A DNA stretch of 64,000 bases from Arcicella rosea (GTDB lineage: Bacteria; Bacteroidota; Bacteroidia; Cytophagales; Spirosomataceae): assembly GCF_014204325.1 (NCBI RefSeq), contig NZ_JACHKT010000005.1:1-64000 (forward strand), written 5' to 3'. A program made the position numbers and the translations under genes. Below, one piece after another: positions 1 to 64,000 of the stretch (positions are counted from its first letter, which is position 1; each line of letters begins with the position of its first letter). The notes under the pieces are model-generated. The model saw only the letters and a program-made list of their open reading frames with translations, did no database searches and was not told where the DNA came from.

Positions 1-83
1 GGATGAAGTTGCAAAGCAACCTCTCCTTCAAGAATAGCAAATATAAAAATAATTATAATCAAATAATAGGATTTTAAGACAGT

Positions 84-118
84 ACCTCAAAGCTCAATGC
101 TGAGAGCTGAAGACTAAA
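84..118. repeat. 7-bp periodic intergenic repeat
   Basis: Five consecutive heptads (acctcaa, agctcaa, tgctgag, agctgaa, gactaaa) run into the stop codon of the epimerase gene. The same 7-bp periodicity recurs at 13579, 40161, 40331, 41300, 42435 and 54424. The period is read directly; no function is known to me. Confidence 0.6.
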
Positions 119-1127
119 TCAACTTCGCTCCAGTTCCGTTTTCGTTGGCGTATATTACTTTTCCGTAGTCGATAGTTACACCTGTTGAGATGTTATCATC
201 TACTAATAAAATTCCATCCATGTCCACATAATCCAAGAGTGGTAAAAGCTGTGCGATGGCTGAACAACCAACGTTTGATTCTGTCATACAACCTACCATT
301 ACTTTCAACCCAAGTGAATGAGCTTGAGCAATCATTCTTCGTGCAGGCGTAAGCCCTCCGCATTTCATCAGTTTTACATTTACTCCATGAAAAAAGCCAA
401 AACAACGTGCTACATCTTCTTCCACAATACAACTTTCATCGGCAATAATGGGCAAAGCTGATTCAGCAAATACTTTTTTCATGCCTTCCCAATTATCAGC
501 TTTCATTGGTTGTTCGATAAACTCAACGCCCAGTTCTTTTAAAGCAAAAGAGTTTTTAATTGTTTCTTCTACATCCCAAGCCGTATTGGCATCTACTCTG
601 AAAACGGCATCCGTATGTTTTCTAAGTTCTTGTACAATTTTAATGTCATCTTTCGTTCCTAATTTGATTTTATACAAAGGAAAAGGTACTTCTTGCATTT
701 TTTCGACCATTTTTTCAATGGTATCAATGCCAATCGTATAATCAGTAATAGGATTTTTAGCAGTATCCAAACCCCAAAGTTTGTACAAGGGCTGTCCTTT
801 TTTCTTTGCCCAAAGGTCGTTTGCGGCAATGTCTAAAGCACATAAAGCGAAAGGATGTTCGTCTTTGAGATAAGGATATAAATCATTCCAGAATTGTTCT
901 GGACTTTGTAAATCGTAGTTTTCAATCAGCGAGCGAACTCCTTCTAACTGTGCAGTCATTTTCGCCATTGTTACACCATAATAAGGCGTTTCGGTGGCTT
1001 CGCCAAAACCGCTGAACTCGACATCTCGAAGTTCAACAATCAAAGTGGGTTGTACATCACGTGATTCATGCGTAATCGTAAAAGTGTGACGTAATTGTAA
1101 TTCAAAGGAGTGAAGGATTAGTTGCAT
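114..1127 (-). CDS. Dipeptide epimerase (enolase superfamily, L-Ala-D/L-Glu epimerase type)
   Basis: A cytoplasmic enolase-superfamily enzyme that probably epimerises dipeptides such as L-Ala-D-Glu released during murein recycling. In a 337-residue protein the barrel signature is present: KIK acid/base motif near 153-155, metal ligands in RVDAN (D179), FIEQP (E205) and IADES (D230), and the opposite-face lysine in NVKLMKCGG (about K252). The ATG at 1127 is preferred because family members begin with short hydrophobic strands like MQLILHSF; an in-frame ATG 30 nt upstream adds ten unlikely residues. The gene is monocistronic and divergent from the M23-like gene. The exact dipeptide specificity is inferred from overall family resemblance, not from specificity residues. 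Confidence 0.85.
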   Translation of the reverse strand: MQLILHSFELQLRHTFTITHESRDVQPTLIVELRDVEFSGFGEATETPYYGVTMAKMTAQLEGVRSLIENYDLQSPEQFWNDLYPYLKDEHPFALCALDIAANDLWAKKKGQPLYKLWGLDTAKNPITDYTIGIDTIEKMVEKMQEVPFPLYKIKLGTKDDIKIVQELRKHTDAVFRVDANTAWDVEETIKNSFALKELGVEFIEQPMKADNWEGMKKVFAESALPIIADESCIVEEDVARCFGFFHGVNVKLMKCGGLTPARRMIAQAHSLGLKVMVGCMTESNVGCSAIAQLLPLLDYVDMDGILLVDDNISTGVTIDYGKVIYANENGTGAKLI

Positions 1128-1157
1128 TAATGATTGATTGGTTTTTTGAAATATCAA

Positions 1158-1511
1158 GTTACTAAAAAAGGGGCAAATTTTCTAAGCCAATTTTTGAATG
1201 GAAATGAACAATGATGGATTTCTAAAATACCTATTGATTCATTTTTGTTTTACTTTGCTAGAAAAGCAAATTCTCAAAAACACTTCATAAAACTGATTTT
1301 TTTGATGTAATTAATTAAAAATAGGTCATTTTATGCTCAAAAAACTGTAATTTTGGGAAAATAGCAATTTTTTTGAAAAAATTAATTTTCATCTCGAACA
1401 CACTTTTACAAGAGATTTAGGTTGAAAAATGCCGACAATTTTTGTAAAAGTGTTTTTGTTTTGAAACGATGGAATAACTTTAAAACAGTGTAGTAAATCA
1501 ACAGATTTGAG
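1158..1511. other. Divergent intergenic region with an inverted repeat
   Basis: This 354-bp AT-rich space separates two divergent genes. It holds an 11-bp perfect inverted repeat (cacttttacaa at 1401-1411 and ttgtaaaagtg at 1442-1452) followed by a T-rich tract, resembling a weak terminator or attenuator ahead of the M23-like gene. A TAATTTTG box at 1348-1355 could be a -7 element on the plus strand. No coding region was found. Confidence 0.35.
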
Positions 1512-2180
1512 ATGTTAGAAACCTTAAAAAAATATAAATTTCAACCAGTTGTTCCTTTTGATTTTCAACATGAAACCGTTTACGAAATTGATTTAACTGA
1601 AAATAATTCTGAATTGGCGGAATTAAATTTGTCGGATACTGCTTTATTTAATGAGTACGTTACTCAAAAAATTAAGCAAGCTAATGCCGTTTGTGCGATT
1701 GGAGGTTACCTCGAAAATCGTTATATTTATCGTAGAAGTGAACATTTTCAACAAAATGATGAAGCTCGTTCCATTCATTTGGGTATCGATATTTGGGCTG
1801 CGGCGGGAACACCAGTATTTGCTCCTCTTACTGGAAAAGTACATAGTTTTCAAAATAACAAAGGTTTTGGTGACTATGGACCAACCATAATTCTTGAACA
1901 TCAATTAGAAGAAAAGACTTTTTATACCTTGTACGGGCATTTGAATGAAGAATGTCTTGTAAATCTTTTTGAAGGAAAAGTATTTGAAGCAGGAGAGCAA
2001 ATTGCGGAGTTTGGTGATTTTCCGATTAATGGTGACTGGCCACCACATTTACATTTTCAAGTAATTACTGATATGTTGGGACGTAAGGGCGATTTTGCAG
2101 GTGTTTGCGAACCATCAAAAGCAGAGGAGTATGCAACGATATGTTTGGACGGAGCAACAATATTGGGTATTGCAAGATAG
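1512..2180 (+). CDS. M23 (LytM-like) domain protein without signal peptide
   Basis: A single M23 metallopeptidase-fold protein of 222 residues. Zinc-site motifs are visible: HLGID (H89, D93), YGHL near 141-144 and PHLHF (H179, H181). There is no signal peptide, lipobox or membrane segment, so it should stay in the cytoplasm, which is unusual for a murein endopeptidase. The GDYGPTIILEH, YTLYGHL and NGDWPPHLHF blocks resemble, from memory, the M23-like middle domain of large bacterial phosphotransferase-M23-aminotransferase fusion proteins more than secreted LytM enzymes. The substrate is therefore open. It lies 58 bp upstream of cdaA on the same strand and may be co-transcribed with it. ATG start at 1512. 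Confidence 0.75.
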   Translation: MLETLKKYKFQPVVPFDFQHETVYEIDLTENNSELAELNLSDTALFNEYVTQKIKQANAVCAIGGYLENRYIYRRSEHFQQNDEARSIHLGIDIWAAAGTPVFAPLTGKVHSFQNNKGFGDYGPTIILEHQLEEKTFYTLYGHLNEECLVNLFEGKVFEAGEQIAEFGDFPINGDWPPHLHFQVITDMLGRKGDFAGVCEPSKAEEYATICLDGATILGIAR

Positions 2181-2238
2181 TTAATGAAATGTGCTGTTGA
2201 TAAAATTTAAAACCTCTTTTTAAAATAAAATATACACT

Positions 2239-3024
2239 ATGCGAATAGGCTTTTTAACAATTGATTGGATTGATATTTTAGATATTTTATTGGTAGCATA
2301 TATGTTGTATCAGATTTATAAACTGATACAAGGAAGTATTGCCAATAAGATTTTCTTTGGGTATATACTTATCTATGGCGTTTACTTGGTGTCAAAAGCA
2401 TTAGGAATGGAATTTATGTCCACTATCTTAGGACAATTCATGAACATGGGTGTTTTGGCTTTATTGATTATTTTTCAACAAGAAATTCGCCGTTTTTTAA
2501 TGGTACTTGGTCGTTCTACTTCTTTTCGTGAAAGTGCTTTGCTCAAAAGATTTTATTCACCTAAAGTATCTAATGAAAATCTTTCTACTTTACAATCCAT
2601 TGTAGAAGCCGTAAAAGTAATGTCAACCACTTACACTGGTGCTTTGATTGTGATTGAAAAAGAAGATGATTTAAAGAAATTTATTGAGTCGGGCGATGTG
2701 TTGGATGCGGAAGTATCAAAAAGATTATTGCTGACAATCTTTCATAAAAATAGTCCTTTGCATGATGGTGCTGTTATTATCAAAGGCGGAAGACTCGCTG
2801 CGGCTCGTTGTATGCTTCCCGTTTCAGAAAGTGGTACAATTTCACCAGCTTTAGGATTTAGACACCGTGCGGCCTTTGGTATGAGCGAACAAACTGACGC
2901 TGCCATCATCGTAGTGTCAGAAGAGAAAGCTGAAATCTCATTCGTAAACCACGGAGGAATTTTCAGAAATATGTCTGTTCAAGATTTAGAAGTAAAATTG
3001 AAGGATTATATTTTGAAGGATTAA
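2239..3024 (+). CDS. cdaA: Membrane diadenylate cyclase CdaA (c-di-AMP synthase)
   Basis: Makes cyclic di-AMP from two ATP at the inner membrane. The first roughly 85 residues contain three hydrophobic helices. The DisA_N catalytic domain follows, with the DGA motif at 176-178 (LHDGAVII) and the RHR motif at 208-210 (GFRHRAAFG), both needed for nucleotide binding. The length of 261 residues is normal for CdaA. It follows the M23-like gene by 58 bp; no folP or CdaR-like partner is adjacent. The downstream side is occupied by an 81-bp tandem repeat. Confidence 0.93.
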   Translation: MRIGFLTIDWIDILDILLVAYMLYQIYKLIQGSIANKIFFGYILIYGVYLVSKALGMEFMSTILGQFMNMGVLALLIIFQQEIRRFLMVLGRSTSFRESALLKRFYSPKVSNENLSTLQSIVEAVKVMSTTYTGALIVIEKEDDLKKFIESGDVLDAEVSKRLLLTIFHKNSPLHDGAVIIKGGRLAAARCMLPVSESGTISPALGFRHRAAFGMSEQTDAAIIVVSEEKAEISFVNHGGIFRNMSVQDLEVKLKDYILKD

Positions 3025-3030
3025 AATAAA

Positions 3031-3268
3031 GACTTTAGGATTTTGGACTCAAGGACTTGAAGATGATTTATTGCTAAATCAAATTTCCTGTTGTCTTAAA
3101 GTCCAGATAAGGACTTTAGGATTTTGGACTTAAGGACTTGAAGATGATTTATTGCTAAATCAAATTTCCTGTTGTCTTAAAGTCCAGATAAGGACTTTCG
3201 GATTTTGGACTCAAGGACTTGAAGATGATTTGTTGCTAAATCAAATTTCCTGTAGTCTTAAAGTCCTA
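3031..3268. repeat. 81-bp tandem repeat, about three copies
   Basis: Units start at 3031, 3112 and 3193 with an exact 81-bp spacing and only a few substitutions. Each unit opens with a 7-bp-periodic block (gacttta ggatttt ggactca aggactt) and closes with cttaaagtcc, which can pair with ggactttag at the unit start. It fills the space between the convergent cdaA and photolyase genes, so it might act as a multi-hairpin transcription barrier; that role is inferred. Confidence 0.85.
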
Positions 3269-3285
3269 AATCCTAAAGTCTCAAA

Positions 3286-4593
3286 CTACAAACCTTTCAA
3301 CGCTTCCTGATAAACTGGTAAAACCCTTTTTCTAGCCATATCATGATTAACGATAGGTTGAGGATAATCAAAACTATTCAATTCTGGAACCCATTTTTTA
3401 ATGTATTCAAGGTTTTTATCAAACTTCTGAGTTTGTAATGTTGGATTGAATACCCTAAAGTACGGAGCCGCATCGCAACCACTTCCTGATGCCCATTGCC
3501 AGCCACCATTGTTAGCTGCAAAATCAAAATCTAATAATTTTTGCGCAAAATAAGCTTCACCCCAACGCCAGTCAATCAGTAAATGTTTTGTCAGAAAACT
3601 CGCAACAATCATTCTAACACGATTGTGCATAAAACCTGTAGCATTCAATTCTCGCATTCCTGCATCTACAATCGGGTAACCTGTTTTTCCTTTGCACCAA
3701 GCTTTGAATTCTGTTTCATTATTTCTCCAAACGATTTTGTCATAGTCTTTTCTAAAAGCATGACCTTGAGAAATGTGTGGAAAATTGTATAAAATATTGA
3801 AGTAAAAATCTCGCCAGATTAATTCATTGAGCCAAGTTTCAGAAAGTAAATTTGCCTTTCGGGCTAATTCACGAATACTTAGTGTACCAAAACGAAGGTG
3901 AACGGATAGCCTTGAAGTGCCGACAATCGCAGGGAAATCTCGTTTTTCAGCATAATTTTTTACGATAGCGTCTCGCACTACTTTACTCGGAAAATTCGTT
4001 CCAACTGCCTCAAAACCCATTGAAGCTAAAGTCGGAATTTCAAAAGGCTTTGTCTGTAAAAAATGATTAAAATACTTTTCTGTAGGATATGATTTTAAAT
4101 AAAAGTCATTGAGTTTTTCTTTCCACTTTTTGCTGTAAGGCGTAAAAACTGTGTATGGAGTACCAGTGCCTGAGAGTATCTCTTTCTTTTCAAAAATTAC
4201 TTGGTCTTTAAAAGTATTGAATTCAATATTTTCGCTGTTTACGAATTCTCGAACGCTTTCATCTCTTTCATTGGCATACAATTCGTAATCATGATTGGTA
4301 AAAATACTTTCTACTTCAAATTGATTCAGTAATTCAGGAAATACTTCTTCGGGTGTACCATATTTTACCAATAAAGATGAGCCTAATTCTTTCAAAGATG
4401 CTTGAATTTCAGTTAAAGCTTGGTGAATAAATTCAACTCTACGGTCACGTTTATCTGCTAATTTATCTAAAATATTTTTGTCGAAAATAAAGATTGGTAA
4501 TACTGGCATACCTTTTTTGAGTGCATGATATAAACCAGCATTATCATGCAAACGGAGGTCACGACGAAACCAGAAAATTGAAATTTTAGACAT
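3286..4593 (-). CDS. phrB: Deoxyribodipyrimidine photolyase (cryptochrome/photolyase family)
   Basis: A light-driven repair enzyme for UV-induced cyclobutane pyrimidine dimers, or a close cryptochrome relative. The N-terminal alpha/beta antenna domain starts with ISIFWFRRDLRLHDN. The C-terminal FAD-binding domain has the typical GYPIVDAGMRELN, MHNRVRMIVASF, DWRWGE and NNGGWQWASGSG blocks, including the tryptophan-rich electron path. The start chosen is the ATG at 4593, because the alternative 42 nt upstream adds residues that do not belong to the family. The protein is 435 residues, normal for class I enzymes. It is convergent with cdaA across the 81-bp repeat array. Confidence 0.92.
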   Translation of the reverse strand: MSKISIFWFRRDLRLHDNAGLYHALKKGMPVLPIFIFDKNILDKLADKRDRRVEFIHQALTEIQASLKELGSSLLVKYGTPEEVFPELLNQFEVESIFTNHDYELYANERDESVREFVNSENIEFNTFKDQVIFEKKEILSGTGTPYTVFTPYSKKWKEKLNDFYLKSYPTEKYFNHFLQTKPFEIPTLASMGFEAVGTNFPSKVVRDAIVKNYAEKRDFPAIVGTSRLSVHLRFGTLSIRELARKANLLSETWLNELIWRDFYFNILYNFPHISQGHAFRKDYDKIVWRNNETEFKAWCKGKTGYPIVDAGMRELNATGFMHNRVRMIVASFLTKHLLIDWRWGEAYFAQKLLDFDFAANNGGWQWASGSGCDAAPYFRVFNPTLQTQKFDKNLEYIKKWVPELNSFDYPQPIVNHDMARKRVLPVYQEALKGL

Positions 4594-4891
4594 TCTACGA
4601 TTGTTAAAAATAATAATATACTCAGATACTTTCAAATAACGATTTACGACTCTTTTTGTTCGATTTAAGGTTTTGCTTCCTAAAAATATTTTAGTGAAAA
4701 TGATTTACGAAACTTAAAACCATCTGAAAATCAGGAATTTTAAAGTTATCCGATAAAATATTTTTTTTATTTTAAATTTTTGAGATAAATATAATTGCCT
4801 AGTAATGAGCTTGTTCGCTTTTTGGTTGTGAGTATAATCGCTAAATAATTTCGAATAATCAACTAAAAGACTAATTTATTATCATTTTGTA

Positions 4892-4923
4892 TTGACAAGC
4901 CCTATCTCGAAATTGTATATTTG
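4892..4923 (+). promoter_or_regulatory. Bacteroidota-type promoter upstream of queA
   Basis: TTG at 4892-4894 and TATATTTG at 4916-4923 are separated by 21 nt, matching the Bacteroidota TTG...TAnnTTTG promoter. Transcription would give a leader of roughly 170 nt before the preferred queA start, containing a short hairpin (ggttttat/ataaaaacc near 4990-5010). The rest of the 4594-5099 gap shows nothing else recognisable. Confidence 0.5.
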
Positions 4924-5099
4924 CAAGAATCGTATTGAAGTCATTTAGCTATAGGGCGTGAGACTTTGGTATAAAATCAGGATGTAAGTTTTGGTTTTAT
5001 ACGATAAAAACCCATAGAATAATCATTTTATCAAACAAAATCCAAGTTAAAAAACCATAAGAAATGACTCCAGGCGAAAAAACCGCAAACATTATTAGA

Positions 5100-6152
5100 A
5101 TGAAATTATCTGAGTTCAGATTCGACCTCCCTAATAACCTCATTGCCTTGTACCCACCAGAGAACAGAGGAGAATCTCGATTAATGGTCGTAAATAGAAA
5201 AACCAAAACAATTGAACACCGTATGTTCTCGGACATATTAGAATATTTTGACGATGGCGATGTAATGGTTACCAATGATACTAAAGTTTTTCCTGCCCGT
5301 TTGTTCGGACAAAAAGAAAAAACTGGTGCAAAAATTGAAGTATTTTTATTGCGTGAATTAAACAGAGAACACCGCCTTTGGGATGTGTTAGTAGATCCTG
5401 CTCGTAAAATTAGAGTAGGTAATAAATTATATTTTGGTGATAGTGATTTAGTAGCAGAAGTAATTGATAATACCACTTCACGTGGACGTACCATTCGTTT
5501 CTTGTACGATGGCGACCACAAAGCGTTGATGAAAGCTATTCACCAATTAGGAGAAACGCCACTACCAGACGAAATCCGTTTCAAACGTAAAGTTGAGCCT
5601 GCTGATGAGGAACGTTATCAAACAATTTATGCCGAACACGTAGGTGCTGTGGCTGCTCCAACGGCTGGTTTACACTTCTCGAAAATCATCATGAAGCGTT
5701 TAGAGTTGAAAGGTATCAACTTTACTCCATTAACATTACACGTAGGTTTAGGAACTTTCCGTCAGGTAGATGTTGAAGATTTGACAAAACATAAAACGGA
5801 TTCTGAAAATTTCAATATCACAGAAAGAACTTGCGATGTTGTAAACGAAGGAATTGATAGCAAAAAGAAAATCTGTGCCATCGGAACTACTGTTTTGAAA
5901 GCTTTGGAATCTTCAGTTTCAGCAGATGGACACTTAAAACCAATTGAAGGTTGGACGGATAAATTTATTTTCCCTCCTTACGATTTCAGAATTCCAAACG
6001 CATTATTAACTAATATGCACTTGCCAGAATCTATTTTATTGATGATGACTTCTGCTTTTGGTGGTTATGATTTGATTAAGGAAGCATATCAAATCGCTAT
6101 CAAAGAAAAATATAAATTCTTTAGTTATGGCGATGCCATGTTGATTATTTAA
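5100..6152 (+). CDS. queA: S-adenosylmethionine:tRNA ribosyltransferase-isomerase QueA
   Basis: Transfers and isomerises the ribosyl group of SAM onto 7-aminomethyl-7-deazaguanine in tRNA, giving epoxyqueuosine; a cytoplasmic enzyme. Family blocks are visible: the N-terminal [16 protein letters not shown] segment, [25 protein letters not shown] and [10 protein letters not shown]. The ATG at 5100 gives the usual MKLSEF start and a 350-residue protein; the ATG at 5064 would add 12 atypical residues. The next enzyme of the pathway, QueG, is encoded at 41439-42365 in this window. A hairpin terminator follows. Confidence 0.95.
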
Positions 6153-6173
6153 GATGAATAATCTCTAAGAATC

Positions 6174-6217
6174 AGGCGAAAGACATTAAGCATAAACATG
6201 GCTTAGGTCTTTCGCCT
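6174..6217 (+). terminator. Rho-independent terminator after queA
   Basis: A perfect 11-bp stem (aggcgaaagac / gtctttcgcct) with inner partial pairing, followed by a T-rich tail (aattgtttta). Confidence 0.75.
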
Positions 6218-6257
6218 AATTGTTTTATAGGATTTTACAGATTCTTTCTAAGTATTC

Positions 6258-6917
6258 ATGAAAAAATATGCCATCATCGTAGCGGGCGGAAGTGGAAGCC
6301 GAATGAGAAGTAATTTGCCCAAGCAATTTATTGAAATTGGCGGATTACCCGTTTTAATGCACACTTTAATTCGTTTTAAAGAAGCTTTTGCCGACATTAA
6401 TTTAATTTTAGTATTGCCCGATAATCAATTTGATTTTTGGGAAGAATTATGCCAAAAGCATCATTTTACTGTAGCACATCAATTAGTAAAAGGTGGAAAT
6501 TCAAGATTTCAATCTGGTAAAAATGGATTGTCTGTGATAGAAACTGATGGAATTGTAGCTGTTCACGATGGCGTCCGCCCATTTGTAAGTACAGATATTA
6601 TTCGTGAAAGTTTTGAAGTAGCACAAGAGAAAGGTACAGCAGTAGTAAGTGTGGCATCTAAAGATTCTGTACGAGTAAACGGACAAGCAATTGACCGCCA
6701 AACAGTTCGTTTGATACAAACCCCACAAACTTTTCAGGTTTCAATCATAAAAAAGGCATTTGAAACGGAAGAATTAAGTACTTTTACCGACGATGCTAGT
6801 GTGGTAGAATTTGCAGGTTTTGAGATTAATCTGATTGAAGGTTCTTATGAAAATATCAAAATTACCACACCAGAAGATTTAGAATGGGCAGAAATTATCT
6901 TAAAGCGAAATGCTTAA
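6258..6917 (+). CDS. ispD: 2-C-methyl-D-erythritol 4-phosphate cytidylyltransferase IspD
   Basis: Couples CTP to MEP in the non-mevalonate isoprenoid pathway. The nucleotide-binding signature AGGSGSRM with NLPKQF lies at residues 9-24, followed by VHDGVRPFV near 93-101 and TDDASVVE near 178. The length of 219 residues is typical. The gene overlaps the start of meaB by 8 bp, so the two are translationally linked, although no metabolic connection is obvious. Confidence 0.94.
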   Translation: MKKYAIIVAGGSGSRMRSNLPKQFIEIGGLPVLMHTLIRFKEAFADINLILVLPDNQFDFWEELCQKHHFTVAHQLVKGGNSRFQSGKNGLSVIETDGIVAVHDGVRPFVSTDIIRESFEVAQEKGTAVVSVASKDSVRVNGQAIDRQTVRLIQTPQTFQVSIIKKAFETEELSTFTDDASVVEFAGFEINLIEGSYENIKITTPEDLEWAEIILKRNA

Positions 6918-7896
6918 ACGCTTAACAACCAAAGAATATATCGACGGCATTTTGGCAGCGAACAGAATGATTCTCAGCAGAGCAATCACGCTGATAGAAA
7001 GCAATTTGCCAGCTGATAAAATATTGGCCCGTGAAGTGCTGAATGCTGTTTTGCCCAAAACTGGAAATTCAATCAGAATCGGTATTACTGGTGTACCTGG
7101 TGTTGGCAAAAGTACTTTTATCGAAGCTTTTGGTCAATTTTTAACCAAACAAGGGAAAAAAGTGGCCGTTTTAGCCATCGACCCAAGTTCACAAATTAGT
7201 AAAGGAAGTATTCTTGGTGATAAAACCAGAATGGAGAAATTGGTCAACGAGCCACTGGCATATATTCGCCCTTCGCCAACGAGTGGAGGTTTGGGCGGAG
7301 TAGCCAATAAAACTCGAGAAACCATGTTACTTTGTGAAGCCGCAGGTTTTGAAGTAATTATCGTAGAAACCGTTGGTGTTGGTCAGTCAGAAACGCTAGT
7401 TCATGGCATGGTAGATTTCTTTTTATTATTAATGTTGGCTGGTGCGGGAGATGAATTACAAGGTATCAAAAAAGGAATTATGGAAATGGCTGATTTAATA
7501 GCCATCACCAAAACAGATTCAGGGAATGAATTACAAGCTGATTTAGCTAAAGTAGCCTATCAAAATGCTTTACATTTATTTCCGCCCAATCAAACAGGTT
7601 GGTATCCAGAAGTACTTACTTGCTCTGCCATTACGGAAAAAGGCATTCGTGAAATTTGGCAGTCAATAGAAAAACATAGTTTACTTTTTACTGAAAATGG
7701 ATTTTTTCAACAGAAACGTAGCGAGCAAAACCTTGCTTGGATGGATGATTTTATCAAACAATCCTTAGAAGAAAAATTTTATCAACACCCCAGTGTTAGC
7801 CATCATCTCAAAAATATTCAACAAGAAGTAAGTGAAGGGAAAAAGTTGCCCATCAATGCGGCTATTGAAATGTTGAATCTATTTTATCAATCATAA
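6910..7896 (+). CDS. meaB: Methylmalonyl-CoA mutase-associated GTPase MeaB (ArgK family)
   Basis: A G3E-family GTPase that gates cofactor loading and protects adenosylcobalamin-dependent acyl-CoA mutases. It shows the Walker A motif GVPGVGKST at about 60-68, the DPSS switch near 90, ETVGVGQSE near 151 and TKTDSGNE for guanine recognition. At 328 residues it is a normal stand-alone MeaB, not fused to a mutase. No mutase gene is present in the window. The start lies inside the ispD stop region, and the RND exporter gene begins 3 nt after its stop. Confidence 0.92.
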   Translation: MLKRLTTKEYIDGILAANRMILSRAITLIESNLPADKILAREVLNAVLPKTGNSIRIGITGVPGVGKSTFIEAFGQFLTKQGKKVAVLAIDPSSQISKGSILGDKTRMEKLVNEPLAYIRPSPTSGGLGGVANKTRETMLLCEAAGFEVIIVETVGVGQSETLVHGMVDFFLLLMLAGAGDELQGIKKGIMEMADLIAITKTDSGNELQADLAKVAYQNALHLFPPNQTGWYPEVLTCSAITEKGIREIWQSIEKHSLLFTENGFFQQKRSEQNLAWMDDFIKQSLEEKFYQHPSVSHHLKNIQQEVSEGKKLPINAAIEMLNLFYQS

Positions 7897-7899
7897 AAA

Positions 7900-10263
7900 A
7901 TGAAAAACTTTTGGCATAATTTAGCCCTCTCCATTCTAAAATACCGACTTTCTTATTTATCTGCGGTGATTGCTCTTGCGATTTTCATGACGATAATGGC
8001 GTCAAAAACACAAGTATCTAGCGAATTACCAAAGATTCTTCCTCAATCAGACGAACGTTTTCAACTGTATGAATCATTCAAAAAGAGATTCGGTGAAGAT
8101 GGTTCTGTGATGGTGATTGGTGTTGAAACGAATAAAATGTTTCAATTAGGTTTTTTCCAACAATGGCAAGATTTAGCAACGGAAATCAAAACAGTAAAAG
8201 GAATCAAAACGGTAGTGTATGCTGGCAATATTCCCAGAGTAGAAAAAGATGATTCTTTAAAACGTTTTATCACGAAAAATCTTATTGGCCAAAGAGCGAC
8301 CTCGCAGATTGAAGTAGATTCTGTGAAAGCAAAATTGGACAAACTACCATTTTACAAAGGATTTATCATCAACGAAGAAGGAAATGTGCATTTGATGATG
8401 ATTACTTTTGACCAAAGTGCCATCAATGATAAAAGTAGAGTAGAAGCTGTAAAAAAGATAAAAGTAATCGCTCAAAACTTTGAAGAAAAAGCGAAAACAG
8501 AGCTTCACCTTTCAGGAATGCCTTTTATTCGTACGGAAATGACGGCTCAGATTACAAATGAATTAGGTATTTTTCTGGTTTTAGCCATTGTTGTTACTTC
8601 GTTGATTTTGTTGGTGTTTTTCAAAAATATCAAAGTGATGTTGGTGGCTTTGGTAGTTGTGTTGATTGGTATTGTATCGGCTTTAGGAATTATCGTGTTA
8701 TTTGGCTTTAAAATTTCTATTATTTCAGGACTAATTCCGCCTTTGGTAGTAGTAATTGGAGTACCCAATGCCATTTTTATTGTCAATAAATACCACGAAG
8801 AATATGCAAACCACGGCGACCAATGGTTGGCTTTGAAAGTAAGTATCGAAAAAATTGGACAAACATTAGTACTTTCTAATCTTACAACAGCGATTGGTTT
8901 TGGGGTTTTTGCTTTTACAGGAAGTATTTTTTTAATGGAATTTGGGATAGTTGCCGCCATTAATGTGATGTTGACTTATGCTATTTCATTGATTTTGATT
9001 CCGATTATGTTTAGTTATTTAGCACCACCTTCTACTAAACATACTTCACGTTTAGAATCTGGTAGAATTGCTAAAATCTTGTTAGGCATAGACCGTTGGG
9101 TTAATCACCGTCGAACAGTTATTTACTTGATTATTCTTACAATCATTGGAGTTTCGCTATATGGAACAACCAAAATAAAATCAATTGGTTACATTGTAGA
9201 TGACTTGACGAAAGACAATCCGATTTATACAGATTTAAAATTTATTGAGAAAAATTTCAAAGGAATTATGCCTTTTGAAGTAGCTATTGATACTTATGAA
9301 GCTGGAAGAGTAATGAATTCCCCAGAACTTTTTACGAAAATAAAAAGAATGGAAAAAGAATTTGCTAAGTATCCAGAATTTACAAAACCTGTTTCATTGG
9401 TTACTGCCGCTAAATTTATTTATCAGGCTTATCGTGGTGGTGACCCGAAATACTTTATTTTGCCGGGTATCGACGAACTCGCAAAACTAAAAGAGTATAA
9501 CTCAAGTCTTTCTGGGAAGCAAAATTTAGCGAAAGGATTTATTGATTCAACCAAGCGTTATACTCGTGTTAGTTTTCAAATTGCTGACTGTGGAACGGTT
9601 CGTACCAATGAACTTATTAGAGAATTGCAGCCGAAAATTGATACAATTTTCAATTATAATGCTGAAACGAATGAGTTTTATAAGAAAGGCGATAAACGTG
9701 GTTATGATGCAGAAATCACGGGAAACAGTGTAATTTATGCTTGGCAAAATGATTATTTACAAGGCAATTTAGTAGAAAGTACACTACAAGCCATTTTCTT
9801 GATTTGTATCATTATGGCATTGCTTTTCCGTTCTTGGAAAATGGTTTTTATCTCTACTTTACCAAGTTTAATTCCACTTTTGATTACAGCGGGTTTGATG
9901 GGTTTCTTTGATATTCATTTAAAATACTCTACTATTTTGATTTTTTCAATCGCTTTCGGGATTTCGTCAGACGGTACTATTTATTTCTTGACTCGTTATA
10001 AAGATGAATTATTGAATAAAAACAGAACAGTAAAAGAAGCCATCTCAGAAACTATTTTGAATACAGGTGTTTCGATGTTTTATACAGCAATTGTCTTGTT
10101 TACAGGCTTTTTCATTTTTACAGCCTCAACTTTCAAAGGAACTCAATCCTTAGGAATACTAATTTCTATCACATTACTGATGGCGATGATTTGCAATTTG
10201 GTATTACTTCCAGCTTTCTTGATGACACTCAATAAACGTGAAAGTAAAAAGCTTTTGAAATAA
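7900..10263 (+). CDS. RND-superfamily exporter (MMPL/HAE3 type)
   Basis: An inner-membrane proton-driven transporter of 787 residues. It has the duplicated RND layout: a first helix, a roughly 190-residue periplasmic loop, a block of five or six helices (about 220-400) including the LVVVIGVPNAIFIVNKYHEE segment, then a second helix, loop and helix block ending with GISSDGTIYFLTRYKDE. Members of this HAE3 group are thought to move lipids or hydrophobic molecules; the substrate here is unknown. It starts 3 nt after meaB and forms the end of the ispD-meaB-exporter transcription unit. Confidence 0.88.
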   Translation: MKNFWHNLALSILKYRLSYLSAVIALAIFMTIMASKTQVSSELPKILPQSDERFQLYESFKKRFGEDGSVMVIGVETNKMFQLGFFQQWQDLATEIKTVKGIKTVVYAGNIPRVEKDDSLKRFITKNLIGQRATSQIEVDSVKAKLDKLPFYKGFIINEEGNVHLMMITFDQSAINDKSRVEAVKKIKVIAQNFEEKAKTELHLSGMPFIRTEMTAQITNELGIFLVLAIVVTSLILLVFFKNIKVMLVALVVVLIGIVSALGIIVLFGFKISIISGLIPPLVVVIGVPNAIFIVNKYHEEYANHGDQWLALKVSIEKIGQTLVLSNLTTAIGFGVFAFTGSIFLMEFGIVAAINVMLTYAISLILIPIMFSYLAPPSTKHTSRLESGRIAKILLGIDRWVNHRRTVIYLIILTIIGVSLYGTTKIKSIGYIVDDLTKDNPIYTDLKFIEKNFKGIMPFEVAIDTYEAGRVMNSPELFTKIKRMEKEFAKYPEFTKPVSLVTAAKFIYQAYRGGDPKYFILPGIDELAKLKEYNSSLSGKQNLAKGFIDSTKRYTRVSFQIADCGTVRTNELIRELQPKIDTIFNYNAETNEFYKKGDKRGYDAEITGNSVIYAWQNDYLQGNLVESTLQAIFLICIIMALLFRSWKMVFISTLPSLIPLLITAGLMGFFDIHLKYSTILIFSIAFGISSDGTIYFLTRYKDELLNKNRTVKEAISETILNTGVSMFYTAIVLFTGFFIFTASTFKGTQSLGILISITLLMAMICNLVLLPAFLMTLNKRESKKLLK

Positions 10264-10349
10264 TGAAGAGTTATTAAATATGAATTAAGAGATTTTAATT
10301 TGGTTAGTGGCTGAAGCTTAGAGTTTACAGCTACTAACTTTCTTTGCGA

Positions 10350-11534
10350 ATGGAAAAACAACCATCAATATATACTACTCAGTTTTGGTTACTTTGTCTC
10401 AGTAATTTTCTTTTTTCTGCTAGTTTTCAAATGATGATTCCAGAATTGCCCGATTATTTGGGTTCGATGGGAGGAAAAGAATACATTGGTTATATCATTG
10501 CTTTATTTACGCTTACCGCAGGTTTTGCTCGTCCTTTTTCTGGTAAATTGACGGACACCATCGGTAGAGTACCTGTGATGGCTTTTGGTTCAATCGTTTG
10601 TTTTGTTTGCGGAGGTTTGTATCCTTTTGTTCATACAATTGCAGGTTTTTTATTACTTCGATTTTTACATGGATTTTCCACAGGGACCAAACCAACAGCA
10701 ACTTCGGCCTACGTTGCAGATATTATTCCAGAGGATAGAAGAGGAGAAGCACAAGGAATGCTAGGTATTTTTACAGCAACTGGTATGTCAATCGGACCAA
10801 GTATTGGAAGTTATTTAACCGATTGGACGTCTATCAATGTGATGTTTTTTACTTCATCGGCTTTCGCACTATTATCTATTTTGATATTGCTCAATATGCG
10901 AGAAACCCTTCCTGTAACTCAGAAAGAGGCTTTTTCGCTTAAATTATTTAAAATTGGTTGGAAAGATGTTTTTGAACCTAGAGTAATTCCTGCTTTTACG
11001 GTAATGCTTTTGGTGTCTTTTTCTTCTGGAGTATTATTGACACTTGTGCCAGACCAGACCAAACTGTTAGGTATTACCAACAAAGGACTTTTCTTTACCA
11101 TTTATACGATTTCTTCGCTGACGGTCAGATTGTTTTTTTCAAAATCATCAGATAAGTATGGACGAATTCCAATCCTAATGATTTCATCAGCCATTTTAGT
11201 TTTTTCAATGATACTTTGTGCTTTGACGAGTTCTTTTTGGGTATTCATATTAGCGTCTATTTTGTTTGGTTTCTCGTGGGGATTCAATACGCCCACTTTA
11301 ATGGCTTGGACGGTTGACTTATCTGATGAACATTATCGAGGAAGAGCAGTAGCTACAACGTATATAGCTTTAGAAGCTGGAATCGGTTTAGGAGCATTAT
11401 TTGCAGGACAAATTTATCAAGGCAAAGTAGAAAACATCATTATCCCATATTTTCTTGCTGCTTTTTTTGCATTCGCTTCTTTGGTATATTTATTTTTCAA
11501 ACAAAAAAGAGGCGTTTTTTTACTTGAATCTTAG
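10350..11534 (+). CDS. MFS transporter (drug/sugar efflux type)
   Basis: A 12-helix major facilitator protein of about 394 residues. The helix 2-3 loop motif GKLTDTIGRVPV and the matching half-repeat SDKYGRIPI are visible. ATG at 10350 is preferred over an in-frame TTG 6 nt upstream. The preceding 86 bp contain a 10-bp inverted repeat with one mismatch at 10304-10337. Substrate unknown; efflux is likely from general resemblance. Confidence 0.88.
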   Translation: MEKQPSIYTTQFWLLCLSNFLFSASFQMMIPELPDYLGSMGGKEYIGYIIALFTLTAGFARPFSGKLTDTIGRVPVMAFGSIVCFVCGGLYPFVHTIAGFLLLRFLHGFSTGTKPTATSAYVADIIPEDRRGEAQGMLGIFTATGMSIGPSIGSYLTDWTSINVMFFTSSAFALLSILILLNMRETLPVTQKEAFSLKLFKIGWKDVFEPRVIPAFTVMLLVSFSSGVLLTLVPDQTKLLGITNKGLFFTIYTISSLTVRLFFSKSSDKYGRIPILMISSAILVFSMILCALTSSFWVFILASILFGFSWGFNTPTLMAWTVDLSDEHYRGRAVATTYIALEAGIGLGALFAGQIYQGKVENIIIPYFLAAFFAFASLVYLFFKQKRGVFLLES

Positions 11535-11577
11535 TCTTCGATGAATCAATTTTTACATAAATATTCAATTAAATATC

Positions 11578-11760
11578 ATGGTTTTTGAACAGTATCTCGA
11601 ACAAAAAAATATAGATTCCGAAAAATTTCTTTGGGGTAATCCAGAAGAATTTCAAGACCTAAAAGTGATTTTTAACCAAGTAAATCCAGAGAGTTTTACG
11701 GCTCAAAAGAAGTTTTTGATCAATAAACTTCGTCGAAAATATCAGTTGAAAACCTTTTGA
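11578..11760 (+). CDS. Small conserved-looking protein, function unknown
   Basis: A 60-residue ORF with a clean ATG, 43 bp after the MFS gene. It encodes a charged soluble protein with a putative helical C-terminus (SFTAQKKFLINKLRRKYQLK) and no signal peptide or membrane segment. The composition looks coding-like rather than random, and its position suggests co-transcription with the transporter. I do not recognise the family. Confidence 0.55.
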   Translation: MVFEQYLEQKNIDSEKFLWGNPEEFQDLKVIFNQVNPESFTAQKKFLINKLRRKYQLKTF

Positions 11761-11948
11761 GTAAACAGTTTCTTTATCTTAAAGAAGTAACAAGCACTTT
11801 TAACTGCAAAACAATAATTGTAATTATTTATAGTATATTTATAATTATTAAAATAAAACGGTATTATTCTACTTGTTGAAATTCCTTTCTTTTAAACTTT
11901 GCCAAGACGAATATCTAAATCATTGTACTTTTTTAAGAATAAAAATTC

Positions 11949-13574
11949 ATGTCATCTGTAAAAAACTTAGAAGCACTATTTCCGACCGAAGCTCAGATTC
12001 CTGCGGAATATAACCTCACTGAGCCGATTGAGCAAAGGGAGTATTTAGTAAACGGTGAGATGCGCCAATGGGCTGGTAAAACCCAAGACGTTTGGTCTCC
12101 GATTTATGTTCAAACGGCAAATGGTTTAGAACAAAAAAGAATCGGTTCGTACCCAATCACGAATCCAGAAGATGCAATGGAGATTTTGGATGCTGCTGTT
12201 AAAGCTTTTGACCACGGTCGTGGCGAGTGGCCTTCAATGTCTGTAGCCCATCGTATTGAATGCGTTGAGAAATTCACGCAGCAAATGATTACGAAACGTG
12301 ATGAAGTAGTGAAATTATTGATGTGGGAAATCGGTAAATCTTTAGGAGATTCACAAAAAGAATTCGACCGTACCGTTCAATATATTTATGATACAATTGG
12401 TGCTTTGAAAGACATCGACCGTAATTCTTCAAGATTTATGATTGAAGAAGGAATTATCGGACAGGTTCGTCGTTCGCCACTTGGTATTGTTTTGTGTATG
12501 GGACCATTCAATTATCCATTGAATGAAACATTTACGACTTTAATCCCAGCGTTGATTATGGGAAATATCGTGATGTTCAAGCCACCAAAACATGGGACTT
12601 TATTGCATTATCCATTGCTAGAAGCTTTCCGTACTTCATTCCCTGCTGGTGTAATCAACACTATTTATGGTCGTGGAAATTCGGTAGTTCCGCAATTGAT
12701 GGAATCTGGTAGAATTGATGCTTTGACTTTGATTGGTTCGTCGAAAGTAGCGGATAAATTGAAAAAAATGCACCCCAAAGTAAACCGTTTGAGAGCAATT
12801 TTAGGACTAGATGCTAAAAATGCTGCCATTGTTACTGAAAGTGCAGATTTAGAATTAGCCGTGAAAGAATGTATGTTAGGTTCATTGTCGTTCAACGGTC
12901 AGCGTTGTACAGCTTTGAAAATGATGTGGGTTCACGAATCGTTGGTTGATGCTTTCAACAAACGTATGTCAGAAGAAATTGGCAAGTTGAAATTGGGTAT
13001 GATGTGGGAAAAAGGAGTAAACATTACGCCACTTCCTGAACCAAACAAACCAGCATATTTAAAAGAATTGATTGAAGATGCCATAGCACATGGTGCAAAA
13101 GTAATCAACGAAGGTGGTGGAGAATCGTTCAAATCAATTGTTTACCCAGCATTGGTATATCCTGTGACTAGAGAAATGAAAGTATGGCATGAAGAGCAAT
13201 TTGGCCCATTAGTTCCAGTTGTAGCATTCAGCGATATTCAAGAGCCAATCAATTATTTAATTGAATCATCTCATGGACAACAAGTATCTATTTTCAGTAA
13301 AGATGTACACCAAATTTCTGAATTAATGGATGTTGCCGTTCACCAAGTTTCTCGTGTAAATATTAACTCACAATGTCAGCGTGGACCAGATGGTTTCCCA
13401 TTCACTGGTCGTAAAGATTCAGCAGAAGGAACACTCTCAGTAACAGCGGCTTTACGTTCGTTCTCAATTAGAACGGTAGTAGCAACAAAAGAAACAACAG
13501 AGAACAAAGCAATCATTAACCAAATTGTAGAAAACCAAGAATCAACATTCCTTTCTACTCGTTTTATTTGGTAG
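11949..13574 (+). CDS. Aldehyde dehydrogenase, GapN-like (NADP-dependent glyceraldehyde-3-phosphate dehydrogenase family)
   Basis: An ALDH-superfamily enzyme of 541 residues, most similar by motif to non-phosphorylating GAPDH. The catalytic cysteine sits in FNGQRCTALK (Cys320), a GapN-type signature. PFNYPLNETF and the C-terminal QRGPDGFPFTGRKDSA block also fit. An oddity is that the usual ELGG(K/N)D general-base segment reads GLDAKN, so the catalytic glutamate is replaced by Gly286; Asp288 is nearby. This may be a feature of a Bacteroidota subfamily. If active, the enzyme would bypass phosphoglycerate kinase and generate NADPH. Monocistronic, followed by a strong terminator. Confidence 0.8.
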   Translation: MSSVKNLEALFPTEAQIPAEYNLTEPIEQREYLVNGEMRQWAGKTQDVWSPIYVQTANGLEQKRIGSYPITNPEDAMEILDAAVKAFDHGRGEWPSMSVAHRIECVEKFTQQMITKRDEVVKLLMWEIGKSLGDSQKEFDRTVQYIYDTIGALKDIDRNSSRFMIEEGIIGQVRRSPLGIVLCMGPFNYPLNETFTTLIPALIMGNIVMFKPPKHGTLLHYPLLEAFRTSFPAGVINTIYGRGNSVVPQLMESGRIDALTLIGSSKVADKLKKMHPKVNRLRAILGLDAKNAAIVTESADLELAVKECMLGSLSFNGQRCTALKMMWVHESLVDAFNKRMSEEIGKLKLGMMWEKGVNITPLPEPNKPAYLKELIEDAIAHGAKVINEGGGESFKSIVYPALVYPVTREMKVWHEEQFGPLVPVVAFSDIQEPINYLIESSHGQQVSIFSKDVHQISELMDVAVHQVSRVNINSQCQRGPDGFPFTGRKDSAEGTLSVTAALRSFSIRTVVATKETTENKAIINQIVENQESTFLSTRFIW

Positions 13575-13578
13575 TTGA

Positions 13579-13613
13579 CAGCTTTAAGTCTTGAGCGATG
13601 AGCTTTGAGATTT
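13579..13613. repeat. 7-bp periodic intergenic repeat
   Basis: Five heptads (cagcttt, aagtctt, gagcgat, gagcttt, gagattt) lie directly after the aldehyde dehydrogenase stop codon and before its terminator. Confidence 0.5.
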
Positions 13614-13621
13614 TATAAAGA

Positions 13622-13657
13622 AAAACCTGCAAAGAAATAAATCTTTGCAGGTTTTTT
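13622..13657 (+). terminator. Strong rho-independent terminator
   Basis: A 13-bp perfect stem (aaaacctgcaaag / ctttgcaggtttt) with an 8-nt loop and T-run, ending the aldehyde dehydrogenase transcript. Confidence 0.9.
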
Positions 13658-13730
13658 ATTTTTGAATAAGATTTTGATACTTTGTTTTCTTGAATTAAAT
13701 GGAATTTTAGTAGCTTGAAATTGGAGCAAA

Positions 13731-13770
13731 AAAAAATTGTCATCTAAGCTTTACTTGAATGACAATTTTT
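13731..13770 (-). terminator. Terminator for the A-type Fe-S carrier gene
   Basis: Inverted repeat aaaattgtcat / atgacaatttt. Read on the minus strand it ends in a long T-run, 18 bp after the stop of the carrier gene at 13789. Confidence 0.75.
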
Positions 13771-13788
13771 ACAAATATTAATGATTTT

Positions 13789-14115
13789 TTAAACAGAGAA
13801 ACTTTCGCCACATCCGCAAGTACGAGTTGCATTTGGATTTTTGAATTGAAAGCCTTTACCATTTAAACCGTCTGAAAAATCAAGTTCCGTACCTGCTAAA
13901 TAAAGAATTGATTTTTTGTCAACCATAATTTTTACGCCTTTATCTTCAAAAACCATATCGGTTGTTTGTGGTTGAGATGCAAAATCAAGATTATACATCA
14001 AGCCCGAACATCCTCCTCCTTCCACGGCAACTCTAACATTAAAGTCGCTAGTAAGTCCTTCTTTTTGACGTAGTTCTATGATTTTATTGGCTGCTATTTC
14101 TGTGATCGTTACCAT
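13789..14115 (-). CDS. A-type iron-sulfur carrier (IscA/SufA/ErpA family)
   Basis: A small cytoplasmic protein that accepts Fe-S clusters from a scaffold and passes them to target apoproteins. The three conserved cysteines are visible in GGGCSGLMY and the C-terminal CGCGE motif. The ATG at 14115 gives a 108-residue protein starting VTITEIAANKI, the usual A-type N-terminus; the ATG at 14160 adds an atypical polar extension. It lies about 3 kb from the suf operon and points the other way, so it is not part of that transcript, but it probably works with it. Confidence 0.9.
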   Translation of the reverse strand: MVTITEIAANKIIELRQKEGLTSDFNVRVAVEGGGCSGLMYNLDFASQPQTTDMVFEDKGVKIMVDKKSILYLAGTELDFSDGLNGKGFQFKNPNATRTCGCGESFSV

Positions 14116-14210
14116 ATCGTTATTAAAATTTATATCATGTTGTTGTTTTTCAAACGACAAAGTTAATCTGAAAGTTCATTGAAAACATTGTTGTGGAATT
14201 CAATTTAAAA

Positions 14211-15140
14211 TTATTTCAGTGGTAAATGTACTTCTGCCATCATACAACGAGCAGAACCGCCACCATTTCCTTCTATCATCGAAAGGTCGAAATGATGAAT
14301 GGTACAGTAATCTTCGAGAATTTTTATTTGTGAAGAAGTTAATGAATAATACGCTGCATTAGACATCACTAACATTTTATCTCCTTTTTCGCTTCTTACT
14401 TCAAGCATGTTGCCAGCGAATTGATTCATTTGTTCCAGCGTAATTTCAACTATTCTTTTACCATTTGATTCTAGTGAATTTCTCAATTGCAAACGCTCAT
14501 CTAAGTCTGGAACAGCTTCCAAACAAACTACTGAAAACATATCGCCAACACACATCAAAACATTGGTGTGGTAAATTTGCTTGCCATTTCCATCTACTGC
14601 TTCAAAAGCTACAATTTGATAATTCGTTTTCAAAGCAAATTCAGCCAATACTTCTTGATGGGTTCTTGGTGAAATACAGGCGTAAGCAATTTTATTTTTA
14701 CGGTCAAAAACCATTGAACCTGTTCCTTCCAAGAATTTCTCTTCTTGTTCAAAAGACGACAAATCAATGATTTTATTGACATAAAATTTCTCTTGAAGGC
14801 TATTTACAATTTCTTCTCTACGCTCTAATCGTCTATTTTCTGCCTGCATCGGGTAAAGCATTACTGTACCGTCGTTATGAAACGAAATCCAATTGTTCGG
14901 AAAAATAGAATCAGGAGTATGCGGATCTGGTGTATCTTCAATAACGATAATATCAACGCCCGCTTTACGGAGTTGAGCCACCATTTCATCGAATTCTTTT
15001 AAAGCAATTTCTTGTGAACTAGCTTGCGTTTCTTTACCAAAAGCTTGATTTTGAAAAGCATTCGAAGTAGCAGTTTGTTCATTGAAACCAAAACGAACTG
15101 GACGAATCATTAAAATATGAGCAGTAGTTTGATTTTGCAT
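14211..15140 (-). CDS. ctlX: CtlX-like citrulline/dimethylarginine-type hydrolase (amidinotransferase superfamily)
   Basis: A guanidino-group-modifying enzyme of the DDAH/arginine deiminase fold, 309 residues. The N-terminal ILMIRPVRFGFNEQT block and the C-terminal nucleophile segment GNGGGSARCMMAEVHLP match the CtlX type, with the catalytic cysteine near residue 300. PDPHTPDSIFPNNWISFH is the conserved substrate-entry segment. It is 34 bp downstream of the arginine deiminase-like gene, so the two are probably co-transcribed in arginine or citrulline use. The exact substrate is inferred from resemblance. Confidence 0.8.
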   Translation of the reverse strand: MQNQTTAHILMIRPVRFGFNEQTATSNAFQNQAFGKETQASSQEIALKEFDEMVAQLRKAGVDIIVIEDTPDPHTPDSIFPNNWISFHNDGTVMLYPMQAENRRLERREEIVNSLQEKFYVNKIIDLSSFEQEEKFLEGTGSMVFDRKNKIAYACISPRTHQEVLAEFALKTNYQIVAFEAVDGNGKQIYHTNVLMCVGDMFSVVCLEAVPDLDERLQLRNSLESNGKRIVEITLEQMNQFAGNMLEVRSEKGDKMLVMSNAAYYSLTSSQIKILEDYCTIHHFDLSMIEGNGGGSARCMMAEVHLPLK

Positions 15141-15174
15141 GGCTTTTGAAATTGTTAATTAGTGCTTGTTTTGA

Positions 15175-16614
15175 TTATAGTTCACTTCTTAAAATGGGCA
15201 TCGACATACAGTGCGAGCCACCTCTTGCTCTTGAAAGCTCTGCTGAAGGAAGCATAATGAAAGTGTTTTGAATGGTTTCAGGAGAACGTTTTCCTGATTC
15301 AAAATCATTTAATAAATCCTCCATTTTAATGGTTTCAAATCCCATTTCTTTGAAAGCCTCAAGTGTTTTATCGTTTCTATCATAACCGATAACCACACCT
15401 TCTTTCACGGCTAACAAATTACAGGAATCCGTCCATTGTTCTCTGGCTCCATAAGGAAATTCATTATTTCCTGAATAAATAAACTTCACATCCAATGGTT
15501 GACAACCAAGGTCGTAAATAGAAATTTCGGTTAATAATTCTTCCAAACTTGCAATTTCACGAGGTTCATCAGCTTGTCCACGACGAAACTGAACAATATG
15601 TACTTGTTCTGCTTTTTTAGAAGGAAGCAAACCTGCCTTAATTAATACTTCATCTTCTGCTTTCAATTGTGGTTTTGCCAAAGAACCTAGCAAGACCCAA
15701 ACATTGCGTTTTACTTGCGTGAAAACCGTATCAATGTGCATATAATCACGTTTGTTAGGAATTTTCACCAAAGTGATTTTATCCACAATTTTCTTTTCAA
15801 ACAAGATTTTAATTACTTGTTTTGCTGCATTTACCGTTGTTCTTTCCGAAATACCAATCAGTAAATGGTTTTTAGCGACCATCATTACATCGCCACCTTC
15901 TAGCGTAGTTTGGGCTTCGTTGGCTTCGTATTCTGGTAGCAAGAAAAGCGTTTCATTATCTGGAATTTCAATCAAATTTTTACGAACCGCATCAAAAATC
16001 GGGTGATTAAAGAAAATATATTGTACCAATAACGCTTCACGAGTACGAGCCTGCTTTTTCGGACGATTCAACAAAATATGATTGTTGATAGTAATCCCAA
16101 TATCACGTGTAAAAATAAAATTTGGAATAGGAGGGAAAAGCATTTCGCCAGAAGGAGTACTTCCAGAAATTAATGTTTTAGCTAATTCGATAGGAGGAAG
16201 ATTGAACAATTCATCATGTGTAGTGTACCACTCTTTTTCAATGGCACAAGCAGCAGCAACGAGTTTCATCCTTACTAAATCATTCTCCAAAATATCAGAA
16301 AGTAATTTCTGAAGTTCAATTACTTTATCAGAATTGAAATATTCAGGGTTATCTGGCTTGAAAAAATTACGATCATTATCGGCATTAATAGTAGCCAATT
16401 TACCTTTTATCTTATCAGGGTCAAGAAAATAGAGTAATGTTTTTACATAAAAATCATATTCTTGACGGCGCATGGTATCTAAATGAACGATGTCTTCAAA
16501 AAGCCAATCTTGAGCTTTTGAAGGAACAACTTTACCTAAACCACTATCGGGACTATGAATGAGCAATCGCCTAAGCGTGCCAACTTCTGAAGATACTTGG
16601 ATGAGATTTTCCAT
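15175..16614 (-). CDS. Arginine deiminase family protein
   Basis: A 479-residue guanidine-modifying enzyme, longer than classical arginine deiminases (about 410). N-terminal LRRLLIHSPDSGLGKVVP, the EGGDVMMV acidic motif, YMHIDTVFTQ catalytic histidine segment and the C-terminal nucleophile loop RGGSHCMSMPI are all present, so catalysis is likely intact. Expected reaction: L-arginine to L-citrulline plus ammonia. It is the first gene of a likely two-gene unit with ctlX, which could use the citrulline. An insertion of about 70 residues between 80 and 150 explains the extra length. Confidence 0.82.
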   Translation of the reverse strand: MENLIQVSSEVGTLRRLLIHSPDSGLGKVVPSKAQDWLFEDIVHLDTMRRQEYDFYVKTLLYFLDPDKIKGKLATINADNDRNFFKPDNPEYFNSDKVIELQKLLSDILENDLVRMKLVAAACAIEKEWYTTHDELFNLPPIELAKTLISGSTPSGEMLFPPIPNFIFTRDIGITINNHILLNRPKKQARTREALLVQYIFFNHPIFDAVRKNLIEIPDNETLFLLPEYEANEAQTTLEGGDVMMVAKNHLLIGISERTTVNAAKQVIKILFEKKIVDKITLVKIPNKRDYMHIDTVFTQVKRNVWVLLGSLAKPQLKAEDEVLIKAGLLPSKKAEQVHIVQFRRGQADEPREIASLEELLTEISIYDLGCQPLDVKFIYSGNNEFPYGAREQWTDSCNLLAVKEGVVIGYDRNDKTLEAFKEMGFETIKMEDLLNDFESGKRSPETIQNTFIMLPSAELSRARGGSHCMSMPILRSEL

Positions 16615-17009
16615 AAAAATGATTGATGAAATCTGATTTCTCGCAAGTACTCATAATTTTTTAGCATTGTCAAGCCTGTTTTGAAAGGTAATTTTAAAAA
16701 CATAGCCTATTGAATTTAAACTAAGTTTTCGAGCAATAATTTTTTGAGAAAATAATTTTGCCCAATAAATTTTTAGTTGTTTTAGCTTTAATATAGCTAT
16801 TTTATCCTTAACAAAGCGTTAAAAATATAGTAATGACCAAACTTTTTTCATTTACTTAGAGTTGTTCTAAATAAAGTATAGTATTTAAAAAATACAATAT
16901 TTAATTTTGTATCATGATTGGGAAGTTTACAATTGAGTAATCATTTTGAAATACATCAATAGGTAAATGTTAATCTCCATCAATCAAGGTTTAGAAATTA
17001 ATAGATAAA
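16615..17009. other. Divergent region between arginine deiminase and sufC
   Basis: A 395-bp AT-rich spacer where sufB would normally be expected upstream of sufC. I find no coding remnant of sufB on either strand. It contains the candidate operator and promoter described at 16881-16909. Confidence 0.5.
16881..16909 (+). promoter_or_regulatory. Candidate suf promoter with palindromic operator
   Basis: A -7 element TAATTTTG lies at 16902-16909. A perfect palindrome gtattt-aaa-aaatac occupies 16881-16895, where the upstream promoter element should be, so a dimeric regulator could compete with RNA polymerase here. The palindrome is seen; the regulator is unknown. Confidence 0.35.
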
Positions 17010-17786
17010 ATGCTCAAAATAGACAATTTACAGGCGAAAATTGGGGAAAAACAAATCCTCAGAGGAATTAATCTTGAAGTTAAGGCGGGTGAAGTACACG
17101 CAATCATGGGACCAAACGGTTCTGGGAAAAGTACTTTAGCTTCTGTGTTAGCAGGACGTGAAGACTATGAAGTAACTGGTGGAAGCGTAGATTTTAACGG
17201 AACAGATTTATTAGAATTAGCTGCTGAAGAACGTGCTGCAGAAGGTATTTTCTTAGCGTTTCAATATCCAGTTGAAATTCCAGGAGTTTCAACAACCAAC
17301 TTTTTGAAAACTGCTGTAAACGAAATCCGTAAATATCGTGGCGAAGAGCCAATGGATGCTGTTCAGTTCTTGAAAATGTTCAAACAGAAAATGGCTTATG
17401 TAAACATCGACCAATCTCTTTTGAACCGTGCTTTGAACGAAGGTTTTTCGGGTGGTGAGAAAAAGAAAAACGAGATTTTCCAAATGGCTGTACTTGAACC
17501 AAAATTAGCCATTTTGGATGAAACAGATTCAGGACTTGATATTGATGCACTTCGTATCGTAGCTGAAGGAGTAAATAAATTAAAATCTCCTGATAACGCT
17601 GTGATTGTGGTTACTCACTATCAACGTTTATTGGATTATATCGTACCTGATTTTGTTCACGTTTTATACAAAGGACGTATCGTAAAATCTGGCACGAAAG
17701 AATTAGCCTTAGAATTAGAAGAAAGAGGTTACGACTGGATTAAAGCAGAAGTAGATGCTGAAGAATTGGGCGAAACTATCGCTTAA
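17010..17786 (+). CDS. sufC: Fe-S cluster assembly ATPase SufC
   Basis: The ABC-type ATPase of the SUF scaffold complex, soluble in the cytoplasm. Walker A GPNGSGKST is near 35-43, the Q-loop in FLAFQYP, ABC signature FSGGEKKKNE near 149-158, Walker B AILDETDSGLD and the H-loop VVTHYQR. The length of 258 residues is normal. It opens a five-gene suf run (C, D, S, E, DUF59); its usual partner sufB is not adjacent. Confidence 0.96.
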   Translation: MLKIDNLQAKIGEKQILRGINLEVKAGEVHAIMGPNGSGKSTLASVLAGREDYEVTGGSVDFNGTDLLELAAEERAAEGIFLAFQYPVEIPGVSTTNFLKTAVNEIRKYRGEEPMDAVQFLKMFKQKMAYVNIDQSLLNRALNEGFSGGEKKKNEIFQMAVLEPKLAILDETDSGLDIDALRIVAEGVNKLKSPDNAVIVVTHYQRLLDYIVPDFVHVLYKGRIVKSGTKELALELEERGYDWIKAEVDAEELGETIA

Positions 17787-17848
17787 TTCAATTTAGAGTT
17801 TTATTGTGTATTGGTCATTCTGATAACACAGCAATATCAATTATTAAC

Positions 17849-19165
17849 ATGGATAATAAAAATTCATTAAAGGCTCAATTAATTTCAGATTTTCAAACGA
17901 TTGAAGGACGTATGAATGGTGCAGCAAAATCTGCTGTTCATCAAGTTCGTCAAGAAGCGTTGAAAACGTTTGAAACCTTGGGCTTTCCGACGATAAAACA
18001 CGAAGAGTGGAAGTATTCTAATGTCAAAAACTTGGTTAATCAAGCTTTTGAATTTAATGCAGCTTCTGATTTTTCAGCACAAGATGTAGCAGATTCGTCA
18101 ATTCCAAATCTTGAAGGAAATATCCTTTATTTTGTGAATGGCGTTTACAATGCAGCACTTTCTTCTATTGTAAGTCCAGCTTCAGAACTTCAAATTCTAA
18201 CTTTTTCTGATGCTATCAAGCAAGAACCAGCTTTAGTTGAGAAATATTTCAATCAATATACTGATTCACAAAATAATGCTTTCACAGCATTAAATACTGC
18301 ATTTGCTCATAACGGAATTTTCGTTCATGTACCTGCTAATACAGTAGTTACTCAACCAGTTATTTTAAGGTTTATTGCAGATGCTCGTAAAGTAAATGTA
18401 GCATCTCAGCCAAGAAATTTAATTGTAGTTGGGAAACGTTCAGAAGTACAGATTGCAGAAGCTTATCGTTCTTTGGGCGAAAATGCTTCATTTACCAATG
18501 CAGTAACTGAATTCTTTGTTGAAGAAGAAGCAAACGTACATTATTACAAAGTTCAGAACGAATCAGACAAGGCTTATCATATTGGTACAACATCGGTGCT
18601 ACAAGCTGGTAAATCAGTTTTTACTGCCAATACTGTAACAGCAAATGGCGGTTTTGTACGTAATAACCTCAATATTAAAATTGATGGGGAGTACGCAGAA
18701 GCGAATATGTTTGGCTTATACATTCCAAACAAGAAACAGCATATTGATAACCATACTGCTGTTGATCACGCCAAACCAAATTCAGAATCTAACGAATTAT
18801 ATAAAGGTATTTTGAAAGATAATGCTGTTGGAGTATTCAATGGTAAAATCTTTGTTCGTGAAGATGCCCAGAAAACAAACGCTTTTCAATCTTGTAAAAA
18901 CGTATTGATGTCTGAAAATGCTTCTATGAATACCAAACCACAATTGGAAATTTGGGCAGATGATGTTAAGTGTTCGCACGGTACAACTACTGGACAATTG
19001 AACGAAGATGCTTTGTTTTATATGCAAGCTCGTGGTATTTCAAAAGACTCAGCCAGAGCATTATTAATGTTGGCATTCGCTCAAGAAGTAATTGATAAGA
19101 TGAAAATTCCTGCGATTAAAGAATATTTACAGGAGTTAATTGTTGATAAGATTTATCAAGGATAA
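17849..19165 (+). CDS. sufD: Fe-S cluster assembly protein SufD
   Basis: A scaffold subunit that pairs with SufB and SufC. The 438-residue protein starting at ATG 17849 (MDNKNSLKAQL) has the SufBD beta-helix core and the C-terminal CSHGTTTGQLNEDALFYMQARGI motif. An in-frame alternative start at 17804 lies within the gap after sufC and is less likely. It sits 62 bp after sufC and 30 bp before sufS. Confidence 0.93.
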   Translation: MDNKNSLKAQLISDFQTIEGRMNGAAKSAVHQVRQEALKTFETLGFPTIKHEEWKYSNVKNLVNQAFEFNAASDFSAQDVADSSIPNLEGNILYFVNGVYNAALSSIVSPASELQILTFSDAIKQEPALVEKYFNQYTDSQNNAFTALNTAFAHNGIFVHVPANTVVTQPVILRFIADARKVNVASQPRNLIVVGKRSEVQIAEAYRSLGENASFTNAVTEFFVEEEANVHYYKVQNESDKAYHIGTTSVLQAGKSVFTANTVTANGGFVRNNLNIKIDGEYAEANMFGLYIPNKKQHIDNHTAVDHAKPNSESNELYKGILKDNAVGVFNGKIFVREDAQKTNAFQSCKNVLMSENASMNTKPQLEIWADDVKCSHGTTTGQLNEDALFYMQARGISKDSARALLMLAFAQEVIDKMKIPAIKEYLQELIVDKIYQG

Positions 19166-19195
19166 TTACTCACAGTAAAAAGCACCATTGAAATC

Positions 19196-20428
19196 ATGAT
19201 AACGACCGATATTTTAGACATACAAAAAATAAGAGCAGATTTCCCTATTCTTAATCAAGAAATCAACGGAAAAAAATTGGTCTATTTTGATAACGCTGCT
19301 ACGACCCAAAAGCCGACGGCTGTTATCAATGCCATTGCTCATTATTATAATTTCGATAATGCCAATATTCACAGAGGAATTCATACCTTAGCTGAAAGAG
19401 CTACCCGTGATTTTGAAGCTTCGAGAGAAGCTGTTCGTGAATTTTTGGGTGCATCTTCCATTGAAGAAATCATTTTTACTTCTGGTACAACACAAGGGAT
19501 TAATTTGGTGGCAAGTACTTTTGGTAGAAAATTCATCAAAGAAGGAGATGAAATCATCGTGTCGGGAATGGAACACCATTCTAACATTGTGCCTTGGCAA
19601 ATGCTTTGTGAAGAAAAAGGAATTACCTTAAAAGTAATTCCTGTCACTGAACAAGGTGAGCTAGACATGGAAGCTTACGAAAATTTGCTTTCTGAGAAAG
19701 TGAAGTTAGTAGCTGTAAATCATGTGTCTAATTCATTGGGTACTATTAATCCAGTAAAAGAAATCATCGCTTTAGCCCATGAATATGGTGCAAAAGTTTT
19801 GATTGATGGTGCTCAGGCTACTTCACATTTTAATATTGATGTGCAAGATTTGGATGCTGATTTCTATGCTTTTTCGGCTCATAAATTGTATGGACCAACG
19901 GGTATGGGTGCTTTGTATGGTAAAAAAGAGCTTTTGAATGCGATGCCTCCGTATATGGGTGGTGGTGAAATGATCAAGGATGTTTCTTTCGAGAAAACTA
20001 CTTATAATGAATTGCCATATAAGTTTGAAGCAGGCACGCCAAATATTGCTGATGTTGTAGCCTTAAAAACAGCTTTAGAGTATGCTGATGCACTTGGAAG
20101 AGAGAATATTGCTGCCCATGAAGATATGCTTTTGAGTTATGCTACAGAACAATTATCAGAAATTGAAGGACTAAGAATTATTGGGCAAGCTAAGAAAAAA
20201 GTATCTGTATTGAGTTTCGTCATTGATGGAATTCATCATCAAGATATTGGAGTGTTGCTTGATAATCAAGGAATTGCTGTAAGAACGGGACACCACTGTA
20301 CACAGCCTTTGATGCAAAGATTTAATTTGCTTGGAACTTCAAGAGCTTCTTTTGCCGTTTATAACACGATTGAAGAAGTAGATAGATTAGTAGCAGGTAT
20401 TCATCGAGTAAAAAAAATGTTATTATAG
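19196..20428 (+). CDS. sufS: Cysteine desulfurase SufS
   Basis: A PLP enzyme that removes sulfur from cysteine and passes persulfide to SufE. The PLP lysine lies in FSAHKLYGPTG (near residue 230) and the catalytic cysteine in RTGHHCTQPLM (near 366), both typical of group II desulfurases. 410 residues. The start ITTDILDIQKIRADFPIL is the usual N-terminus. The following sufE coding sequence begins 46 bp after its stop. Confidence 0.96.
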   Translation: MITTDILDIQKIRADFPILNQEINGKKLVYFDNAATTQKPTAVINAIAHYYNFDNANIHRGIHTLAERATRDFEASREAVREFLGASSIEEIIFTSGTTQGINLVASTFGRKFIKEGDEIIVSGMEHHSNIVPWQMLCEEKGITLKVIPVTEQGELDMEAYENLLSEKVKLVAVNHVSNSLGTINPVKEIIALAHEYGAKVLIDGAQATSHFNIDVQDLDADFYAFSAHKLYGPTGMGALYGKKELLNAMPPYMGGGEMIKDVSFEKTTYNELPYKFEAGTPNIADVVALKTALEYADALGRENIAAHEDMLLSYATEQLSEIEGLRIIGQAKKKVSVLSFVIDGIHHQDIGVLLDNQGIAVRTGHHCTQPLMQRFNLLGTSRASFAVYNTIEEVDRLVAGIHRVKKMLL

Positions 20429-20474
20429 TTTGAAAACAGCACAACACTATTTTCAAAACTATACAAAAGAATTT

Positions 20475-20894
20475 ATGACTATCAACGAAACACAAGATGA
20501 AATCATTGAGGAATTTGCACTTTTTGACGATTGGGCAGATAAATATGAATACATCATTGATTTAGGAAAAAAACTAAAAGGCTTGCCAGAAGAGCAAAAA
20601 ACCGAAGATAATATCATAAAAGGTTGCCAAAGTAGAGTTTGGCTAAATGCTCGTTTTGAAAATGGCGAACTTTTTTTTGATGCAGATTCAGAAGCGATTA
20701 TTGTAAAAGGATTGGTGAATATGTTAATCAGGGTATTATCTGGGCATACTCCTAATGAAATTAATGCTGCTGATTTGTATTTCATTGATAAAATTGGAAT
20801 GACTTCACATTTGGCTCAAACTCGCTCAAACGGTTTGGCTTCAATGGTAAAGCAAATGAAAAATTATGCTATCGCTTACGGCTTGAAAGCTTAA
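20475..20894 (+). CDS. sufE: Sulfur acceptor SufE
   Basis: Takes persulfide sulfur from SufS and hands it to the SufBCD scaffold. The acceptor cysteine is in IKGCQSRVWL. The ATG at 20475 (MTINETQDEIIEEF) gives a 140-residue protein; an in-frame TTG at 20430 exists but is a poorer start. Part of the suf operon. Confidence 0.94.
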   Translation: MTINETQDEIIEEFALFDDWADKYEYIIDLGKKLKGLPEEQKTEDNIIKGCQSRVWLNARFENGELFFDADSEAIIVKGLVNMLIRVLSGHTPNEINAADLYFIDKIGMTSHLAQTRSNGLASMVKQMKNYAIAYGLKA

Positions 20895-20942
20895 TTATTT
20901 ACTAAATATAATCCTAGAATTTCATTATTATTGATAGAAATC

Positions 20943-21254
20943 ATGTCGGAAGTTGAATTAAAAGAAGAAGTAATCAGAGCATTGAAAGGAGTATATGACC
21001 CAGAAATTCCTGTGGACGTTTATGAACTTGGCTTGATTTACGATATTAAAATTTTTCCTGTAAATAATGTTTACGTATTAATGACTTTAACTTCGCCTTC
21101 TTGCCCATCTGCTGAAGCAATTCCTGTTGAAGTTGAACAAAAAATACGTGAAATTGAAGGTGTAAGCGAAGTGAGTGTAGAATTAACTTTTGACCCACCA
21201 TATTCACAAGACATGATGTCTGAGGCAGCCAAATTGGAACTCGGTTTTATGTAA
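20943..21254 (+). CDS. DUF59/MIP18-type Fe-S maturation protein (SufT-like)
   Basis: A 103-residue cytoplasmic protein of the DUF59 family involved in Fe-S cluster maturation or delivery. The typical blocks VYDPEIPVDVYELGLIYD and LTSPSCPSAEAIP (with the conserved cysteine) are visible. ATG 20943 is preferred to the in-frame TTG 12 nt upstream. Its place after sufE supports a role as an accessory maturation factor. Confidence 0.9.
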   Translation: MSEVELKEEVIRALKGVYDPEIPVDVYELGLIYDIKIFPVNNVYVLMTLTSPSCPSAEAIPVEVEQKIREIEGVSEVSVELTFDPPYSQDMMSEAAKLELGFM

Positions 21255-21390
21255 TTGTGTTTTGAATCAGATTGCCCACGAGTGATTATTTATCACAAGT
21301 TTTTTTATTATAAGACAAATCATATTTGAAGTGTTTCTTTGAAGGACAATTTTCAAATTGACTATTTTTCAAATTTTCAAACTTTATATT

Positions 21391-21807
21391 ATGTACCCAG
21401 AACATTTAGTAGCTCCAATGCGTGCTGACATCGTAGAAGGAGGATTCACAGAATTAAAATCAGCTACAGAAGTTGATCAAGTATTAGCTGAAAAAGGAAC
21501 AACTTTAGTGTTTATCAACTCAGTTTGTGGTTGTTCAGCTCGTACTGCTCGTCCAGGTGTAAAAGAAGCTGTTTGGAACGCTGCCAAAAAACCAGAACAT
21601 TTAGTAACGGTTTTTGCGGGTGTTGACCAAGAAGCAACTCAAAAAGTACGTGAATATCATTTACCATATCCTCCATCGTCACCTTCAGTAGCATTGTTTA
21701 AAGACGGTGAGTTGGTTCATTTTGTAGAGCGTCATCACATCGAAGGTCGTTCGGCAGAAATGATTGCTGGACACTTAGAAATGGTTTTTGATGAATTCTG
21801 TGCTTAG
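21391..21807 (+). CDS. BrxA/BrxB-family bacilliredoxin
   Basis: A thioredoxin-fold protein of 138 residues that removes bacillithiol from mixed disulfides on proteins. The CGC active site lies in NSVCGCSARTARPG near 49-51, and the family block YPPSSPSVALFKDGELVHF follows. The first codons (MYPEHLVAPMRADIV) match the family; an in-frame TTG at 21358 is ignored. The presence of this gene suggests that the organism uses bacillithiol. It follows the suf operon by 136 bp and ends in a strong terminator, so it may have its own promoter. Confidence 0.93.
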   Translation: MYPEHLVAPMRADIVEGGFTELKSATEVDQVLAEKGTTLVFINSVCGCSARTARPGVKEAVWNAAKKPEHLVTVFAGVDQEATQKVREYHLPYPPSSPSVALFKDGELVHFVERHHIEGRSAEMIAGHLEMVFDEFCA

Positions 21808-21825
21808 TCACAAAACCTTTCCCAT

Positions 21826-21863
21826 AAAAAAAGAGGCTTTCGATTACGAAAGCCTCTTTTTTT
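21826..21863. terminator. Strong bidirectional terminator
   Basis: Stem aaagaggctttcg / cgaaagcctcttt with a 4-nt loop, an A-run before and T-run after, between the convergent bacilliredoxin and CPBP genes. It marks the left edge of the accessory region; the CPBP stop codon lies in its T-tail. Confidence 0.9.
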
Positions 21864-22593
21864 ATGGGGTCATTCTTATCAAATTCGTCATAAAGTTAAG
21901 CACATTATGAGAAACTAATGGCTGTAAGATACTTTTACTCTTTATGGTTATCCAACTCCAAACATAACCATATACAAATGTGGATAAAAAAGATAAATAA
22001 TCAAATTTAAAACTAAATTCATCCGTCAGTTTTAGTCCATGTAAAAGCCCAAAAAGTAATCCAATGATTAAAACACTAGGACTACCCAAATTCAATTTCC
22101 CAACCTTTATATGCTCATTTAAACAAGTTAATAATAGACCCAATAAAATTGCTCGAAACATTATTTCTTCATCCAATCCAGGCATTGTCAATTGAAACAA
22201 AAGTGTTTCTTTATCCATTGTTAGTGAAGTATCAAAGTAAGAAAAAAAGGCGGTGCAACTAATTAAAACAGTCGCTATAATTGTTTTTTGGAAGTATTGC
22301 GGTGCTTGTTCTATCTGTATGAAGTTGTAAGGTGATATTTTTTTTCGCAGGACAATGTAAACTAAAACGCCAAAAATAATTCCCAAAAGTTTTCCAGTCC
22401 AATTCCATTGTCCGTTCGTGATTTTTAACTGAGTATATTGCATAGGAAGTCGAACAACAATTTCATGAGCAATAAAAGTTATTATAAAAACTCCCAAAGT
22501 TTTAAAATGCGATTTATCTTTCATGAAAACAATCATGAATGGTATAGTAATCAACATTGGTAATAACCCTTCAATAAATACTAGACCTTCCAT
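21862..22593 (-). CDS. CPBP-family intramembrane metalloprotease (Abi/CAAX type)
   Basis: A multi-pass membrane protein of 243 residues with about seven hydrophobic segments. The CPBP motifs are present: LDEEIMFR (EExxxR) near 140-146, LLFGLLHGL with a conserved histidine near 186, and LVSHNVLNF near 230. Such proteins are putative intramembrane proteases, some tied to bacteriocin immunity or phage defence; the role here is unknown. It is the last gene, in the minus direction, of the run of co-oriented accessory genes. Confidence 0.8.
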   Translation of the reverse strand: MEGLVFIEGLLPMLITIPFMIVFMKDKSHFKTLGVFIITFIAHEIVVRLPMQYTQLKITNGQWNWTGKLLGIIFGVLVYIVLRKKISPYNFIQIEQAPQYFQKTIIATVLISCTAFFSYFDTSLTMDKETLLFQLTMPGLDEEIMFRAILLGLLLTCLNEHIKVGKLNLGSPSVLIIGLLFGLLHGLKLTDEFSFKFDYLSFLSTFVYGYVWSWITIKSKSILQPLVSHNVLNFMTNLIRMTP

Positions 22594-22802
22594 TTTACTG
22601 TCTTTTTTAAAATTACCACAAACATTCTATAGCTTAGTGCTTTAGCCCAACTATGACCAAACTTATTTTCAGCCTTTGTTGCAGTTTTCTCCAACGAATT
22701 GAGCATCAGCAATAAACAAATGTAGTAGAATGCAAAGTAACGAGTTGCTTACGCTCGTGTTGTTGGTCTTGGCGACCCCGTGAAAACACCAACAACGGCG
22801 GA

Positions 22803-22954
22803 AATATGGCTGCTAACGGTTTGCTGCTTGGCGATGGTAGGGCATTTGGAATACGTTAGCCCAATATTTGCACAAATAACTGATAGAATCACAAATGTTG
22901 AGTTTATTACTGTCAGCCCCACTATTGCCAATATGAGGTTAGCAGCCGTATTTC
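22803..22954 (-). repeat. attC-like palindrome A
   Basis: Left arm aatatggctgctaac (22803-22817) and right arm gttagcagccgtatt are inverted copies with one mismatch. Inner arms ttggcgatggtagggc and gccccactattgccaa also pair. The right end lies 2 bp from the stop of the alpha/beta hydrolase gene. A separate hairpin (gttgttggt / accaacaac) lies just left, at about 22759-22796. Confidence 0.7.
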
Positions 22955-22955
22955 G

Positions 22956-24461
22956 TCACTCGTATCCATATTTTTTTAAAAATGCTTTCCTTAATTCGGA
23001 TACTTTTCCGGAAAATCTTCTGTCAAACCAGATAGCATGCGGTGCTCCTTTTAATGTGTGAAACTCAAAATCGTTTCCAAGTTTTTCCATCTCTTCTGCA
23101 AAAGCTTTTGCTGATGCATAGTCAACGCTATGGTCATCAGTCCCATGAATGATAAGCATAGGGGGAAGCCCTGTTCTTAAAAGATGAATAGGTGATATTT
23201 TCTTTGCCAAAGATTTGTCCGCAAGGTCTCTGGTTATCCAATCCGTACTACTTTCAGAATACAAACTGTAAACCCCAGCATTAACCAATAAAAGATTTGG
23301 TGTAGCATTGTAATTCAAATTATCGCTCTCTTCATTCCATTCGTTTGCCAAAGCAGTAGTTAAAACTAAATGCCCGCCTGCTGAATTTCCTGTGGCCACA
23401 ATTCGGGCTGTGTCGATATTGTAAGTGTCTGCGTTTATTCGCAACCAACGGATAGCACTTCTTGCATCTTTTACCGCTTCAAAAGGGGTGGTTTCGTGAC
23501 GGTCTGCCAGTCTGTATTCCACTGATACGCCAACCCAACCTTTTTTTGCATAACTATCGCAACTATAAAAAGCCCATTCGGGATTTCCCTTTGTCCAGCT
23601 ACCACCACTGAAATAAACCATTACGGGGCTTTTCTTAGTTTTATCAATGCTGTCAGGAAGAAAGATGTGGATATCGAGGTTGTACCCGTCAACAGTTTTA
23701 TAAGTCTTGATAAGATGGTCTTTTCGTGCATTAGCACTTTCTGTATACATCGAGTCAATGGTTTTCTTGTAAGCTTCGTTCTTGCAGGTGATGAGGAATT
23801 TAGAAACGATACCATCCAAGTTTTTGGTACCCCAGTCATCTATATGGGCAAAGAGATAATGATACTGCCAATACTCTTTACACTCTTGATTTGTAAAGTA
23901 TTTAGGAATTAAATTTAGATAAGCATCAAGTCTTTTGTTATCAGATTTTTTATAGATGTCTTTTTTTACTTCATCTGAGGACTTATGTCTTAAAAAGCCT
24001 TCGATATAGCCTTTAACATCGCTGATTGAAAGTAATGTTGGATTATTAAAGTCTGGCAGATGTTTGTCAAGCTTTTTTTGAACAGATTTAGAGAGTTTAA
24101 CTTTATTACCAGTATGGTTCTCATGGAAATAGGGGTAATCTTGAATTATTCTATCGAAGAAATATTCAATTTCTCTTCGTTCGTTAGGGATAAAATTTTT
24201 ATCTAACTTTTGAAAATGTACCGCATATTTATTTGTCATTTTCATGAAAGGTTGTTTTAGTGAATCAACCTTTTTTAGAAATAAGGATTCATTTAAAGAA
24301 TAGATTTCGGGTCTGTGAGGATAATAGGCTTCTGATAAAGCGGAACTAAGAATTTTCATATCTGCATCATAAGATTTTCGCAGAGAGTCGGCTTTTTGTT
24401 TGTCCTGTCCAAAACAAGTAAATGCCAAGAAAAGAATGAATGTTGTCAAAATTATTCTCAT
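22956..24461 (-). CDS. Secreted alpha/beta hydrolase (BD-FAE/esterase type) with a long N-terminal domain
   Basis: A 501-residue exported protein. ATG 24461 gives a signal peptide (MRIILTTFILFLAFTCFGQ); the ATG at 24479 would add six residues. The first 230 residues after the signal are charged, helical and unrecognised. The C-terminal half is an alpha/beta hydrolase: YFSGGSW oxyanion segment, GNSAGGH nucleophile elbow, acid in HGTDDHSVDYA and histidine in GAPHAIWF. It probably cleaves an ester; substrate unknown. It is a cassette-like gene bounded by palindromes A and B. Confidence 0.8.
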   Translation of the reverse strand: MRIILTTFILFLAFTCFGQDKQKADSLRKSYDADMKILSSALSEAYYPHRPEIYSLNESLFLKKVDSLKQPFMKMTNKYAVHFQKLDKNFIPNERREIEYFFDRIIQDYPYFHENHTGNKVKLSKSVQKKLDKHLPDFNNPTLLSISDVKGYIEGFLRHKSSDEVKKDIYKKSDNKRLDAYLNLIPKYFTNQECKEYWQYHYLFAHIDDWGTKNLDGIVSKFLITCKNEAYKKTIDSMYTESANARKDHLIKTYKTVDGYNLDIHIFLPDSIDKTKKSPVMVYFSGGSWTKGNPEWAFYSCDSYAKKGWVGVSVEYRLADRHETTPFEAVKDARSAIRWLRINADTYNIDTARIVATGNSAGGHLVLTTALANEWNEESDNLNYNATPNLLLVNAGVYSLYSESSTDWITRDLADKSLAKKISPIHLLRTGLPPMLIIHGTDDHSVDYASAKAFAEEMEKLGNDFEFHTLKGAPHAIWFDRRFSGKVSELRKAFLKKYGYE

Positions 24462-24494
24462 AAATTTAGAATTTGTCATTATGTAAGATTTTTT

Positions 24495-24567
24495 AATATG
24501 GCTGCTAACGAGCGTATAACCGCCATACGCTCTGTTTTTTATAGTTTATGGCGGTTATATCGCATGT
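24495..24567 (-). repeat. attC-like palindrome B
   Basis: It begins with the same 16 bp as palindrome A (aatatggctgctaacg). It contains a perfect 13-bp inverted repeat, tataaccgccata (24515-24527) and tatggcggttata (24547-24559), and a nested 8-bp hairpin gagcgtat/atacgctc. Confidence 0.65.
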
Positions 24568-24628
24568 ATCTGAACCTATTTCTGATTTTTGTTTGATTCA
24601 AATCTATTTCTAAAACTAAGTATTTTTT

Positions 24629-24908
24629 CTAAATGTCTAACTTATCCAAAGGACTTTTTATCTGAGCAAAACCTTTGGTGGTAATGTGGGTGTAAATTTC
24701 TGTGGTCTTTGAAGAGGAATTGTCCTAAAAGACTTTGTATATACCGTATATCTGTCTCATTTTCAAGTAAATGCGTCGCAAAGCTATGCCTTAAAGTATG
24801 TACACTCATATCTTTGGTGATGCCTGCCTTTTGAACGGAGGCATGGAAAATATGCTGAATACTCCTTGTTGAATATTGCTCTCCAAGTTTTAGACCTTCA
24901 AAAAGTAG
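24629..24908 (-). pseudogene. Tail of a tyrosine recombinase (integron-integrase-like), frameshifted
   Basis: Reading the minus strand from about 24908 gives [17 protein letters not shown], then the box II motif [15 protein letters not shown]. After LLGQ the frame must shift by one base (one extra a near 24722) to continue [17 protein letters not shown] and KSPLDKLDI-stop at 24629. The catalytic HxxR and tyrosine are there, but about 200 N-terminal residues, including the first catalytic arginine, are missing, and an in-frame stop lies just upstream. The SPLDKL ending resembles integron integrases and some IS91-associated recombinases. It is a dead remnant lying between palindromes B and C. 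Confidence 0.8.
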
Positions 24909-24930
24909 TACTTATGACATGACTCAAAGT

Positions 24931-25066
24931 CAGCTGTTAACTCTCTAATATGCAAAAGAGAGACTGCATTTTATGATTGTTCCATTTGTTAAACTTGGAA
25001 CAGCTAGGGTGATATTTCATTGTCCTGCTCTTCTTATGTAAATTCCCATGTTAGCTGCTGCCATAT
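24931..25066 (-). repeat. attC-like palindrome C
   Basis: Runs from cagctgttaac (24931-24941) to gttagctgctgccatat (25050-25066). The right end is an inverted variant of the ATATGGCTGCTAAC end of palindromes A and B. It includes the 40-bp block at 24961-25000, which recurs in palindrome E. Confidence 0.5.
24961..25000. repeat. 40-bp dispersed repeat, copy 1
   Basis: Differs at one position from 27038-27077. It contains a hairpin (gttcca ... tggaa) and the core-like word gttaaac. The two copies bracket the propeller lipoprotein and the 164-residue protein genes. Confidence 0.85.
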
Positions 25067-25095
25067 CTTTCGTTTGGTAGAATTTTGCTTTATAT

Positions 25096-26247
25096 CTATT
25101 TATCATACTGAGAAAATGTCGTAAAATTTTTGCCGTCATACAGACTTAAACCAAAAAACTTTGTTCCAAACCATAGGTTGCCTTCTTTGTCTTCCAAAAC
25201 ATTCATAACCGCATTATTTATTAGTCCGTCTTTTTCATTAAAGTTTTTAATGGTCTTTCCATCATAACGCCATATCCCATCCTTTTCGGTCGTGAACCAA
25301 AAATCACCTTTTTTATCTTCCAAAATAGCGTAAGCCCCTCCGCTTTCAAAACCCTCATGTCTTCCAATGGTGATAAATGTTTTTCCATTGTAACGGCAAA
25401 CTCCGTGGTTTCTTGTCGCAAACCAAATATTCCCTAAATGGTCTTCTGTGATTGAAAAAATCATATCATCAGAAATATAATCTTGCGTTTTAATAAAAGA
25501 CTTGATGTTCTGGATGAAATTTAAAGAATTCTCAGTGTTGCCACTTCTTCTTTTGTCTTGGTTTGTTTTATAATAGTCTAAAGATGGAAGAAAATTCTTA
25601 AAACTTTTTCCGTCATATTTCCATACGCCACCGCCATTCCAAGAACTAAACCATAAGTTTCCATTTCTATCTTGTATAATATCACTGATATAATTCTCGT
25701 ACTTATCACCAAAGAATGGGTGCTCGTGCTTATAAAGAAAATTAGAAACATTCGTTCCGTCATACCGGTAAATACCTTTATTCATCACGCCAAACCAAAT
25801 GTTACCCGCTCGGTCTTCTAAAAGACTGGTAATACTCAGAGTGTCCGTCATAGGAACATTTGTAAAGTTTTTTCCATCATACTTACATATTCCTCTATTG
25901 GTTCCAAATAAAATATTTCCTGCTCTGTCCTGTATAATTGAACCTACATTATTGTTGCACAAACCGTCTTTGGTAGTAAAATTGATAAATGATTTTCCGT
26001 CATAACGATAAGCACCTTCTCCACAAATGCTAAACCATAAGTTGCCGTCTTTGTCAAGAAGCTGACAAACTACATTCTCGGACTGTGTTCCTAAAGTCCG
26101 AACAATCTTTGTGTGTTGTTCCTTTTTAGTGGTTGAATTTGTATTGTTTGTCATTTTGTTTGTTGAAGTCTGCCCGTTACAAGATGTAAAAGACATAGAT
26201 ACCAATAACAAAGAAAAGATTGGAATTTTAAATTTGTATATTGTCAT
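25096..26247 (-). CDS. Lipoprotein with two-component-regulator propeller (Reg_prop) repeats
   Basis: A predicted outer-surface or periplasmic lipoprotein of 383 residues. The signal segment from ATG 26247 ends in the lipobox FTSCNG. The rest is a beta-propeller made of repeats of the form (E/Q)D(R/K)xGNxWFGTxxxGxxRYDGKxFxNF, at least nine visible. Such repeats usually form the sensor half of hybrid histidine kinases, but here no kinase domain follows, so it is a stand-alone sensor-like module. It is a cassette gene between palindromes C and D. Confidence 0.8.
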   Translation of the reverse strand: MTIYKFKIPIFSLLLVSMSFTSCNGQTSTNKMTNNTNSTTKKEQHTKIVRTLGTQSENVVCQLLDKDGNLWFSICGEGAYRYDGKSFINFTTKDGLCNNNVGSIIQDRAGNILFGTNRGICKYDGKNFTNVPMTDTLSITSLLEDRAGNIWFGVMNKGIYRYDGTNVSNFLYKHEHPFFGDKYENYISDIIQDRNGNLWFSSWNGGGVWKYDGKSFKNFLPSLDYYKTNQDKRRSGNTENSLNFIQNIKSFIKTQDYISDDMIFSITEDHLGNIWFATRNHGVCRYNGKTFITIGRHEGFESGGAYAILEDKKGDFWFTTEKDGIWRYDGKTIKNFNEKDGLINNAVMNVLEDKEGNLWFGTKFFGLSLYDGKNFTTFSQYDK

Positions 26248-26311
26248 TTGTCTAAACATTTCTATAAGAGGTTTTATTTTTTTGCTTTGCAGGTTGTCAC
26301 TAATGGTAACA

Positions 26312-26405
26312 GCTAAAGGTTTGGGGCTTGGCGAAGAAGCGGATTTTGAAGCACTAAACTGTCTTCCAGCACTGAACCCGCTTTTTTGTCAAACGCCTCT
26401 TAGCA
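26312..26405 (-). repeat. attC-like palindrome D
   Basis: Left arm ctaaaggtttggggcttggc and right arm caaacgcctcttagcag pair imperfectly, with inner aagcgga / cccgctt pairing. The stop codon of the 164-residue protein gene (26400-26402) is inside its right end, so the last codon or codons are supplied by the repeat. Confidence 0.6.
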
Positions 26406-26894
26406 GTTAGTTATTAATTTTTCGTCTCTCATTATTTTAATTGCTTTCTCCGTTTCAGTTTGTCCGTTTGTCAGTGAACCTGGAAGCATTATTAATCGTT
26501 TTTTTACTTTGCCTTGATCATCTTCAAATAGCACTTCAAATCTTGAACGTGTCAAACCGACAATCGCTTTTTTTAATTTAACTTCTTTAATTTTTTGTCT
26601 GTCTATAATTGGTGTCGCAGAGTTATTTATACTATTTACTATTCCGTAAACTAAATAAACTCCCAAAAATCCGAATAATATTGGTTGTGCTATTTGTCCG
26701 TTTCTATAATTATCAAATGCGAAATAAAAAAGTCCTATTGATAGTCCACCGTAAATAATTAGTATTCTTGAAATGTTATTTCCAACTGACACGGTCGTAA
26801 CCTTTCCGATAATTCCGTCACGTGTCAGAACGATTTTGTCAGGCAAAATATGGCAAAAGCCCGTCTTTGTTTTAAATGTTTTTTCGTTGTCCAT
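26400..26894 (-). CDS. Membrane-associated protein of unknown function (164 residues)
   Basis: Two adjacent hydrophobic helices lie at about 43-60 and 70-88 (RILIIYGGLSIGLFYFAF and PILFGFLGVYLVYGIV). They are flanked by a soluble N-terminal part with KTGFCHILPDKIVLTRDGI and a basic C-terminal part. I recall similar Bacteroidota proteins that databases name as a purine-synthesis enzyme (SAICAR synthase) by mistake; nothing in this sequence supports that name. Cassette gene between palindromes D and E. Confidence 0.7.
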   Translation of the reverse strand: MDNEKTFKTKTGFCHILPDKIVLTRDGIIGKVTTVSVGNNISRILIIYGGLSIGLFYFAFDNYRNGQIAQPILFGFLGVYLVYGIVNSINNSATPIIDRQKIKEVKLKKAIVGLTRSRFEVLFEDDQGKVKKRLIMLPGSLTNGQTETEKAIKIMRDEKLITNC

Positions 26895-26978
26895 TGTTTT
26901 TGGTGTCGTCCGGTATAATGACCGCTAACTCGCTAATATGCGAAAGTTTTGTAGTACTTTTTGTATTGTTATTGATTT

Positions 26979-27035
26979 AAAACTCCAATCTACCTATTCC
27001 CAAATGCAATCAAAAACATTCAACCTATGAATCAC
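26979..27035. repeat. 57-bp dispersed repeat, copy 1
   Basis: Matches 31083-31139 at roughly 85 percent by eye, starting aaaactccaatctacc. It lies inside palindrome E, while the other copy lies just right of palindrome G. Confidence 0.75.
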
Positions 27036-27037
27036 AA

Positions 27038-27077
27038 AGACTGCATTTTATTATTGTTCCATTTGTTAAACTTGGAA
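27038..27077. repeat. 40-bp dispersed repeat, copy 2
   Basis: 39 of 40 bases equal to 24961-25000, same orientation. It follows the 57-bp repeat directly. Confidence 0.85.
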
Positions 27078-27087
27078 TGGCGAGGTT

Positions 27088-27432
27088 TTAGTCAGCTTGT
27101 CCATTTACAAACATTATTACGATTAGAAATATTGACGAAAGTAATGCAATGAAAAGTCCCGTTTTGTTTCTTTTAAAAGTTGTCCAAATGCCAGCAACAA
27201 ATGCAGAAAGAAAACCAAGTCCAAAAGCAAAACTTACTTTTGCGTAAAGGTCAGCAGTTTCGTAATACCAAGGAACGGAACCTTCCCCCCCAAATGGATA
27301 GTTTGTTGTCTGCTTGAGTAAACCAATTGTTACAAATTCTTTCAAGTTCATAAATGTCATAAGTCCAGATAACAGAAATGTCAGTCCTGCTAAAAGCCAA
27401 AATTTAATGTCGATATGTTGTTGTGTCGTCAT
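27088..27432 (-). CDS. Small membrane protein of unknown function (114 residues)
   Basis: Three hydrophobic segments are visible (near 11-27, 67-84 and 91-108), with a loop containing PFGGEGSVPWYYETADLYAK between the first and second. No signal for a known family. The C-terminal NGQAD runs into palindrome E, as expected for a cassette gene. Possibly an immunity or envelope protein, but that is a guess. Confidence 0.6.
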   Translation of the reverse strand: MTTQQHIDIKFWLLAGLTFLLSGLMTFMNLKEFVTIGLLKQTTNYPFGGEGSVPWYYETADLYAKVSFAFGLGFLSAFVAGIWTTFKRNKTGLFIALLSSIFLIVIMFVNGQAD

Positions 27433-27455
27433 TTACACTTGCCTATAAGGGTGGA

Positions 27456-27498
27456 TAATTTTAGGTACAAGTGACGCTTTGCTTGATACTTGCACCAT
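27456..27498. repeat. 43-bp direct repeat, left of the DUF1016 gene
   Basis: 40 of 43 bases equal to 28697-28739. The unit contains its own short inverted repeat (ggtacaagt ... acttgcacc). Confidence 0.9.
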
Positions 27499-27556
27499 TT
27501 TGTGTAGCAAAGTCAAAACTCTTATTCTTAATAACATTTTCTTTTATAATTGACAA

Positions 27557-28576
27557 TTAACCATTAATCATTTTATTTCGTTCTATTCTTTCTCTGGCTT
27601 CAATTAAAATGCTGTGTATTTTTTGTTCCAATTGTTTTTTAGGTGGAAGTTCTGTCCAGTATTCTGCTACCATTATGCCGTCTTTGTGCATTTCTAATAA
27701 TTCTATTTGCTCACGGCTGCTTTCTGCACATAGTATTAAACCAATGGGGGTGTTTTCGCCTTCGGCTTTTTCGTATTTGTTTAGCCATTTTAGGTAGAGT
27801 TCCATTTGCCCTTTGTGTTGGGCTTCAAACTTGCCCAACTTCAATTCTATGGCTACTAATCGCTTTAAATTGCGGTGATAAAAAAGTAAGTCTAAATGGA
27901 AATCTTCGCCATCTATTATCATTCGTTTTTGGCGTTCTACAAAGGCAAAGCCTTTGCCTAATTCCAGTATAAAGGCTTCTAATTCTCGTAAAATGGCAGC
28001 TTCTAAATCTTTTTCTAAATAGGTGTTTTGCAGTCCTAAAAAATCTAAAAAGTAAGGGTCTTTAAACGTATTGTGTATGGCAGGGTGATTACTGGTGTTT
28101 TGTAAATTGGCTATGCTGCTTCGTTCAAATGTTTTGGTACTTATTTGTTTGCGTAAATCCCTTACGCCTAATGTTTGTGCTGCTGATGCTTGGGCATAAA
28201 ACAGTTTTGCTTCTTGATCTTTTAAAGGCAATAACTCTACAAAATGAGACCAACTTAATTGTCGTGCCAGTGGAACGACAATTGACAAATCTGGAAATTG
28301 CTCGGCAAATTTTATCATACGCCTTACATTTTTCTCTGTAAAGTTCCGCCCGAACCTAATTTCCAATTGTGCCGACACTGTCGGCACAATTTGTTTGCCA
28401 TAATCTGCTCGTTTGTTTTGTAGTATATCTTCATTGATACGCTTGCCTACTTGCCAAAACAATAGCGTAAGGGTACTATTGGCTTGTGCCACTACTTGTT
28501 GATGGCTTTGTTCTATAAGCAGCGACAGCTCGGTTACTAAAACCTGTTCTGTTTGATTAGCTATTTTTTTACTCAT
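27557..28576 (-). CDS. DUF1016 (YhcG-type) PD-(D/E)XK nuclease domain protein
   Basis: A 339-residue protein with an N-terminal helical DUF1016_N domain (LFWQVGKRINEDILQ, YGKQIVPTVSAQLEIRFG, NVRRMIKFAEQFPD) and a C-terminal PD-(D/E)XK-like nuclease fold: GEDFHLDLLFYHRNLKRLVAIELK, with D, E and K in the expected spacing. Such genes are common next to type I restriction loci. Here the upstream 105 bp still encode the last residues of an HsdS subunit, overlapping the ATG start. The gene with its scar lies between two 43-bp direct repeats, so it looks like a transplanted fragment of a restriction locus. Its own activity is uncharacterised. Confidence 0.88.
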   Translation of the reverse strand: MSKKIANQTEQVLVTELSLLIEQSHQQVVAQANSTLTLLFWQVGKRINEDILQNKRADYGKQIVPTVSAQLEIRFGRNFTEKNVRRMIKFAEQFPDLSIVVPLARQLSWSHFVELLPLKDQEAKLFYAQASAAQTLGVRDLRKQISTKTFERSSIANLQNTSNHPAIHNTFKDPYFLDFLGLQNTYLEKDLEAAILRELEAFILELGKGFAFVERQKRMIIDGEDFHLDLLFYHRNLKRLVAIELKLGKFEAQHKGQMELYLKWLNKYEKAEGENTPIGLILCAESSREQIELLEMHKDGIMVAEYWTELPPKKQLEQKIHSILIEARERIERNKMING

Positions 28577-28680
28577 AGCGTTTCTTTTTTAAGATTATTC
28601 ACCCTCACTTTTCCCCTTAATAAATCTTGCATTAAACCAGTTTTTAAGGATTGAGCACCTATGGAACTTGCTTTTAATCC
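28573..28680 (-). pseudogene. C-terminal scar of a type I restriction specificity subunit (hsdS)
   Basis: In the frame ending with a TGA that overlaps the DUF1016 ATG, the minus strand reads ASSIGAQSLKTGLMQDLLRG then KVRVNN. This is the conserved end of many HsdS proteins (KTGLMQDLLTGKVRV). A stop codon lies a few codons upstream, so only about 35 residues remain. Confidence 0.75.
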
Positions 28681-28696
28681 TCTTTATAAACTGAGG

Positions 28697-28739
28697 TAAT
28701 TTTAGGTACAAGTGACGCTTCGTTTGAAACTTGCACCAT
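28697..28739. repeat. 43-bp direct repeat, right of the DUF1016 gene
   Basis: Second copy of the 27456-27498 repeat, same orientation, three mismatches. Together they bracket a 1.2-kb unit with the DUF1016 gene and hsdS scar. Confidence 0.9.
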
Positions 28740-28753
28740 AAGGAGAAAAATTT

Positions 28754-28867
28754 GAGCGTGACGCTCTTTTTGTTTTATGTCTTAGGAAAACCTAAGACCA
28801 GTGGCAGACCAGTTGCAGTTTAAGTTCAACATTTGTTTCATGGTTTGGCTTTCAGCCACCACGAAAC
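28754..28867. repeat. Cluster of three hairpins
   Basis: Three adjacent inverted repeats: gagcgtgacgctc followed by a T-run (28754-28771), a perfect gtcttagg-aaaa-cctaagac hairpin (28779-28798), and a longer imperfect one from gtttcatgg to ccacgaaac (28835-28867). They fill the space between the DUF1016 unit and the next gene's stop. Confidence 0.7.
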
Positions 28868-28888
28868 TTTAGCTATTGGCGGCTGTTT

Positions 28889-29836
28889 TTATTTCCAAAA
28901 TTGCCACCATTTTTTTTCTGGGTCAATCTCTTCAAAGCCTTGTTGCGGAGTTGAATTGTTATCCAAAGGGGCAATTTGTCTGTTTTTATAATAAAATTTT
29001 AGCGAAGTTTTCGAGTTCGTCAAAGCCTGAATTAAAGTCTGTGCCATTTCGTTTTCGTCAATTTGAGTTACATAACTTTGACATTTGTCTGTCAATATTT
29101 TGTCTAATTTCATTTCTCCGCCTAAATGATACGATACTTCACCACCAAATACTTTTCGTTGCATAATCATAGCCATAACTTGCTGAAAAGATGTGTTCAC
29201 ATTTTCTGTAAGCTCCTCTATTGACTTGCTTTTAAGTTCTACTTTGTAATTGTTAGTTTTACCGTTTTCAGTGATAATAAAGTTGTCTTTGCCTCCATCG
29301 TCTTCAAGGTTTTCTCCTGCCATAGCAACTATTTCACCATCGTTAACTAAGAATACTTTATCAGAAATTGGGTCTTGTTGAGGGTTGTTGTAATACTTTT
29401 GAATAATTGCTGGGAATTTTAATCTGATTTCAGAATTAGAATCTGTCGCAATTAAATGCCCTTTGAATGGAATTCCAACCATTAGACTTTTACTTCCAAT
29501 TAATTGTCCAACTTGTTTCATAAAATCTGAATCAAGTATTTTTTCACTTGCATATTCGTGCCCAACAACAAAAGCAATTTTAGTTCCTTGTGCGTCTTGA
29601 ACCTCAATTGATGGTTGAATTTCTTTTAGGTTGTCAAATGCTTGTCGCTTTAAAATTGGAAAACGATTTTTATAATCTTCTTCGTCACTTGCTCCTTCAT
29701 AAGATATTCGATTGCCTTCGTCAGTTCCAAAGGCAATTACTGGTGAAGAAGAACTTTCAAATAAAAATTCCTTGAAGAATAGTGGTACCTCTTGTCTGTA
29801 ACCTGTCGGTTTTAAAATTGGTAATAATTGTCTCAT
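28889..29836 (-). CDS. Hypothetical protein, 315 residues, possibly DUF1444/YtpQ-like
   Basis: A soluble acidic protein without signal peptide. The central part (YASEKILDSDFMKQVGQLIG, GHLIATDSN, VFLVNDGEIVAMAGENL) vaguely recalls DUF1444/YtpQ proteins, a weak resemblance only. The C-terminus ends in the aromatic-basic tag KKWWQFWK, a terminal motif seen in various unrelated bacterial proteins. It is a cassette-like gene between the hairpin cluster and palindrome F. Confidence 0.6.
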   Translation of the reverse strand: MRQLLPILKPTGYRQEVPLFFKEFLFESSSSPVIAFGTDEGNRISYEGASDEEDYKNRFPILKRQAFDNLKEIQPSIEVQDAQGTKIAFVVGHEYASEKILDSDFMKQVGQLIGSKSLMVGIPFKGHLIATDSNSEIRLKFPAIIQKYYNNPQQDPISDKVFLVNDGEIVAMAGENLEDDGGKDNFIITENGKTNNYKVELKSKSIEELTENVNTSFQQVMAMIMQRKVFGGEVSYHLGGEMKLDKILTDKCQSYVTQIDENEMAQTLIQALTNSKTSLKFYYKNRQIAPLDNNSTPQQGFEEIDPEKKWWQFWK

Positions 29837-29880
29837 TGTAAATTTTATGTTTTTTTAATTTTAGAGTGTCCTTAAAATAG

Positions 29881-30011
29881 CCACCAACGACTCAAATATG
29901 CGTAGTGCGGGATTTCAAGGTACTTCACTATCAAATCGCTATGCTGTTTATTAAATGCTTTAAAGTTCAAATTATCACATCGCCCCGCATTACGTATATT
30001 TATTGTTAGGC
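29881..30011 (-). repeat. attC-like palindrome F
   Basis: Arms aatatgcgtagtgcggg (29895-29911) and cccgcattacgtatatt (29984-30000) pair in 15 of 17 positions. The right end is gttaggc (30005-30011), a perfect GTTRRRY core, immediately after the 275-residue gene's stop on the minus strand. The left end ccaccaac is a poorer core. Confidence 0.7.
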
Positions 30012-30015
30012 AAAG

Positions 30016-30843
30016 TTATTTTTTTATCAATTCTAATATTATTGGTAATCCTATTTCTTTAGCTGTCTTAAATGCACCATCGCCAAAATTCTTCAAATAT
30101 GTTTTTAGTGAGGATTCGTCTTTTTTTTCAGAAGCTCTAATTGCATTTAGAATTAATTCTAAGTCTTCCTTATTTGAATTGTTATTCTGGGCTTCTAATC
30201 CCTTGTATAATTTATTCAGTTCTATTAATGTGTTATGATATTCCTGCTCTGATAATTTTCTGTCGTCTGTCGGGAAATTTATTGTTAATTGAACTTGTTT
30301 TGTGAGCTTTAAATCTATTGATGTTTTAAATTCGTCTCTTTTTGCTTTACTTAATTTATCTTGATAATCTTTCTGTGGTATTGCCAACACTTGTACCTTT
30401 ATCTTTTTATGCGATTCTCGAGCTAGTGATTTGTCGATATATGTTATTAATTCTGTTTTTAGAACTCTCCTATCATTTAAAAGTGTGCCTGGAAAATATT
30501 TGATTAATTGAGTATCACCGTATGATTCTTCGACTCCTTGAGGTAAATCAATATCAGCAATTTCATTGTAAAATCTGATTTGACCTTTTCTAACTTGTTT
30601 CGGATTAACGCAAAATTGAACTTCTAACTCCTTAATCCTGTCTTTAAGTTCAACGTTATGTGCAAAATGCCTATGGTCAATATGAATATTCATAGTGTGA
30701 ACATAAACAAAGAAATTTTCAATATTGAAGTTTGTTAAAGCTGTCAAATTAAGAGCCTTGGTCTTTAGATAACTTAATTCTAGAGGGTCTAATATTTGTT
30801 TGAATTGTACTTTTATTCCAAAAAATTTCTCAAGATTAGTCAT
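30016..30843 (-). CDS. Hypothetical protein, 275 residues
   Basis: A soluble lysine-rich protein, no signal peptide. The N-terminal half has mixed strands and a histidine-rich stretch (VHTMNIHIDHRHFAHN). The C-terminal 80 residues are helical with an asparagine-rich linker (EAQNNNSNKED) and end with the hydrophobic IGLPIILELIKK. I do not recognise the family. It is framed by inverted cores GTTAGGC (30005) and GCCTAAC (30900), giving the clearest cassette of the array. Confidence 0.6.
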   Translation of the reverse strand: MTNLEKFFGIKVQFKQILDPLELSYLKTKALNLTALTNFNIENFFVYVHTMNIHIDHRHFAHNVELKDRIKELEVQFCVNPKQVRKGQIRFYNEIADIDLPQGVEESYGDTQLIKYFPGTLLNDRRVLKTELITYIDKSLARESHKKIKVQVLAIPQKDYQDKLSKAKRDEFKTSIDLKLTKQVQLTINFPTDDRKLSEQEYHNTLIELNKLYKGLEAQNNNSNKEDLELILNAIRASEKKDESSLKTYLKNFGDGAFKTAKEIGLPIILELIKK

Positions 30844-30899
30844 TGGTCATTATGCTTTAATTACTCTATTTATTTAAGTAGGTAATATGTTTTAATTTT

Positions 30900-31062
30900 G
30901 CCTAACGAACAGGGCTTTGTGCAGGTTGGGAAATAGAATTCCGTCTGCCTGTAACCGCTGCTGATTGAAAAACAAATGTACAAATAAAGTACAAAAGATG
31001 ATTGAAAGACCTTCGCTGTTCCAAGGAAGTCTTCAGACTTGGAACGTTATATAAAAAGCAGT
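30900..31062 (-). repeat. attC-like palindrome G with hairpins
   Basis: Starts with gcctaac (30900-30906), a perfect RYYYAAC core. The far end holds a hairpin (gttccaag ... cttggaac, about 31017-31044) followed by cgttatat. Long-range pairing between the two ends is weaker than in A, D or F. A further hairpin agcagtc-ttc-gactgct lies at about 31056-31072. Confidence 0.4.
30977..30998. repeat. Paired 11-bp direct repeat, outside copy
   Basis: tgtacaaataa and agtacaaaaga in tandem. It resembles the ggtacaaata pairs found near both ends of the mnmE element (31547 and 38258). Confidence 0.5.
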
Positions 31063-31082
31063 CTTCGACTGCTCAATAAATT

Positions 31083-31139
31083 AAAACACCAATCTACCAA
31101 TTCCCAAATACAATCAAAAATATTCAATGCACAAACCAC
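31083..31139. repeat. 57-bp dispersed repeat, copy 2
   Basis: Second copy of the 26979-27035 repeat, beginning aaaacaccaatctacc. Confidence 0.75.
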
Positions 31140-31234
31140 AAAAAACTTATTATACGGTAAGTTTTCTTGGTATAATGCAAATTATGGGAGTAGTAAATTG
31201 ATAACAGCATTTTGTGCATAAGCACTTACAAAGT

Positions 31235-31467
31235 GATAATAGCCACTTACATTGAGTGAATAGCCATATTATTTTAGGTATATGCCATTTACATTGAGTG
31301 AATAGCCCTATTATTTTTGATAATTGCCACTTACATTGAGTGAATAGCCATATCACTTTTGATAATAGCCATTTACATTGAGTGAATAGCCGTATTATTT
31401 TTGATAATAGTCATTTACATTGAGTGAATAGCCCTATTGCTTTTGATAATAGCCACTTGCATTTATA
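31235..31467. repeat. 42-bp minisatellite, about 5.5 copies
   Basis: The word acattgagtgaatagcc recurs with an exact 42-bp spacing (the attgag part at 31251, 31293, 31335, 31377 and 31419), with flanking gataatagcca(c/t)tt. Units start at 31235, 31277, 31319, 31361, 31403 and 31445. It ends 14 bp before the left attachment-like sequence of the mnmE element. Confidence 0.95.
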
Positions 31468-31480
31468 TTTTGCCAATGCT

Positions 31481-31498
31481 TTATTTCCCAATACAGAA
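31481..31498 (-). repeat. Left attachment site candidate (attL), mnmE-end copy
   Basis: Minus strand reads ttctgtattgggaaataa, encoding FCIGK-stop, with preceding bases that continue to resemble mnmE (23 of 30 matches to its last 30 bases). It also closely resembles, from memory, the SGI1-type site at the end of that gene. Confidence 0.75.
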
Positions 31499-31546
31499 AA
31501 TATAAAATATTGATTTTCAGTAATTTAGATTTGGTAATTGCAAAAA

Positions 31547-31568
31547 GGTACAAATAGGGTACAAAGGG
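31547..31568. repeat. Paired 11-bp direct repeat, left element end
   Basis: ggtacaaatag followed directly by ggtacaaaggg, one per helical turn. Candidate arm-type binding site for the element's integrase, about 50 bp inside attL. Confidence 0.6.
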
Positions 31569-31702
31569 TTGCCCAAATTCACTAAAATCAAACTTTAGAC
31601 CCCACCCCCTAAAAAGTTAAATGAATATATTTGCACCCACTCAGGCGATTGTCAAGGCTATTTTGATAAGGATTTCAACGCCCCCCCCTGCTTGTTTTCT
31701 TG

Positions 31703-31897
31703 TTAAGCATTAAAACTAACATCAAAATCAATACTACTTAGTTCTAAATTGTGGAAGTTGGTAAGTAAGTTTTTTATTTTAACTTGAAGTTGTTCCAAGC
31801 TTTCAGCACTTTCTATAAGTAAATTATCCTCATAATTCACACGCCCCCAAAGTACGCCTTCCTTTGTACTTTCAATTATTAATTTGATTTTTTCCAT
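31703..31897 (-). CDS. Small protein, possibly HicB-like fold
   Basis: A 64-residue protein starting MEKIKLIIESTKEGVLWGRV. The beta-strand, gap, ESLEQLQVKIKNLLTNF helix layout recalls partial HicB-type antitoxins, but there is no HTH and no HicA toxin gene nearby. It is the last gene, in the minus direction, of the mnmE element, before attL. Assignment is weak. Confidence 0.5.
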   Translation of the reverse strand: MEKIKLIIESTKEGVLWGRVNYEDNLLIESAESLEQLQVKIKNLLTNFHNLELSSIDFDVSFNA

Positions 31898-31989
31898 GTT
31901 GGTATTAGCTACTACATCATAGCTTATTTTAGATTAGTTTACACTTACTCTTTTATGTTTTTGACTTATGGTTTGAGATGATTTAAAAT

Positions 31990-32025
31990 AAAACCCTACT
32001 AAGAATTATATCAAAGTAGGGTTTT
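31990..32025 (-). terminator. Terminator downstream of the Rep-like gene
   Basis: A perfect 11-bp stem aaaaccctact / agtagggtttt. The minus-strand reading ends in a T-run. Confidence 0.85.
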
Positions 32026-32096
32026 GCAATTTAATACATTCAGATAGATAACTAAAGTCTTTACAATATTTCAAGTGTATTGATAACTTCAAACTA

Positions 32097-33542
32097 TCAA
32101 TCCAATTCATTCATATTTTCAGTTGTTAGCACTTCTAACATTTCAATAGCCTTCACGCCCGTCAATAGTTCTGGATGCGTTACATTAGGCTCATTATAAA
32201 GCGTTGGGGATTCGTGGAGTATTTCAACGCTTAGAACAGAATCCAAGTACTCACGTGTAACAGCAATTTCCGAACTGTGCAATGTATCGGTATAAGGTTC
32301 TAAGTTGTCAGGATTTCTGTAAGTTACTCTCAACCATTTATCTTGTTTTATGGCTCTCATTATTTTAGCTTTAAAAGTTCGTCTCTTGTTACTGTCTTTG
32401 TTTCTACATTTTTTTGCTTCTGGATTTGTACTTTTCCTACAAAATATACTGTTTGGATAACTATTGATTATTTCCTTTCCGCAAGACTTACAATACTGTC
32501 TAAAAACACTCTTTTCTAATTTTTCTTTCTCACTATATTCTGGCACGTCTTTTTGTAACGTTTGCACCCTATATTCAAGTGATGTAAACGTTACATTTTC
32601 TTGTGCTTCAATGGTTGAAAAATCAGGTGTAAACGTTACGGTTTTATATGCTTCTTTTGGGTCATTTAAAAGTATTTTCCATTCATCAAGAACCCTTGTT
32701 TTTAAATCTCTCTGAAAATCAAAAGCATTGCATTTTTTCAAGATTCTTGCAAGCGTTAATCTTTTATCGAATCGCTGTTTACGTGTATAACTCTTCCATG
32801 TGTACGTTTTACCCATCGAATGAAAATTTATCTTTTGTTTCTGAGTCAGACTTGATAAATCGGTATCAGGAGGGACAAATATTGTATCATTTATAGCATC
32901 TATCAATAAATCAACTAATGAACTAACCTTTGTCTTATCTGTCAGGTCAAACAGCGTACTAATTCCATACTCTTGTAAAACTCTCATCTTTGAAACATGA
33001 TATTCCACCCTAATTAGTTTTTTGGGTAAACCACAAACAAAACCTTTATCATACATCTTGATTTCGTAGCCGTCACGCACGCACACAACCCCAATTTTCC
33101 TATTCTTATTAATAGCCTCATAGGGTTTGTTTTTATGCACTACAACCGATTGAATAAGCTTTTGAACCTTGTAAGGCAATTCTAAATTAACCCCAAATTC
33201 TAACGAGTGTAAATTAGCTTGTCTTGAATCAATGCCAAAAACGGTAAATAACTCTCCAACGATTTCAATACAATCGCTAAAAGTAAAACGGTCGTAATTG
33301 TGTTTACCTTCATTTCGGTAACTATGAATTGAACCACTTAACAACATGGTGTATCCTTCATATTTTAGAGAGGGTAAAAGCTCAAAAGTTAAACCCTGAT
33401 ACTTTGCAATACGTTTCCCTTTTAATATTTCTCCGCTGTTTTCTACCACTTGCAAAGGAAAACCCGAATCCCTCAAAATAGGGTTTTCAAGCCATACTTT
33501 AGGCAATATGCTTTTAACCTCGACATTTATAAAATCGAACAT
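32097..33542 (-). CDS. Rolling-circle-type replication initiator-like protein with zinc finger tail
   Basis: A 481-residue protein. Residues 60-240 recall replication proteins of filamentous phages and Rep_trans plasmids: NLHSLEFGVNLELP, then KMYDKG followed by KKLIRVEYHVSKMRVL, where a tyrosine and lysine precede a conserved RxE strand. Residues about 346-380 hold a Cys4-type finger (CKSCGKEI ... FCRKS ... KKCRN) followed by basic residues. I infer that it starts DNA replication of the excised element; the catalytic motif is not proven. The upstream region has a 13-bp palindrome (tagttagtaacta, 33594-33606) that could be an operator or nick region. Own terminator downstream. Confidence 0.6.
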   Translation of the reverse strand: MFDFINVEVKSILPKVWLENPILRDSGFPLQVVENSGEILKGKRIAKYQGLTFELLPSLKYEGYTMLLSGSIHSYRNEGKHNYDRFTFSDCIEIVGELFTVFGIDSRQANLHSLEFGVNLELPYKVQKLIQSVVVHKNKPYEAINKNRKIGVVCVRDGYEIKMYDKGFVCGLPKKLIRVEYHVSKMRVLQEYGISTLFDLTDKTKVSSLVDLLIDAINDTIFVPPDTDLSSLTQKQKINFHSMGKTYTWKSYTRKQRFDKRLTLARILKKCNAFDFQRDLKTRVLDEWKILLNDPKEAYKTVTFTPDFSTIEAQENVTFTSLEYRVQTLQKDVPEYSEKEKLEKSVFRQYCKSCGKEIINSYPNSIFCRKSTNPEAKKCRNKDSNKRRTFKAKIMRAIKQDKWLRVTYRNPDNLEPYTDTLHSSEIAVTREYLDSVLSVEILHESPTLYNEPNVTHPELLTGVKAIEMLEVLTTENMNELD

Positions 33543-33655
33543 AATAAAAGGAAATACAGGAAGATTTAAAATGAATTATTGGGAATGTCCAATTAGTTAG
33601 TAACTACGTTTTGAACAGTACATTTGTGTAACTTATAGGAGTTAAAGAGTTTACC

Positions 33656-34036
33656 TCATACTTCAATTATTAGGTCAATTAAGTGACCTAAAGCAGTTTC
33701 TAAATGATTTTCTATCACTATTATCCATTCAGTACTACAAATAGACGCTGAACGTTTACACTCACACAAAAGCCTTTGAGTTTCATTTGTACAGTGTTTT
33801 AAGCTTGCAAGCAAAGAAGCATTATTAAACCAATCTAAATCTAATGTTGGGTTAATAATTGGAATGTTATTTAAAGTCTCAGAAATAACCTCTAAGCTAT
33901 CTATAAACTCTAAAGCAGTACATTCCTTTGCTTCAATCTTTAACGTGGCTGTCATGTCAAAAATAGAGGTCAATACTTCATTTAATCCGTTGAGATATTC
34001 AAGGATTAATTTTTTATCACTAATTTTTTGTTTCAT
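33656..34036 (-). CDS. Hypothetical protein of the mnmE element
   Basis: A helical protein of 127 residues from ATG 34036 (MKQKISDKKLILEYLNGL); an in-frame ATG at 34087 would add 17 residues. Predicted soluble with several cysteines (CTNETQRLLCECKRSASIC). Unrecognised. It ends about 110 bp upstream of the Rep-like gene on the same strand. Confidence 0.6.
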   Translation of the reverse strand: MKQKISDKKLILEYLNGLNEVLTSIFDMTATLKIEAKECTALEFIDSLEVISETLNNIPIINPTLDLDWFNNASLLASLKHCTNETQRLLCECKRSASICSTEWIIVIENHLETALGHLIDLIIEV

Positions 34037-34106
34037 TTTGGTACGTTTTAAAAATTGTAAAGAAGATTTGATAAAAGCCAAAGGCAATAAAAACGAATAG
34101 GCAATT

Positions 34107-34466
34107 TTATTTCCTTGCTCTTAATGATTCAAGATGTTTCTCCGCTTCAATTCTTAAAGCTTCCCTTTCTCGTTCTTTAGTCTGTTTACGTCCTGATTTT
34201 AAATACTCATCAATATCAGATTTCAAGAAAAGTACTCGTTTGCCTTTCTTAACAAATGGAATTTTTCTGACTGAAACCCAACCGTAAATTGTGGCTAAAG
34301 CTGGGCGGTCTGGTAGGTAATTACGTAGTCCCTCAATATCAAACCATTGGTCGTTTTGTTCGGGAATAATTTGATTTTGGGTACAATTTTTAATATCTAT
34401 TAAGATATTTTCTATTTGACCTAAACGAGATTCGATACTATCGAATGGATTATAATTTTGAGCCAT
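34107..34466 (-). CDS. HTH DNA-binding protein (MerR/excisionase-like)
   Basis: A 119-residue protein with an N-terminal coiled-coil-like part and a winged-helix HTH_17-type domain at about 40-92 (WFDIEGLRNYLPDRPALATIYGW ... RVLFLKSDIDEYLKSG). It ends with a charged helix. Likely an excisionase or regulator of the element. Its start codon lies inside a 15-bp inverted repeat, and a tandem gaagtggttg repeat lies 56 bp upstream. Confidence 0.82.
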   Translation of the reverse strand: MAQNYNPFDSIESRLGQIENILIDIKNCTQNQIIPEQNDQWFDIEGLRNYLPDRPALATIYGWVSVRKIPFVKKGKRVLFLKSDIDEYLKSGRKQTKEREREALRIEAEKHLESLRARK

Positions 34467-34505
34467 TTTTATTTTTTTTATTGTTTATTAATGGCTCAAA
34501 ATTAT
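34452..34505 (-). promoter_or_regulatory. Inverted repeat over the start codon of the HTH gene, with upstream tandem repeat
   Basis: ataattttgagccat (34452-34466) and atggctcaaaattat (34491-34505) form a perfect 15-bp inverted repeat with a 24-nt AT-rich loop. In the transcript the start codon would be base-paired. Just beyond, gaagtggttg occurs twice in tandem (34522-34541), an operator-like arrangement. Confidence 0.6.
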
Positions 34506-34582
34506 GTAGCACGAATCATTTGAAGTGGTTGGAAGTGGTTGGATATTTTTTAAAATACTGATAATCAAACAAATAATTTTAT

Positions 34583-35164
34583 CTACACTTTTTTAGATTG
34601 AATTTCATTTAATGTTTTTTTTGCATTTTCTTTAGCTATTTCATTACCTTCTAACAAAGAGATAATTTTCTCATGGTATCTTTTTGAAAATCTATGTTCT
34701 TTAATTCTATTAGGGTAATTTTTGAACTCTTCAACTTTTTCTAACAACTGAATACCACTTCCTTGTTGATAAAAATTTGCTATTCTATCAGAATTATCAC
34801 GGTTAATTATTTCATTTTTATAATGAAAAAGTAGTGCTATTTCAAAATGAGTAAGCTTAACACCAACTTGTTTAGTTTTTTCGCTCACTTCCATTCTTTT
34901 TTCAAAGTGTGGTGGCGGATTATAATTTTTCAAGTGTGCCGAAGGACTATAATGTATTGGATTGTTTTTATCCTGAGAAGGATTTGTCATAGTATTCATT
35001 CTTGAAATTAGCGAAAAATCTAAATTACTTAATACATCTGACAGACTTGAGTGTTTTATGATAGAATTTACACTTTCAAATGATTCTAAAGCCTTTTTCA
35101 TTTCTTCACTTCCAAGAGTCTTTTCTAATAGACTATCTAACTCATTTTTTTTCTTATCTTGCAT
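34583..35164 (-). CDS. Hypothetical protein of the mnmE element
   Basis: 193 residues, soluble and charged, rich in helices at both ends, with a proline-rich middle (YSPSAHLKNYNPPPHFEKR). No known motif. It lies between the recombinases and the HTH gene, 76 bp from the first recombinase stop, on the same strand. A role in mobilisation or integration cannot be assigned. Confidence 0.65.
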   Translation of the reverse strand: MQDKKKNELDSLLEKTLGSEEMKKALESFESVNSIIKHSSLSDVLSNLDFSLISRMNTMTNPSQDKNNPIHYSPSAHLKNYNPPPHFEKRMEVSEKTKQVGVKLTHFEIALLFHYKNEIINRDNSDRIANFYQQGSGIQLLEKVEEFKNYPNRIKEHRFSKRYHEKIISLLEGNEIAKENAKKTLNEIQSKKV

Positions 35165-35240
35165 AACACTTTTTAGTTAATGCCTTAATAGTTGCTTTGG
35201 TCGGTGAGCTATTAAGGCTTTTTCCATTCTATTGATTTTA

Positions 35241-36458
35241 TCATTTAAAAAAGCTTACTATTACGTTTTCATCTGACCTCACACCGTATGTTTTTAATTC
35301 TTCAATTGAGGTATGTCCTATCATTTTTATAAGGTCATAGGCCGGCACTGGATTAACCTCCCTATTCAAACAATAATTAACAAATGATTTTCGCCCCGAA
35401 TGAAAAGTAAACTCAAATGCTTCTGGTATTCCAATTTCATACAAAGCTAATTTCAAATATTCATTTGCTCTTTGATTACTAATCTTTGGCATGGCTTCAA
35501 TAGAACCATATTTTTGAATTATGGAAAATGCAATTTCTGTTAATGGTGCGGTATATCTTGTTTTTGTTTTTTGGCGATAATCTACAATTAATCTTTTTTG
35601 AAAATCAATGTTAGAGGTTTTGAGTTTAACTTGGTCGGCATAACATATTCCCGTTACACATGAAAACAGGTACATATCTACTACTTTTTGAATACGTTCA
35701 CTATAAAACTCATGCTTGTAAAGCTGTAAAATTTGTTCATAGTTCAAATGTCTTAAATCAGTATCATAATGTTTAGGGGTTTTTACTTCAAATATTGGAT
35801 TTTTATCAATTAAACCAACTTCCACGCCATAGTTAAGAACTACTTTAATTCTCATTATATATTTATTTGCCGATGAATCAGTATTGTTAAAATTTGCAAT
35901 TAACCACCTTTTAAGGTTGCTAACAAAAGCTCTATTAATCATCCCCACCGACAAAGGAGTATTTGTTTCAGTAGAAAATTGTTTTATTTTTTCAAATTTG
36001 TACCTATAATCCCTGAAAGTATTATGAGCTAATTTTTGATAGTTGATTGGCACTCTTTGTTCTTGGTTACTCAAGAAATCTTCAAATAAAGTATCCAGAG
36101 TTATCATTTTTTTAGATTGAAGCTTACATTTGTTTTTCAGTGCTTTTTCAAACTCATTCTTCAATAATTGACCTGTCAAACAAATTTCTTCCTTGTTGTA
36201 ATATCTTACAACCTCATTTATCAAGTCTTTTGATGCTTCAAACCTTTCAATAAGTCCCTCTATATCTTTGTTATTGTCTGGATTTTTAAGAGTCTTAGTA
36301 TCATTGCACCAATTTTTTTCTAAGTCAATTTTTACTCCAGTTGTACCAAGCTCAACCAGTTCTCCATTCACTCTTGCACGTAAATGAATTGTATGTTTTC
36401 CCGAATTATCTCTTGAAGGACGAAGATTATAATATCTTTTAACCGTGTTAATTATCAT
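35241..36458 (-). CDS. Tyrosine recombinase (Bacteroidota integrase with variant box I)
   Basis: A 405-residue integrase with N-terminal arm-binding domain, SAM-like core-binding domain (about 120-220) and catalytic domain. Box II HSGRKSF supplies H353 and R356, GHTS supplies H382, and ELKTYG supplies the nucleophile Y391. The first catalytic arginine, usually in TGLR, is absent: the segment reads TGICYAD, with Cys272 at that place. IntDOT of CTnDOT also lacks this arginine, so it may still be active. It is followed closely by the second recombinase upstream at 36500. Confidence 0.88.
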   Translation of the reverse strand: MIINTVKRYYNLRPSRDNSGKHTIHLRARVNGELVELGTTGVKIDLEKNWCNDTKTLKNPDNNKDIEGLIERFEASKDLINEVVRYYNKEEICLTGQLLKNEFEKALKNKCKLQSKKMITLDTLFEDFLSNQEQRVPINYQKLAHNTFRDYRYKFEKIKQFSTETNTPLSVGMINRAFVSNLKRWLIANFNNTDSSANKYIMRIKVVLNYGVEVGLIDKNPIFEVKTPKHYDTDLRHLNYEQILQLYKHEFYSERIQKVVDMYLFSCVTGICYADQVKLKTSNIDFQKRLIVDYRQKTKTRYTAPLTEIAFSIIQKYGSIEAMPKISNQRANEYLKLALYEIGIPEAFEFTFHSGRKSFVNYCLNREVNPVPAYDLIKMIGHTSIEELKTYGVRSDENVIVSFFK

Positions 36459-36499
36459 AACTGTAAATAGTTTATTTAGGATGAATCTTTATTTTTAAT

Positions 36500-37765
36500 T
36501 TATAAATCTAACTGAATTGCATTACTGGCTTTTCGTTTAGTTTCATCTACAATCTTAGCATACACTTGTGTAGTCTTTAAATCTCTATGCCCTAACATTT
36601 TACTAACAGTATAAATATCAGTGCCATTGACCAATTGTAAAGTTGCAAAAGTGTGTCTAAAGCCATGAAACCCCAAACCCTTATTGATTCCTGCTTTCTC
36701 CAACCATTTCGGAAGCAAGTACACAACTTTAGAATATTTCAAGCCTTTAAATACTATCTGTTCATCTTTTGTACGTTCTCCAAGTAAATGATAAGCTTGA
36801 TTAGAAATTGGATGATTATCCTCAACTAATTTTGTTTTTTGTTGAGTAAACCGAATGTAAGCCCCTTCGTTTTCATCCAAATACACGTTACTCCATTTTA
36901 AGTTTTTTATGTCAATGAATCTTAGACCCGTCAATGCAGAAAACAAACAAACCCTTTTTAACAAATCATCTTCAAATTGTGTGTTTGCAAGACGTTTAAG
37001 CTCTTCCATACTCAAAAATTCCCTACTTGTTTCAAGTGTCGGAATGATGTCAATTTTATTGTTTAGTGGCTCATTTATTACGCCATCTTTGTAAGCTTGC
37101 TTCAAACAAGCCTTTAGTTTATTAAAGTACGATACCGCTGAATTTTGTGATAATGTAAACTTGGTACTTTTACGGCTTGGTGCTTTTAATAGGTACTCTT
37201 TGAAGTCATTACAAAACCTTTCGTTTAATTGTCTTACTTGCAAAGTTCCACCCGTAAAAGCTTCCAAATAGTGTAAACAGCTAATCCAATTATCTGAATT
37301 ACTCCCTTTTCGCTTATGAGCCATACTTTTAAAATATTTGATAAAGTCAATCGACAATCTTCTTTCCTCTTCCTTTTCCAATAATTTTCTTTTTGCTTGT
37401 TCTGCCTCTTCTTTTTCAAGCATTTGTTCAAATCTTTCGTGTGACTTTGAAAATTTCTCACTTGGATTCAACTCATTTTCTCTTGTGTTTCTAATCTGTT
37501 GAGCGGTATTGAGCGTTTCTAAATTCTTTTCACGCTCTAAGTTTATTTTTAACTGTGCAAGTGCATCTAATTTATTTATTTGTCTATCTGTCAGTTTTTC
37601 AGAATTAGCAGAATGATAGAGGTACAAGCCCAAAAACTCCCTTCGAGTACTCTTTCCATCTTCCCCCTTAATAGCTGGATAAAAATCAAGATATAAGCTT
37701 TCACGACTTCCTGATATACTTTTTTTTCTTAGCGTCACTTTAATAGCTTTACTTTTAGTACTCAT
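36500..37765 (-). CDS. Tyrosine recombinase (complete active site)
   Basis: A 421-residue integrase. It has an N-terminal arm-binding segment (SRESLYLDFYPAI), a lysine- and glutamate-rich helical linker (about 95-140), a core-binding domain and a catalytic domain with R282 (TGLRFID), H367/R370 (HGFRHTF), H393 (LGHRDLKTT) and Y402 (QVYAKI). All catalytic residues are present. It probably drives integration at the mnmE end, alone or with the neighbouring recombinase 41 bp downstream. Confidence 0.92.
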   Translation of the reverse strand: MSTKSKAIKVTLRKKSISGSRESLYLDFYPAIKGEDGKSTRREFLGLYLYHSANSEKLTDRQINKLDALAQLKINLEREKNLETLNTAQQIRNTRENELNPSEKFSKSHERFEQMLEKEEAEQAKRKLLEKEEERRLSIDFIKYFKSMAHKRKGSNSDNWISCLHYLEAFTGGTLQVRQLNERFCNDFKEYLLKAPSRKSTKFTLSQNSAVSYFNKLKACLKQAYKDGVINEPLNNKIDIIPTLETSREFLSMEELKRLANTQFEDDLLKRVCLFSALTGLRFIDIKNLKWSNVYLDENEGAYIRFTQQKTKLVEDNHPISNQAYHLLGERTKDEQIVFKGLKYSKVVYLLPKWLEKAGINKGLGFHGFRHTFATLQLVNGTDIYTVSKMLGHRDLKTTQVYAKIVDETKRKASNAIQLDL

Positions 37766-37786
37766 AATCTGCGGTTAGTTATTTAA

Positions 37787-38137
37787 TCAAAAAATCTTAT
37801 CAATGTCAATTCGTCTTATTCTCGTTATTCTTTGCCCTAAATTAATTGCACTTAATTTTCCTGTATTAATCAGATTATAGACCGTCTTAGTTGATGCGTT
37901 CAATAATTTGGCTGTCTGTTTAGCAGTCAAAAATTCTAACTTATTTATTTCTTCAATTGGCTTTTTATTGACCTCCTTTGTTTTTGACACACTGGCACTA
38001 ATTTTAATATTACGCTGATTTTCCTTGTAGGCTCTGCTATTACACTTGTGCGAGCAGTATTTTGTCTTTGTGGTTTTAGCTAAAAAATCACATCCACAAT
38101 AAAGGCAAACACGTTGAATATTGATGTTTGATGACAT
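37787..38137 (-). CDS. Excisionase-like HTH protein with N-terminal zinc finger
   Basis: ATG 38137 gives 116 residues (ATG at 38155 would add six). The N-terminal part has a CxxC ... CxxxC finger (CLYCGCDF and YCSHKC). The C-terminal part is a HTH_17/excisionase domain (FLTAKQTAKLLNASTKTVYN, then GKLSAINLGQRITRIRRIDID). It is the first gene of the integrase operon, next to the mnmE end, and likely directs excision or regulates the recombinases. Confidence 0.82.
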   Translation of the reverse strand: MSSNINIQRVCLYCGCDFLAKTTKTKYCSHKCNSRAYKENQRNIKISASVSKTKEVNKKPIEEINKLEFLTAKQTAKLLNASTKTVYNLINTGKLSAINLGQRITRIRRIDIDKIF

Positions 38138-38257
38138 ATTTACACCTCGTTCCAAGAGGTATTTAAGGTTATTTAGATAGAAATAAGGGTATTTAAGTGA
38201 AGTTATTTCGCCAATTCTTCATTTATAACTACGAAAATATGCAATTTTAGAACACGA

Positions 38258-38279
38258 GGTACAAATAAGGTACAAAAAA
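38258..38279. repeat. Paired 11-bp direct repeat, right element end
   Basis: ggtacaaataa followed directly by ggtacaaaaaa. It matches the pair at 31547 near the other end and lies about 120 bp inside attR. Confidence 0.65.
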
Positions 38280-38330
38280 TCAATAATAATATAGAAATAT
38301 CTATAAATACTAATAAATGCAAATAAATAA

Positions 38331-38375
38331 AAAACCCCCTAAAAACAGCAAATAAAGCCATTTTAAGGAGGTTTT
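38331..38375 (-). terminator. Terminator downstream of mnmE
   Basis: Stem aaaacccccct-like / aggaggtttt with one mismatch, 22 bp after the mnmE stop. Because it lies inside the element, it may have come with it and replaced the original mnmE terminator. Confidence 0.6.
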
Positions 38376-38396
38376 CTATTATTTTGAAATTATATT

Positions 38397-38414
38397 CTAC
38401 TTTCCAATACAAAA
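38397..38414 (-). repeat. Right attachment site candidate (attR), end of mnmE
   Basis: The last codons of mnmE, ttttgtattggaaagtag (FCIGK-stop). It matches the left copy at 14 of 18 positions, with all differences synonymous. Confidence 0.75.
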
Positions 38415-39755
38415 CTTAGAAAATATATTCGCTAATAAATCATCAGTAGTAATTTGTCCTGTGATTTCGCCTAAGTGGTGGAGAGCAAAACGGATGTCTT
38501 GGGCAAGGAAATCGCCTGTGACGCTTTGGTCTAAACCTTGCAAAACGTTTTCTAATGCTCCGTTGGTTTGTAATAAATGTTGATAATGGCGGAGGTTGGT
38601 CACCACCGTATCGCCTGCTTTTATTTCTTTAGTTTTTACTTTTCTGACCAAAGTATCTTTTAATACCTCAATATTTTTGTTTTCAGAGGCAGAAATCCAA
38701 AGGATAGCTGGATAAGTAGCTTCAAAATCGGCTTTTTGTGTAGCGGATAATTTATCTACTTTGTTACCGACCAAAATATACGGTGCATTAAATTCCGTAA
38801 TTTGTTGGGCTATTTCAGTAAGTTGAATTTCGGAAGCATCAAACAAATAGACAATTAAACTGGCTTTGTCCATTTGTTGTAAAGTACGTTCTACACCAAT
38901 GGCCTCGATGGTATCGGTAGTTTTGCGTAAACCTGCCGTGTCAATCAATCGGAAACGAATGCCTTCGATAAATAATTCATCTTCAATCACATCACGAGTT
39001 GTGCCTGCAATGTCTGAAACAATGGCTTTTTCTTCGTTTAATAAACGATTCAACAAAGTAGATTTTCCTGCATTGGGTTTTCCTGCAATCACAGTCGGCA
39101 CGCCATTTTTGATAACATTCCCCATTTCAAAACTATCAATCAAAGGAATGAGTACTTGTTGAATTTTAAAGATTAACTGACGTAAATCATCACGGTCGGC
39201 AAATTCTACGTCTTCTTCGCCAAAGTCTAATTCCAGTTCTATCAAAGAGGCGAAGTGAATTAAGGCTTCACGAAGTTGGGCAATTTGCTTTGAAAATCCT
39301 CCTCTGATTTGATTAATAGCAGTTTGGTGAGACGCTTCTGAGTCGGAAGCAATTAAATCAGCAACGGCTTCTGCTTGGGCAAGGTCTAATTGTCCGTTCA
39401 AAAAAGCACGTTGGGTAAATTCTCCCGGATTTGCCAATCTTGCTCCTTCACGGAGGATTAATTTTAAGATTTTCTGAATGATAAAATCCGAACCGTGACA
39501 AGAAATTTCGATGGTATCTTCACGAGTATAAGAAGAAGGAGCTTTGAAAAGTGAAACCAGTACTTCATCAATAATGGTTTGGTTATCTCTGATTGTCCCG
39601 AAATGAATGGTATGTGAAGCTTGTTTTTCAAGGTTTTTACCTTTGAAAATTCTATTAACAATCGGAAAAGTTTCTGGCCCAGAAACACGAATTACGCCAA
39701 TTGCTCCAATGCCTTGAGCAGTAGCTAAGGCACAAATTGTATCTTGATTAAACAT
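38397..39755 (-). CDS. mnmE: tRNA uridine-5-carboxymethylaminomethyl modification GTPase MnmE
   Basis: Together with MnmG it modifies the wobble uridine of several tRNAs. ATG 39755 gives 452 residues starting MFNQDTICALATAQ, the usual N-terminus; upstream in-frame ATGs lie in a palindromic repeat and are not used. The inserted G domain shows GKPNAGKST, DIAGTTRDVIEDE, DTAGLR and GNKVDKL. The C-terminal FCIGK ends in the catalytic cysteine motif and is kept intact by the element inserted right at this point. Confidence 0.96.
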   Translation of the reverse strand: MFNQDTICALATAQGIGAIGVIRVSGPETFPIVNRIFKGKNLEKQASHTIHFGTIRDNQTIIDEVLVSLFKAPSSYTREDTIEISCHGSDFIIQKILKLILREGARLANPGEFTQRAFLNGQLDLAQAEAVADLIASDSEASHQTAINQIRGGFSKQIAQLREALIHFASLIELELDFGEEDVEFADRDDLRQLIFKIQQVLIPLIDSFEMGNVIKNGVPTVIAGKPNAGKSTLLNRLLNEEKAIVSDIAGTTRDVIEDELFIEGIRFRLIDTAGLRKTTDTIEAIGVERTLQQMDKASLIVYLFDASEIQLTEIAQQITEFNAPYILVGNKVDKLSATQKADFEATYPAILWISASENKNIEVLKDTLVRKVKTKEIKAGDTVVTNLRHYQHLLQTNGALENVLQGLDQSVTGDFLAQDIRFALHHLGEITGQITTDDLLANIFSKFCIGK

Positions 39756-39758
39756 GAA

Positions 39759-39858
39759 TTTGTAACACGATTTGATTTTGCGACCGCTCGCAATCGTGGT
39801 TTGAGTGAACATTTGAGCCGATTGCGAGAAGTCGCTTCGAGCCAAATCGTATTACAAA
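39759..39858. repeat. 100-bp imperfect palindrome
   Basis: Outer arms tttgtaacacgatttg (39759-39774) and caaatcgtattacaaa (39843-39858) match with one mismatch; inner arms gcgaccgctcgcaatcg and cgattgcgagaagtcgc match with two. It fills the whole spacer between mnmE and the SCP2 gene and lies 3 bp from the mnmE start codon. Confidence 0.85.
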
Positions 39859-39859
39859 T

Positions 39860-40144
39860 TTAAAACAAATCCTTCAATTTCATGGCAATACCCATATCAC
39901 CAGTAATTTTTAGTTTGCCAAACATAAAAGCAGTCATCGGATTCAAATCGCCAGACATCAAGCCTTGTAAATCTTTTAAGCTAACGCCGATAGTACAATC
40001 TGCGGCATCGTCGGCATTACTTACACTTCCGTCTGCTCCGATTAAAATACTTCCTGCATCCGTAGCAAATTTAATAGATGAGCCTAAACCACCTTTGGCA
40101 GCCGCCAAAGCGGTAATTTTTTGTGTTAATTCTTGAAAATTCAT
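39860..40144 (-). CDS. SCP2 sterol-binding-domain protein
   Basis: A 94-residue stand-alone SCP-2 domain, with GADGSVSNADDAADCTIGVS and the C-terminal FGKLKITGDMGIAMKL segment typical for the family. Bacterial members are thought to bind lipids or fatty acyl groups non-specifically. Cytoplasmic. It precedes mnmE on the same strand but is separated from it by a 100-bp palindrome. Confidence 0.88.
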   Translation of the reverse strand: MNFQELTQKITALAAAKGGLGSSIKFATDAGSILIGADGSVSNADDAADCTIGVSLKDLQGLMSGDLNPMTAFMFGKLKITGDMGIAMKLKDLF

Positions 40145-40160
40145 GTTGTTGAGATTATGG

Positions 40161-40195
40161 TAGTGATTGGTAAATAGTGATTGGTGATTAGTATT
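40161..40195. repeat. 7-bp periodic repeat
   Basis: Heptads tagtgat, tggtaaa, tagtgat, tggtgat, tagtatt. This is the inverted counterpart of the tract at 42435-42473, more than 2 kb away. Confidence 0.7.
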
Positions 40196-40330
40196 TCAAT
40201 CAACTAATTATCAATTACTTAATGGAAATAAAAGGTTTCTTGAAATGTATTGTTTAATAAATAAATCCAATATATTTATACATAAGGTCAAAGCTTATTG
40301 CTTACTGCCTACCAAGAATTTAATTTTAAA

Positions 40331-40420
40331 AGCTGATGACTGAAAGCTCAAGGCTCGAAGCTCGAAGCTCGCAGCTGACGACTGAAAGCTGACAGCTCAA
40401 GGCTCATAGCTCACAGCTAA
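40331..40420. repeat. 7-bp periodic repeat, about 13 units
   Basis: Thirteen heptads of the type agctgat, gactgaa, agctcaa, ggctcga and so on, ending one base before the stop codon of the dienelactone hydrolase gene. It is the longest such tract in the window. The remaining 40196-40330 is AT-rich with no other feature. Confidence 0.85.
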
Positions 40421-40421
40421 A

Positions 40422-41282
40422 TTACGAAATCGTCTCCTTAAATACCCTCAAAGTAGCATCCCAAGCTTTTTTCGCTACTTCCGCATTATAACGAGTAGGA
40501 GCGGTATCATTGTTGAAAGCGTGTTGAGCACCTTCATATACATAAAGTTCGTATTTTGTACCAGCTGCTTTTAGGGCCGCTTCGTAAGCAGGAATACCAG
40601 CATTGATGCGTTCGTCTAAGCCTCCATAATGTAATAAAACTTTTGCTTTGATTTTGGGAACATCCGCCGCTTCGGGCTGGCGACCGTAATATGCTACTGC
40701 TGAATTAAGCGTTGGTGAATTGACAGCCAATTGATTTGCCAAAGCACCACCCCAACAAAAACCTACGCAACTGGTTTTGCCATTACTTTTAGGTAAAGAT
40801 TTTAAGTAATCAAATCCTTTCAAGAAGTTATTGGTATTTTTTTGAGGTTCGATTTTACTAAATAAATTTCTTGCTTCGTCTTCGTTTTCTGGTGTGCCGC
40901 CAAAAGGTGAAAGAGCATCCACCGCCAAGGCATAGTAACCTGCTTTCGCCACTCTTCGAGCTACGTCTTTGGTGTGCGGGTTCAAGCCACGGTTTTCGTG
41001 AATGATGATTACTGCCCCAATTTTTCCTTTGATTTTTTTAGGTTGAGCCAAATAAGCTTTCATCGTACTGCCATCACCTTCATAAGTAACGTCTGATACT
41101 TCTATGTCTTCGTCATTTTCTTGAATCGTTGCGGCATTGGCGTAATTTACTTCTAACAAAGGTAAAACAGTAAGAGCGGCTACTGTACTTCCTGTTAGTT
41201 TAACAAGACGTTTAATGAAATCTTCACGGCTCAAAGGCTTATGAGTATATTCATCGAAAAGGTTAATAATTTCCTGATTCAT
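40422..41282 (-). CDS. Dienelactone hydrolase family protein, exported
   Basis: A 286-residue alpha/beta hydrolase. The N-terminal 50 residues include a hydrophobic segment (STVAALTVLPLLEVNYANA) after DEYTHKPLSREDF, as in Tat-like or membrane-anchored relatives. The catalytic triad is visible: cysteine nucleophile in GFCWGGA, Asp in GGLDERI and His in GAQHAF. HENRGLNPH is the conserved dienelactone hydrolase segment. The native substrate is unknown. Monocistronic between two 7-bp repeat tracts. Confidence 0.87.
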   Translation of the reverse strand: MNQEIINLFDEYTHKPLSREDFIKRLVKLTGSTVAALTVLPLLEVNYANAATIQENDEDIEVSDVTYEGDGSTMKAYLAQPKKIKGKIGAVIIIHENRGLNPHTKDVARRVAKAGYYALAVDALSPFGGTPENEDEARNLFSKIEPQKNTNNFLKGFDYLKSLPKSNGKTSCVGFCWGGALANQLAVNSPTLNSAVAYYGRQPEAADVPKIKAKVLLHYGGLDERINAGIPAYEAALKAAGTKYELYVYEGAQHAFNNDTAPTRYNAEVAKKAWDATLRVFKETIS

Positions 41283-41299
41283 AGTAAGTTGTTTTATTG

Positions 41300-41418
41300 G
41301 ATTTCAGCTTTCGGTCGTCGGATTTCGGGCTTTAGCTTTTGTGTTAACAGCAAATCTAAAAGTCAAATCCGATGACTGAAGTCCGAAAGCAAAAGGCTGA
41401 CAGCCGATGTCCGAAAGC
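41300..41418. repeat. 7-bp periodic repeat arranged as an inverted repeat
   Basis: Left block (gatttca, gctttcg, gtcgtcg, gatttcg, ggcttta) and right block (aaagtca, aatccga, tgactga, agtccga and so on) are approximate inverted copies, able to form a long hairpin between the dienelactone hydrolase and queG genes. Confidence 0.75.
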
Positions 41419-41438
41419 CAATACCAAAGCTAATATAA

Positions 41439-42365
41439 TTACTTTAAAAACTCTATATTCCTTTTTAGACCAACGTACTTTGTACGCTTTAAAGGTGATT
41501 TTCTAAAGATGGTTTGGAACACTTCTTCAGTGATTTCTTCCCAATCATTTTTAGTAAAATTCGCTAAATCGGGGTGGAGATTAAACTGTGGTTCTTGATG
41601 GGGTTTTGAAAAACGATTCCAAGGACAAACATCTTGGCAGATGTCACAACCGAAAAACCAATTTTCAAACTTATTCTGTACTTCTACGGGAATGGCTTCT
41701 TTCAATTCAATGGTATAATAACTAATACATTTAGAGCCATCAACCACATAAGGTTCAATGATGGCATCCGTTGGACAAGCTTCAACACAACGAGTACAAG
41801 TACCACAATAATCTTTTACGGGGCCGTCGGGTTCTAGTGGCAAATCCAAAATTAATTCTGCAATAAAAAAGAAACTCCCTTGTTTTTTATTGATGAGATT
41901 ACTGTTTTTACCAATCCAACCTAAACCTCCTTTTTTCGCCCAAGCTTTATCCATTACTGGTGCAGAATCTACAAAAACTCTTCCTCCAACTTCTCCAATC
42001 TCTTCTTGAATGTACTCTAAAAATGCTTTTAGTTTCTCTTTTACCACAAAATGATAATCTGTACCATAAGCGTATTTTGAAAGTTTTAAATCATTTACAC
42101 CTTCGGGTAATCTTTGAGAAGGATAATAATTAAAAAGCAAAGAAACCACCGACTTGGCATCGTCCACCAATAATCGTGGGTCGAGGCGTTTGTCGAAATG
42201 GTTTTCCATGTACTGCATTTTGCCCTGATGATTTGCTTTTAGCCAATTTTCTAGTCTTGGTGCTTCTTCTTCCAAAAATCCAGCTTCAGAAATGCCACAA
42301 AAATCAAAGCCTAATTCTTTGGCTTTTTGTTTAATTAAGAAAGAATATTGGGCTTTGTTAATCAT
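41439..42365 (-). CDS. queG: Epoxyqueuosine reductase QueG
   Basis: Reduces epoxyqueuosine to queuosine in tRNA, a cobalamin- and Fe-S-dependent cytoplasmic enzyme. Two 4Fe-4S sites are visible: [16 protein letters not shown] near 184-199 and [11 protein letters not shown] near 238-248. The 308-residue length is shorter than E. coli QueG (about 379), lacking the C-terminal repeat domain, as in many Bacteroidota. queA, the preceding step, is at 5100-6152. Confidence 0.94.
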
Positions 42366-42434
42366 TTATGAAGTAATCAATACAATTTAAGCAACGTTTT
42401 CATTTATCTTAAACAATTGGTAAAAGCAATTTGA

Positions 42435-42473
42435 AATACTAATTACCAATCACTATTTACTAATCACTACCTA
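42435..42473. repeat. 7-bp periodic repeat
   Basis: Heptads aatacta, attacca, atcacta, tttacta, atcacta, then cctaa, which runs into the stop codon of the dioxygenase gene. It is the inverted counterpart of the 40161 tract. Confidence 0.7.
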
Positions 42474-43346
42474 AGCAATTTTTACAGAAGTCATCGTCAG
42501 AGAACCACCCACTGGCACATCGTTGAAAAAGCTAGCTTCTTCGTTTTTCTCTTGCATTCCTAAAATATATAATAAAGGATAGTAGTGGTCGGGTGTAGGA
42601 ATTGCCAATTTAGCGGCTTGTCCCATACTTTCGTAATTTATTAAGTCTTTATGATTTCTTTCTGTGATATTCTTTTTGAATTTTTCATTCATTTCAATCG
42701 CCCAATCATAGCCATAAGTACTATTTATTTTCTGAAAATCTACCATTCTTAGATTATGCACCATATTTCCACTTCCAATAATTAGTACTCCTTTTCTACG
42801 CAATGTGGCTAATTCTTGTGCTAATTCATAATGATATTGTGGCGACTGATGATAATCGATACTCAATTGTAAAATCGGAATATTGGCTTTTGGATAGATA
42901 TGACGAATGATTGTCCAAGTTCCATGGTCTAAACCCCAATCATGGTCTAAATGAACTCCTGTTTTTGTAATGAGTTTCTGAGTTTCTTCTGCTATGGCTG
43001 GGCTACCAATGGCTGGATATTGTACATCAAATAACGCTTTAGGAAAACCACCAAAATCATGAATTGTTCTAGGTTTTTCCATAGCAGTTACAAAAGTACC
43101 TCTTGTAAGCCAATGTGCCGAAATACATATTACCGCAGTTGGTTCAGGAAAATCTTTCGCTAAAGTTGCCCATTGCTGACTGAACTGATTATTTTCGATA
43201 CCATTCATCGGAGAACCATGCCCTATAAATAATAATGGAGTCTTTTGTTCTTGTTGTGATAATTGCTCAGAAAATACTTTTAACGTTCCTAATGCTGACA
43301 TGGCTAATACCCCAGTGGTGGCTTTTATAAATGTTTTACGATTCAT
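42471..43346 (-). CDS. 4,5-DOPA dioxygenase extradiol-like protein (YgiD family)
   Basis: A class III extradiol dioxygenase-fold protein of 291 residues. Family blocks: FIGHGSPMNGIENN with a metal histidine, ICISAHW, DHGTW, VLIIGSGNMVHNLR and PTPDHYYPLLYILG. The N-terminal 27 residues (MNRKTFIKATTGVLAMSALGT) look like a Tat-like or general signal, suggesting export, which not all YgiD relatives have. The natural substrate is unknown; catechol-type ring cleavage is inferred from the family. Confidence 0.88.
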   Translation of the reverse strand: MNRKTFIKATTGVLAMSALGTLKVFSEQLSQQEQKTPLLFIGHGSPMNGIENNQFSQQWATLAKDFPEPTAVICISAHWLTRGTFVTAMEKPRTIHDFGGFPKALFDVQYPAIGSPAIAEETQKLITKTGVHLDHDWGLDHGTWTIIRHIYPKANIPILQLSIDYHQSPQYHYELAQELATLRRKGVLIIGSGNMVHNLRMVDFQKINSTYGYDWAIEMNEKFKKNITERNHKDLINYESMGQAAKLAIPTPDHYYPLLYILGMQEKNEEASFFNDVPVGGSLTMTSVKIA

Positions 43347-43557
43347 TTTTAAAAAATACTATATTTTATCCAACGAATTGAATCAATACTAAGTTCAAAG
43401 CGTAAATTAGCATGAAAATCGATAAGTAATTTTACTCATTTTTTAAGAAATTTTGTCAATATTGCCATTTTCAGAATTTTCTTTGGGAAAACAATTTTGA
43501 AGCACAGCATTATTTTTTTAAATTAGGGTAATAACAACTAATAAATATCCAAAGCCT

Positions 43558-44988
43558 ATGAATTTTAGTTTTGACAACTACCAAACCGAAGGCTTCTTCG
43601 ATGAAATGTTTGATGCACAAGGTAATGTGCGTATGGGTTACGAAGCATTTAAGGAACGGGTAGAACAGTTAAAGATTGAAGAGTTTACTCGTCGCCACCA
43701 AGCAGCCGAACGTTCGCTGATGGCAATGGGTATTACATTCAATGTTTATTCGGAAAATGAAGGAACAGAACGCATTATGCCTGTTGATATTATTCCCCGA
43801 GTAATTGAAGCTGAAGACTGGAAAAAAACCGAAAAAGGGTTAATACAACGTATTACAGCTTTGAATATGTTTTTGGATGATATTTATCACGACCAAAAAA
43901 TATTGAAAGACGGTATCATTCCTCGTGAATTAATCGAAACTTCAAAAGACTTTTTGCGTCCTTGTGTGGGGATTCGTCCACCAAAAGGCATTTATATTCA
44001 CATTACTGGTACGGATTTAATCCGTGGTGATGACGGAAAGTTTATGGTTTTGGAAGACAACCTCCGCTGTCCATCAGGTGTTTCTTACATGCTTGAAAAC
44101 AGAGAACTACTAAAACGTACTTTCCCTGAAGTATTGGGTAAAACCAGAGTGCAATCTATTTCTGATTATCCAAACAAATTGTTGCAGATGTTACAACACA
44201 TCAGCGACCGTCCAAATCCTACGGTTTGTGTATTGACTCCGGGAATTTATAATTCAGCTTACTTTGAACATTCGTACTTAGCACAACAAATGGGTGTTGA
44301 ATTGGTAGATGCCAGAGATTTAGTCGTGCATGATGGTTATGTGAAAATGAGAACCACTAAAGGTTTTCAAATTGTAGATGTAATTTATCGTAGAATTGAC
44401 GATACTTTCTTAGATCCAAAAGCATTCAATCCTGATTCATTAATTGGTATTCCAGGGATTTTTGATGTGTATAAAAAAGGTAGAGTTGCTTTAGCGAATG
44501 CACCCGGAACAGGCGTTGCTGATGATAAAGTAATTTATGCTTACGTACCAAGAATCATCAAGTATTATTTAGGCGAAGACCCAATCATTCCAAATGTTGA
44601 AACTTTTATTTGTGGTGAGGAAGCTGATTGCAAATATGTGTTAGAAAATATTGAGAAATTGGTAGTAAAAGAAGCCAATGAAGCGGGTGGTTATGGTATG
44701 TTGATTGGACCAAAATCAACGAAAGAAGAACAAGAAATCTTTAAAGCACGTATCAAAGCAAATCCAAGAAATTATATTGCTCAACCTACGATTTCACTTT
44801 CAAGAGTTCCATGTTTGATTGATGATCACTCAGAAGGCAGACACGTTGACTTACGTCCATACATACTTTATGGAGATGGCGTAAAAGTAATTCCGGGCGG
44901 CTTAACCCGTGTAGCATTGCGCAAAGGCTCTTTAGTAGTAAATTCATCACAAGGTGGAGGTTCTAAAGATACTTGGGTATTGTATTAA
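43558..44988 (+). CDS. Circularly permuted type 2 ATP-grasp protein
   Basis: A 476-residue ATP-grasp protein (former DUF404/407) probably forming an amide or peptide-like bond. Visible family segments: [39 protein letters not shown], and [15 protein letters not shown], plus [12 protein letters not shown]. In many genomes this gene is followed by an alpha-E domain protein and a transglutaminase-like gene; here a terminator follows directly, so it stands alone. Confidence 0.9.
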
Positions 44989-45011
44989 CAAGATTGCTCC
45001 TAAAATTTTTG

Positions 45012-45041
45012 AAAAGGCAAGCTTAACGGCTTGCCTTTTTT
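45012..45041 (+). terminator. Rho-independent terminator
   Basis: Stem aaaaggcaagc / gcttgcctttt with a 6-nt loop followed by T-run, 24 bp after the ATP-grasp gene. Confidence 0.9.
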
Positions 45042-45220
45042 ATTTTTCTATCATTTTAATTAACATTTTAGCAGTATTCGTCCAATAACTTTATAAATCA
45101 AATGGTAGCGAACTGTGAACATTTCCAGTACCTTGAACCACTACTTTCCTTTATTTTATTAATATAATCTAATATTTTCACGAATATTCATAATTTTGGC
45201 TTGTATTTAAACATTCAATT

Positions 45221-46225
45221 ATGCTTTACTCAAGAATTACAGGTATCGGACATTACGTGCCTGAAAACATCATCAGCAATCAACATTTAGAAACATTAAT
45301 GGATACTTCGGACGCTTGGATTACAGAACGAACGGGTATCAAAGAGCGACGATACTTTACTTTAGGAAAAGATACCAACGCTTCAATGGCTACAGAAGCT
45401 GCTAAAATTGCCATTGAAAGAGCTGGAATTAGTGCAGAAGACATTGACTTCATTGTTTATGCTACCATCACCCCTGATTATTATTTCCCTGGGCCCGGTT
45501 TTGTGATGCAAAGAAATTTAGGGATTCAAAATGCTGGAGTACTTGATATCAGAGACCAATGTTCTGGATTTATTTATGCTTTATCTACAGCAGACCAATT
45601 TATTCGTTCTGGAATGTATAAAAACATTTTAGTAATAGGAGCTGAAATTCAATCTACTTTCCTAAATCCAAGTAATGAAGGCAGAGGCGTGGCTGTAATT
45701 TTTGGAGATGGAGCAGGTGCTGTTGTTTTACAAGCCACTGAAGATGAAAACCACAGAATACTTTCAACGCATTTACATGCAGATGGTAGATACGCAGAAG
45801 ACCTTTACGTAAAAGAGCCAAGCAGTAGCAGCAGTGCTGGTAGATTTTATGATAATTTAATTAATGACAAAACAAGTGGAGATGTAATTATGAATGGAAA
45901 TGCTGTTTTTAAACATGCCGTAGTGCGTTTTCCAGAAGTAATTCGTGAAGCTTTGGATAAAAATAGCTTAAAAGCAGCAGATATTGATTTGTTGGTTCCT
46001 CATCAAGCTAATTTGAGAATCTCAGAATATGTACGCCAACAAATGGGATTGCCAGAAGAAAAAGTCATGAATAATATTCAAAAGTATGGTAACACAACAG
46101 CAGCTTCGATTCCAATAGCCCTTTGTGAAGCATGGGAAACGGGTAGAATAAAAGATGGAGATTTAGTATGTTTAGCCGCTTTTGGTAGTGGATTTACTTG
46201 GGGCTCAGCGTTGATTCGTTGGTAA
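45221..46225 (+). CDS. fabH: 3-oxoacyl-ACP synthase III (FabH-type)
   Basis: Starts fatty-acid chains by condensing acyl-CoA with malonyl-ACP. The cysteine nucleophile lies in DIRDQCSGFIYAL (about 115), the histidine in VPHQANLRI (about 259) and the asparagine in YGNTTAASIP (about 289). 334 residues. A TAATTTTG box upstream (about 45191) could serve as promoter -7. No other fatty-acid genes are adjacent, so it may be a second copy or a specialised KAS III. Confidence 0.9.
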   Translation: MLYSRITGIGHYVPENIISNQHLETLMDTSDAWITERTGIKERRYFTLGKDTNASMATEAAKIAIERAGISAEDIDFIVYATITPDYYFPGPGFVMQRNLGIQNAGVLDIRDQCSGFIYALSTADQFIRSGMYKNILVIGAEIQSTFLNPSNEGRGVAVIFGDGAGAVVLQATEDENHRILSTHLHADGRYAEDLYVKEPSSSSSAGRFYDNLINDKTSGDVIMNGNAVFKHAVVRFPEVIREALDKNSLKAADIDLLVPHQANLRISEYVRQQMGLPEEKVMNNIQKYGNTTAASIPIALCEAWETGRIKDGDLVCLAAFGSGFTWGSALIRW

Positions 46226-46458
46226 ATAATACGCTGGTTTAAATAGCTTTTGAGAGGAATTAGTATATTTTAACTTAATTTTTTCTGTAAGAATTCAGTC
46301 ATTAAATAAGCTATCTGATTGAAGTGTTTAAAACGAACAATTTGATTGGATTAATTTACTGCCAAATATACCCTAAGGAACAGGAAGGAAGAATCAGTAA
46401 ATCATATCAAGTTGCAGCTTCATTCTCAAGCAGGTGGTTAAATCCATGAATATTTAAT

Positions 46459-47787
46459 ATGAAAAAACTGATTCTTACACTGGCGTGTTTAATATTGGGA
46501 TACACGCAGACGGTAGCACAAAAGACGGCTAAAGCCACTTTTCCTGATGGTAGCCCAATAACTAGTTGGTTTACAACCAATAAAAAAGTAAGCCTTGCCC
46601 AGCTTGGTAAAGCGTATATCATTACAGACTTTGGCGTTAAACAAGATAGTACTCTTGTACAAACGGTACTTATTCAAAAAACCATTGATGCGGCAGCTGA
46701 AAAAGGCGGAGGCGTAATCGTAATTCCGAAAGGGACTTTTATGAGTGGTGCTTTGTTTTTCAAACCCAAAACGCATTTGTATGTATCTGAAGGTGCTGTA
46801 TTGAAAGGTTCAGATAATATTGCGGATTATCCTAAAATGCCTTCACGCATGGAAGGACAAAGTTTAGATTATTTCACAGCTTTGGTAAATGCTTATAGAG
46901 TAGATGGCTTTACGATTTCTGGGAAAGGAACGATTGATGGGAACGGATTACACTATTGGGAAGCTTTTTGGGCTAGGCGTAAAGAAAACCCCAATTGTAC
47001 TAACTTAGAAGTTTCTCGTCCTCGATTGGTATTTATTTGGCAGTGTAATAACGTACAAGTACAAGATGTAAAGTTGCATAATTCGGGTTTTTGGACTAGT
47101 CATTATTATCAATGTAAAAATGTGAAAGTATTGGATGTTCATATTTACTCACCATACAAGCCCGTAAAAGCACCAAGTACCGATGCTATTGATATTGATG
47201 TTTGTAACAATGTACTTATTAAAGGCTGTTATATGTCGGTCAATGATGATGCGATTGCTTTGAAAGGCGGCAAAGGTCCTTGGGCAGACCGTGTACCAAA
47301 TAACGGAGCTAATACAAATATCATCATCGAAGATTGTGAGTTTGGCTTTTGTCATTCGGCACTTACTTGTGGTAGTGAGGCTATTCATAACCGTAATATT
47401 ATCATGCGTAATTGTCATGTTAATGAAGCAACTAGAATTCTATGGTTAAAAATGCGACCAGATACGCCACAACTTTACGAGTATATTAGTTTGGAGAATA
47501 TCAAAGGGCAAGCCCATAGTTTATTGTATGTAAAACCTTGGAAACAATTCTTTGATTTGCAAGGACGCTCAGATGTGCCAATTTCATATTCAGACCACGT
47601 GAGCCTGAAAAACATTGAAGTAAAATGTGATATTTTCTATGATGTAGCCATTTCAGAATATGATAAGTTATCAAACTTTAGTTTTGAAAACTTTACTGTT
47701 GAAAGTAAAAATGCTTCAATTGATAAAAGCGTAGTAAAGGGCTTTACTTTAAAGAATGTGAAAGTGAATAATAAAATGGTAGATTAA
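46459..47787 (+). CDS. Glycoside hydrolase family 28 (polygalacturonase-like), exported
   Basis: A secreted pectin-degrading enzyme candidate of 442 residues with signal peptide MKKLILTLACLILGYTQTVAQ. The right-handed beta-helix has the GH28 catalytic blocks: PSTDAIDIDVC (Asp), SVNDDAIALKGG (Asp pair) and the His-containing SEAIHNRNI segment. The last catalytic block is atypical: the usual RIK reads WLKMRPD. It could act on rhamnogalacturonan or oligogalacturonides. Not in a visible polysaccharide-utilisation locus. Confidence 0.87.
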   Translation: MKKLILTLACLILGYTQTVAQKTAKATFPDGSPITSWFTTNKKVSLAQLGKAYIITDFGVKQDSTLVQTVLIQKTIDAAAEKGGGVIVIPKGTFMSGALFFKPKTHLYVSEGAVLKGSDNIADYPKMPSRMEGQSLDYFTALVNAYRVDGFTISGKGTIDGNGLHYWEAFWARRKENPNCTNLEVSRPRLVFIWQCNNVQVQDVKLHNSGFWTSHYYQCKNVKVLDVHIYSPYKPVKAPSTDAIDIDVCNNVLIKGCYMSVNDDAIALKGGKGPWADRVPNNGANTNIIIEDCEFGFCHSALTCGSEAIHNRNIIMRNCHVNEATRILWLKMRPDTPQLYEYISLENIKGQAHSLLYVKPWKQFFDLQGRSDVPISYSDHVSLKNIEVKCDIFYDVAISEYDKLSNFSFENFTVESKNASIDKSVVKGFTLKNVKVNNKMVD

Positions 47788-47805
47788 GTATTAGAGATGT
47801 GTTAT

Positions 47806-47848
47806 AATCAAAAGAGCCTTTGCATTCAGCAAAAGCTCTTTTGATTTT
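47806..47848. terminator. Bidirectional terminator
   Basis: Stem aatcaaaagagc / gctcttttgatt with a short inner pairing, between the convergent GH28 and VOC genes. Confidence 0.85.
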
Positions 47849-47877
47849 ATATCATTTTTAACAGAAAAATATCAGAA

Positions 47878-48309
47878 TTATACAGCTTGTTCAGCAGTAT
47901 CGTAATTTACCATCCATTGAATGCCGAATTTATCAACAAACATTCCGAAGTAAGCACCCCAAAAAGTATCTTGTAATGGCATTGTTATTTGTCCACCAGC
48001 CGAAAGTCCATCAAATAAAGCGGTAGCTTCTTCTTTAGATTCGGCATTGATTGAAATTGAAAAATTACTCCCAAAAGTAACTAAACCATGTGTTTCTGAA
48101 GTATCACTGCCCATTAAAACATGGTTGTCACCAATAGGTAAAGTAACGTGCATGATTTTTTCACCTTCACTTTCAGACAGAGGTTCTTCTGAGGGAGCAT
48201 CTTTAAAGCGTCCAATGTATGAAAACTCAACGCCAAATACAGATTTGTAAAAATTAAAAGCTTCTTCGCAGTTGCCATTGAAGACTAAATAAGGAGTAAT
48301 TGTTGCCAT
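47878..48309 (-). CDS. VOC-family protein (PhnB/glyoxalase-like)
   Basis: A 143-residue cytoplasmic VOC protein, with the PhnB-like start TPYLVFNGNCEEAFNFYKSVFG and the C-terminal WGAYFGMFVDKFGIQWMVNY block. PhnB-like members often have no proven reaction. Start ATG 48309. Upstream, a ttggc-ttt-gccaa palindrome lies at 48348-48360. Confidence 0.9.
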   Translation of the reverse strand: MATITPYLVFNGNCEEAFNFYKSVFGVEFSYIGRFKDAPSEEPLSESEGEKIMHVTLPIGDNHVLMGSDTSETHGLVTFGSNFSISINAESKEEATALFDGLSAGGQITMPLQDTFWGAYFGMFVDKFGIQWMVNYDTAEQAV

Positions 48310-48651
48310 GATTATTTGTTATAAAAGGTTATTTGAAAGAATTGATTTTGGCTTTGCCAAGCCTTTTTCTACATTGAAAAACAACATCATTAAATAGATT
48401 GCTGAGGAGTATCTTCTTTAAACTCCTTCTTGAAGATTTTATCTAAACCGAGTTTTAGGATTCAATTAAAAAAACAAAAATAAGATAAAGCTTTGATTAT
48501 CAAAGGATAGATTATGGCAATTTCAGGGTAAATCCCGACAAAATATTACTGTTTATAAATTTGGGAGAGATTTGCTGAATAGAAACCGTATTTAGTCCTT
48601 TAGAAGATTAGATTTTGTATTTTTGTAAAATACAATCCATATTAATTGAAG
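48310..48651. other. Divergent intergenic region
   Basis: A 342-bp AT-rich spacer between the VOC and MFS genes. It holds a small perfect palindrome (ttggc-ttt-gccaa at 48348-48360) and a TATTTTTG -7-like box at 48619-48626 serving the MFS gene. No coding remnant seen. Confidence 0.4.
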
Positions 48652-49905
48652 ATGACACAACCAACAGAAAAAGTTTTTTCACCTTATCAGGTTTTTATGA
48701 TTGCCATTTTGGCATTTATTCAGTTTACGGTGATTTTAGATTTTATGGTATTGTCGCCATTAGGAGCGATTTTGATGCCGACTTTAAAAATAACTACTTC
48801 ACAATTTGGTTTTGTTGTTTCTGCTTATGCTTTTAGTGCTGGTGCATCTGGATTATTGGCAGCAGGTTTTGCAGATAAATTTGATAGAAAAAAATTCTTA
48901 TTGTTTTTCTATGTAGGTTTTATCGTTGGAACAGCACTTTGTGCAATGGCAACAGATTACCACTTTTTATTATTTGCAAGAATTTTTACAGGGATTTTTG
49001 GCGGAGTAATTGGCTCGGTAGGTTTTGCCATTATTTCAGATATTTTTAAATTAGAAGTACGTGGACGAGTAATGGGTTTTGTACAAATGGCTTTTGCTGC
49101 AAGCCAAGTATTGGGTTTGCCGATTGGACTTTTGTTAGCCAATAGCTTTGATTGGCATGCACCATTCTGGATGATTGTTGGCGTAAGTATTATTGTTGGG
49201 ATTGTCATTTTCTTTAAAATGAAACCTGTAACCGAACACTTAGCCATCAAAAGTGACCGTAATGCTTTTCAACATCTTGCTAAAACGATTTCAGAACCTC
49301 ATTATCTCAGGGCTTTTATCGGCACAATTTTACTTTCAACAGGTGGATTTATGTTAATGCCTTTCGGAAGTGCTTATGGAACAAATAACCTAGGTTTGAA
49401 ATTAGAAGAATTGCCCATTATGTATGGAGTAACAGGAGTGTTTTCAATTATTTTTGGACCAATGATTGGTAAAATGAGTGATAGATTGGGCAAATTCAAT
49501 ACTTTTTTCATCGGGTCAATTATCAGTATGATTTTAGTGGGAATCTATACACAATTAGGCATTACGCCACTTTGGGTAATTATCATTCTGAATGTAATAC
49601 TTTTTACAGGAATTTCTGCTCGAATGATTTCATCTTCTGCTTTAATGACCGCCATTCCTTCGATGAAGGACAGAGGTGCTTTTATGAGTATCAACTCTTC
49701 GATTCAACAGATTTCGGGTGGAGTAGCTTCTTTTGTAGCGGGTTTGATTGTCGTACAAAGACCAGATGGCATTTTAGAACACTACGATATGTTGGGATAC
49801 ACTGTAATAGGTTCGATGTTGGTAGCCATTGGTTTAATTTATTGGGTAGATTTATATATCAAAAAACGTGAGGCTAGTAAAAGTTTGGAAGATTTAAAAG
49901 TGTAA
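48652..49905 (+). CDS. MFS transporter (arabinose-efflux/Bcr-like type)
   Basis: A 12-helix carrier of about 418 residues with the loop motif AAGFADKFDRKKFLLF and half-repeat GKMSDRLGKFNTF. ATG 48652 is preferred to the TTG 6 nt upstream. Helix 1 contains the acidic VILDFMVL segment common in this group. A drug or sugar efflux role is typical for the family; substrate unknown. Confidence 0.88.
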   Translation: MTQPTEKVFSPYQVFMIAILAFIQFTVILDFMVLSPLGAILMPTLKITTSQFGFVVSAYAFSAGASGLLAAGFADKFDRKKFLLFFYVGFIVGTALCAMATDYHFLLFARIFTGIFGGVIGSVGFAIISDIFKLEVRGRVMGFVQMAFAASQVLGLPIGLLLANSFDWHAPFWMIVGVSIIVGIVIFFKMKPVTEHLAIKSDRNAFQHLAKTISEPHYLRAFIGTILLSTGGFMLMPFGSAYGTNNLGLKLEELPIMYGVTGVFSIIFGPMIGKMSDRLGKFNTFFIGSIISMILVGIYTQLGITPLWVIIILNVILFTGISARMISSSALMTAIPSMKDRGAFMSINSSIQQISGGVASFVAGLIVVQRPDGILEHYDMLGYTVIGSMLVAIGLIYWVDLYIKKREASKSLEDLKV

Positions 49906-49926
49906 ATTTCCGTTAAAGAAATCAAT

Positions 49927-49958
49927 AAAAAGGATTCACTGTTGGGTGAATCCTTTTT
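49927..49958. terminator. Bidirectional terminator
   Basis: Stem aaaaaggattcac / gtgaatccttttt with a short loop, between convergent MFS and AMP nucleosidase genes. Confidence 0.9.
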
Positions 49959-49959
49959 A

Positions 49960-50733
49960 TTATTCAAATCTTAAATGTTTCACAGATTCGCCAGAATTAG
50001 CAAGTTCTACCAATGAATCTATGCCAATTTGTAAATGCTTTTCTACAAAATTGGTCGTTACTTTTTTATCACTTTCTTCCGTTTTTACGCCTTCGGGTGT
50101 CATTGGATTGTCTGAAACCAAGAGTAAAGCTCCATGAGGAATTTTATTGGCAAAACCTGCCGTAAAAATCGTAGCAGTTTCCATGTCAATCGCCATTGCT
50201 CTAATATCAGTTAAATATTGTTTGAAAGCCTCATCGTGTTCCCAAACTCTTCTGTTGGTTGTATAAACTAAGCCTGTCCAGTAATCTAATTCATGTTTTT
50301 TAATCATGGATGAAACCGAACGTTGCAAACGGAAAGAAGGAAGTGCTGGTACTTCTTTAGGCATGTATTCGTCAGAAGTTCCTTCGCCACGTACAGCGGC
50401 AATCGGTAAAATCAAATCTCCCAAACCAAGGTTTTTTTTCAAACCTCCAAATTTTCCTAAAAATAAAACTGCTTTAGGTTCAATAGCCGAAAGTAAATCC
50501 ATCACAGTTGCCGCCATTGGCGAACCCATTCCGAAGTTAATGATTGAAATATTATTAGCTGTAGCACTTTGCATTGGGCGATCTTTCCCTCTGATTTCTA
50601 CGTTAAATTGTTGGGCAAACATCACGACGTAATTGCTGAAATTTGTCAATAAAATGTATTGTCCGAATTCATTCAGTTGCATTCCCGTGTATCTTGGAAG
50701 CCAGTTCTCTACAATGTCTTGTTTTGTTTTCAT
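49960..50733 (-). CDS. amn: AMP nucleosidase
   Basis: Cleaves AMP to adenine and ribose 5-phosphate. The 257-residue short form is usual in Bacteroidota. It has the nucleoside-phosphorylase fold: INFGMGSPMAATVMDLL near 80, LFLGKFGGLKKNLGLGDLI, IAAVRGEGTSDEYMP, and the acidic AIDMETATIFTAGF motif that contacts the ribose. ATG 50733 is preferred; a further in-frame ATG at 50787 would add 18 atypical residues. Confidence 0.92.
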   Translation of the reverse strand: MKTKQDIVENWLPRYTGMQLNEFGQYILLTNFSNYVVMFAQQFNVEIRGKDRPMQSATANNISIINFGMGSPMAATVMDLLSAIEPKAVLFLGKFGGLKKNLGLGDLILPIAAVRGEGTSDEYMPKEVPALPSFRLQRSVSSMIKKHELDYWTGLVYTTNRRVWEHDEAFKQYLTDIRAMAIDMETATIFTAGFANKIPHGALLLVSDNPMTPEGVKTEESDKKVTTNFVEKHLQIGIDSLVELANSGESVKHLRFE

Positions 50734-50834
50734 AATTTTGATTTTAATTTGTGATTGGAAAATGGGCGATTTATATTTTATTTGCAACCTGATTCATCTC
50801 TAAAATTCATCCTTTCAAAAATTCATCAAGTATC

Positions 50835-51278
50835 TTGGAAAATCTAAATCTCCCACCTTATGACTACAAATTAAGGAAAGTTGATGAAAAAATCTATATT
50901 TATGACATCCTTAGGCGTAAATATATTGTACTTACTCCCGAAGAATGGGTCAGGCAGCATTTTGTACATTTCTTGATAAACCATCATCAGTATCCAAAAA
51001 GTTTAATCAAATTAGAAAGTTCATTGAAGTATAATACGCTGTTAAAACGAACTGATATTCAAGTTTATGGAAGAGATGGCAATTTGATGATGATTGTGGA
51101 ATGTAAAGCACCTTATATCAAACTAACACAAAATGTTTTTAGTCAAGCTGCGGAATATAACCAAGTACTAAAAGCAGAGTATTTGACCATTACAAACGGA
51201 ATGATTTATCATTGCTGTAAAACTAATTGGGAAAATAAGCACCTAGAATTTCTGAAAGATTTACCTTTATTTGTCTAA
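50835..51278 (+). CDS. HsdR N-terminal-domain (PD-(D/E)XK) small protein
   Basis: A 147-residue stand-alone version of the nuclease-like HSDR_N domain. Nuclease-fold residues are visible: E in IKLESSLKYN, D in KRTDIQVYGRDG and the ExK pair in MMIVECKAPYIK. No methylase, specificity or helicase gene is adjacent. The only in-frame start that keeps the conserved N-terminal block (LNLPPYDYKLRK ... VLTPEEWVRQ) is TTG at 50835, so a TTG start is likely. Function unknown; it seems to be a core-type Bacteroidota gene rather than a restriction enzyme. Confidence 0.82.
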   Translation: MENLNLPPYDYKLRKVDEKIYIYDILRRKYIVLTPEEWVRQHFVHFLINHHQYPKSLIKLESSLKYNTLLKRTDIQVYGRDGNLMMIVECKAPYIKLTQNVFSQAAEYNQVLKAEYLTITNGMIYHCCKTNWENKHLEFLKDLPLFV

Positions 51279-51343
51279 AATTTCATGTTTCAATAATTTC
51301 ATACAATCTTTGCATCATTACCTTTGTGAAAAAAACCTTCAAC

Positions 51344-52996
51344 ATGTTTCCAAAAATTTCCTTATCCTTTTTGTTTTTCTTCGTTCTAACGACAGCCTTT
51401 GCTCAGAAACCTAAAACTTCAACAGCACAGACAACTTTAGCAAAACCCAAATTAGTAGTTGGTATTGTCGTTGACCAAATGCGTTATGATTATTTGTATC
51501 GATACTATGATAAATATTCAGTTGGTGGTTTTAAAAGATTAATGAGTGAAGGATTCAATTGTAGAAATAACCATTACGATTATGCGCCAACAGTAACGGC
51601 GGCTGGTCATGCAGCGATTTTTACGGGTTCTGTGCCAGCGGTTGATGGTATTATTGGTAACGAATGGTTCGACCAAAAATATAATCGCCCTGTATATTGT
51701 GTAGAAGATTCTACTGTGAAAACAGTAGGAGCAACTTCTAAAGCAGGTTTAATGTCACCTAAAAACCTATTAGTTTCAACAATTACAGACCAATTGAAAA
51801 TTGCGAATGCTCATCAATCAAAAACAATTGGTATTGCGTTGAAAGATAGAGGTGCAATTTTACCAGCAGGACATACCGCAAATGGTGCTTATTGGTTTGA
51901 TTCTAAAGATGGTTCTTGGATTACTTCATCTTTTTACATGAATGATTTACCGCAATGGGTAAAAGATTTTAATGCTAAAAAGATGCCTCAAAAATACATG
52001 ACAGAAGGTTGGAAAACACTTTTGCCCATAGAACAATACACTGAAAGCTCAATAGATAATCAGCCTTATGAAAATAAATTGGCTGGTGAAACAAATCCAG
52101 TTTTTCCGCACGAATTAGTGGCTAGAGCGGGCGTAAATTTATTAGAAGTAATCAGAACAACGCCTTTCGGAAATACTTTAACAAAAGATTTTGCTTTAGC
52201 GGCTTTGGAAAATGAAAACTTAGGAAAAGGAAGTAAAACTGATTTTTTAACAGTAAGCTTTTCTTCAACTGACTATGTTGGTCATTCGTTTGGTCCCAAT
52301 TCTATTGAAGTAGAAGACACTTATTTGCGATTAGATAAAGACATCGCTGAAATGTTAACAACTTTGGATAAAACACTTGGTAAAAATAACTATGTAGTAT
52401 TTTTAAGTGCTGATCATGGTGTTGCTGACATTCCAGGTTTTTGGCAAAGTAATAAACTACCAGCAGGTATTTTTGATAGAAATAAAGCTTTAACTGAAAT
52501 TAAAACAGCGTTAAAATCAGCTTTTGGAGAAGGTGAATTTATCAGAGCCGAAGAAAATTCTCAAATATATTTGAATCATGCTTTGTTAAGTGAAAAGAAA
52601 TTGTCATTTTCACAAGTATATGAAGTAGTTAGAGAAACTTTGCTGAAACACGATGAAATTGCTGATGTGGTAGATTTACATAATTTAGGAAATACTACTT
52701 TACCAAACTATCAATTGAATTTTATCAAAAATGGTTATAACCCAAAAAGAAGCGGGGATATTTCTGTAGTATTAAATCCAAGTTGGTTTAGTGGTTATAA
52801 AACTGGCACAACACATGGCTCGCTTTACAGATATGATACACACGTTCCATTGTTGTTTTATGGTTGGGGAGTAAAAGCAGGAGAAACAACTGAAAGAACA
52901 AATATCTCAGATATTGCTCCAACGCTAGCAGATTTATTAAATATACTTGAACCAAATGGCAGTGTTGGAGGGATAATTTCGGGGATGAAACGATAA
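51344..52996 (+). CDS. PafA-like alkaline phosphatase/phosphodiesterase, exported
   Basis: A periplasmic metal-dependent hydrolase of the nucleotide pyrophosphatase/alkaline phosphatase superfamily, about 550 residues. Signal peptide MFPKISLSFLFFFVLTTAFAQ from ATG 51344 (an in-frame GTG at 51326 is the alternative). Metal and nucleophile motifs: VVDQMRYDY, the threonine loop YAPTVTAAGHAAIFTG, SSTDYVGHSFGP and FLSADHGVADIP. THGSLYRYDTHVPLLFYG near the end binds the third zinc ligand. Likely phosphate scavenging from monoesters. Confidence 0.9.
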   Translation: MFPKISLSFLFFFVLTTAFAQKPKTSTAQTTLAKPKLVVGIVVDQMRYDYLYRYYDKYSVGGFKRLMSEGFNCRNNHYDYAPTVTAAGHAAIFTGSVPAVDGIIGNEWFDQKYNRPVYCVEDSTVKTVGATSKAGLMSPKNLLVSTITDQLKIANAHQSKTIGIALKDRGAILPAGHTANGAYWFDSKDGSWITSSFYMNDLPQWVKDFNAKKMPQKYMTEGWKTLLPIEQYTESSIDNQPYENKLAGETNPVFPHELVARAGVNLLEVIRTTPFGNTLTKDFALAALENENLGKGSKTDFLTVSFSSTDYVGHSFGPNSIEVEDTYLRLDKDIAEMLTTLDKTLGKNNYVVFLSADHGVADIPGFWQSNKLPAGIFDRNKALTEIKTALKSAFGEGEFIRAEENSQIYLNHALLSEKKLSFSQVYEVVRETLLKHDEIADVVDLHNLGNTTLPNYQLNFIKNGYNPKRSGDISVVLNPSWFSGYKTGTTHGSLYRYDTHVPLLFYGWGVKAGETTERTNISDIAPTLADLLNILEPNGSVGGIISGMKR

Positions 52997-53111
52997 AAAA
53001 AATACAGTTCAAAAAGAATGGCACACTTTTAGTTACTTTATTTGGTATAATGTTGATAAAAATAAATTTAATTAGCTTAAATTACCATTCTAAATACAAA
53101 ATACAAATTTT

Positions 53112-54425
53112 ATGAAAATAGCAGTAGTCGGCACAGGATATGTAGGATTAGTAACAGGTACTTGTTTTGCAGAGACTGGTAATCAAGTAGTTTGCGTTGA
53201 TATAGATGCAAACAAGGTTGAGAAGATGAAAAATGGTATCATTCCAATTTATGAGCCAGGTCTTGATGTATTATTCAACAGAAATACGGCAGAGGGTCGT
53301 TTGAAATTCACTACAGATTTAGCAGAAGGAATCAAGGATGCAAAAGTGATTTTCTTAGCTTTACCTACTCCTCCAGGTGAAGATGGTTCAGCCGATTTGA
53401 AATATATTTTGAAGGTTGCTAATGATTTAGGGCCAATTTTAGATCAATATGTAGTAGTAATCGATAAGAGTACAGTACCAGTTGGTACAGCAGAGAAAGT
53501 CCATGCTGCCATCGCCAAGAATGCTTCTACTGAATTATTTGATGTAGTATCGAATCCAGAATTTTTAAGAGAAGGTGTTGCTGTAGAAGATTTCATGAAA
53601 CCCGACCGAGTAGTAATCGGTACAAGTTCAGAGAAAGCTAAAGGAGTAATGACGAAATTATATGCACCATTGGTTCGCCAAGGGAATCCTGTTATTTTCA
53701 TGGACGAACGTTCAGCAGAAATGACGAAATATGCTGCGAATGCTTTCTTGGCAACTAAGATTACTTTCATGAATGAAATTGCTAATCTTTGTGAAATGGT
53801 TGGAGCGAATGTAGATGATATTCGTAGAGGAATAGGGACAGATTCAAGAATCGGTAAGCGTTTCTTGTTTGCAGGGATTGGTTACGGTGGAAGTTGTTTT
53901 CCCAAAGATGTTCAAGCATTAGAGAAGACTTCAAAAGATTCTGGCTATGAGTTTCAGATATTGAAAGCTGTAATGACTGTTAACGAAGATCAAAAGACTA
54001 AATTAATTCCACATATCAAAGCACATTTTGGTGGAGATTTGAAAGGAAAAGTATTTGGAATGTGGGGCTTGGCTTTCAAGCCATACACAGATGATATTCG
54101 TGAAGCACCAGCTTTGTATAATATCAAAGAATTGTTAGCGGAAGGAGCTATCATCAAAGCCTTCGACCCAGAGGCGATGGAGAATGTGAAAGGAGTAATT
54201 GGAGATACAATTACTTATACCAAAGGTCCTTACGAAGCTATCAAAGATGCAGATGCAGTATTAATCATGACTGAATGGCCACAATTCCGTACACCAGAGT
54301 TTGAGGTGATGGAAGTGTTATTGAAAGATAAAGTAATCTTCGATGGTCGTAATTTGTATGAATTAGAACAAATGAAGGAATTGGGATATACTTATTATTC
54401 AATTGGTAGAGAGACAGTTAAATAA
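53112..54425 (+). CDS. ugd: UDP-glucose 6-dehydrogenase
   Basis: Oxidises UDP-glucose to UDP-glucuronate with two NAD. N-terminal Rossmann motif GTGYVGLVTGTCFAE (7-21), the SNPEFLREG segment, and the catalytic cysteine in GYGGSCFPKD near 257-262. 437 residues. Followed 100 bp later by the UDP-glucuronate decarboxylase gene, which uses its product. Confidence 0.95.
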   Translation: MKIAVVGTGYVGLVTGTCFAETGNQVVCVDIDANKVEKMKNGIIPIYEPGLDVLFNRNTAEGRLKFTTDLAEGIKDAKVIFLALPTPPGEDGSADLKYILKVANDLGPILDQYVVVIDKSTVPVGTAEKVHAAIAKNASTELFDVVSNPEFLREGVAVEDFMKPDRVVIGTSSEKAKGVMTKLYAPLVRQGNPVIFMDERSAEMTKYAANAFLATKITFMNEIANLCEMVGANVDDIRRGIGTDSRIGKRFLFAGIGYGGSCFPKDVQALEKTSKDSGYEFQILKAVMTVNEDQKTKLIPHIKAHFGGDLKGKVFGMWGLAFKPYTDDIREAPALYNIKELLAEGAIIKAFDPEAMENVKGVIGDTITYTKGPYEAIKDADAVLIMTEWPQFRTPEFEVMEVLLKDKVIFDGRNLYELEQMKELGYTYYSIGRETVK

Positions 54426-54516
54426 TTGTGATTTAGTGAATTGTGATTGAGTGATTTTTTGAAATTAATACTTCATATTAGAAATCACTCAATCACAACT
54501 CACTAAATTACTAACT
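54424..54516. repeat. 7-bp periodic repeat as long inverted repeat
   Basis: Arms at 54433-54457 and 54482-54506 pair in 24 of 25 positions. Both arms are also built from heptads (aattgtg, atttagt, gaattgt, gattgag). It sits between two genes of a probable operon and could shape the relative expression of uxs; this is inferred. Confidence 0.85.
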
Positions 54517-54525
54517 ATATAAAAT

Positions 54526-55506
54526 ATGAAACGAGTATTAATAACAGGTGGAGCGGGTTTCTTGGGTTCTCACCTTTGTGACAGATTTATCAAAGAAGGC
54601 TATCATGTGATAGCGATGGATAATTTGATTACTGGTGATTTGAAGAATATCGAACACCTTTTCAAATTACCGAATTTTGAATTTTACCACCATGATGTAT
54701 CTAAGTTTATCCATGTACCAGGTGAATTAGATTATATCCTTCATTTTGCATCTCCAGCTTCACCGATTGACTATTTGAAGATTCCAATCCAGACATTAAA
54801 AGTTGGTTCATTGGGGATTCACAATTGCCTTGGCTTAGCAAGAGTAAAAGGAGCAAGAGTATTGATTGCTTCAACCTCAGAAGTTTATGGCGACCCAACG
54901 GTTCATCCACAACCAGAAGAGTATTGGGGAAATGTAAACCCAGTAGGGCCAAGAGGAGTTTATGATGAAGCGAAACGTTTCCAAGAAGCGATGACGATGG
55001 CTTATCATACTTTCCACGGTTTAGAGACAAGAATTGTTAGAATCTTTAATACTTATGGCCCAAGAATGCGACTGAATGATGGTAGAGTATTACCTGCATT
55101 CATCGGTCAAGCTTTAAGAGGTGAAGACCTAACGATGTTTGGCGATGGTTCACAGACAAGAGCCTTCTGTTATGTAGATGACTTGGTAGAAGGAATCTAT
55201 CGTTTATTACTAAGTGATTATGCACAACCAGTAAATATTGGTAATCCTGATGAGATAACGATCAAGGAATTTGGCGAAGAGATTATCAAACTGACAGGAA
55301 CAGAGCAAAAGTTAATTTCATTACCATTACCAACAGATGACCCTAAGCAACGTAAACCAGATATTACGAAGGCAAAGGCGATATTAGGTTGGGAACCTAA
55401 AGTGAGTCGTTCAGAAGGCTTGAAGATTACTTATGAATACTTCAAATCTTTATCAAAGGATGAGTTATTCAAAATGGCTAATCATAGAGATTTTGAGAAA
55501 AAATAA
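54526..55506 (+). CDS. uxs: UDP-glucuronate decarboxylase (UDP-xylose synthase), SDR family
   Basis: Converts UDP-glucuronate to UDP-xylose using bound [17 protein letters not shown] at the N-terminus binds NAD. The catalytic threonine/serine lies in [10 protein letters not shown] and the tyrosine and lysine in [23 protein letters not shown] and [15 protein letters not shown] are typical of the group. 326 residues. The ugd-uxs pair makes UDP-xylose for surface glycans. Confidence 0.93.
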
Positions 55507-55525
55507 AACCATTTAACGATAATGG

Positions 55526-55580
55526 TATCAACAAAAGAACCCCGAAAAATCATCAATTTTTCGGGGTTCTTTTGTTGATA
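55526..55580. terminator. Very strong bidirectional terminator
   Basis: A perfect 25-bp stem with a 5-nt loop (catca), containing gaaccccgaaaaat / attttt-cggggttc and T-runs on either strand, between the convergent uxs and TPR genes. Confidence 0.93.
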
Positions 55581-55596
55581 AATAGTACTTAAACCA

Positions 55597-57000
55597 TTAC
55601 TTTTTATATTGCTCAATAATTCTAAAAATTGTTTTTTGCGTTTCTAAGCTTTTAAAGTATTCAAACATCAATTCGTGACCTTCATAACTTAATACTAATG
55701 CTGTTTCTAAGTAAGTAAATGCTTCTTGAAATTTACCAGCTTTTATCAAATAAATTGAAGCACGATAATATAACTCAGCTTCTTCAGGCATAATGTCAAT
55801 TGCTGAAACCATTAGTTCCGCAGCTAGATCAAAATCACCTTGTTCATGAATTATGGCAGACCACTTAATCCATGCCTCAGGATTGATAGGTTCTAATTCT
55901 GCTGATTTTTGATAAGCCTCTATACCAGTAGCAATATTCCCTAAGTTTGTTTCAGCATCAGCCATTGCTAACCAGTAATAAGCATTCTTGTCATCAAGGC
56001 TCAAGGCTTTTTTAATGAAATGAATTGCCTCCATCCATCTTTTCATTTCGCAAAGACAAATGCCTACTCCAAAATAACCATCATCCCATTCTGGGTCAAG
56101 TTGAATAGCATATTTATAGTAATGAATTGCTTCTGAAAAGCGTTCTTGGCGTTCGATACTTGCCCCTAAACAGCAATATACTTCTGGACTTATATCTTCA
56201 TGTTCAAGGCAATAGCGGTAGTTTTCTTCTGCTTTAGCCCAATTACTCAAATTCATATATGAATTTCCTAAATTGAAATAAGCCGACGAGAATTTATCAT
56301 TAATCGCAATAGCATATTCATAAGCATCTGCGGCTTCTTCAAACTTGGCTAGTTTTGAATAGGCAATTCCGATATTATACCAAGCATTTTCTGAAAAAGG
56401 ATCAGTATCTATAAATTGTTGATAAAAGGGAAGAGATTCTTCTAGCTTACCAATTTCATCCAAACTGTTGGCTAATTCATAAAGAGCATTTTCATTTTTT
56501 ATATTAGCTTCAATCGCTTGTTTAAAAGCAGCAACCGCATTATGATGTTTACCCCAACTTTGGTATGCCAAACCGATATGGAAATAAACTTCATCTCTTT
56601 CTTCGGCAATGTCCAAAATCTCAGTTAAGAGTTCAATTGCAGTTTGATAATCACCTTTCAGATTATGAATAGTACTCTTGAGGTAAATGGTATCGCTATC
56701 AGAAGGGTTAAAAATCTCTGCTTGTGTTACTATTTCTAAGGCTTCATCATGTTTACCTTGATTGGCTAGTAACTCTGCTTTACAGAGCATCAACTCTAAA
56801 GCATAGGGGTATTGTTCAAGGGCAATGTCGCAGGCTTGCATGGCATCTTCTATCTTGCCTTCTTCCATATAATGCTCTACGATTTGTTCGTAGGTATCGA
56901 GGTCGAAGAAAGAATTCTCCCTACGTTTGAGCATAGACTCAAAACGCCTCACTGAATGCAGTGTCTCTTCTTGGCGGTCTTCAAAATCTTGTTCCATCAT
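55597..57000 (-). CDS. Tetratricopeptide repeat protein
   Basis: 467 residues made of about twelve TPR units (for example NALYELANSLDEIGKLEESL and FSSAYFNLGNSYMNLSNWAK). No signal peptide, so cytoplasmic. The start MMEQDFEDRQEETLH offers two adjacent ATG codons. Role probably as a protein-protein scaffold. Widely conserved in the phylum, function unknown. Convergent with uxs. Confidence 0.9.
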   Translation of the reverse strand: MMEQDFEDRQEETLHSVRRFESMLKRRENSFFDLDTYEQIVEHYMEEGKIEDAMQACDIALEQYPYALELMLCKAELLANQGKHDEALEIVTQAEIFNPSDSDTIYLKSTIHNLKGDYQTAIELLTEILDIAEERDEVYFHIGLAYQSWGKHHNAVAAFKQAIEANIKNENALYELANSLDEIGKLEESLPFYQQFIDTDPFSENAWYNIGIAYSKLAKFEEAADAYEYAIAINDKFSSAYFNLGNSYMNLSNWAKAEENYRYCLEHEDISPEVYCCLGASIERQERFSEAIHYYKYAIQLDPEWDDGYFGVGICLCEMKRWMEAIHFIKKALSLDDKNAYYWLAMADAETNLGNIATGIEAYQKSAELEPINPEAWIKWSAIIHEQGDFDLAAELMVSAIDIMPEEAELYYRASIYLIKAGKFQEAFTYLETALVLSYEGHELMFEYFKSLETQKTIFRIIEQYKK

Positions 57001-57178
57001 TTTGATTGCAGGGGGTGAGGTGATGTTTATCAGTGGCTGGAAAAATATTTATCATTAGGAAATGATATAACATTTTATACTTTGCCAGATTGTCTTATTG
57101 CTAAGATAATAAAAAAACTTTTAATTTACCAAAATCAGTAAGTAACATTAGATGCTATATTGCATTTTTCTAAGAGGA

Positions 57179-58204
57179 TTACTGCTTATTTGTGTACTTT
57201 ACGTTTAAATGGTTACAAATTCGATTCAATGTTTCATCCAAGTCCTTAAATTTCATACCCAAAGATTTTTTTATTTTTTCATTAGGATAATAAAAATGAT
57301 GACTTGATGATAGCACAGTTTCTTTGGTAATTAAAGGGGCATTGCCAGTTAAAAAACTTTTAAGTGCTTCTAGTCGCCAAATAATGGCTGTTAAAAATTT
57401 ACTTATTAACTTTCTTGGTGGTTTTTTATTGAGCAATTGGGCTACTTTCTCAAAAAAATCTTTGAAAGAAATATGTCCACTGTTTACGATAAACCTTTCA
57501 CCAGAAATGTCTGAGGTCGTCAATTGAAAAATACTCTCAGCTACATCGTGGACATCTACGTAATTTAAAGTGCCTTGCGGATAGAAAAGATGTTCTTCAT
57601 TGGCATATTTGAATAATTGTGTACTGCTTTTTGTCCAATCGGCTTCGCCCAGTATCAATGATGGATTGACTATTACCGAGGCTAATCCTTCAGAAACACC
57701 TCGCCAAATTTCCATTTCAGCTAAGTATTTAGATTTAGCGTAATTTGAATTAAGCGGACTTTCTTCCCAAGTTGATTTTTCATCAATTGATATGATTGAT
57801 TCTGCTTTTGCATCTACAGGAATTTTGCGTCCTAAAGCTGCAACAGAACTCACAAAGCAAATTTTCTTTACTCCATGTGTTAAGCAACTATTCACAATAT
57901 TTGCTGTGCCTTCAATATTGGTTTTAAACATAAGATTACGGTCTTTTGGTGCAAAAGAAACAATTGCCGCCGCATGAACCACTAAATCAATGTCTTTCAT
58001 CAATTCATCCAAAAACATTACGTCTAAAATATCACCTTCTTTCCAAGTGATTTTACTGGTAATGTCTTTGACCAATGATAAGTCGCTCGTATTTCTTTTT
58101 AAGCCAATTACTTGATAGCCAGCTTCTAAGAAGCGTTTAGCTACAAAACTTCCCACCAAGCCAGTAATGCCAGTGATTAGGATATTTTTAGGTTCTTGAA
58201 TCAC
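57179..58204 (-). CDS. NAD-dependent epimerase/dehydratase family protein (extended SDR)
   Basis: 341 residues with NAD-binding TGITGLVGSFVAKRF at about 11-25 and the catalytic YAKSKYLAE motif near 155. FVSSVAALGR gives the serine. The variable C-terminal part does not settle the substrate; dihydroflavonol-reductase-like or a nucleotide-sugar/aldehyde reductase are possible. Divergent from ppx across a short promoter region. Confidence 0.85.
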   Translation of the reverse strand: MIQEPKNILITGITGLVGSFVAKRFLEAGYQVIGLKRNTSDLSLVKDITSKITWKEGDILDVMFLDELMKDIDLVVHAAAIVSFAPKDRNLMFKTNIEGTANIVNSCLTHGVKKICFVSSVAALGRKIPVDAKAESIISIDEKSTWEESPLNSNYAKSKYLAEMEIWRGVSEGLASVIVNPSLILGEADWTKSSTQLFKYANEEHLFYPQGTLNYVDVHDVAESIFQLTTSDISGERFIVNSGHISFKDFFEKVAQLLNKKPPRKLISKFLTAIIWRLEALKSFLTGNAPLITKETVLSSSHHFYYPNEKIKKSLGMKFKDLDETLNRICNHLNVKYTNKQ

Positions 58205-58231
58205 AATAATTTTAACATAGAAACATTCACG

Positions 58232-58253
58232 TACATTTGCATTGACAAAGGTA
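58232..58253. promoter_or_regulatory. Face-to-face -7 promoter boxes
   Basis: TACATTTG (58232-58239, plus strand, toward ppx) and TACCTTTG on the minus strand (58246-58253, toward the SDR gene) lie 6 bp apart. Both match TAnnTTTG, so the divergent promoters are likely to exclude each other. Confidence 0.4.
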
Positions 58254-58281
58254 AATCCAAAACATCAGAATCAATTATAAA

Positions 58282-59217
58282 GTGATAAAGAAAGCGTTTA
58301 TAGATTTAGGTACAAATACTTTTCAGCTACTTATTGTAGCCCAAGAAGGTAACACTTACCAAAAAATACATGAAGATAGTTATGCAGCTAAAATTGGTTT
58401 AGGAGGTATTTCTTCAGGAATTATTACTCAAGAAGGAATTGAAAGAGCCGTTTTGGCTCTAAAATACTTTCAAGAAAAGTTAAGTCAAGAAAAAGTAAGT
58501 ACTGAGAATATTTTTGCCACAGCAACAAGTGCGGTAAGAAATGCCAAAAACGGAAATGCTTTCTGTGAGGAAATTTTTAAACAAACAGGCATTTTAATTA
58601 AAGTGATTTCTGGAGAAGAAGAAGCTACATTGATTTATGAAGGAGTAAAACTAGGAATGCCAATTGGAAATGATACTTCTTTAATCATTGATATTGGTGG
58701 AGGTTCTGTTGAATTTATCATTTGTAATCAGGAAAGGGTTTTTTGGAAACAAAGTTTTGAAATTGGCGGACAACGTTTGATGGATAAATTCATGAATTCA
58801 GACCCTATTTCTCCTCGCTCGGTTCAATCATTGAAAGATTATTTAGAAGAACAATTATTGCCTTTAACAAATGCTGTGCATCAATATGCACCAATTTGTG
58901 TCATTGGTTCTGCTGGCTCTTTTGAAACCTTGATTGATCTTTACTTTATGAAAACCTATGGGCAATTACCACCTATAGAACAGGTTTCATTTGAATTACC
59001 CATTGCCGAATTTTATGATTCATTCTTAAAAATTGTTTCTAGGAATCATGAAGAACGAATGGCTTTGGCTGGAATGATAGCACTTCGTGTAGATATGATT
59101 GTAGTTGGTGTTTGTTTGATTGATTTTGTGCTGAAGCGATATGATATTCATCAAATAAAAGTATCAAACTTTGCGTTAAAGGAGGGTGTCTTGAGCAAGC
59201 AACTCTCGTTGAATTGA
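58282..59217 (+). CDS. Ppx/GppA exopolyphosphatase family protein
   Basis: A 311-residue phosphatase of the ASKHA fold, acting on polyphosphate or (p)ppGpp-type phosphates. DLGTNTFQLLIV near 7-18, ATATSAVRNAKNG, SGEEEATLIYEGV and IDIGGGSVEFI are the phosphate and nucleotide loops. Start codon is GTG at 58282, since no ATG occurs before the first conserved strand. It has only the catalytic two-domain core, without a C-terminal HD domain. Confidence 0.9.
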   Translation: MIKKAFIDLGTNTFQLLIVAQEGNTYQKIHEDSYAAKIGLGGISSGIITQEGIERAVLALKYFQEKLSQEKVSTENIFATATSAVRNAKNGNAFCEEIFKQTGILIKVISGEEEATLIYEGVKLGMPIGNDTSLIIDIGGGSVEFIICNQERVFWKQSFEIGGQRLMDKFMNSDPISPRSVQSLKDYLEEQLLPLTNAVHQYAPICVIGSAGSFETLIDLYFMKTYGQLPPIEQVSFELPIAEFYDSFLKIVSRNHEERMALAGMIALRVDMIVVGVCLIDFVLKRYDIHQIKVSNFALKEGVLSKQLSLN

Positions 59218-59454
59218 TTTTAATGGTAAATTTTCTGGTTAAAATTTATCCCAAAATACAATCACATAATGTTTTAATACTCAGATTTTTAAGTTTTTGT
59301 GAGCAATTACACAACCAAGAATTTTCAGATAAGGCATATCACATAAGTCATTTTTTTTCGTTAAACTTGTTAAAAATTAATTAATCTCCAACATTTTTTT
59401 TAAACGACTCAAGCCCAAATTTTAAACTTGACTCTTCGTAATCCGTAAAAAGCT

Positions 59455-60174
59455 ATGCAGATTTTTCAAAGTATCCTATTGCAAACTAACGTTATTTCTC
59501 CTGATTCTGTGGCTACTTCTGTAGCTAATGGAGTAACTAAAGCTGATCAAGAAATGAATATTTTGAACCTCTTAGAAAAAGGAGGTTGGGTAATGATTCC
59601 AATTTTTGTATTGTTTTTTATTGCCTTGTTTTTATTTTTAGAAAGATATTTTTATATCCGCAAAACAGCCAGACTTGATAATAATTTTCTTTTTTCCATC
59701 CGAGAAATGCTCTATGCTGGAAATGTTCAAGGTGCAGTGGCATATTGCAAGAACGCACAATTCCCGATTGCTAGATTATTAGAAAAAGGATTAAACCGTT
59801 TGGGTTCGCCGATTCGTGATATTGAAACTGCGATTGAAAATACAGCGAGAGTAGAGATTTATAACATGGAAAAAAACCTTAGTTTTCTTTCTGCCATTGC
59901 TAAAATCGCACCGATGTTTGGTTTCTTAGGGACTGTTTCTGGGATGATTCGTACTTTTCATAATATTTCTGTAGCCAACAAAATTGACATTAGTACGATT
60001 GCAAGTGGTATTTATGAAAAAATGGTTACTTCGGCTACTGGTTTAATGGTTGGTATTATTGCTTACTTTTTCTATACTATTCTAACTACGATGATTGACC
60101 GTGCCGTGAATAAAATGGAAGTAACAGCAATTGACTTCTTGGATATTTTGCATAAACCAGCATCATCTAAATAA
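59455..60174 (+). CDS. exbB: MotA/TolQ/ExbB proton-channel protein
   Basis: A 239-residue inner-membrane energy transducer with three predicted helices: WVMIPIFVLFFIALFLFLE near 43-61, FLSAIAKIAPMFGFLGTVSGMI near 140-161, and MVGIIAYFFYTILTTMID near 195-212. Together with the ExbD-like product encoded 54 bp downstream it uses proton flow to drive an outer-membrane transport or cell-envelope process. No TonB gene is next to it. Confidence 0.9.
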   Translation: MQIFQSILLQTNVISPDSVATSVANGVTKADQEMNILNLLEKGGWVMIPIFVLFFIALFLFLERYFYIRKTARLDNNFLFSIREMLYAGNVQGAVAYCKNAQFPIARLLEKGLNRLGSPIRDIETAIENTARVEIYNMEKNLSFLSAIAKIAPMFGFLGTVSGMIRTFHNISVANKIDISTIASGIYEKMVTSATGLMVGIIAYFFYTILTTMIDRAVNKMEVTAIDFLDILHKPASSK

Positions 60175-60228
60175 TTTTTAATGGCTGATTGCTGATATAA
60201 AGCATTCATTCTTCATTGTTGAAAAAAT

Positions 60229-60627
60229 ATGAATATAAGAAAACGTACTCGTGAACAATCGGAAGTTGAGACTGGTGCATTAGCGGATATACTCTTTTTC
60301 TTGATGATGTTCTTCTTGATGATTTCAACCTTGGCTAGTCCAGATGCTATAAAGTTGTTATTACCAGAATCATCAACTGCCCAACAAACGGCAACTAAAG
60401 AGAATATTAGATTAACCGTTGATGAAAACAATAATTACTTCGTTGATGATAATCCTGTTCCTTTTGAAGAACTAGAAGTATATCTTGGTGAAGAAGCTAA
60501 AAAGAAAGGTTCGGAAACTGTAATTTTAAGAATTGCAAAAGATAGAACCGTACAAGATTTGACCAAAATCCATGACATCGTTGCTCGTTTGAATTTAGGA
60601 ATGGTTATGGCAACCGATAAATTGTAG
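60229..60627 (+). CDS. exbD: ExbD/TolR-family biopolymer transport protein
   Basis: 132 residues with one N-terminal helix (ILFFLMMFFLMISTLASPDA), preceded by a short basic cytoplasmic tail, and a periplasmic domain with LRIAKDRTVQDLTKI. The proton-binding aspartate is expected in the ALADILFFLMM segment, where D is visible. Pairs with the exbB gene. Confidence 0.9.
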   Translation: MNIRKRTREQSEVETGALADILFFLMMFFLMISTLASPDAIKLLLPESSTAQQTATKENIRLTVDENNNYFVDDNPVPFEELEVYLGEEAKKKGSETVILRIAKDRTVQDLTKIHDIVARLNLGMVMATDKL

Positions 60628-60666
60628 AGAATAAATTGAAAGCTTGTCGTTATGAATAATTAACTA

Positions 60667-61170
60667 ATGGATTACTTTATTATATCTCTTAAATCAATAG
60701 CCGTTTACGTGTTTATCGTAGCGGCTATTCGTTTGTTTGGCAAAAAGGAATTATCTCAATTATCAGTGATTGATTTAGTTTTTATTCTCTTGATTTCAAA
60801 TGCTGTGCAGAACGCAATGGTTGGCGATAATACTTCTCTTATCGGAGGTTTTGCTGCAGCTGGAGGTTTATTTGCGATGAATTTTGTCTTGAAAAAAATC
60901 ATGTTTAGTAACCAAACCATCAGTAAAATTATTCAAGGCGAGCCTTTGATGTTGGTGTATCAAGGGAAAATTAAGGAGCAAGCTTTACAAAAATCTGGAC
61001 TTTCTTTAGAAGAATTGAATGCTGCTATTCGTGAACATGGTGTAGAAAGTATCGAAAAGGTTGATTTAGCAGTGTTGGAAGTGGACGGAAATATTAGTGT
61101 TTTGTCCAATAATTATGTACATAAAACATCTCAAAAAAGAAAAATTCATAAAGCACTAACCCAAAAATGA
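60667..61170 (+). CDS. DUF421 (YetF-like) membrane protein
   Basis: 167 residues with three hydrophobic segments in the first 80 residues, then a soluble DUF421 domain (GEPLMLVYQGKIKEQALQKS ... HGVESIEKVDLAVLEVDGNISV). DUF421 proteins have been linked to spore germination and membrane-associated roles in Bacillus, but their activity is unclear. The stop overlaps the MgtC gene start by 4 bp (ATGA), so the two are translationally coupled. Confidence 0.9.
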   Translation: MDYFIISLKSIAVYVFIVAAIRLFGKKELSQLSVIDLVFILLISNAVQNAMVGDNTSLIGGFAAAGGLFAMNFVLKKIMFSNQTISKIIQGEPLMLVYQGKIKEQALQKSGLSLEELNAAIREHGVESIEKVDLAVLEVDGNISVLSNNYVHKTSQKRKIHKALTQK

Positions 61171-61829
61171 GTGATTTAGAAATACTGTTTAATCACATTT
61201 TTTATAATGATGATTTCTTGAAAATCTTAGCATCTACGGTTGTAGGAGCTTTGATTGGTTTAGAACGTGAGTACAGAAGCAAATCTGCGGGTTTGCGAAC
61301 TTTTACGTTGATTTCAGTGGGCTGTACTATTTTTACAATTTTATCTGAAAAGATGGGAATTGCTGTTTCTCCCGACCGTATTTCGGCTAATGTGGTTACT
61401 GGAATTGGATTTTTGGGTGCTGGAGTAATCTTTAGAACGGATGATAAAGTAAAAGGGCTTACCACTGCAACAATTATTTGGGTTACTGCTTCTTTAGGAA
61501 TGGCAATTGGCGATGGACATATTTTGCTTTCTTTTCTTGGAACTAGCGTTGTATATATAGTTTTAGGGCTTTTTGTAAAACTTGAAGTAATCATGGGAAA
61601 GTATGGTCGTACCCATAATTACCGAATTGTCTGTGAATATAGTCCTGATTGCTTCAAGAGATTAGAAATGATTTTTGAGCAATGTAACTTGACTGCCAAA
61701 AGAGAAAAACAAATTATTAATAATAATGTATTGACAAGTAATTGGTCTGTTAGAGGGCGTTCCTCCAAGCATGATAAATTGGTGAAGAAATTAATGGCTG
61801 ATAATTCGATAAAAGAATTAGAGTTTTAA
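61167..61829 (+). CDS. MgtC/SapB family membrane protein
   Basis: 220 residues. The N-terminal half has four or five helices with LASTVVGALIGLEREYRSKSAGLRT and VTGIGFLGAGVIFRT, the MgtC signature. The C-terminal half is a soluble ACT-like domain. MgtC proteins affect Mg and phosphate homeostasis through P-type ATPases or F-ATPase. Coupled to DUF421. Confidence 0.9.
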   Translation: MSDLEILFNHIFYNDDFLKILASTVVGALIGLEREYRSKSAGLRTFTLISVGCTIFTILSEKMGIAVSPDRISANVVTGIGFLGAGVIFRTDDKVKGLTTATIIWVTASLGMAIGDGHILLSFLGTSVVYIVLGLFVKLEVIMGKYGRTHNYRIVCEYSPDCFKRLEMIFEQCNLTAKREKQIINNNVLTSNWSVRGRSSKHDKLVKKLMADNSIKELEF

Positions 61830-61861
61830 TAATGAGGATACTTTTCTGCTGAAATATAAAA

Positions 61862-61900
61862 AACACTGGTGTTGATAAAGTTCTCACTAACACCAGTATT
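61862..61900. terminator. Terminator between convergent mgtC and gntP
   Basis: Stem aacactggtgtt / aacaccagtatt with one mismatch. The minus-strand side is followed by a T-run, ending the permease transcript. Confidence 0.7.
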
Positions 61901-61907
61901 GATATGA

Positions 61908-63221
61908 TTAAATCACGGCATCCAGAATCAGCACACCGACTAATCCTACCACAGCTACGATACTTTCCATCATCGACCAAGACTTAATGGTATTTTTGAT
62001 ACTTAGGTTGAAATACTCTTTAAATAACCAAAAACCAGGGTCGTTTACATGCGAGAACATCAAGCTTCCTACACCAATTGATAAAACCATTAAGTTTGGA
62101 TTTACTCCTGATTGAGCAACCAATGGAGCCATGATTCCAGCAGTCGTTAGTCCAGCTACAGTTGCAGAACCTAAACAAACTCTGATAATCGCTGCTACCA
62201 ACCAACCTAAAATCAAAGGATCTAATGGTAAAGTTTTTAGGATAACTGCAATTTCATTACTTACTCCGCCATCCATCAGGATTTGTTTTAAAGCACCTGC
62301 TCCGCCTATGATTAATACAATCATTGCTACATCTTTAACGGCTTCGGTATAAATTGACATGATGGTTTTCATAGATGTTCCCATCTTAATTCCTAAAGTA
62401 AACGTTGCTACAAGTACAGAAATCAACATGACAATCGAAGGGTCAGCTACAAATACCCCAAATGACTTTAGTGATTCATTGTCTTTCCAAAATGTTGCTA
62501 AAAGTGTTGTGGATGCTAATAAAATAACTGGTAAAAGTGAAGTTAAAAAGCTATTTAAAGTACTTGGTAATTGTTCTTTAGGAAGTGTTTTACTTTGAAA
62601 TGTCTCTAAAGGTTTTGAAGGAATATTTTTGAGTGTCAAAGAAAAAATTGGACCTGCAATAACGATAGTTGGAATGGCGATAATAATACCATAAACCAAG
62701 GTAAGTCCCATATCAGCATTGAACTGAGCAACTAAAGCCGCAGGAGAGGGGTGAGGAGGCAAAAATCCGTGAGCAACGGATAAAGAAGCCAACATTGGTA
62801 AGCCGATGTAAACCGCAGGTAATTTATATTGATTCACTACGGAAAATATCAGAGGAATCATTAACACAAAACCTACATTATAAAAAAGTGGAATACCGAT
62901 GATAAATCCCGTACAAACTAAGCCCCATTGGATGTATTTTTCACCGAAAATTTTCATCATCACCGAAGCGATTTTCTGAGCAGCACCGCTTTCCGCAACA
63001 ATTTTACCAAGCATAGCACCCAAGGCAATAACAATTACTAATGAACCCAACATATCGCCTACACCTTTTTGTAGGGATTTTCCAATACTGCTTAAAGGAA
63101 TACCTGTTGTAATACCAGCAACGATAGAAACGATAAGAAAAGCTATAAAGGGATTGAGTTTTCCCCAAGTAATAAGTAGGACTAAAAGCCCAATACACAA
63201 GAATATAATAAATAAGGTCAT
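61908..63221 (-). CDS. GntP-family gluconate:H+ symporter
   Basis: 437 residues, about twelve to fourteen helices. GntP landmarks are clear: VAHGFLPPHPSPAALVAQF, a conserved motif of the family, and GSLMFSHVNDPGFWLFKEYF. It imports gluconate or related sugar acids; substrate is inferred from family. No kinase or dehydratase gene is nearby. Monocistronic. Confidence 0.9.
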   Translation of the reverse strand: MTLFIIFLCIGLLVLLITWGKLNPFIAFLIVSIVAGITTGIPLSSIGKSLQKGVGDMLGSLVIVIALGAMLGKIVAESGAAQKIASVMMKIFGEKYIQWGLVCTGFIIGIPLFYNVGFVLMIPLIFSVVNQYKLPAVYIGLPMLASLSVAHGFLPPHPSPAALVAQFNADMGLTLVYGIIIAIPTIVIAGPIFSLTLKNIPSKPLETFQSKTLPKEQLPSTLNSFLTSLLPVILLASTTLLATFWKDNESLKSFGVFVADPSIVMLISVLVATFTLGIKMGTSMKTIMSIYTEAVKDVAMIVLIIGGAGALKQILMDGGVSNEIAVILKTLPLDPLILGWLVAAIIRVCLGSATVAGLTTAGIMAPLVAQSGVNPNLMVLSIGVGSLMFSHVNDPGFWLFKEYFNLSIKNTIKSWSMMESIVAVVGLVGVLILDAVI

Positions 63222-63513
63222 AGTTTGTATTACTTGGATAAGATAAATAATAAGTTAAACCTAAATATTTGGACTGTATGATTTATCCTTTTTTGGAATA
63301 AATTTTTGAAAAATGTCTTATGCTTAATCAATAAAATCTAATTCAAAGGCATAAGAAGGTTTTGTGAAATCTCTACTTGCTATAAATTGTATTTATTTGA
63401 TGAAAAATAAAAATAAAGAAAGGTGTTGCCCAGATATGTATATTTAAAAGACTAAAAAAGTGTTGAATAAACCTACAACCATTAATCAATCAGGCAATTA
63501 TTGCTTAAATTAC

Positions 63514-63544
63514 TTGACATTTAAAGAAGTAAGTTTTATCTTTG
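63514..63544 (+). promoter_or_regulatory. Promoter of rpsU
   Basis: TTG (63514-63516) and TATCTTTG (63537-63544) are 20 nt apart, a good match to the Bacteroidota housekeeping promoter. It lies about 40 bp upstream of the rpsU start. The rest of the 364-bp spacer 63222-63585 shows nothing further. Confidence 0.6.
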
Positions 63545-63585
63545 CACCTCTATTACAAAAAAAGATTTTAAACAAACAAAATAAT

Positions 63586-63780
63586 ATGCTGATTATCAAT
63601 ATTAAAGAAAACGAGTCAATCGACAAAGCGTTAAAAAGATTCAAGAAAAAATTTGAAAAAACTGGCGTTGTAAAGCAACTTCGTAAACGTGCGGCATTTG
63701 AAAAACCATCAATTGGCCGTCGTACTGAAATCATTCGTGCGTCATACAAACAAAGAATGTACGGTAACGAAGAAGCATAG
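63586..63780 (+). CDS. rpsU: 30S ribosomal protein bS21
   Basis: 64 residues from ATG 63586 (MLIINIKENESIDKALKRFK), typical bS21 with a basic helical C-terminal half (RRTEIIRASYKQRMYG). A longer frame upstream is not conserved-looking. bS21 sits near the 16S rRNA 3' end and in Bacteroidota helps hide the anti-Shine-Dalgarno sequence. The leader just upstream is A-rich and I see no strong Shine-Dalgarno there. Own promoter and terminator. Confidence 0.97.
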   Translation: MLIINIKENESIDKALKRFKKKFEKTGVVKQLRKRAAFEKPSIGRRTEIIRASYKQRMYGNEEA

Positions 63781-63864
63781 TTCATAGATTGATTTTTTTT
63801 AAATAACAGAAGTATTTTGTTATCAATTTAATCGTGAATTAAGCCGATAACCGTCAGCATCATA

Positions 63865-63903
63865 AAAAACGTCTGAATAAACATCGTTTGTTCAGACGTT
63901 TTT
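63865..63903 (+). terminator. Terminator after rpsU
   Basis: A 13-bp perfect stem aaaaacgtctgaa / ttcagacgttttt followed by further T residues. Confidence 0.9.
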
Positions 63904-63919
63904 GTTTTTAGTAGCTTTG
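63887..63919 (+). promoter_or_regulatory. Possible promoter of the gene starting at 63971
   Basis: TTTG (63887-63890) and TAGCTTTG (63912-63919), 21 nt apart. The upstream element overlaps the right arm of the rpsU terminator. Confidence 0.3.
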
Positions 63920-63970
63920 TTGTAAATTATGAGTATTAAGCCTCTCAATTTGTAAAATCTCAAGAATTCA

Positions 63971-64000
63971 ATGCCAGAAATTATCGATTTCTTTATCAAA
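63971..64000 (+). CDS. Start of a gene cut by the window edge
   Basis: Only the first ten codons (MPEIIDFFIK) are present. In Bacteroidota a xerC-type recombinase gene often follows rpsU, and such proteins can start with a similar amphipathic helix, so xerC is a guess only. Confidence 0.35.
   Translation, partial: MPEIIDFFIK

Follow-up and report, generated by a model that had tools for sequence, protein, structure and literature searches.

We propose that the heptad-periodic tracts seen in the window, a 64,000-nt stretch of the Arcicella rosea genome (contig NZ_JACHKT010000005.1), belong to a set of dispersed repeats in which arrays of a degenerate heptad, NRGYNWT, face each other across a short unrelated centre, in spacers that need neither a promoter nor a terminator. 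Most of them would be tolerated passengers, and we give this reading as a whole a probability of roughly 60%. It builds on direct observation of the geometry, the common heptad, the placement of the arrays, multi-heptad blocks that recur, positions that congeners no longer share, and arm lengths in Microcystis that change mostly in steps of 7 nt. The data comprise 1.25 Mb of the A. rosea genome (5.3 Mb, 77 contigs), 0.8 Mb of one congener (G005) and 0.4 Mb of another (G007); 959 kb of the A. rosea sequence, the window included, consists of whole contig runs rather than pieces picked for their repeats. Genes were called as the longest ORFs, which makes their stops firm but their starts less certain. 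The arrays in the window are the following:

82-109, minus strand: four-heptad array (CAGCTCT CAGCATT GAGCTTT GAGGTAC), directly past the stop of the minus-strand gene 114-1157.
3026-3266, no strand: three 81-bp tandem units, the starts of which are made of 8- and 7-bp units (GGACTTTA GGATTTTG and so on), a period-8 sister class.
13579-13613, plus strand: five-heptad array, 5 nt past the stop of gene 11949-13574, in a convergent spacer.
40161-40195, plus strand: left arm (TAGTGAT TGGTAAA TAGTGAT TGGTGAT TAGTATT), a copy of a dispersed five-heptad string and the head of a dispersed repeat of about 105 bp.
40329-40419, minus strand: 13-heptad array (TAGCTGT GAGCTAT GAGCCTT and so on), the right arm opposite 40161, beginning 2 nt past the stop of gene 40422-41282.
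41298-41339, plus strand: left arm (TGGATTT CAGCTTT CGGTCGT CGGATTT and so on) in the hydrolase/QueG spacer.
41352-41427, minus strand: right arm (TTGGTAT TGGCTTT CGGACAT CGGCTGT and so on), starting 11 nt past the QueG stop.
42435-42469, minus strand: single array (TAGTGAT TAGTAAA TAGTGAT TGGTAAT TAGTATT), directly past the stop of gene 42471-43346; the window's second copy of the string.
54424-54516, plus strand: near-perfect hairpin with arms of 7/8-bp units (GTGATTTA GTGAATT GTGATTGA GTGATTT), between the stop of gene 53112-54425 and the start of gene 54526-55506.

In the spacer that precedes 32097, the window also holds a tandem array of another make (31234-31463), in which a 42-bp unit with a sub-period of 21 bp is repeated 5.5 times. 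At 36500-38155 lie genes for a tyrosine-type site-specific integrase and a small helix-turn-helix protein, adjoining an MnmE/TrmE-like gene (38397-39845); they probably mark where an integrated mobile element ends, and the nearest plasmid-borne relatives of the integrase are found in Bacteroides and related genera.

The original prediction was of a strict 7-bp period, and the comparison that it put forward, intergenic lag-7 autocorrelation against shuffled sequence, gave a z of 13.5 over 400 kb relative to dinucleotide shuffles (local shuffles for the single tracts below). Lags 14 and 21 were raised as well, and coding DNA in the same autocorrelation showed no lag-7 excess; the window by itself gives a lower z of 2.8 at lag 7, and 5.6 at lag 14. 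Tracts of period 7 number 80 in the 959 kb, against 9 in shuffles. Most of the tracts that were named do peak at 7 bp: lag 7 is the best of lags 6, 7 and 8 at 84 (P = 0.017), 13579 (P = 0.007), 40331 (P < 0.01), 41300 and 42435 (P = 0.02 each), and also at 40161, although not significantly there (P = 0.07). A strict period of 7 is not borne out, as the unit at 3031 and the tract at 54424 fit lags 8 and 15 rather than 7, being made of units of 8, or of 7 and 8 alternating (the TRF period for the 54424 tract is 15). Arrays of period 8 in fact form a second genome-wide class, found in 22 spacers and in no shuffle.

A single matrix, obtained by expectation-maximisation with phase and strand left free, fits 51 tracts and gives the consensus NRGYNWT, of which GAGCTTT, CGGATTT, TGGTGAT and GAGTTAT are examples; it scores 2.16, against 1.42 ± 0.08 after permuting the columns of each array. 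The two congeners yield the same matrix de novo (r = 0.88). Scanning with the matrix at a 14-bit threshold found 90 arrays (3 in shuffles), and a slightly stricter setting used for mapping found 76 in the 959 kb, which extrapolates to about 420 in the whole genome. A pattern search through the phylum gave matches in 105 of 296 genomes; we use it for breadth alone, since its reversed-pattern control is not independent, heptads such as TAGTGAT matching the reversed pattern too.

Within spacers, the G/T-rich strand points inward from either side, the matrix lying on the plus strand at the left and on the minus strand at the right. Of the arrays no more than 12 nt from a stop codon, 68 are in sense orientation and 1 is antisense, and of those more than 40 nt from a stop, 69 are antisense and 4 sense; the matrix training set overlaps part of the data used for these polarity counts, but position did not enter the training, and the side rule in the two congeners (85 to 20) is independent of it. 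Among spacers with at least two arrays, 68 of 69 are convergent across A. rosea, the two congeners, cyanobacteria and other named genomes, and no divergent (-+) pair was seen in any data set scanned. The proportions are 35/35 in A. rosea, 18/18 in the congeners and 15/16 in named public genomes, the loci of which came from a scan with a pattern that already contains the heptad (cyanobacteria 10/10; Bacteroidota 4/4, one of them ++-; others 1/2, the exception being --). In cyanobacterial spacers neither the phase nor the strand of the de novo matrix was clear, and its side counts did not reproduce the rule, so that polarity there rests on the scanner (10/10). A general G/T skew of spacers is ruled out as the cause, as array-free spacers show no matching skew (0.502 and 0.493). 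A polarity kept in 68/69 cases across phyla calls for a cause, and comparison of close strains can test for one.

The arms start a few bases past a stop codon and finish just ahead of the next start. That the tracts abut stop codons, as had been noticed in the window, extends to the wider data: 69 of 150 stop/array combinations (46%) begin within 12 nt of the stop, compared with 15% for random placement. In codirectional spacers with two arms, a median of 4 nt precedes the first arm and one of 9 nt follows the second, with a median of 23 nt separating the two; such arrays span the spacer from stop to start, and the median of 42 nt left leaves little room for a separate promoter. Divergent spacers are shunned in A. 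rosea (2% with arrays against 9-12%). Spacers in congeners (L073 and G005 C1:51984-52093) carry other periodic inverted repeats, with units of about 8 (GCAAAGAC) and about 10 (CACAGAGTTT), where A. rosea has other sequence or a heptad array, and these may obey a similar polarity.

Exactly this convergent polarity, along with independent arms, single arms and units of 7 or 8 nt, is what would be expected if the arrays were scars of end extension, in which both 3' ends at a break gain G/T-rich heptads from a telomerase-like or slippage-prone polymerase and are then joined. No such enzyme is known, however, unit sequence varies inside one array, and the shared multi-heptad order and conserved centres described below point to copying of whole blocks, making this origin highly improbable. 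A telomere-like activity common to Bacteroidota, cyanobacteria and giant sulfur bacteria, adding G/T-rich units of 7-8 nt to both broken 3' ends, is a similarly long shot; if true, it would explain why polarity is universally convergent while the arms are non-complementary.

Placement right past stop codons and the avoidance of divergent spacers could also reflect a role in RNA, as 3' hairpins that form when both arms pair within the transcript, ending it or shielding it from decay, much as has been proposed for REP sequences. Some arrays are indeed near-perfect hairpins: the folding foreseen for the 54424 tract was borne out, with an MFE of -42.4 kcal/mol and a z of -11.5. The arms of one locus, moreover, pair better with each other than with swapped arms (-33.5 vs -22.4 kcal/mol) and agree at more positions of their consensus heptads (5.5 vs 4.5 of 7), which leaves room for selection on pairing. 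Nevertheless, many loci have plainly different arms (L220, GGGGAAT/TTGTTAT; L238, TAGTTTT/GAGAATT; likewise L236 and L247), many arrays are single-armed, and A. rosea spacers fold no more strongly with arrays than without (z -3.75 vs -3.56). Arm lengths at the first Microcystis locus are uncorrelated (rho 0.17), and pairing by itself demands no single polarity. A heptad order common to both arms is weak (Stouffer z of 4.1, 0.9 and 2.9 in three data sets); this and the differing arms make it unlikely that base pairing is the constraint that sets the geometry, and we regard 3' hairpins as an unlikely explanation of the arrays overall.

Terminator-like sites, too, are absent from the arrays or independent of them. 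In codirectional spacers they occur in 1 of 73 with arrays, which is the background level, compared with 89 of 413 without, and in convergent spacers in 38% and 45%, respectively. As far as the sequence can tell, these counts lead us to reject the arrays as intrinsic terminators (a hairpin followed by a T run) and leave the suggestion that the tracts shape transcript ends unsupported. Spacers of this sort should not lightly be taken for terminators or regulatory hairpins. No match in the window reaches the Rfam gathering score. The simplest reading is that arrays are tolerated where the spacer needs nothing else, with an effect on mRNA stability inside operons still conceivable.

Evidence for copying comes from a 32-nt string of five heptads, TAGTGATTRGTRAWTAGTRATTGGTRATTAGT, which occurs 21 times in A. 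rosea and 10 times in G005 (control 0) and is present in three further congeners. Several copies, including both of those in the window, are alike across about 105 bp. It weighs against our reading that a block order is clearly common to only part of the arrays. The inverted relation between the 40161 and 42435 tracts, correctly recognised from the window, is thereby explained, each being a copy of this string, and pairing across 2 kb is needless. That 21 sites, and another species too, have the five heptads in identical order weakens the view that each array arose separately by plain slippage of a simple heptanucleotide, as in the long simple sequence repeats of Mrazek. That view would account for the 7-nt length steps in Microcystis, and in most of the genomes examined by Mrazek (2007), as that work is cited in PMC4679880, no long simple repeat is commoner than the heptanucleotides; but it leaves both the common degenerate heptad and the fixed polarity unexplained, and we think it quite improbable.

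Positions are not conserved between the congeners. Among 22 conserved adjacent gene pairs, four have an array in A. rosea only, three in the relative only and none in both (0/7 common), and downstream of QueG none of seven congeners has an array at threshold (one, L072, has a weak four-heptad candidate). In the window (40422-43346) QueG is flanked by a dienelactone-hydrolase-like gene and by gene 42471-43346, neither of which was found in the QueG flanks fetched from the seven congeners; in L072, L074 and L075, QueG adjoins a relative of 43558-44988 instead. The idea that arrays mark changes of gene order was rejected, as adjacency in codirectional and convergent spacers is conserved in 4/14 cases with arrays and 12/52 without, showing no enrichment of breaks.

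In Microcystis, arrays persist at four orthologous spacers in nearly all of 11-12 genomes, and flanks and centre stay while arm lengths change. The left segment of the first spacer measures 55, 62, 69, 83, 90 or 97 nt in 11 genomes, differences that are always multiples of 7, and its right arm varies independently of the left. The remaining three spacers also show variation in arm length, and the steps across Microcystis are mostly of 7 nt. No empty site with intact flanks was found among the four spacers, so that insertion would be no more than a presumed mode of dispersal. In one Microcystis genome (L480), the spacer left of the probe gene holds a different pair, GGGGAAGTG-type at the left and CTGTCTC-type at the right, and the sequence on its far side differs too.

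Dispersed copies with inverted arms, including the family of about 105 bp, would also suit elements of the MITE or REP type, mobilised in trans by a transposase able to recognise the arms. A 250-bp array element (L206:4900-5160) represents a large dispersed family: a query holding it gives 51-63 matching places in each of three Microcystis genomes, some alike through the centre. We nonetheless judge such elements very unlikely, in that a locus often has two unlike arms, the number of units is free and no target duplications, which an empty site would reveal, were identified. Mobilisation by RAYT proteins (Y1 transposases, PF01797) was rejected for lack of array enrichment near their genes, with 4 arrays in 91 kb, or 4.4 per 100 kb against 10.8, the latter figure coming partly from stretches picked for arrays. 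No mobilising enzyme for the arrays was found.

We return to tolerated, dispersed arrays as our preferred reading, for which we can offer a rough scheme. Existing array DNA would be copied into new spacers by some agent, creating new sites; the arms might then lengthen and shorten through slipped-strand replication in steps of 7 (or 8) nt and diverge through point mutation, and most arrays would persist as passengers rather than as terminators.

The long simple sequence repeats of Mrazek (2007) and the cyanobacterial STRR heptamers are likewise tandem units of 7 nt, mostly intergenic. The arrays here differ from them in being degenerate, in having a common heptad and in their fixed two-arm polarity. 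REP/REPIN and MITE palindromes are also dispersed inverted repeats in spacers, whereas our arrays have no fixed palindrome, differ between arms and show no RAYT association, and the exclusion of REP sequences made from the window holds, as does that of CRISPR and of ordinary clean microsatellites. The claim of an uncharacterised genome-wide repeat system stands as regards its genome-wide extent, but "uncharacterised" goes too far, since repeats of this kind are on record from Beggiatoaceae, cyanobacteria, some Bacteroidetes and Xanthomonas (PMC4679880, PMC4692102).

TAACTGA repeats occur in Beggiatoaceae, cyanobacteria and five Bacteroidetes, as direct repeats of one clean heptamer for which translational control was proposed (MacGregor 2015, PMC4679880). 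They share with our arrays this spread, an intergenic position close upstream of start codons and the same strand sense; TAACTGA is the reverse complement of CAGTTAT and scores 5.8 bits in our matrix, where the 95th percentile of random heptamers is 4.9. In congener G007 this kind is abundant as CAGTTAT arrays, and in A. rosea other heptads dominate. Unlike TAACTGA, the arrays here consist of many degenerate heptads, with paired convergent arms and a period-8 class.

The heptamers GGGAATC of Xanthomonas and GGGGA(T/C)T (GGGGAYT) of Nostoc form 70-75 convergent pairs per Xanthomonas genome, with few of the Nostoc repeats paired, and in all three genomes the G-rich repeat lies on the coding strand when just past a stop and on the non-coding strand when just ahead of a start (Rehm 2015, PMC4692102). 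A. rosea arrays obey the same strand rule, and their pairs are convergent; they are also of the Rehm and MacGregor kind in having 7-nt tandem units, mainly intergenic, with 8-nt units occurring too. As members of the NRGYNWT matrix GGGAATC and GGGGAYT are rejected, since they score 2.1-2.7 bits where random heptamers average 2.5. They can form G-quadruplexes (PMC4692102), while A. rosea arrays, by inspection, hold at most GG per unit almost throughout and thus lack four runs of at least three G. In Xanthomonas, 90% of the repeats have the same flanking ORFs in two species (PMC4692102), compared with 0/7 between A. rosea and its congeners. The strand rule, the convergent pairs (Rehm 2015, PMC4692102) and the kind of repeat are thus already known; what is added here is that the arrays have a common but degenerate heptad, that the geometry holds in Bacteroidota and that the arms are non-complementary, together with a class of period 8, dispersed multi-heptad blocks and independent change of unit number in the arms. 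TAACTGA, GGGAATC and GGGGATT, each reported apart, and the large degenerate set of the Bacteroidota share one geometry, with the G-rich strand pointing inward from both sides.
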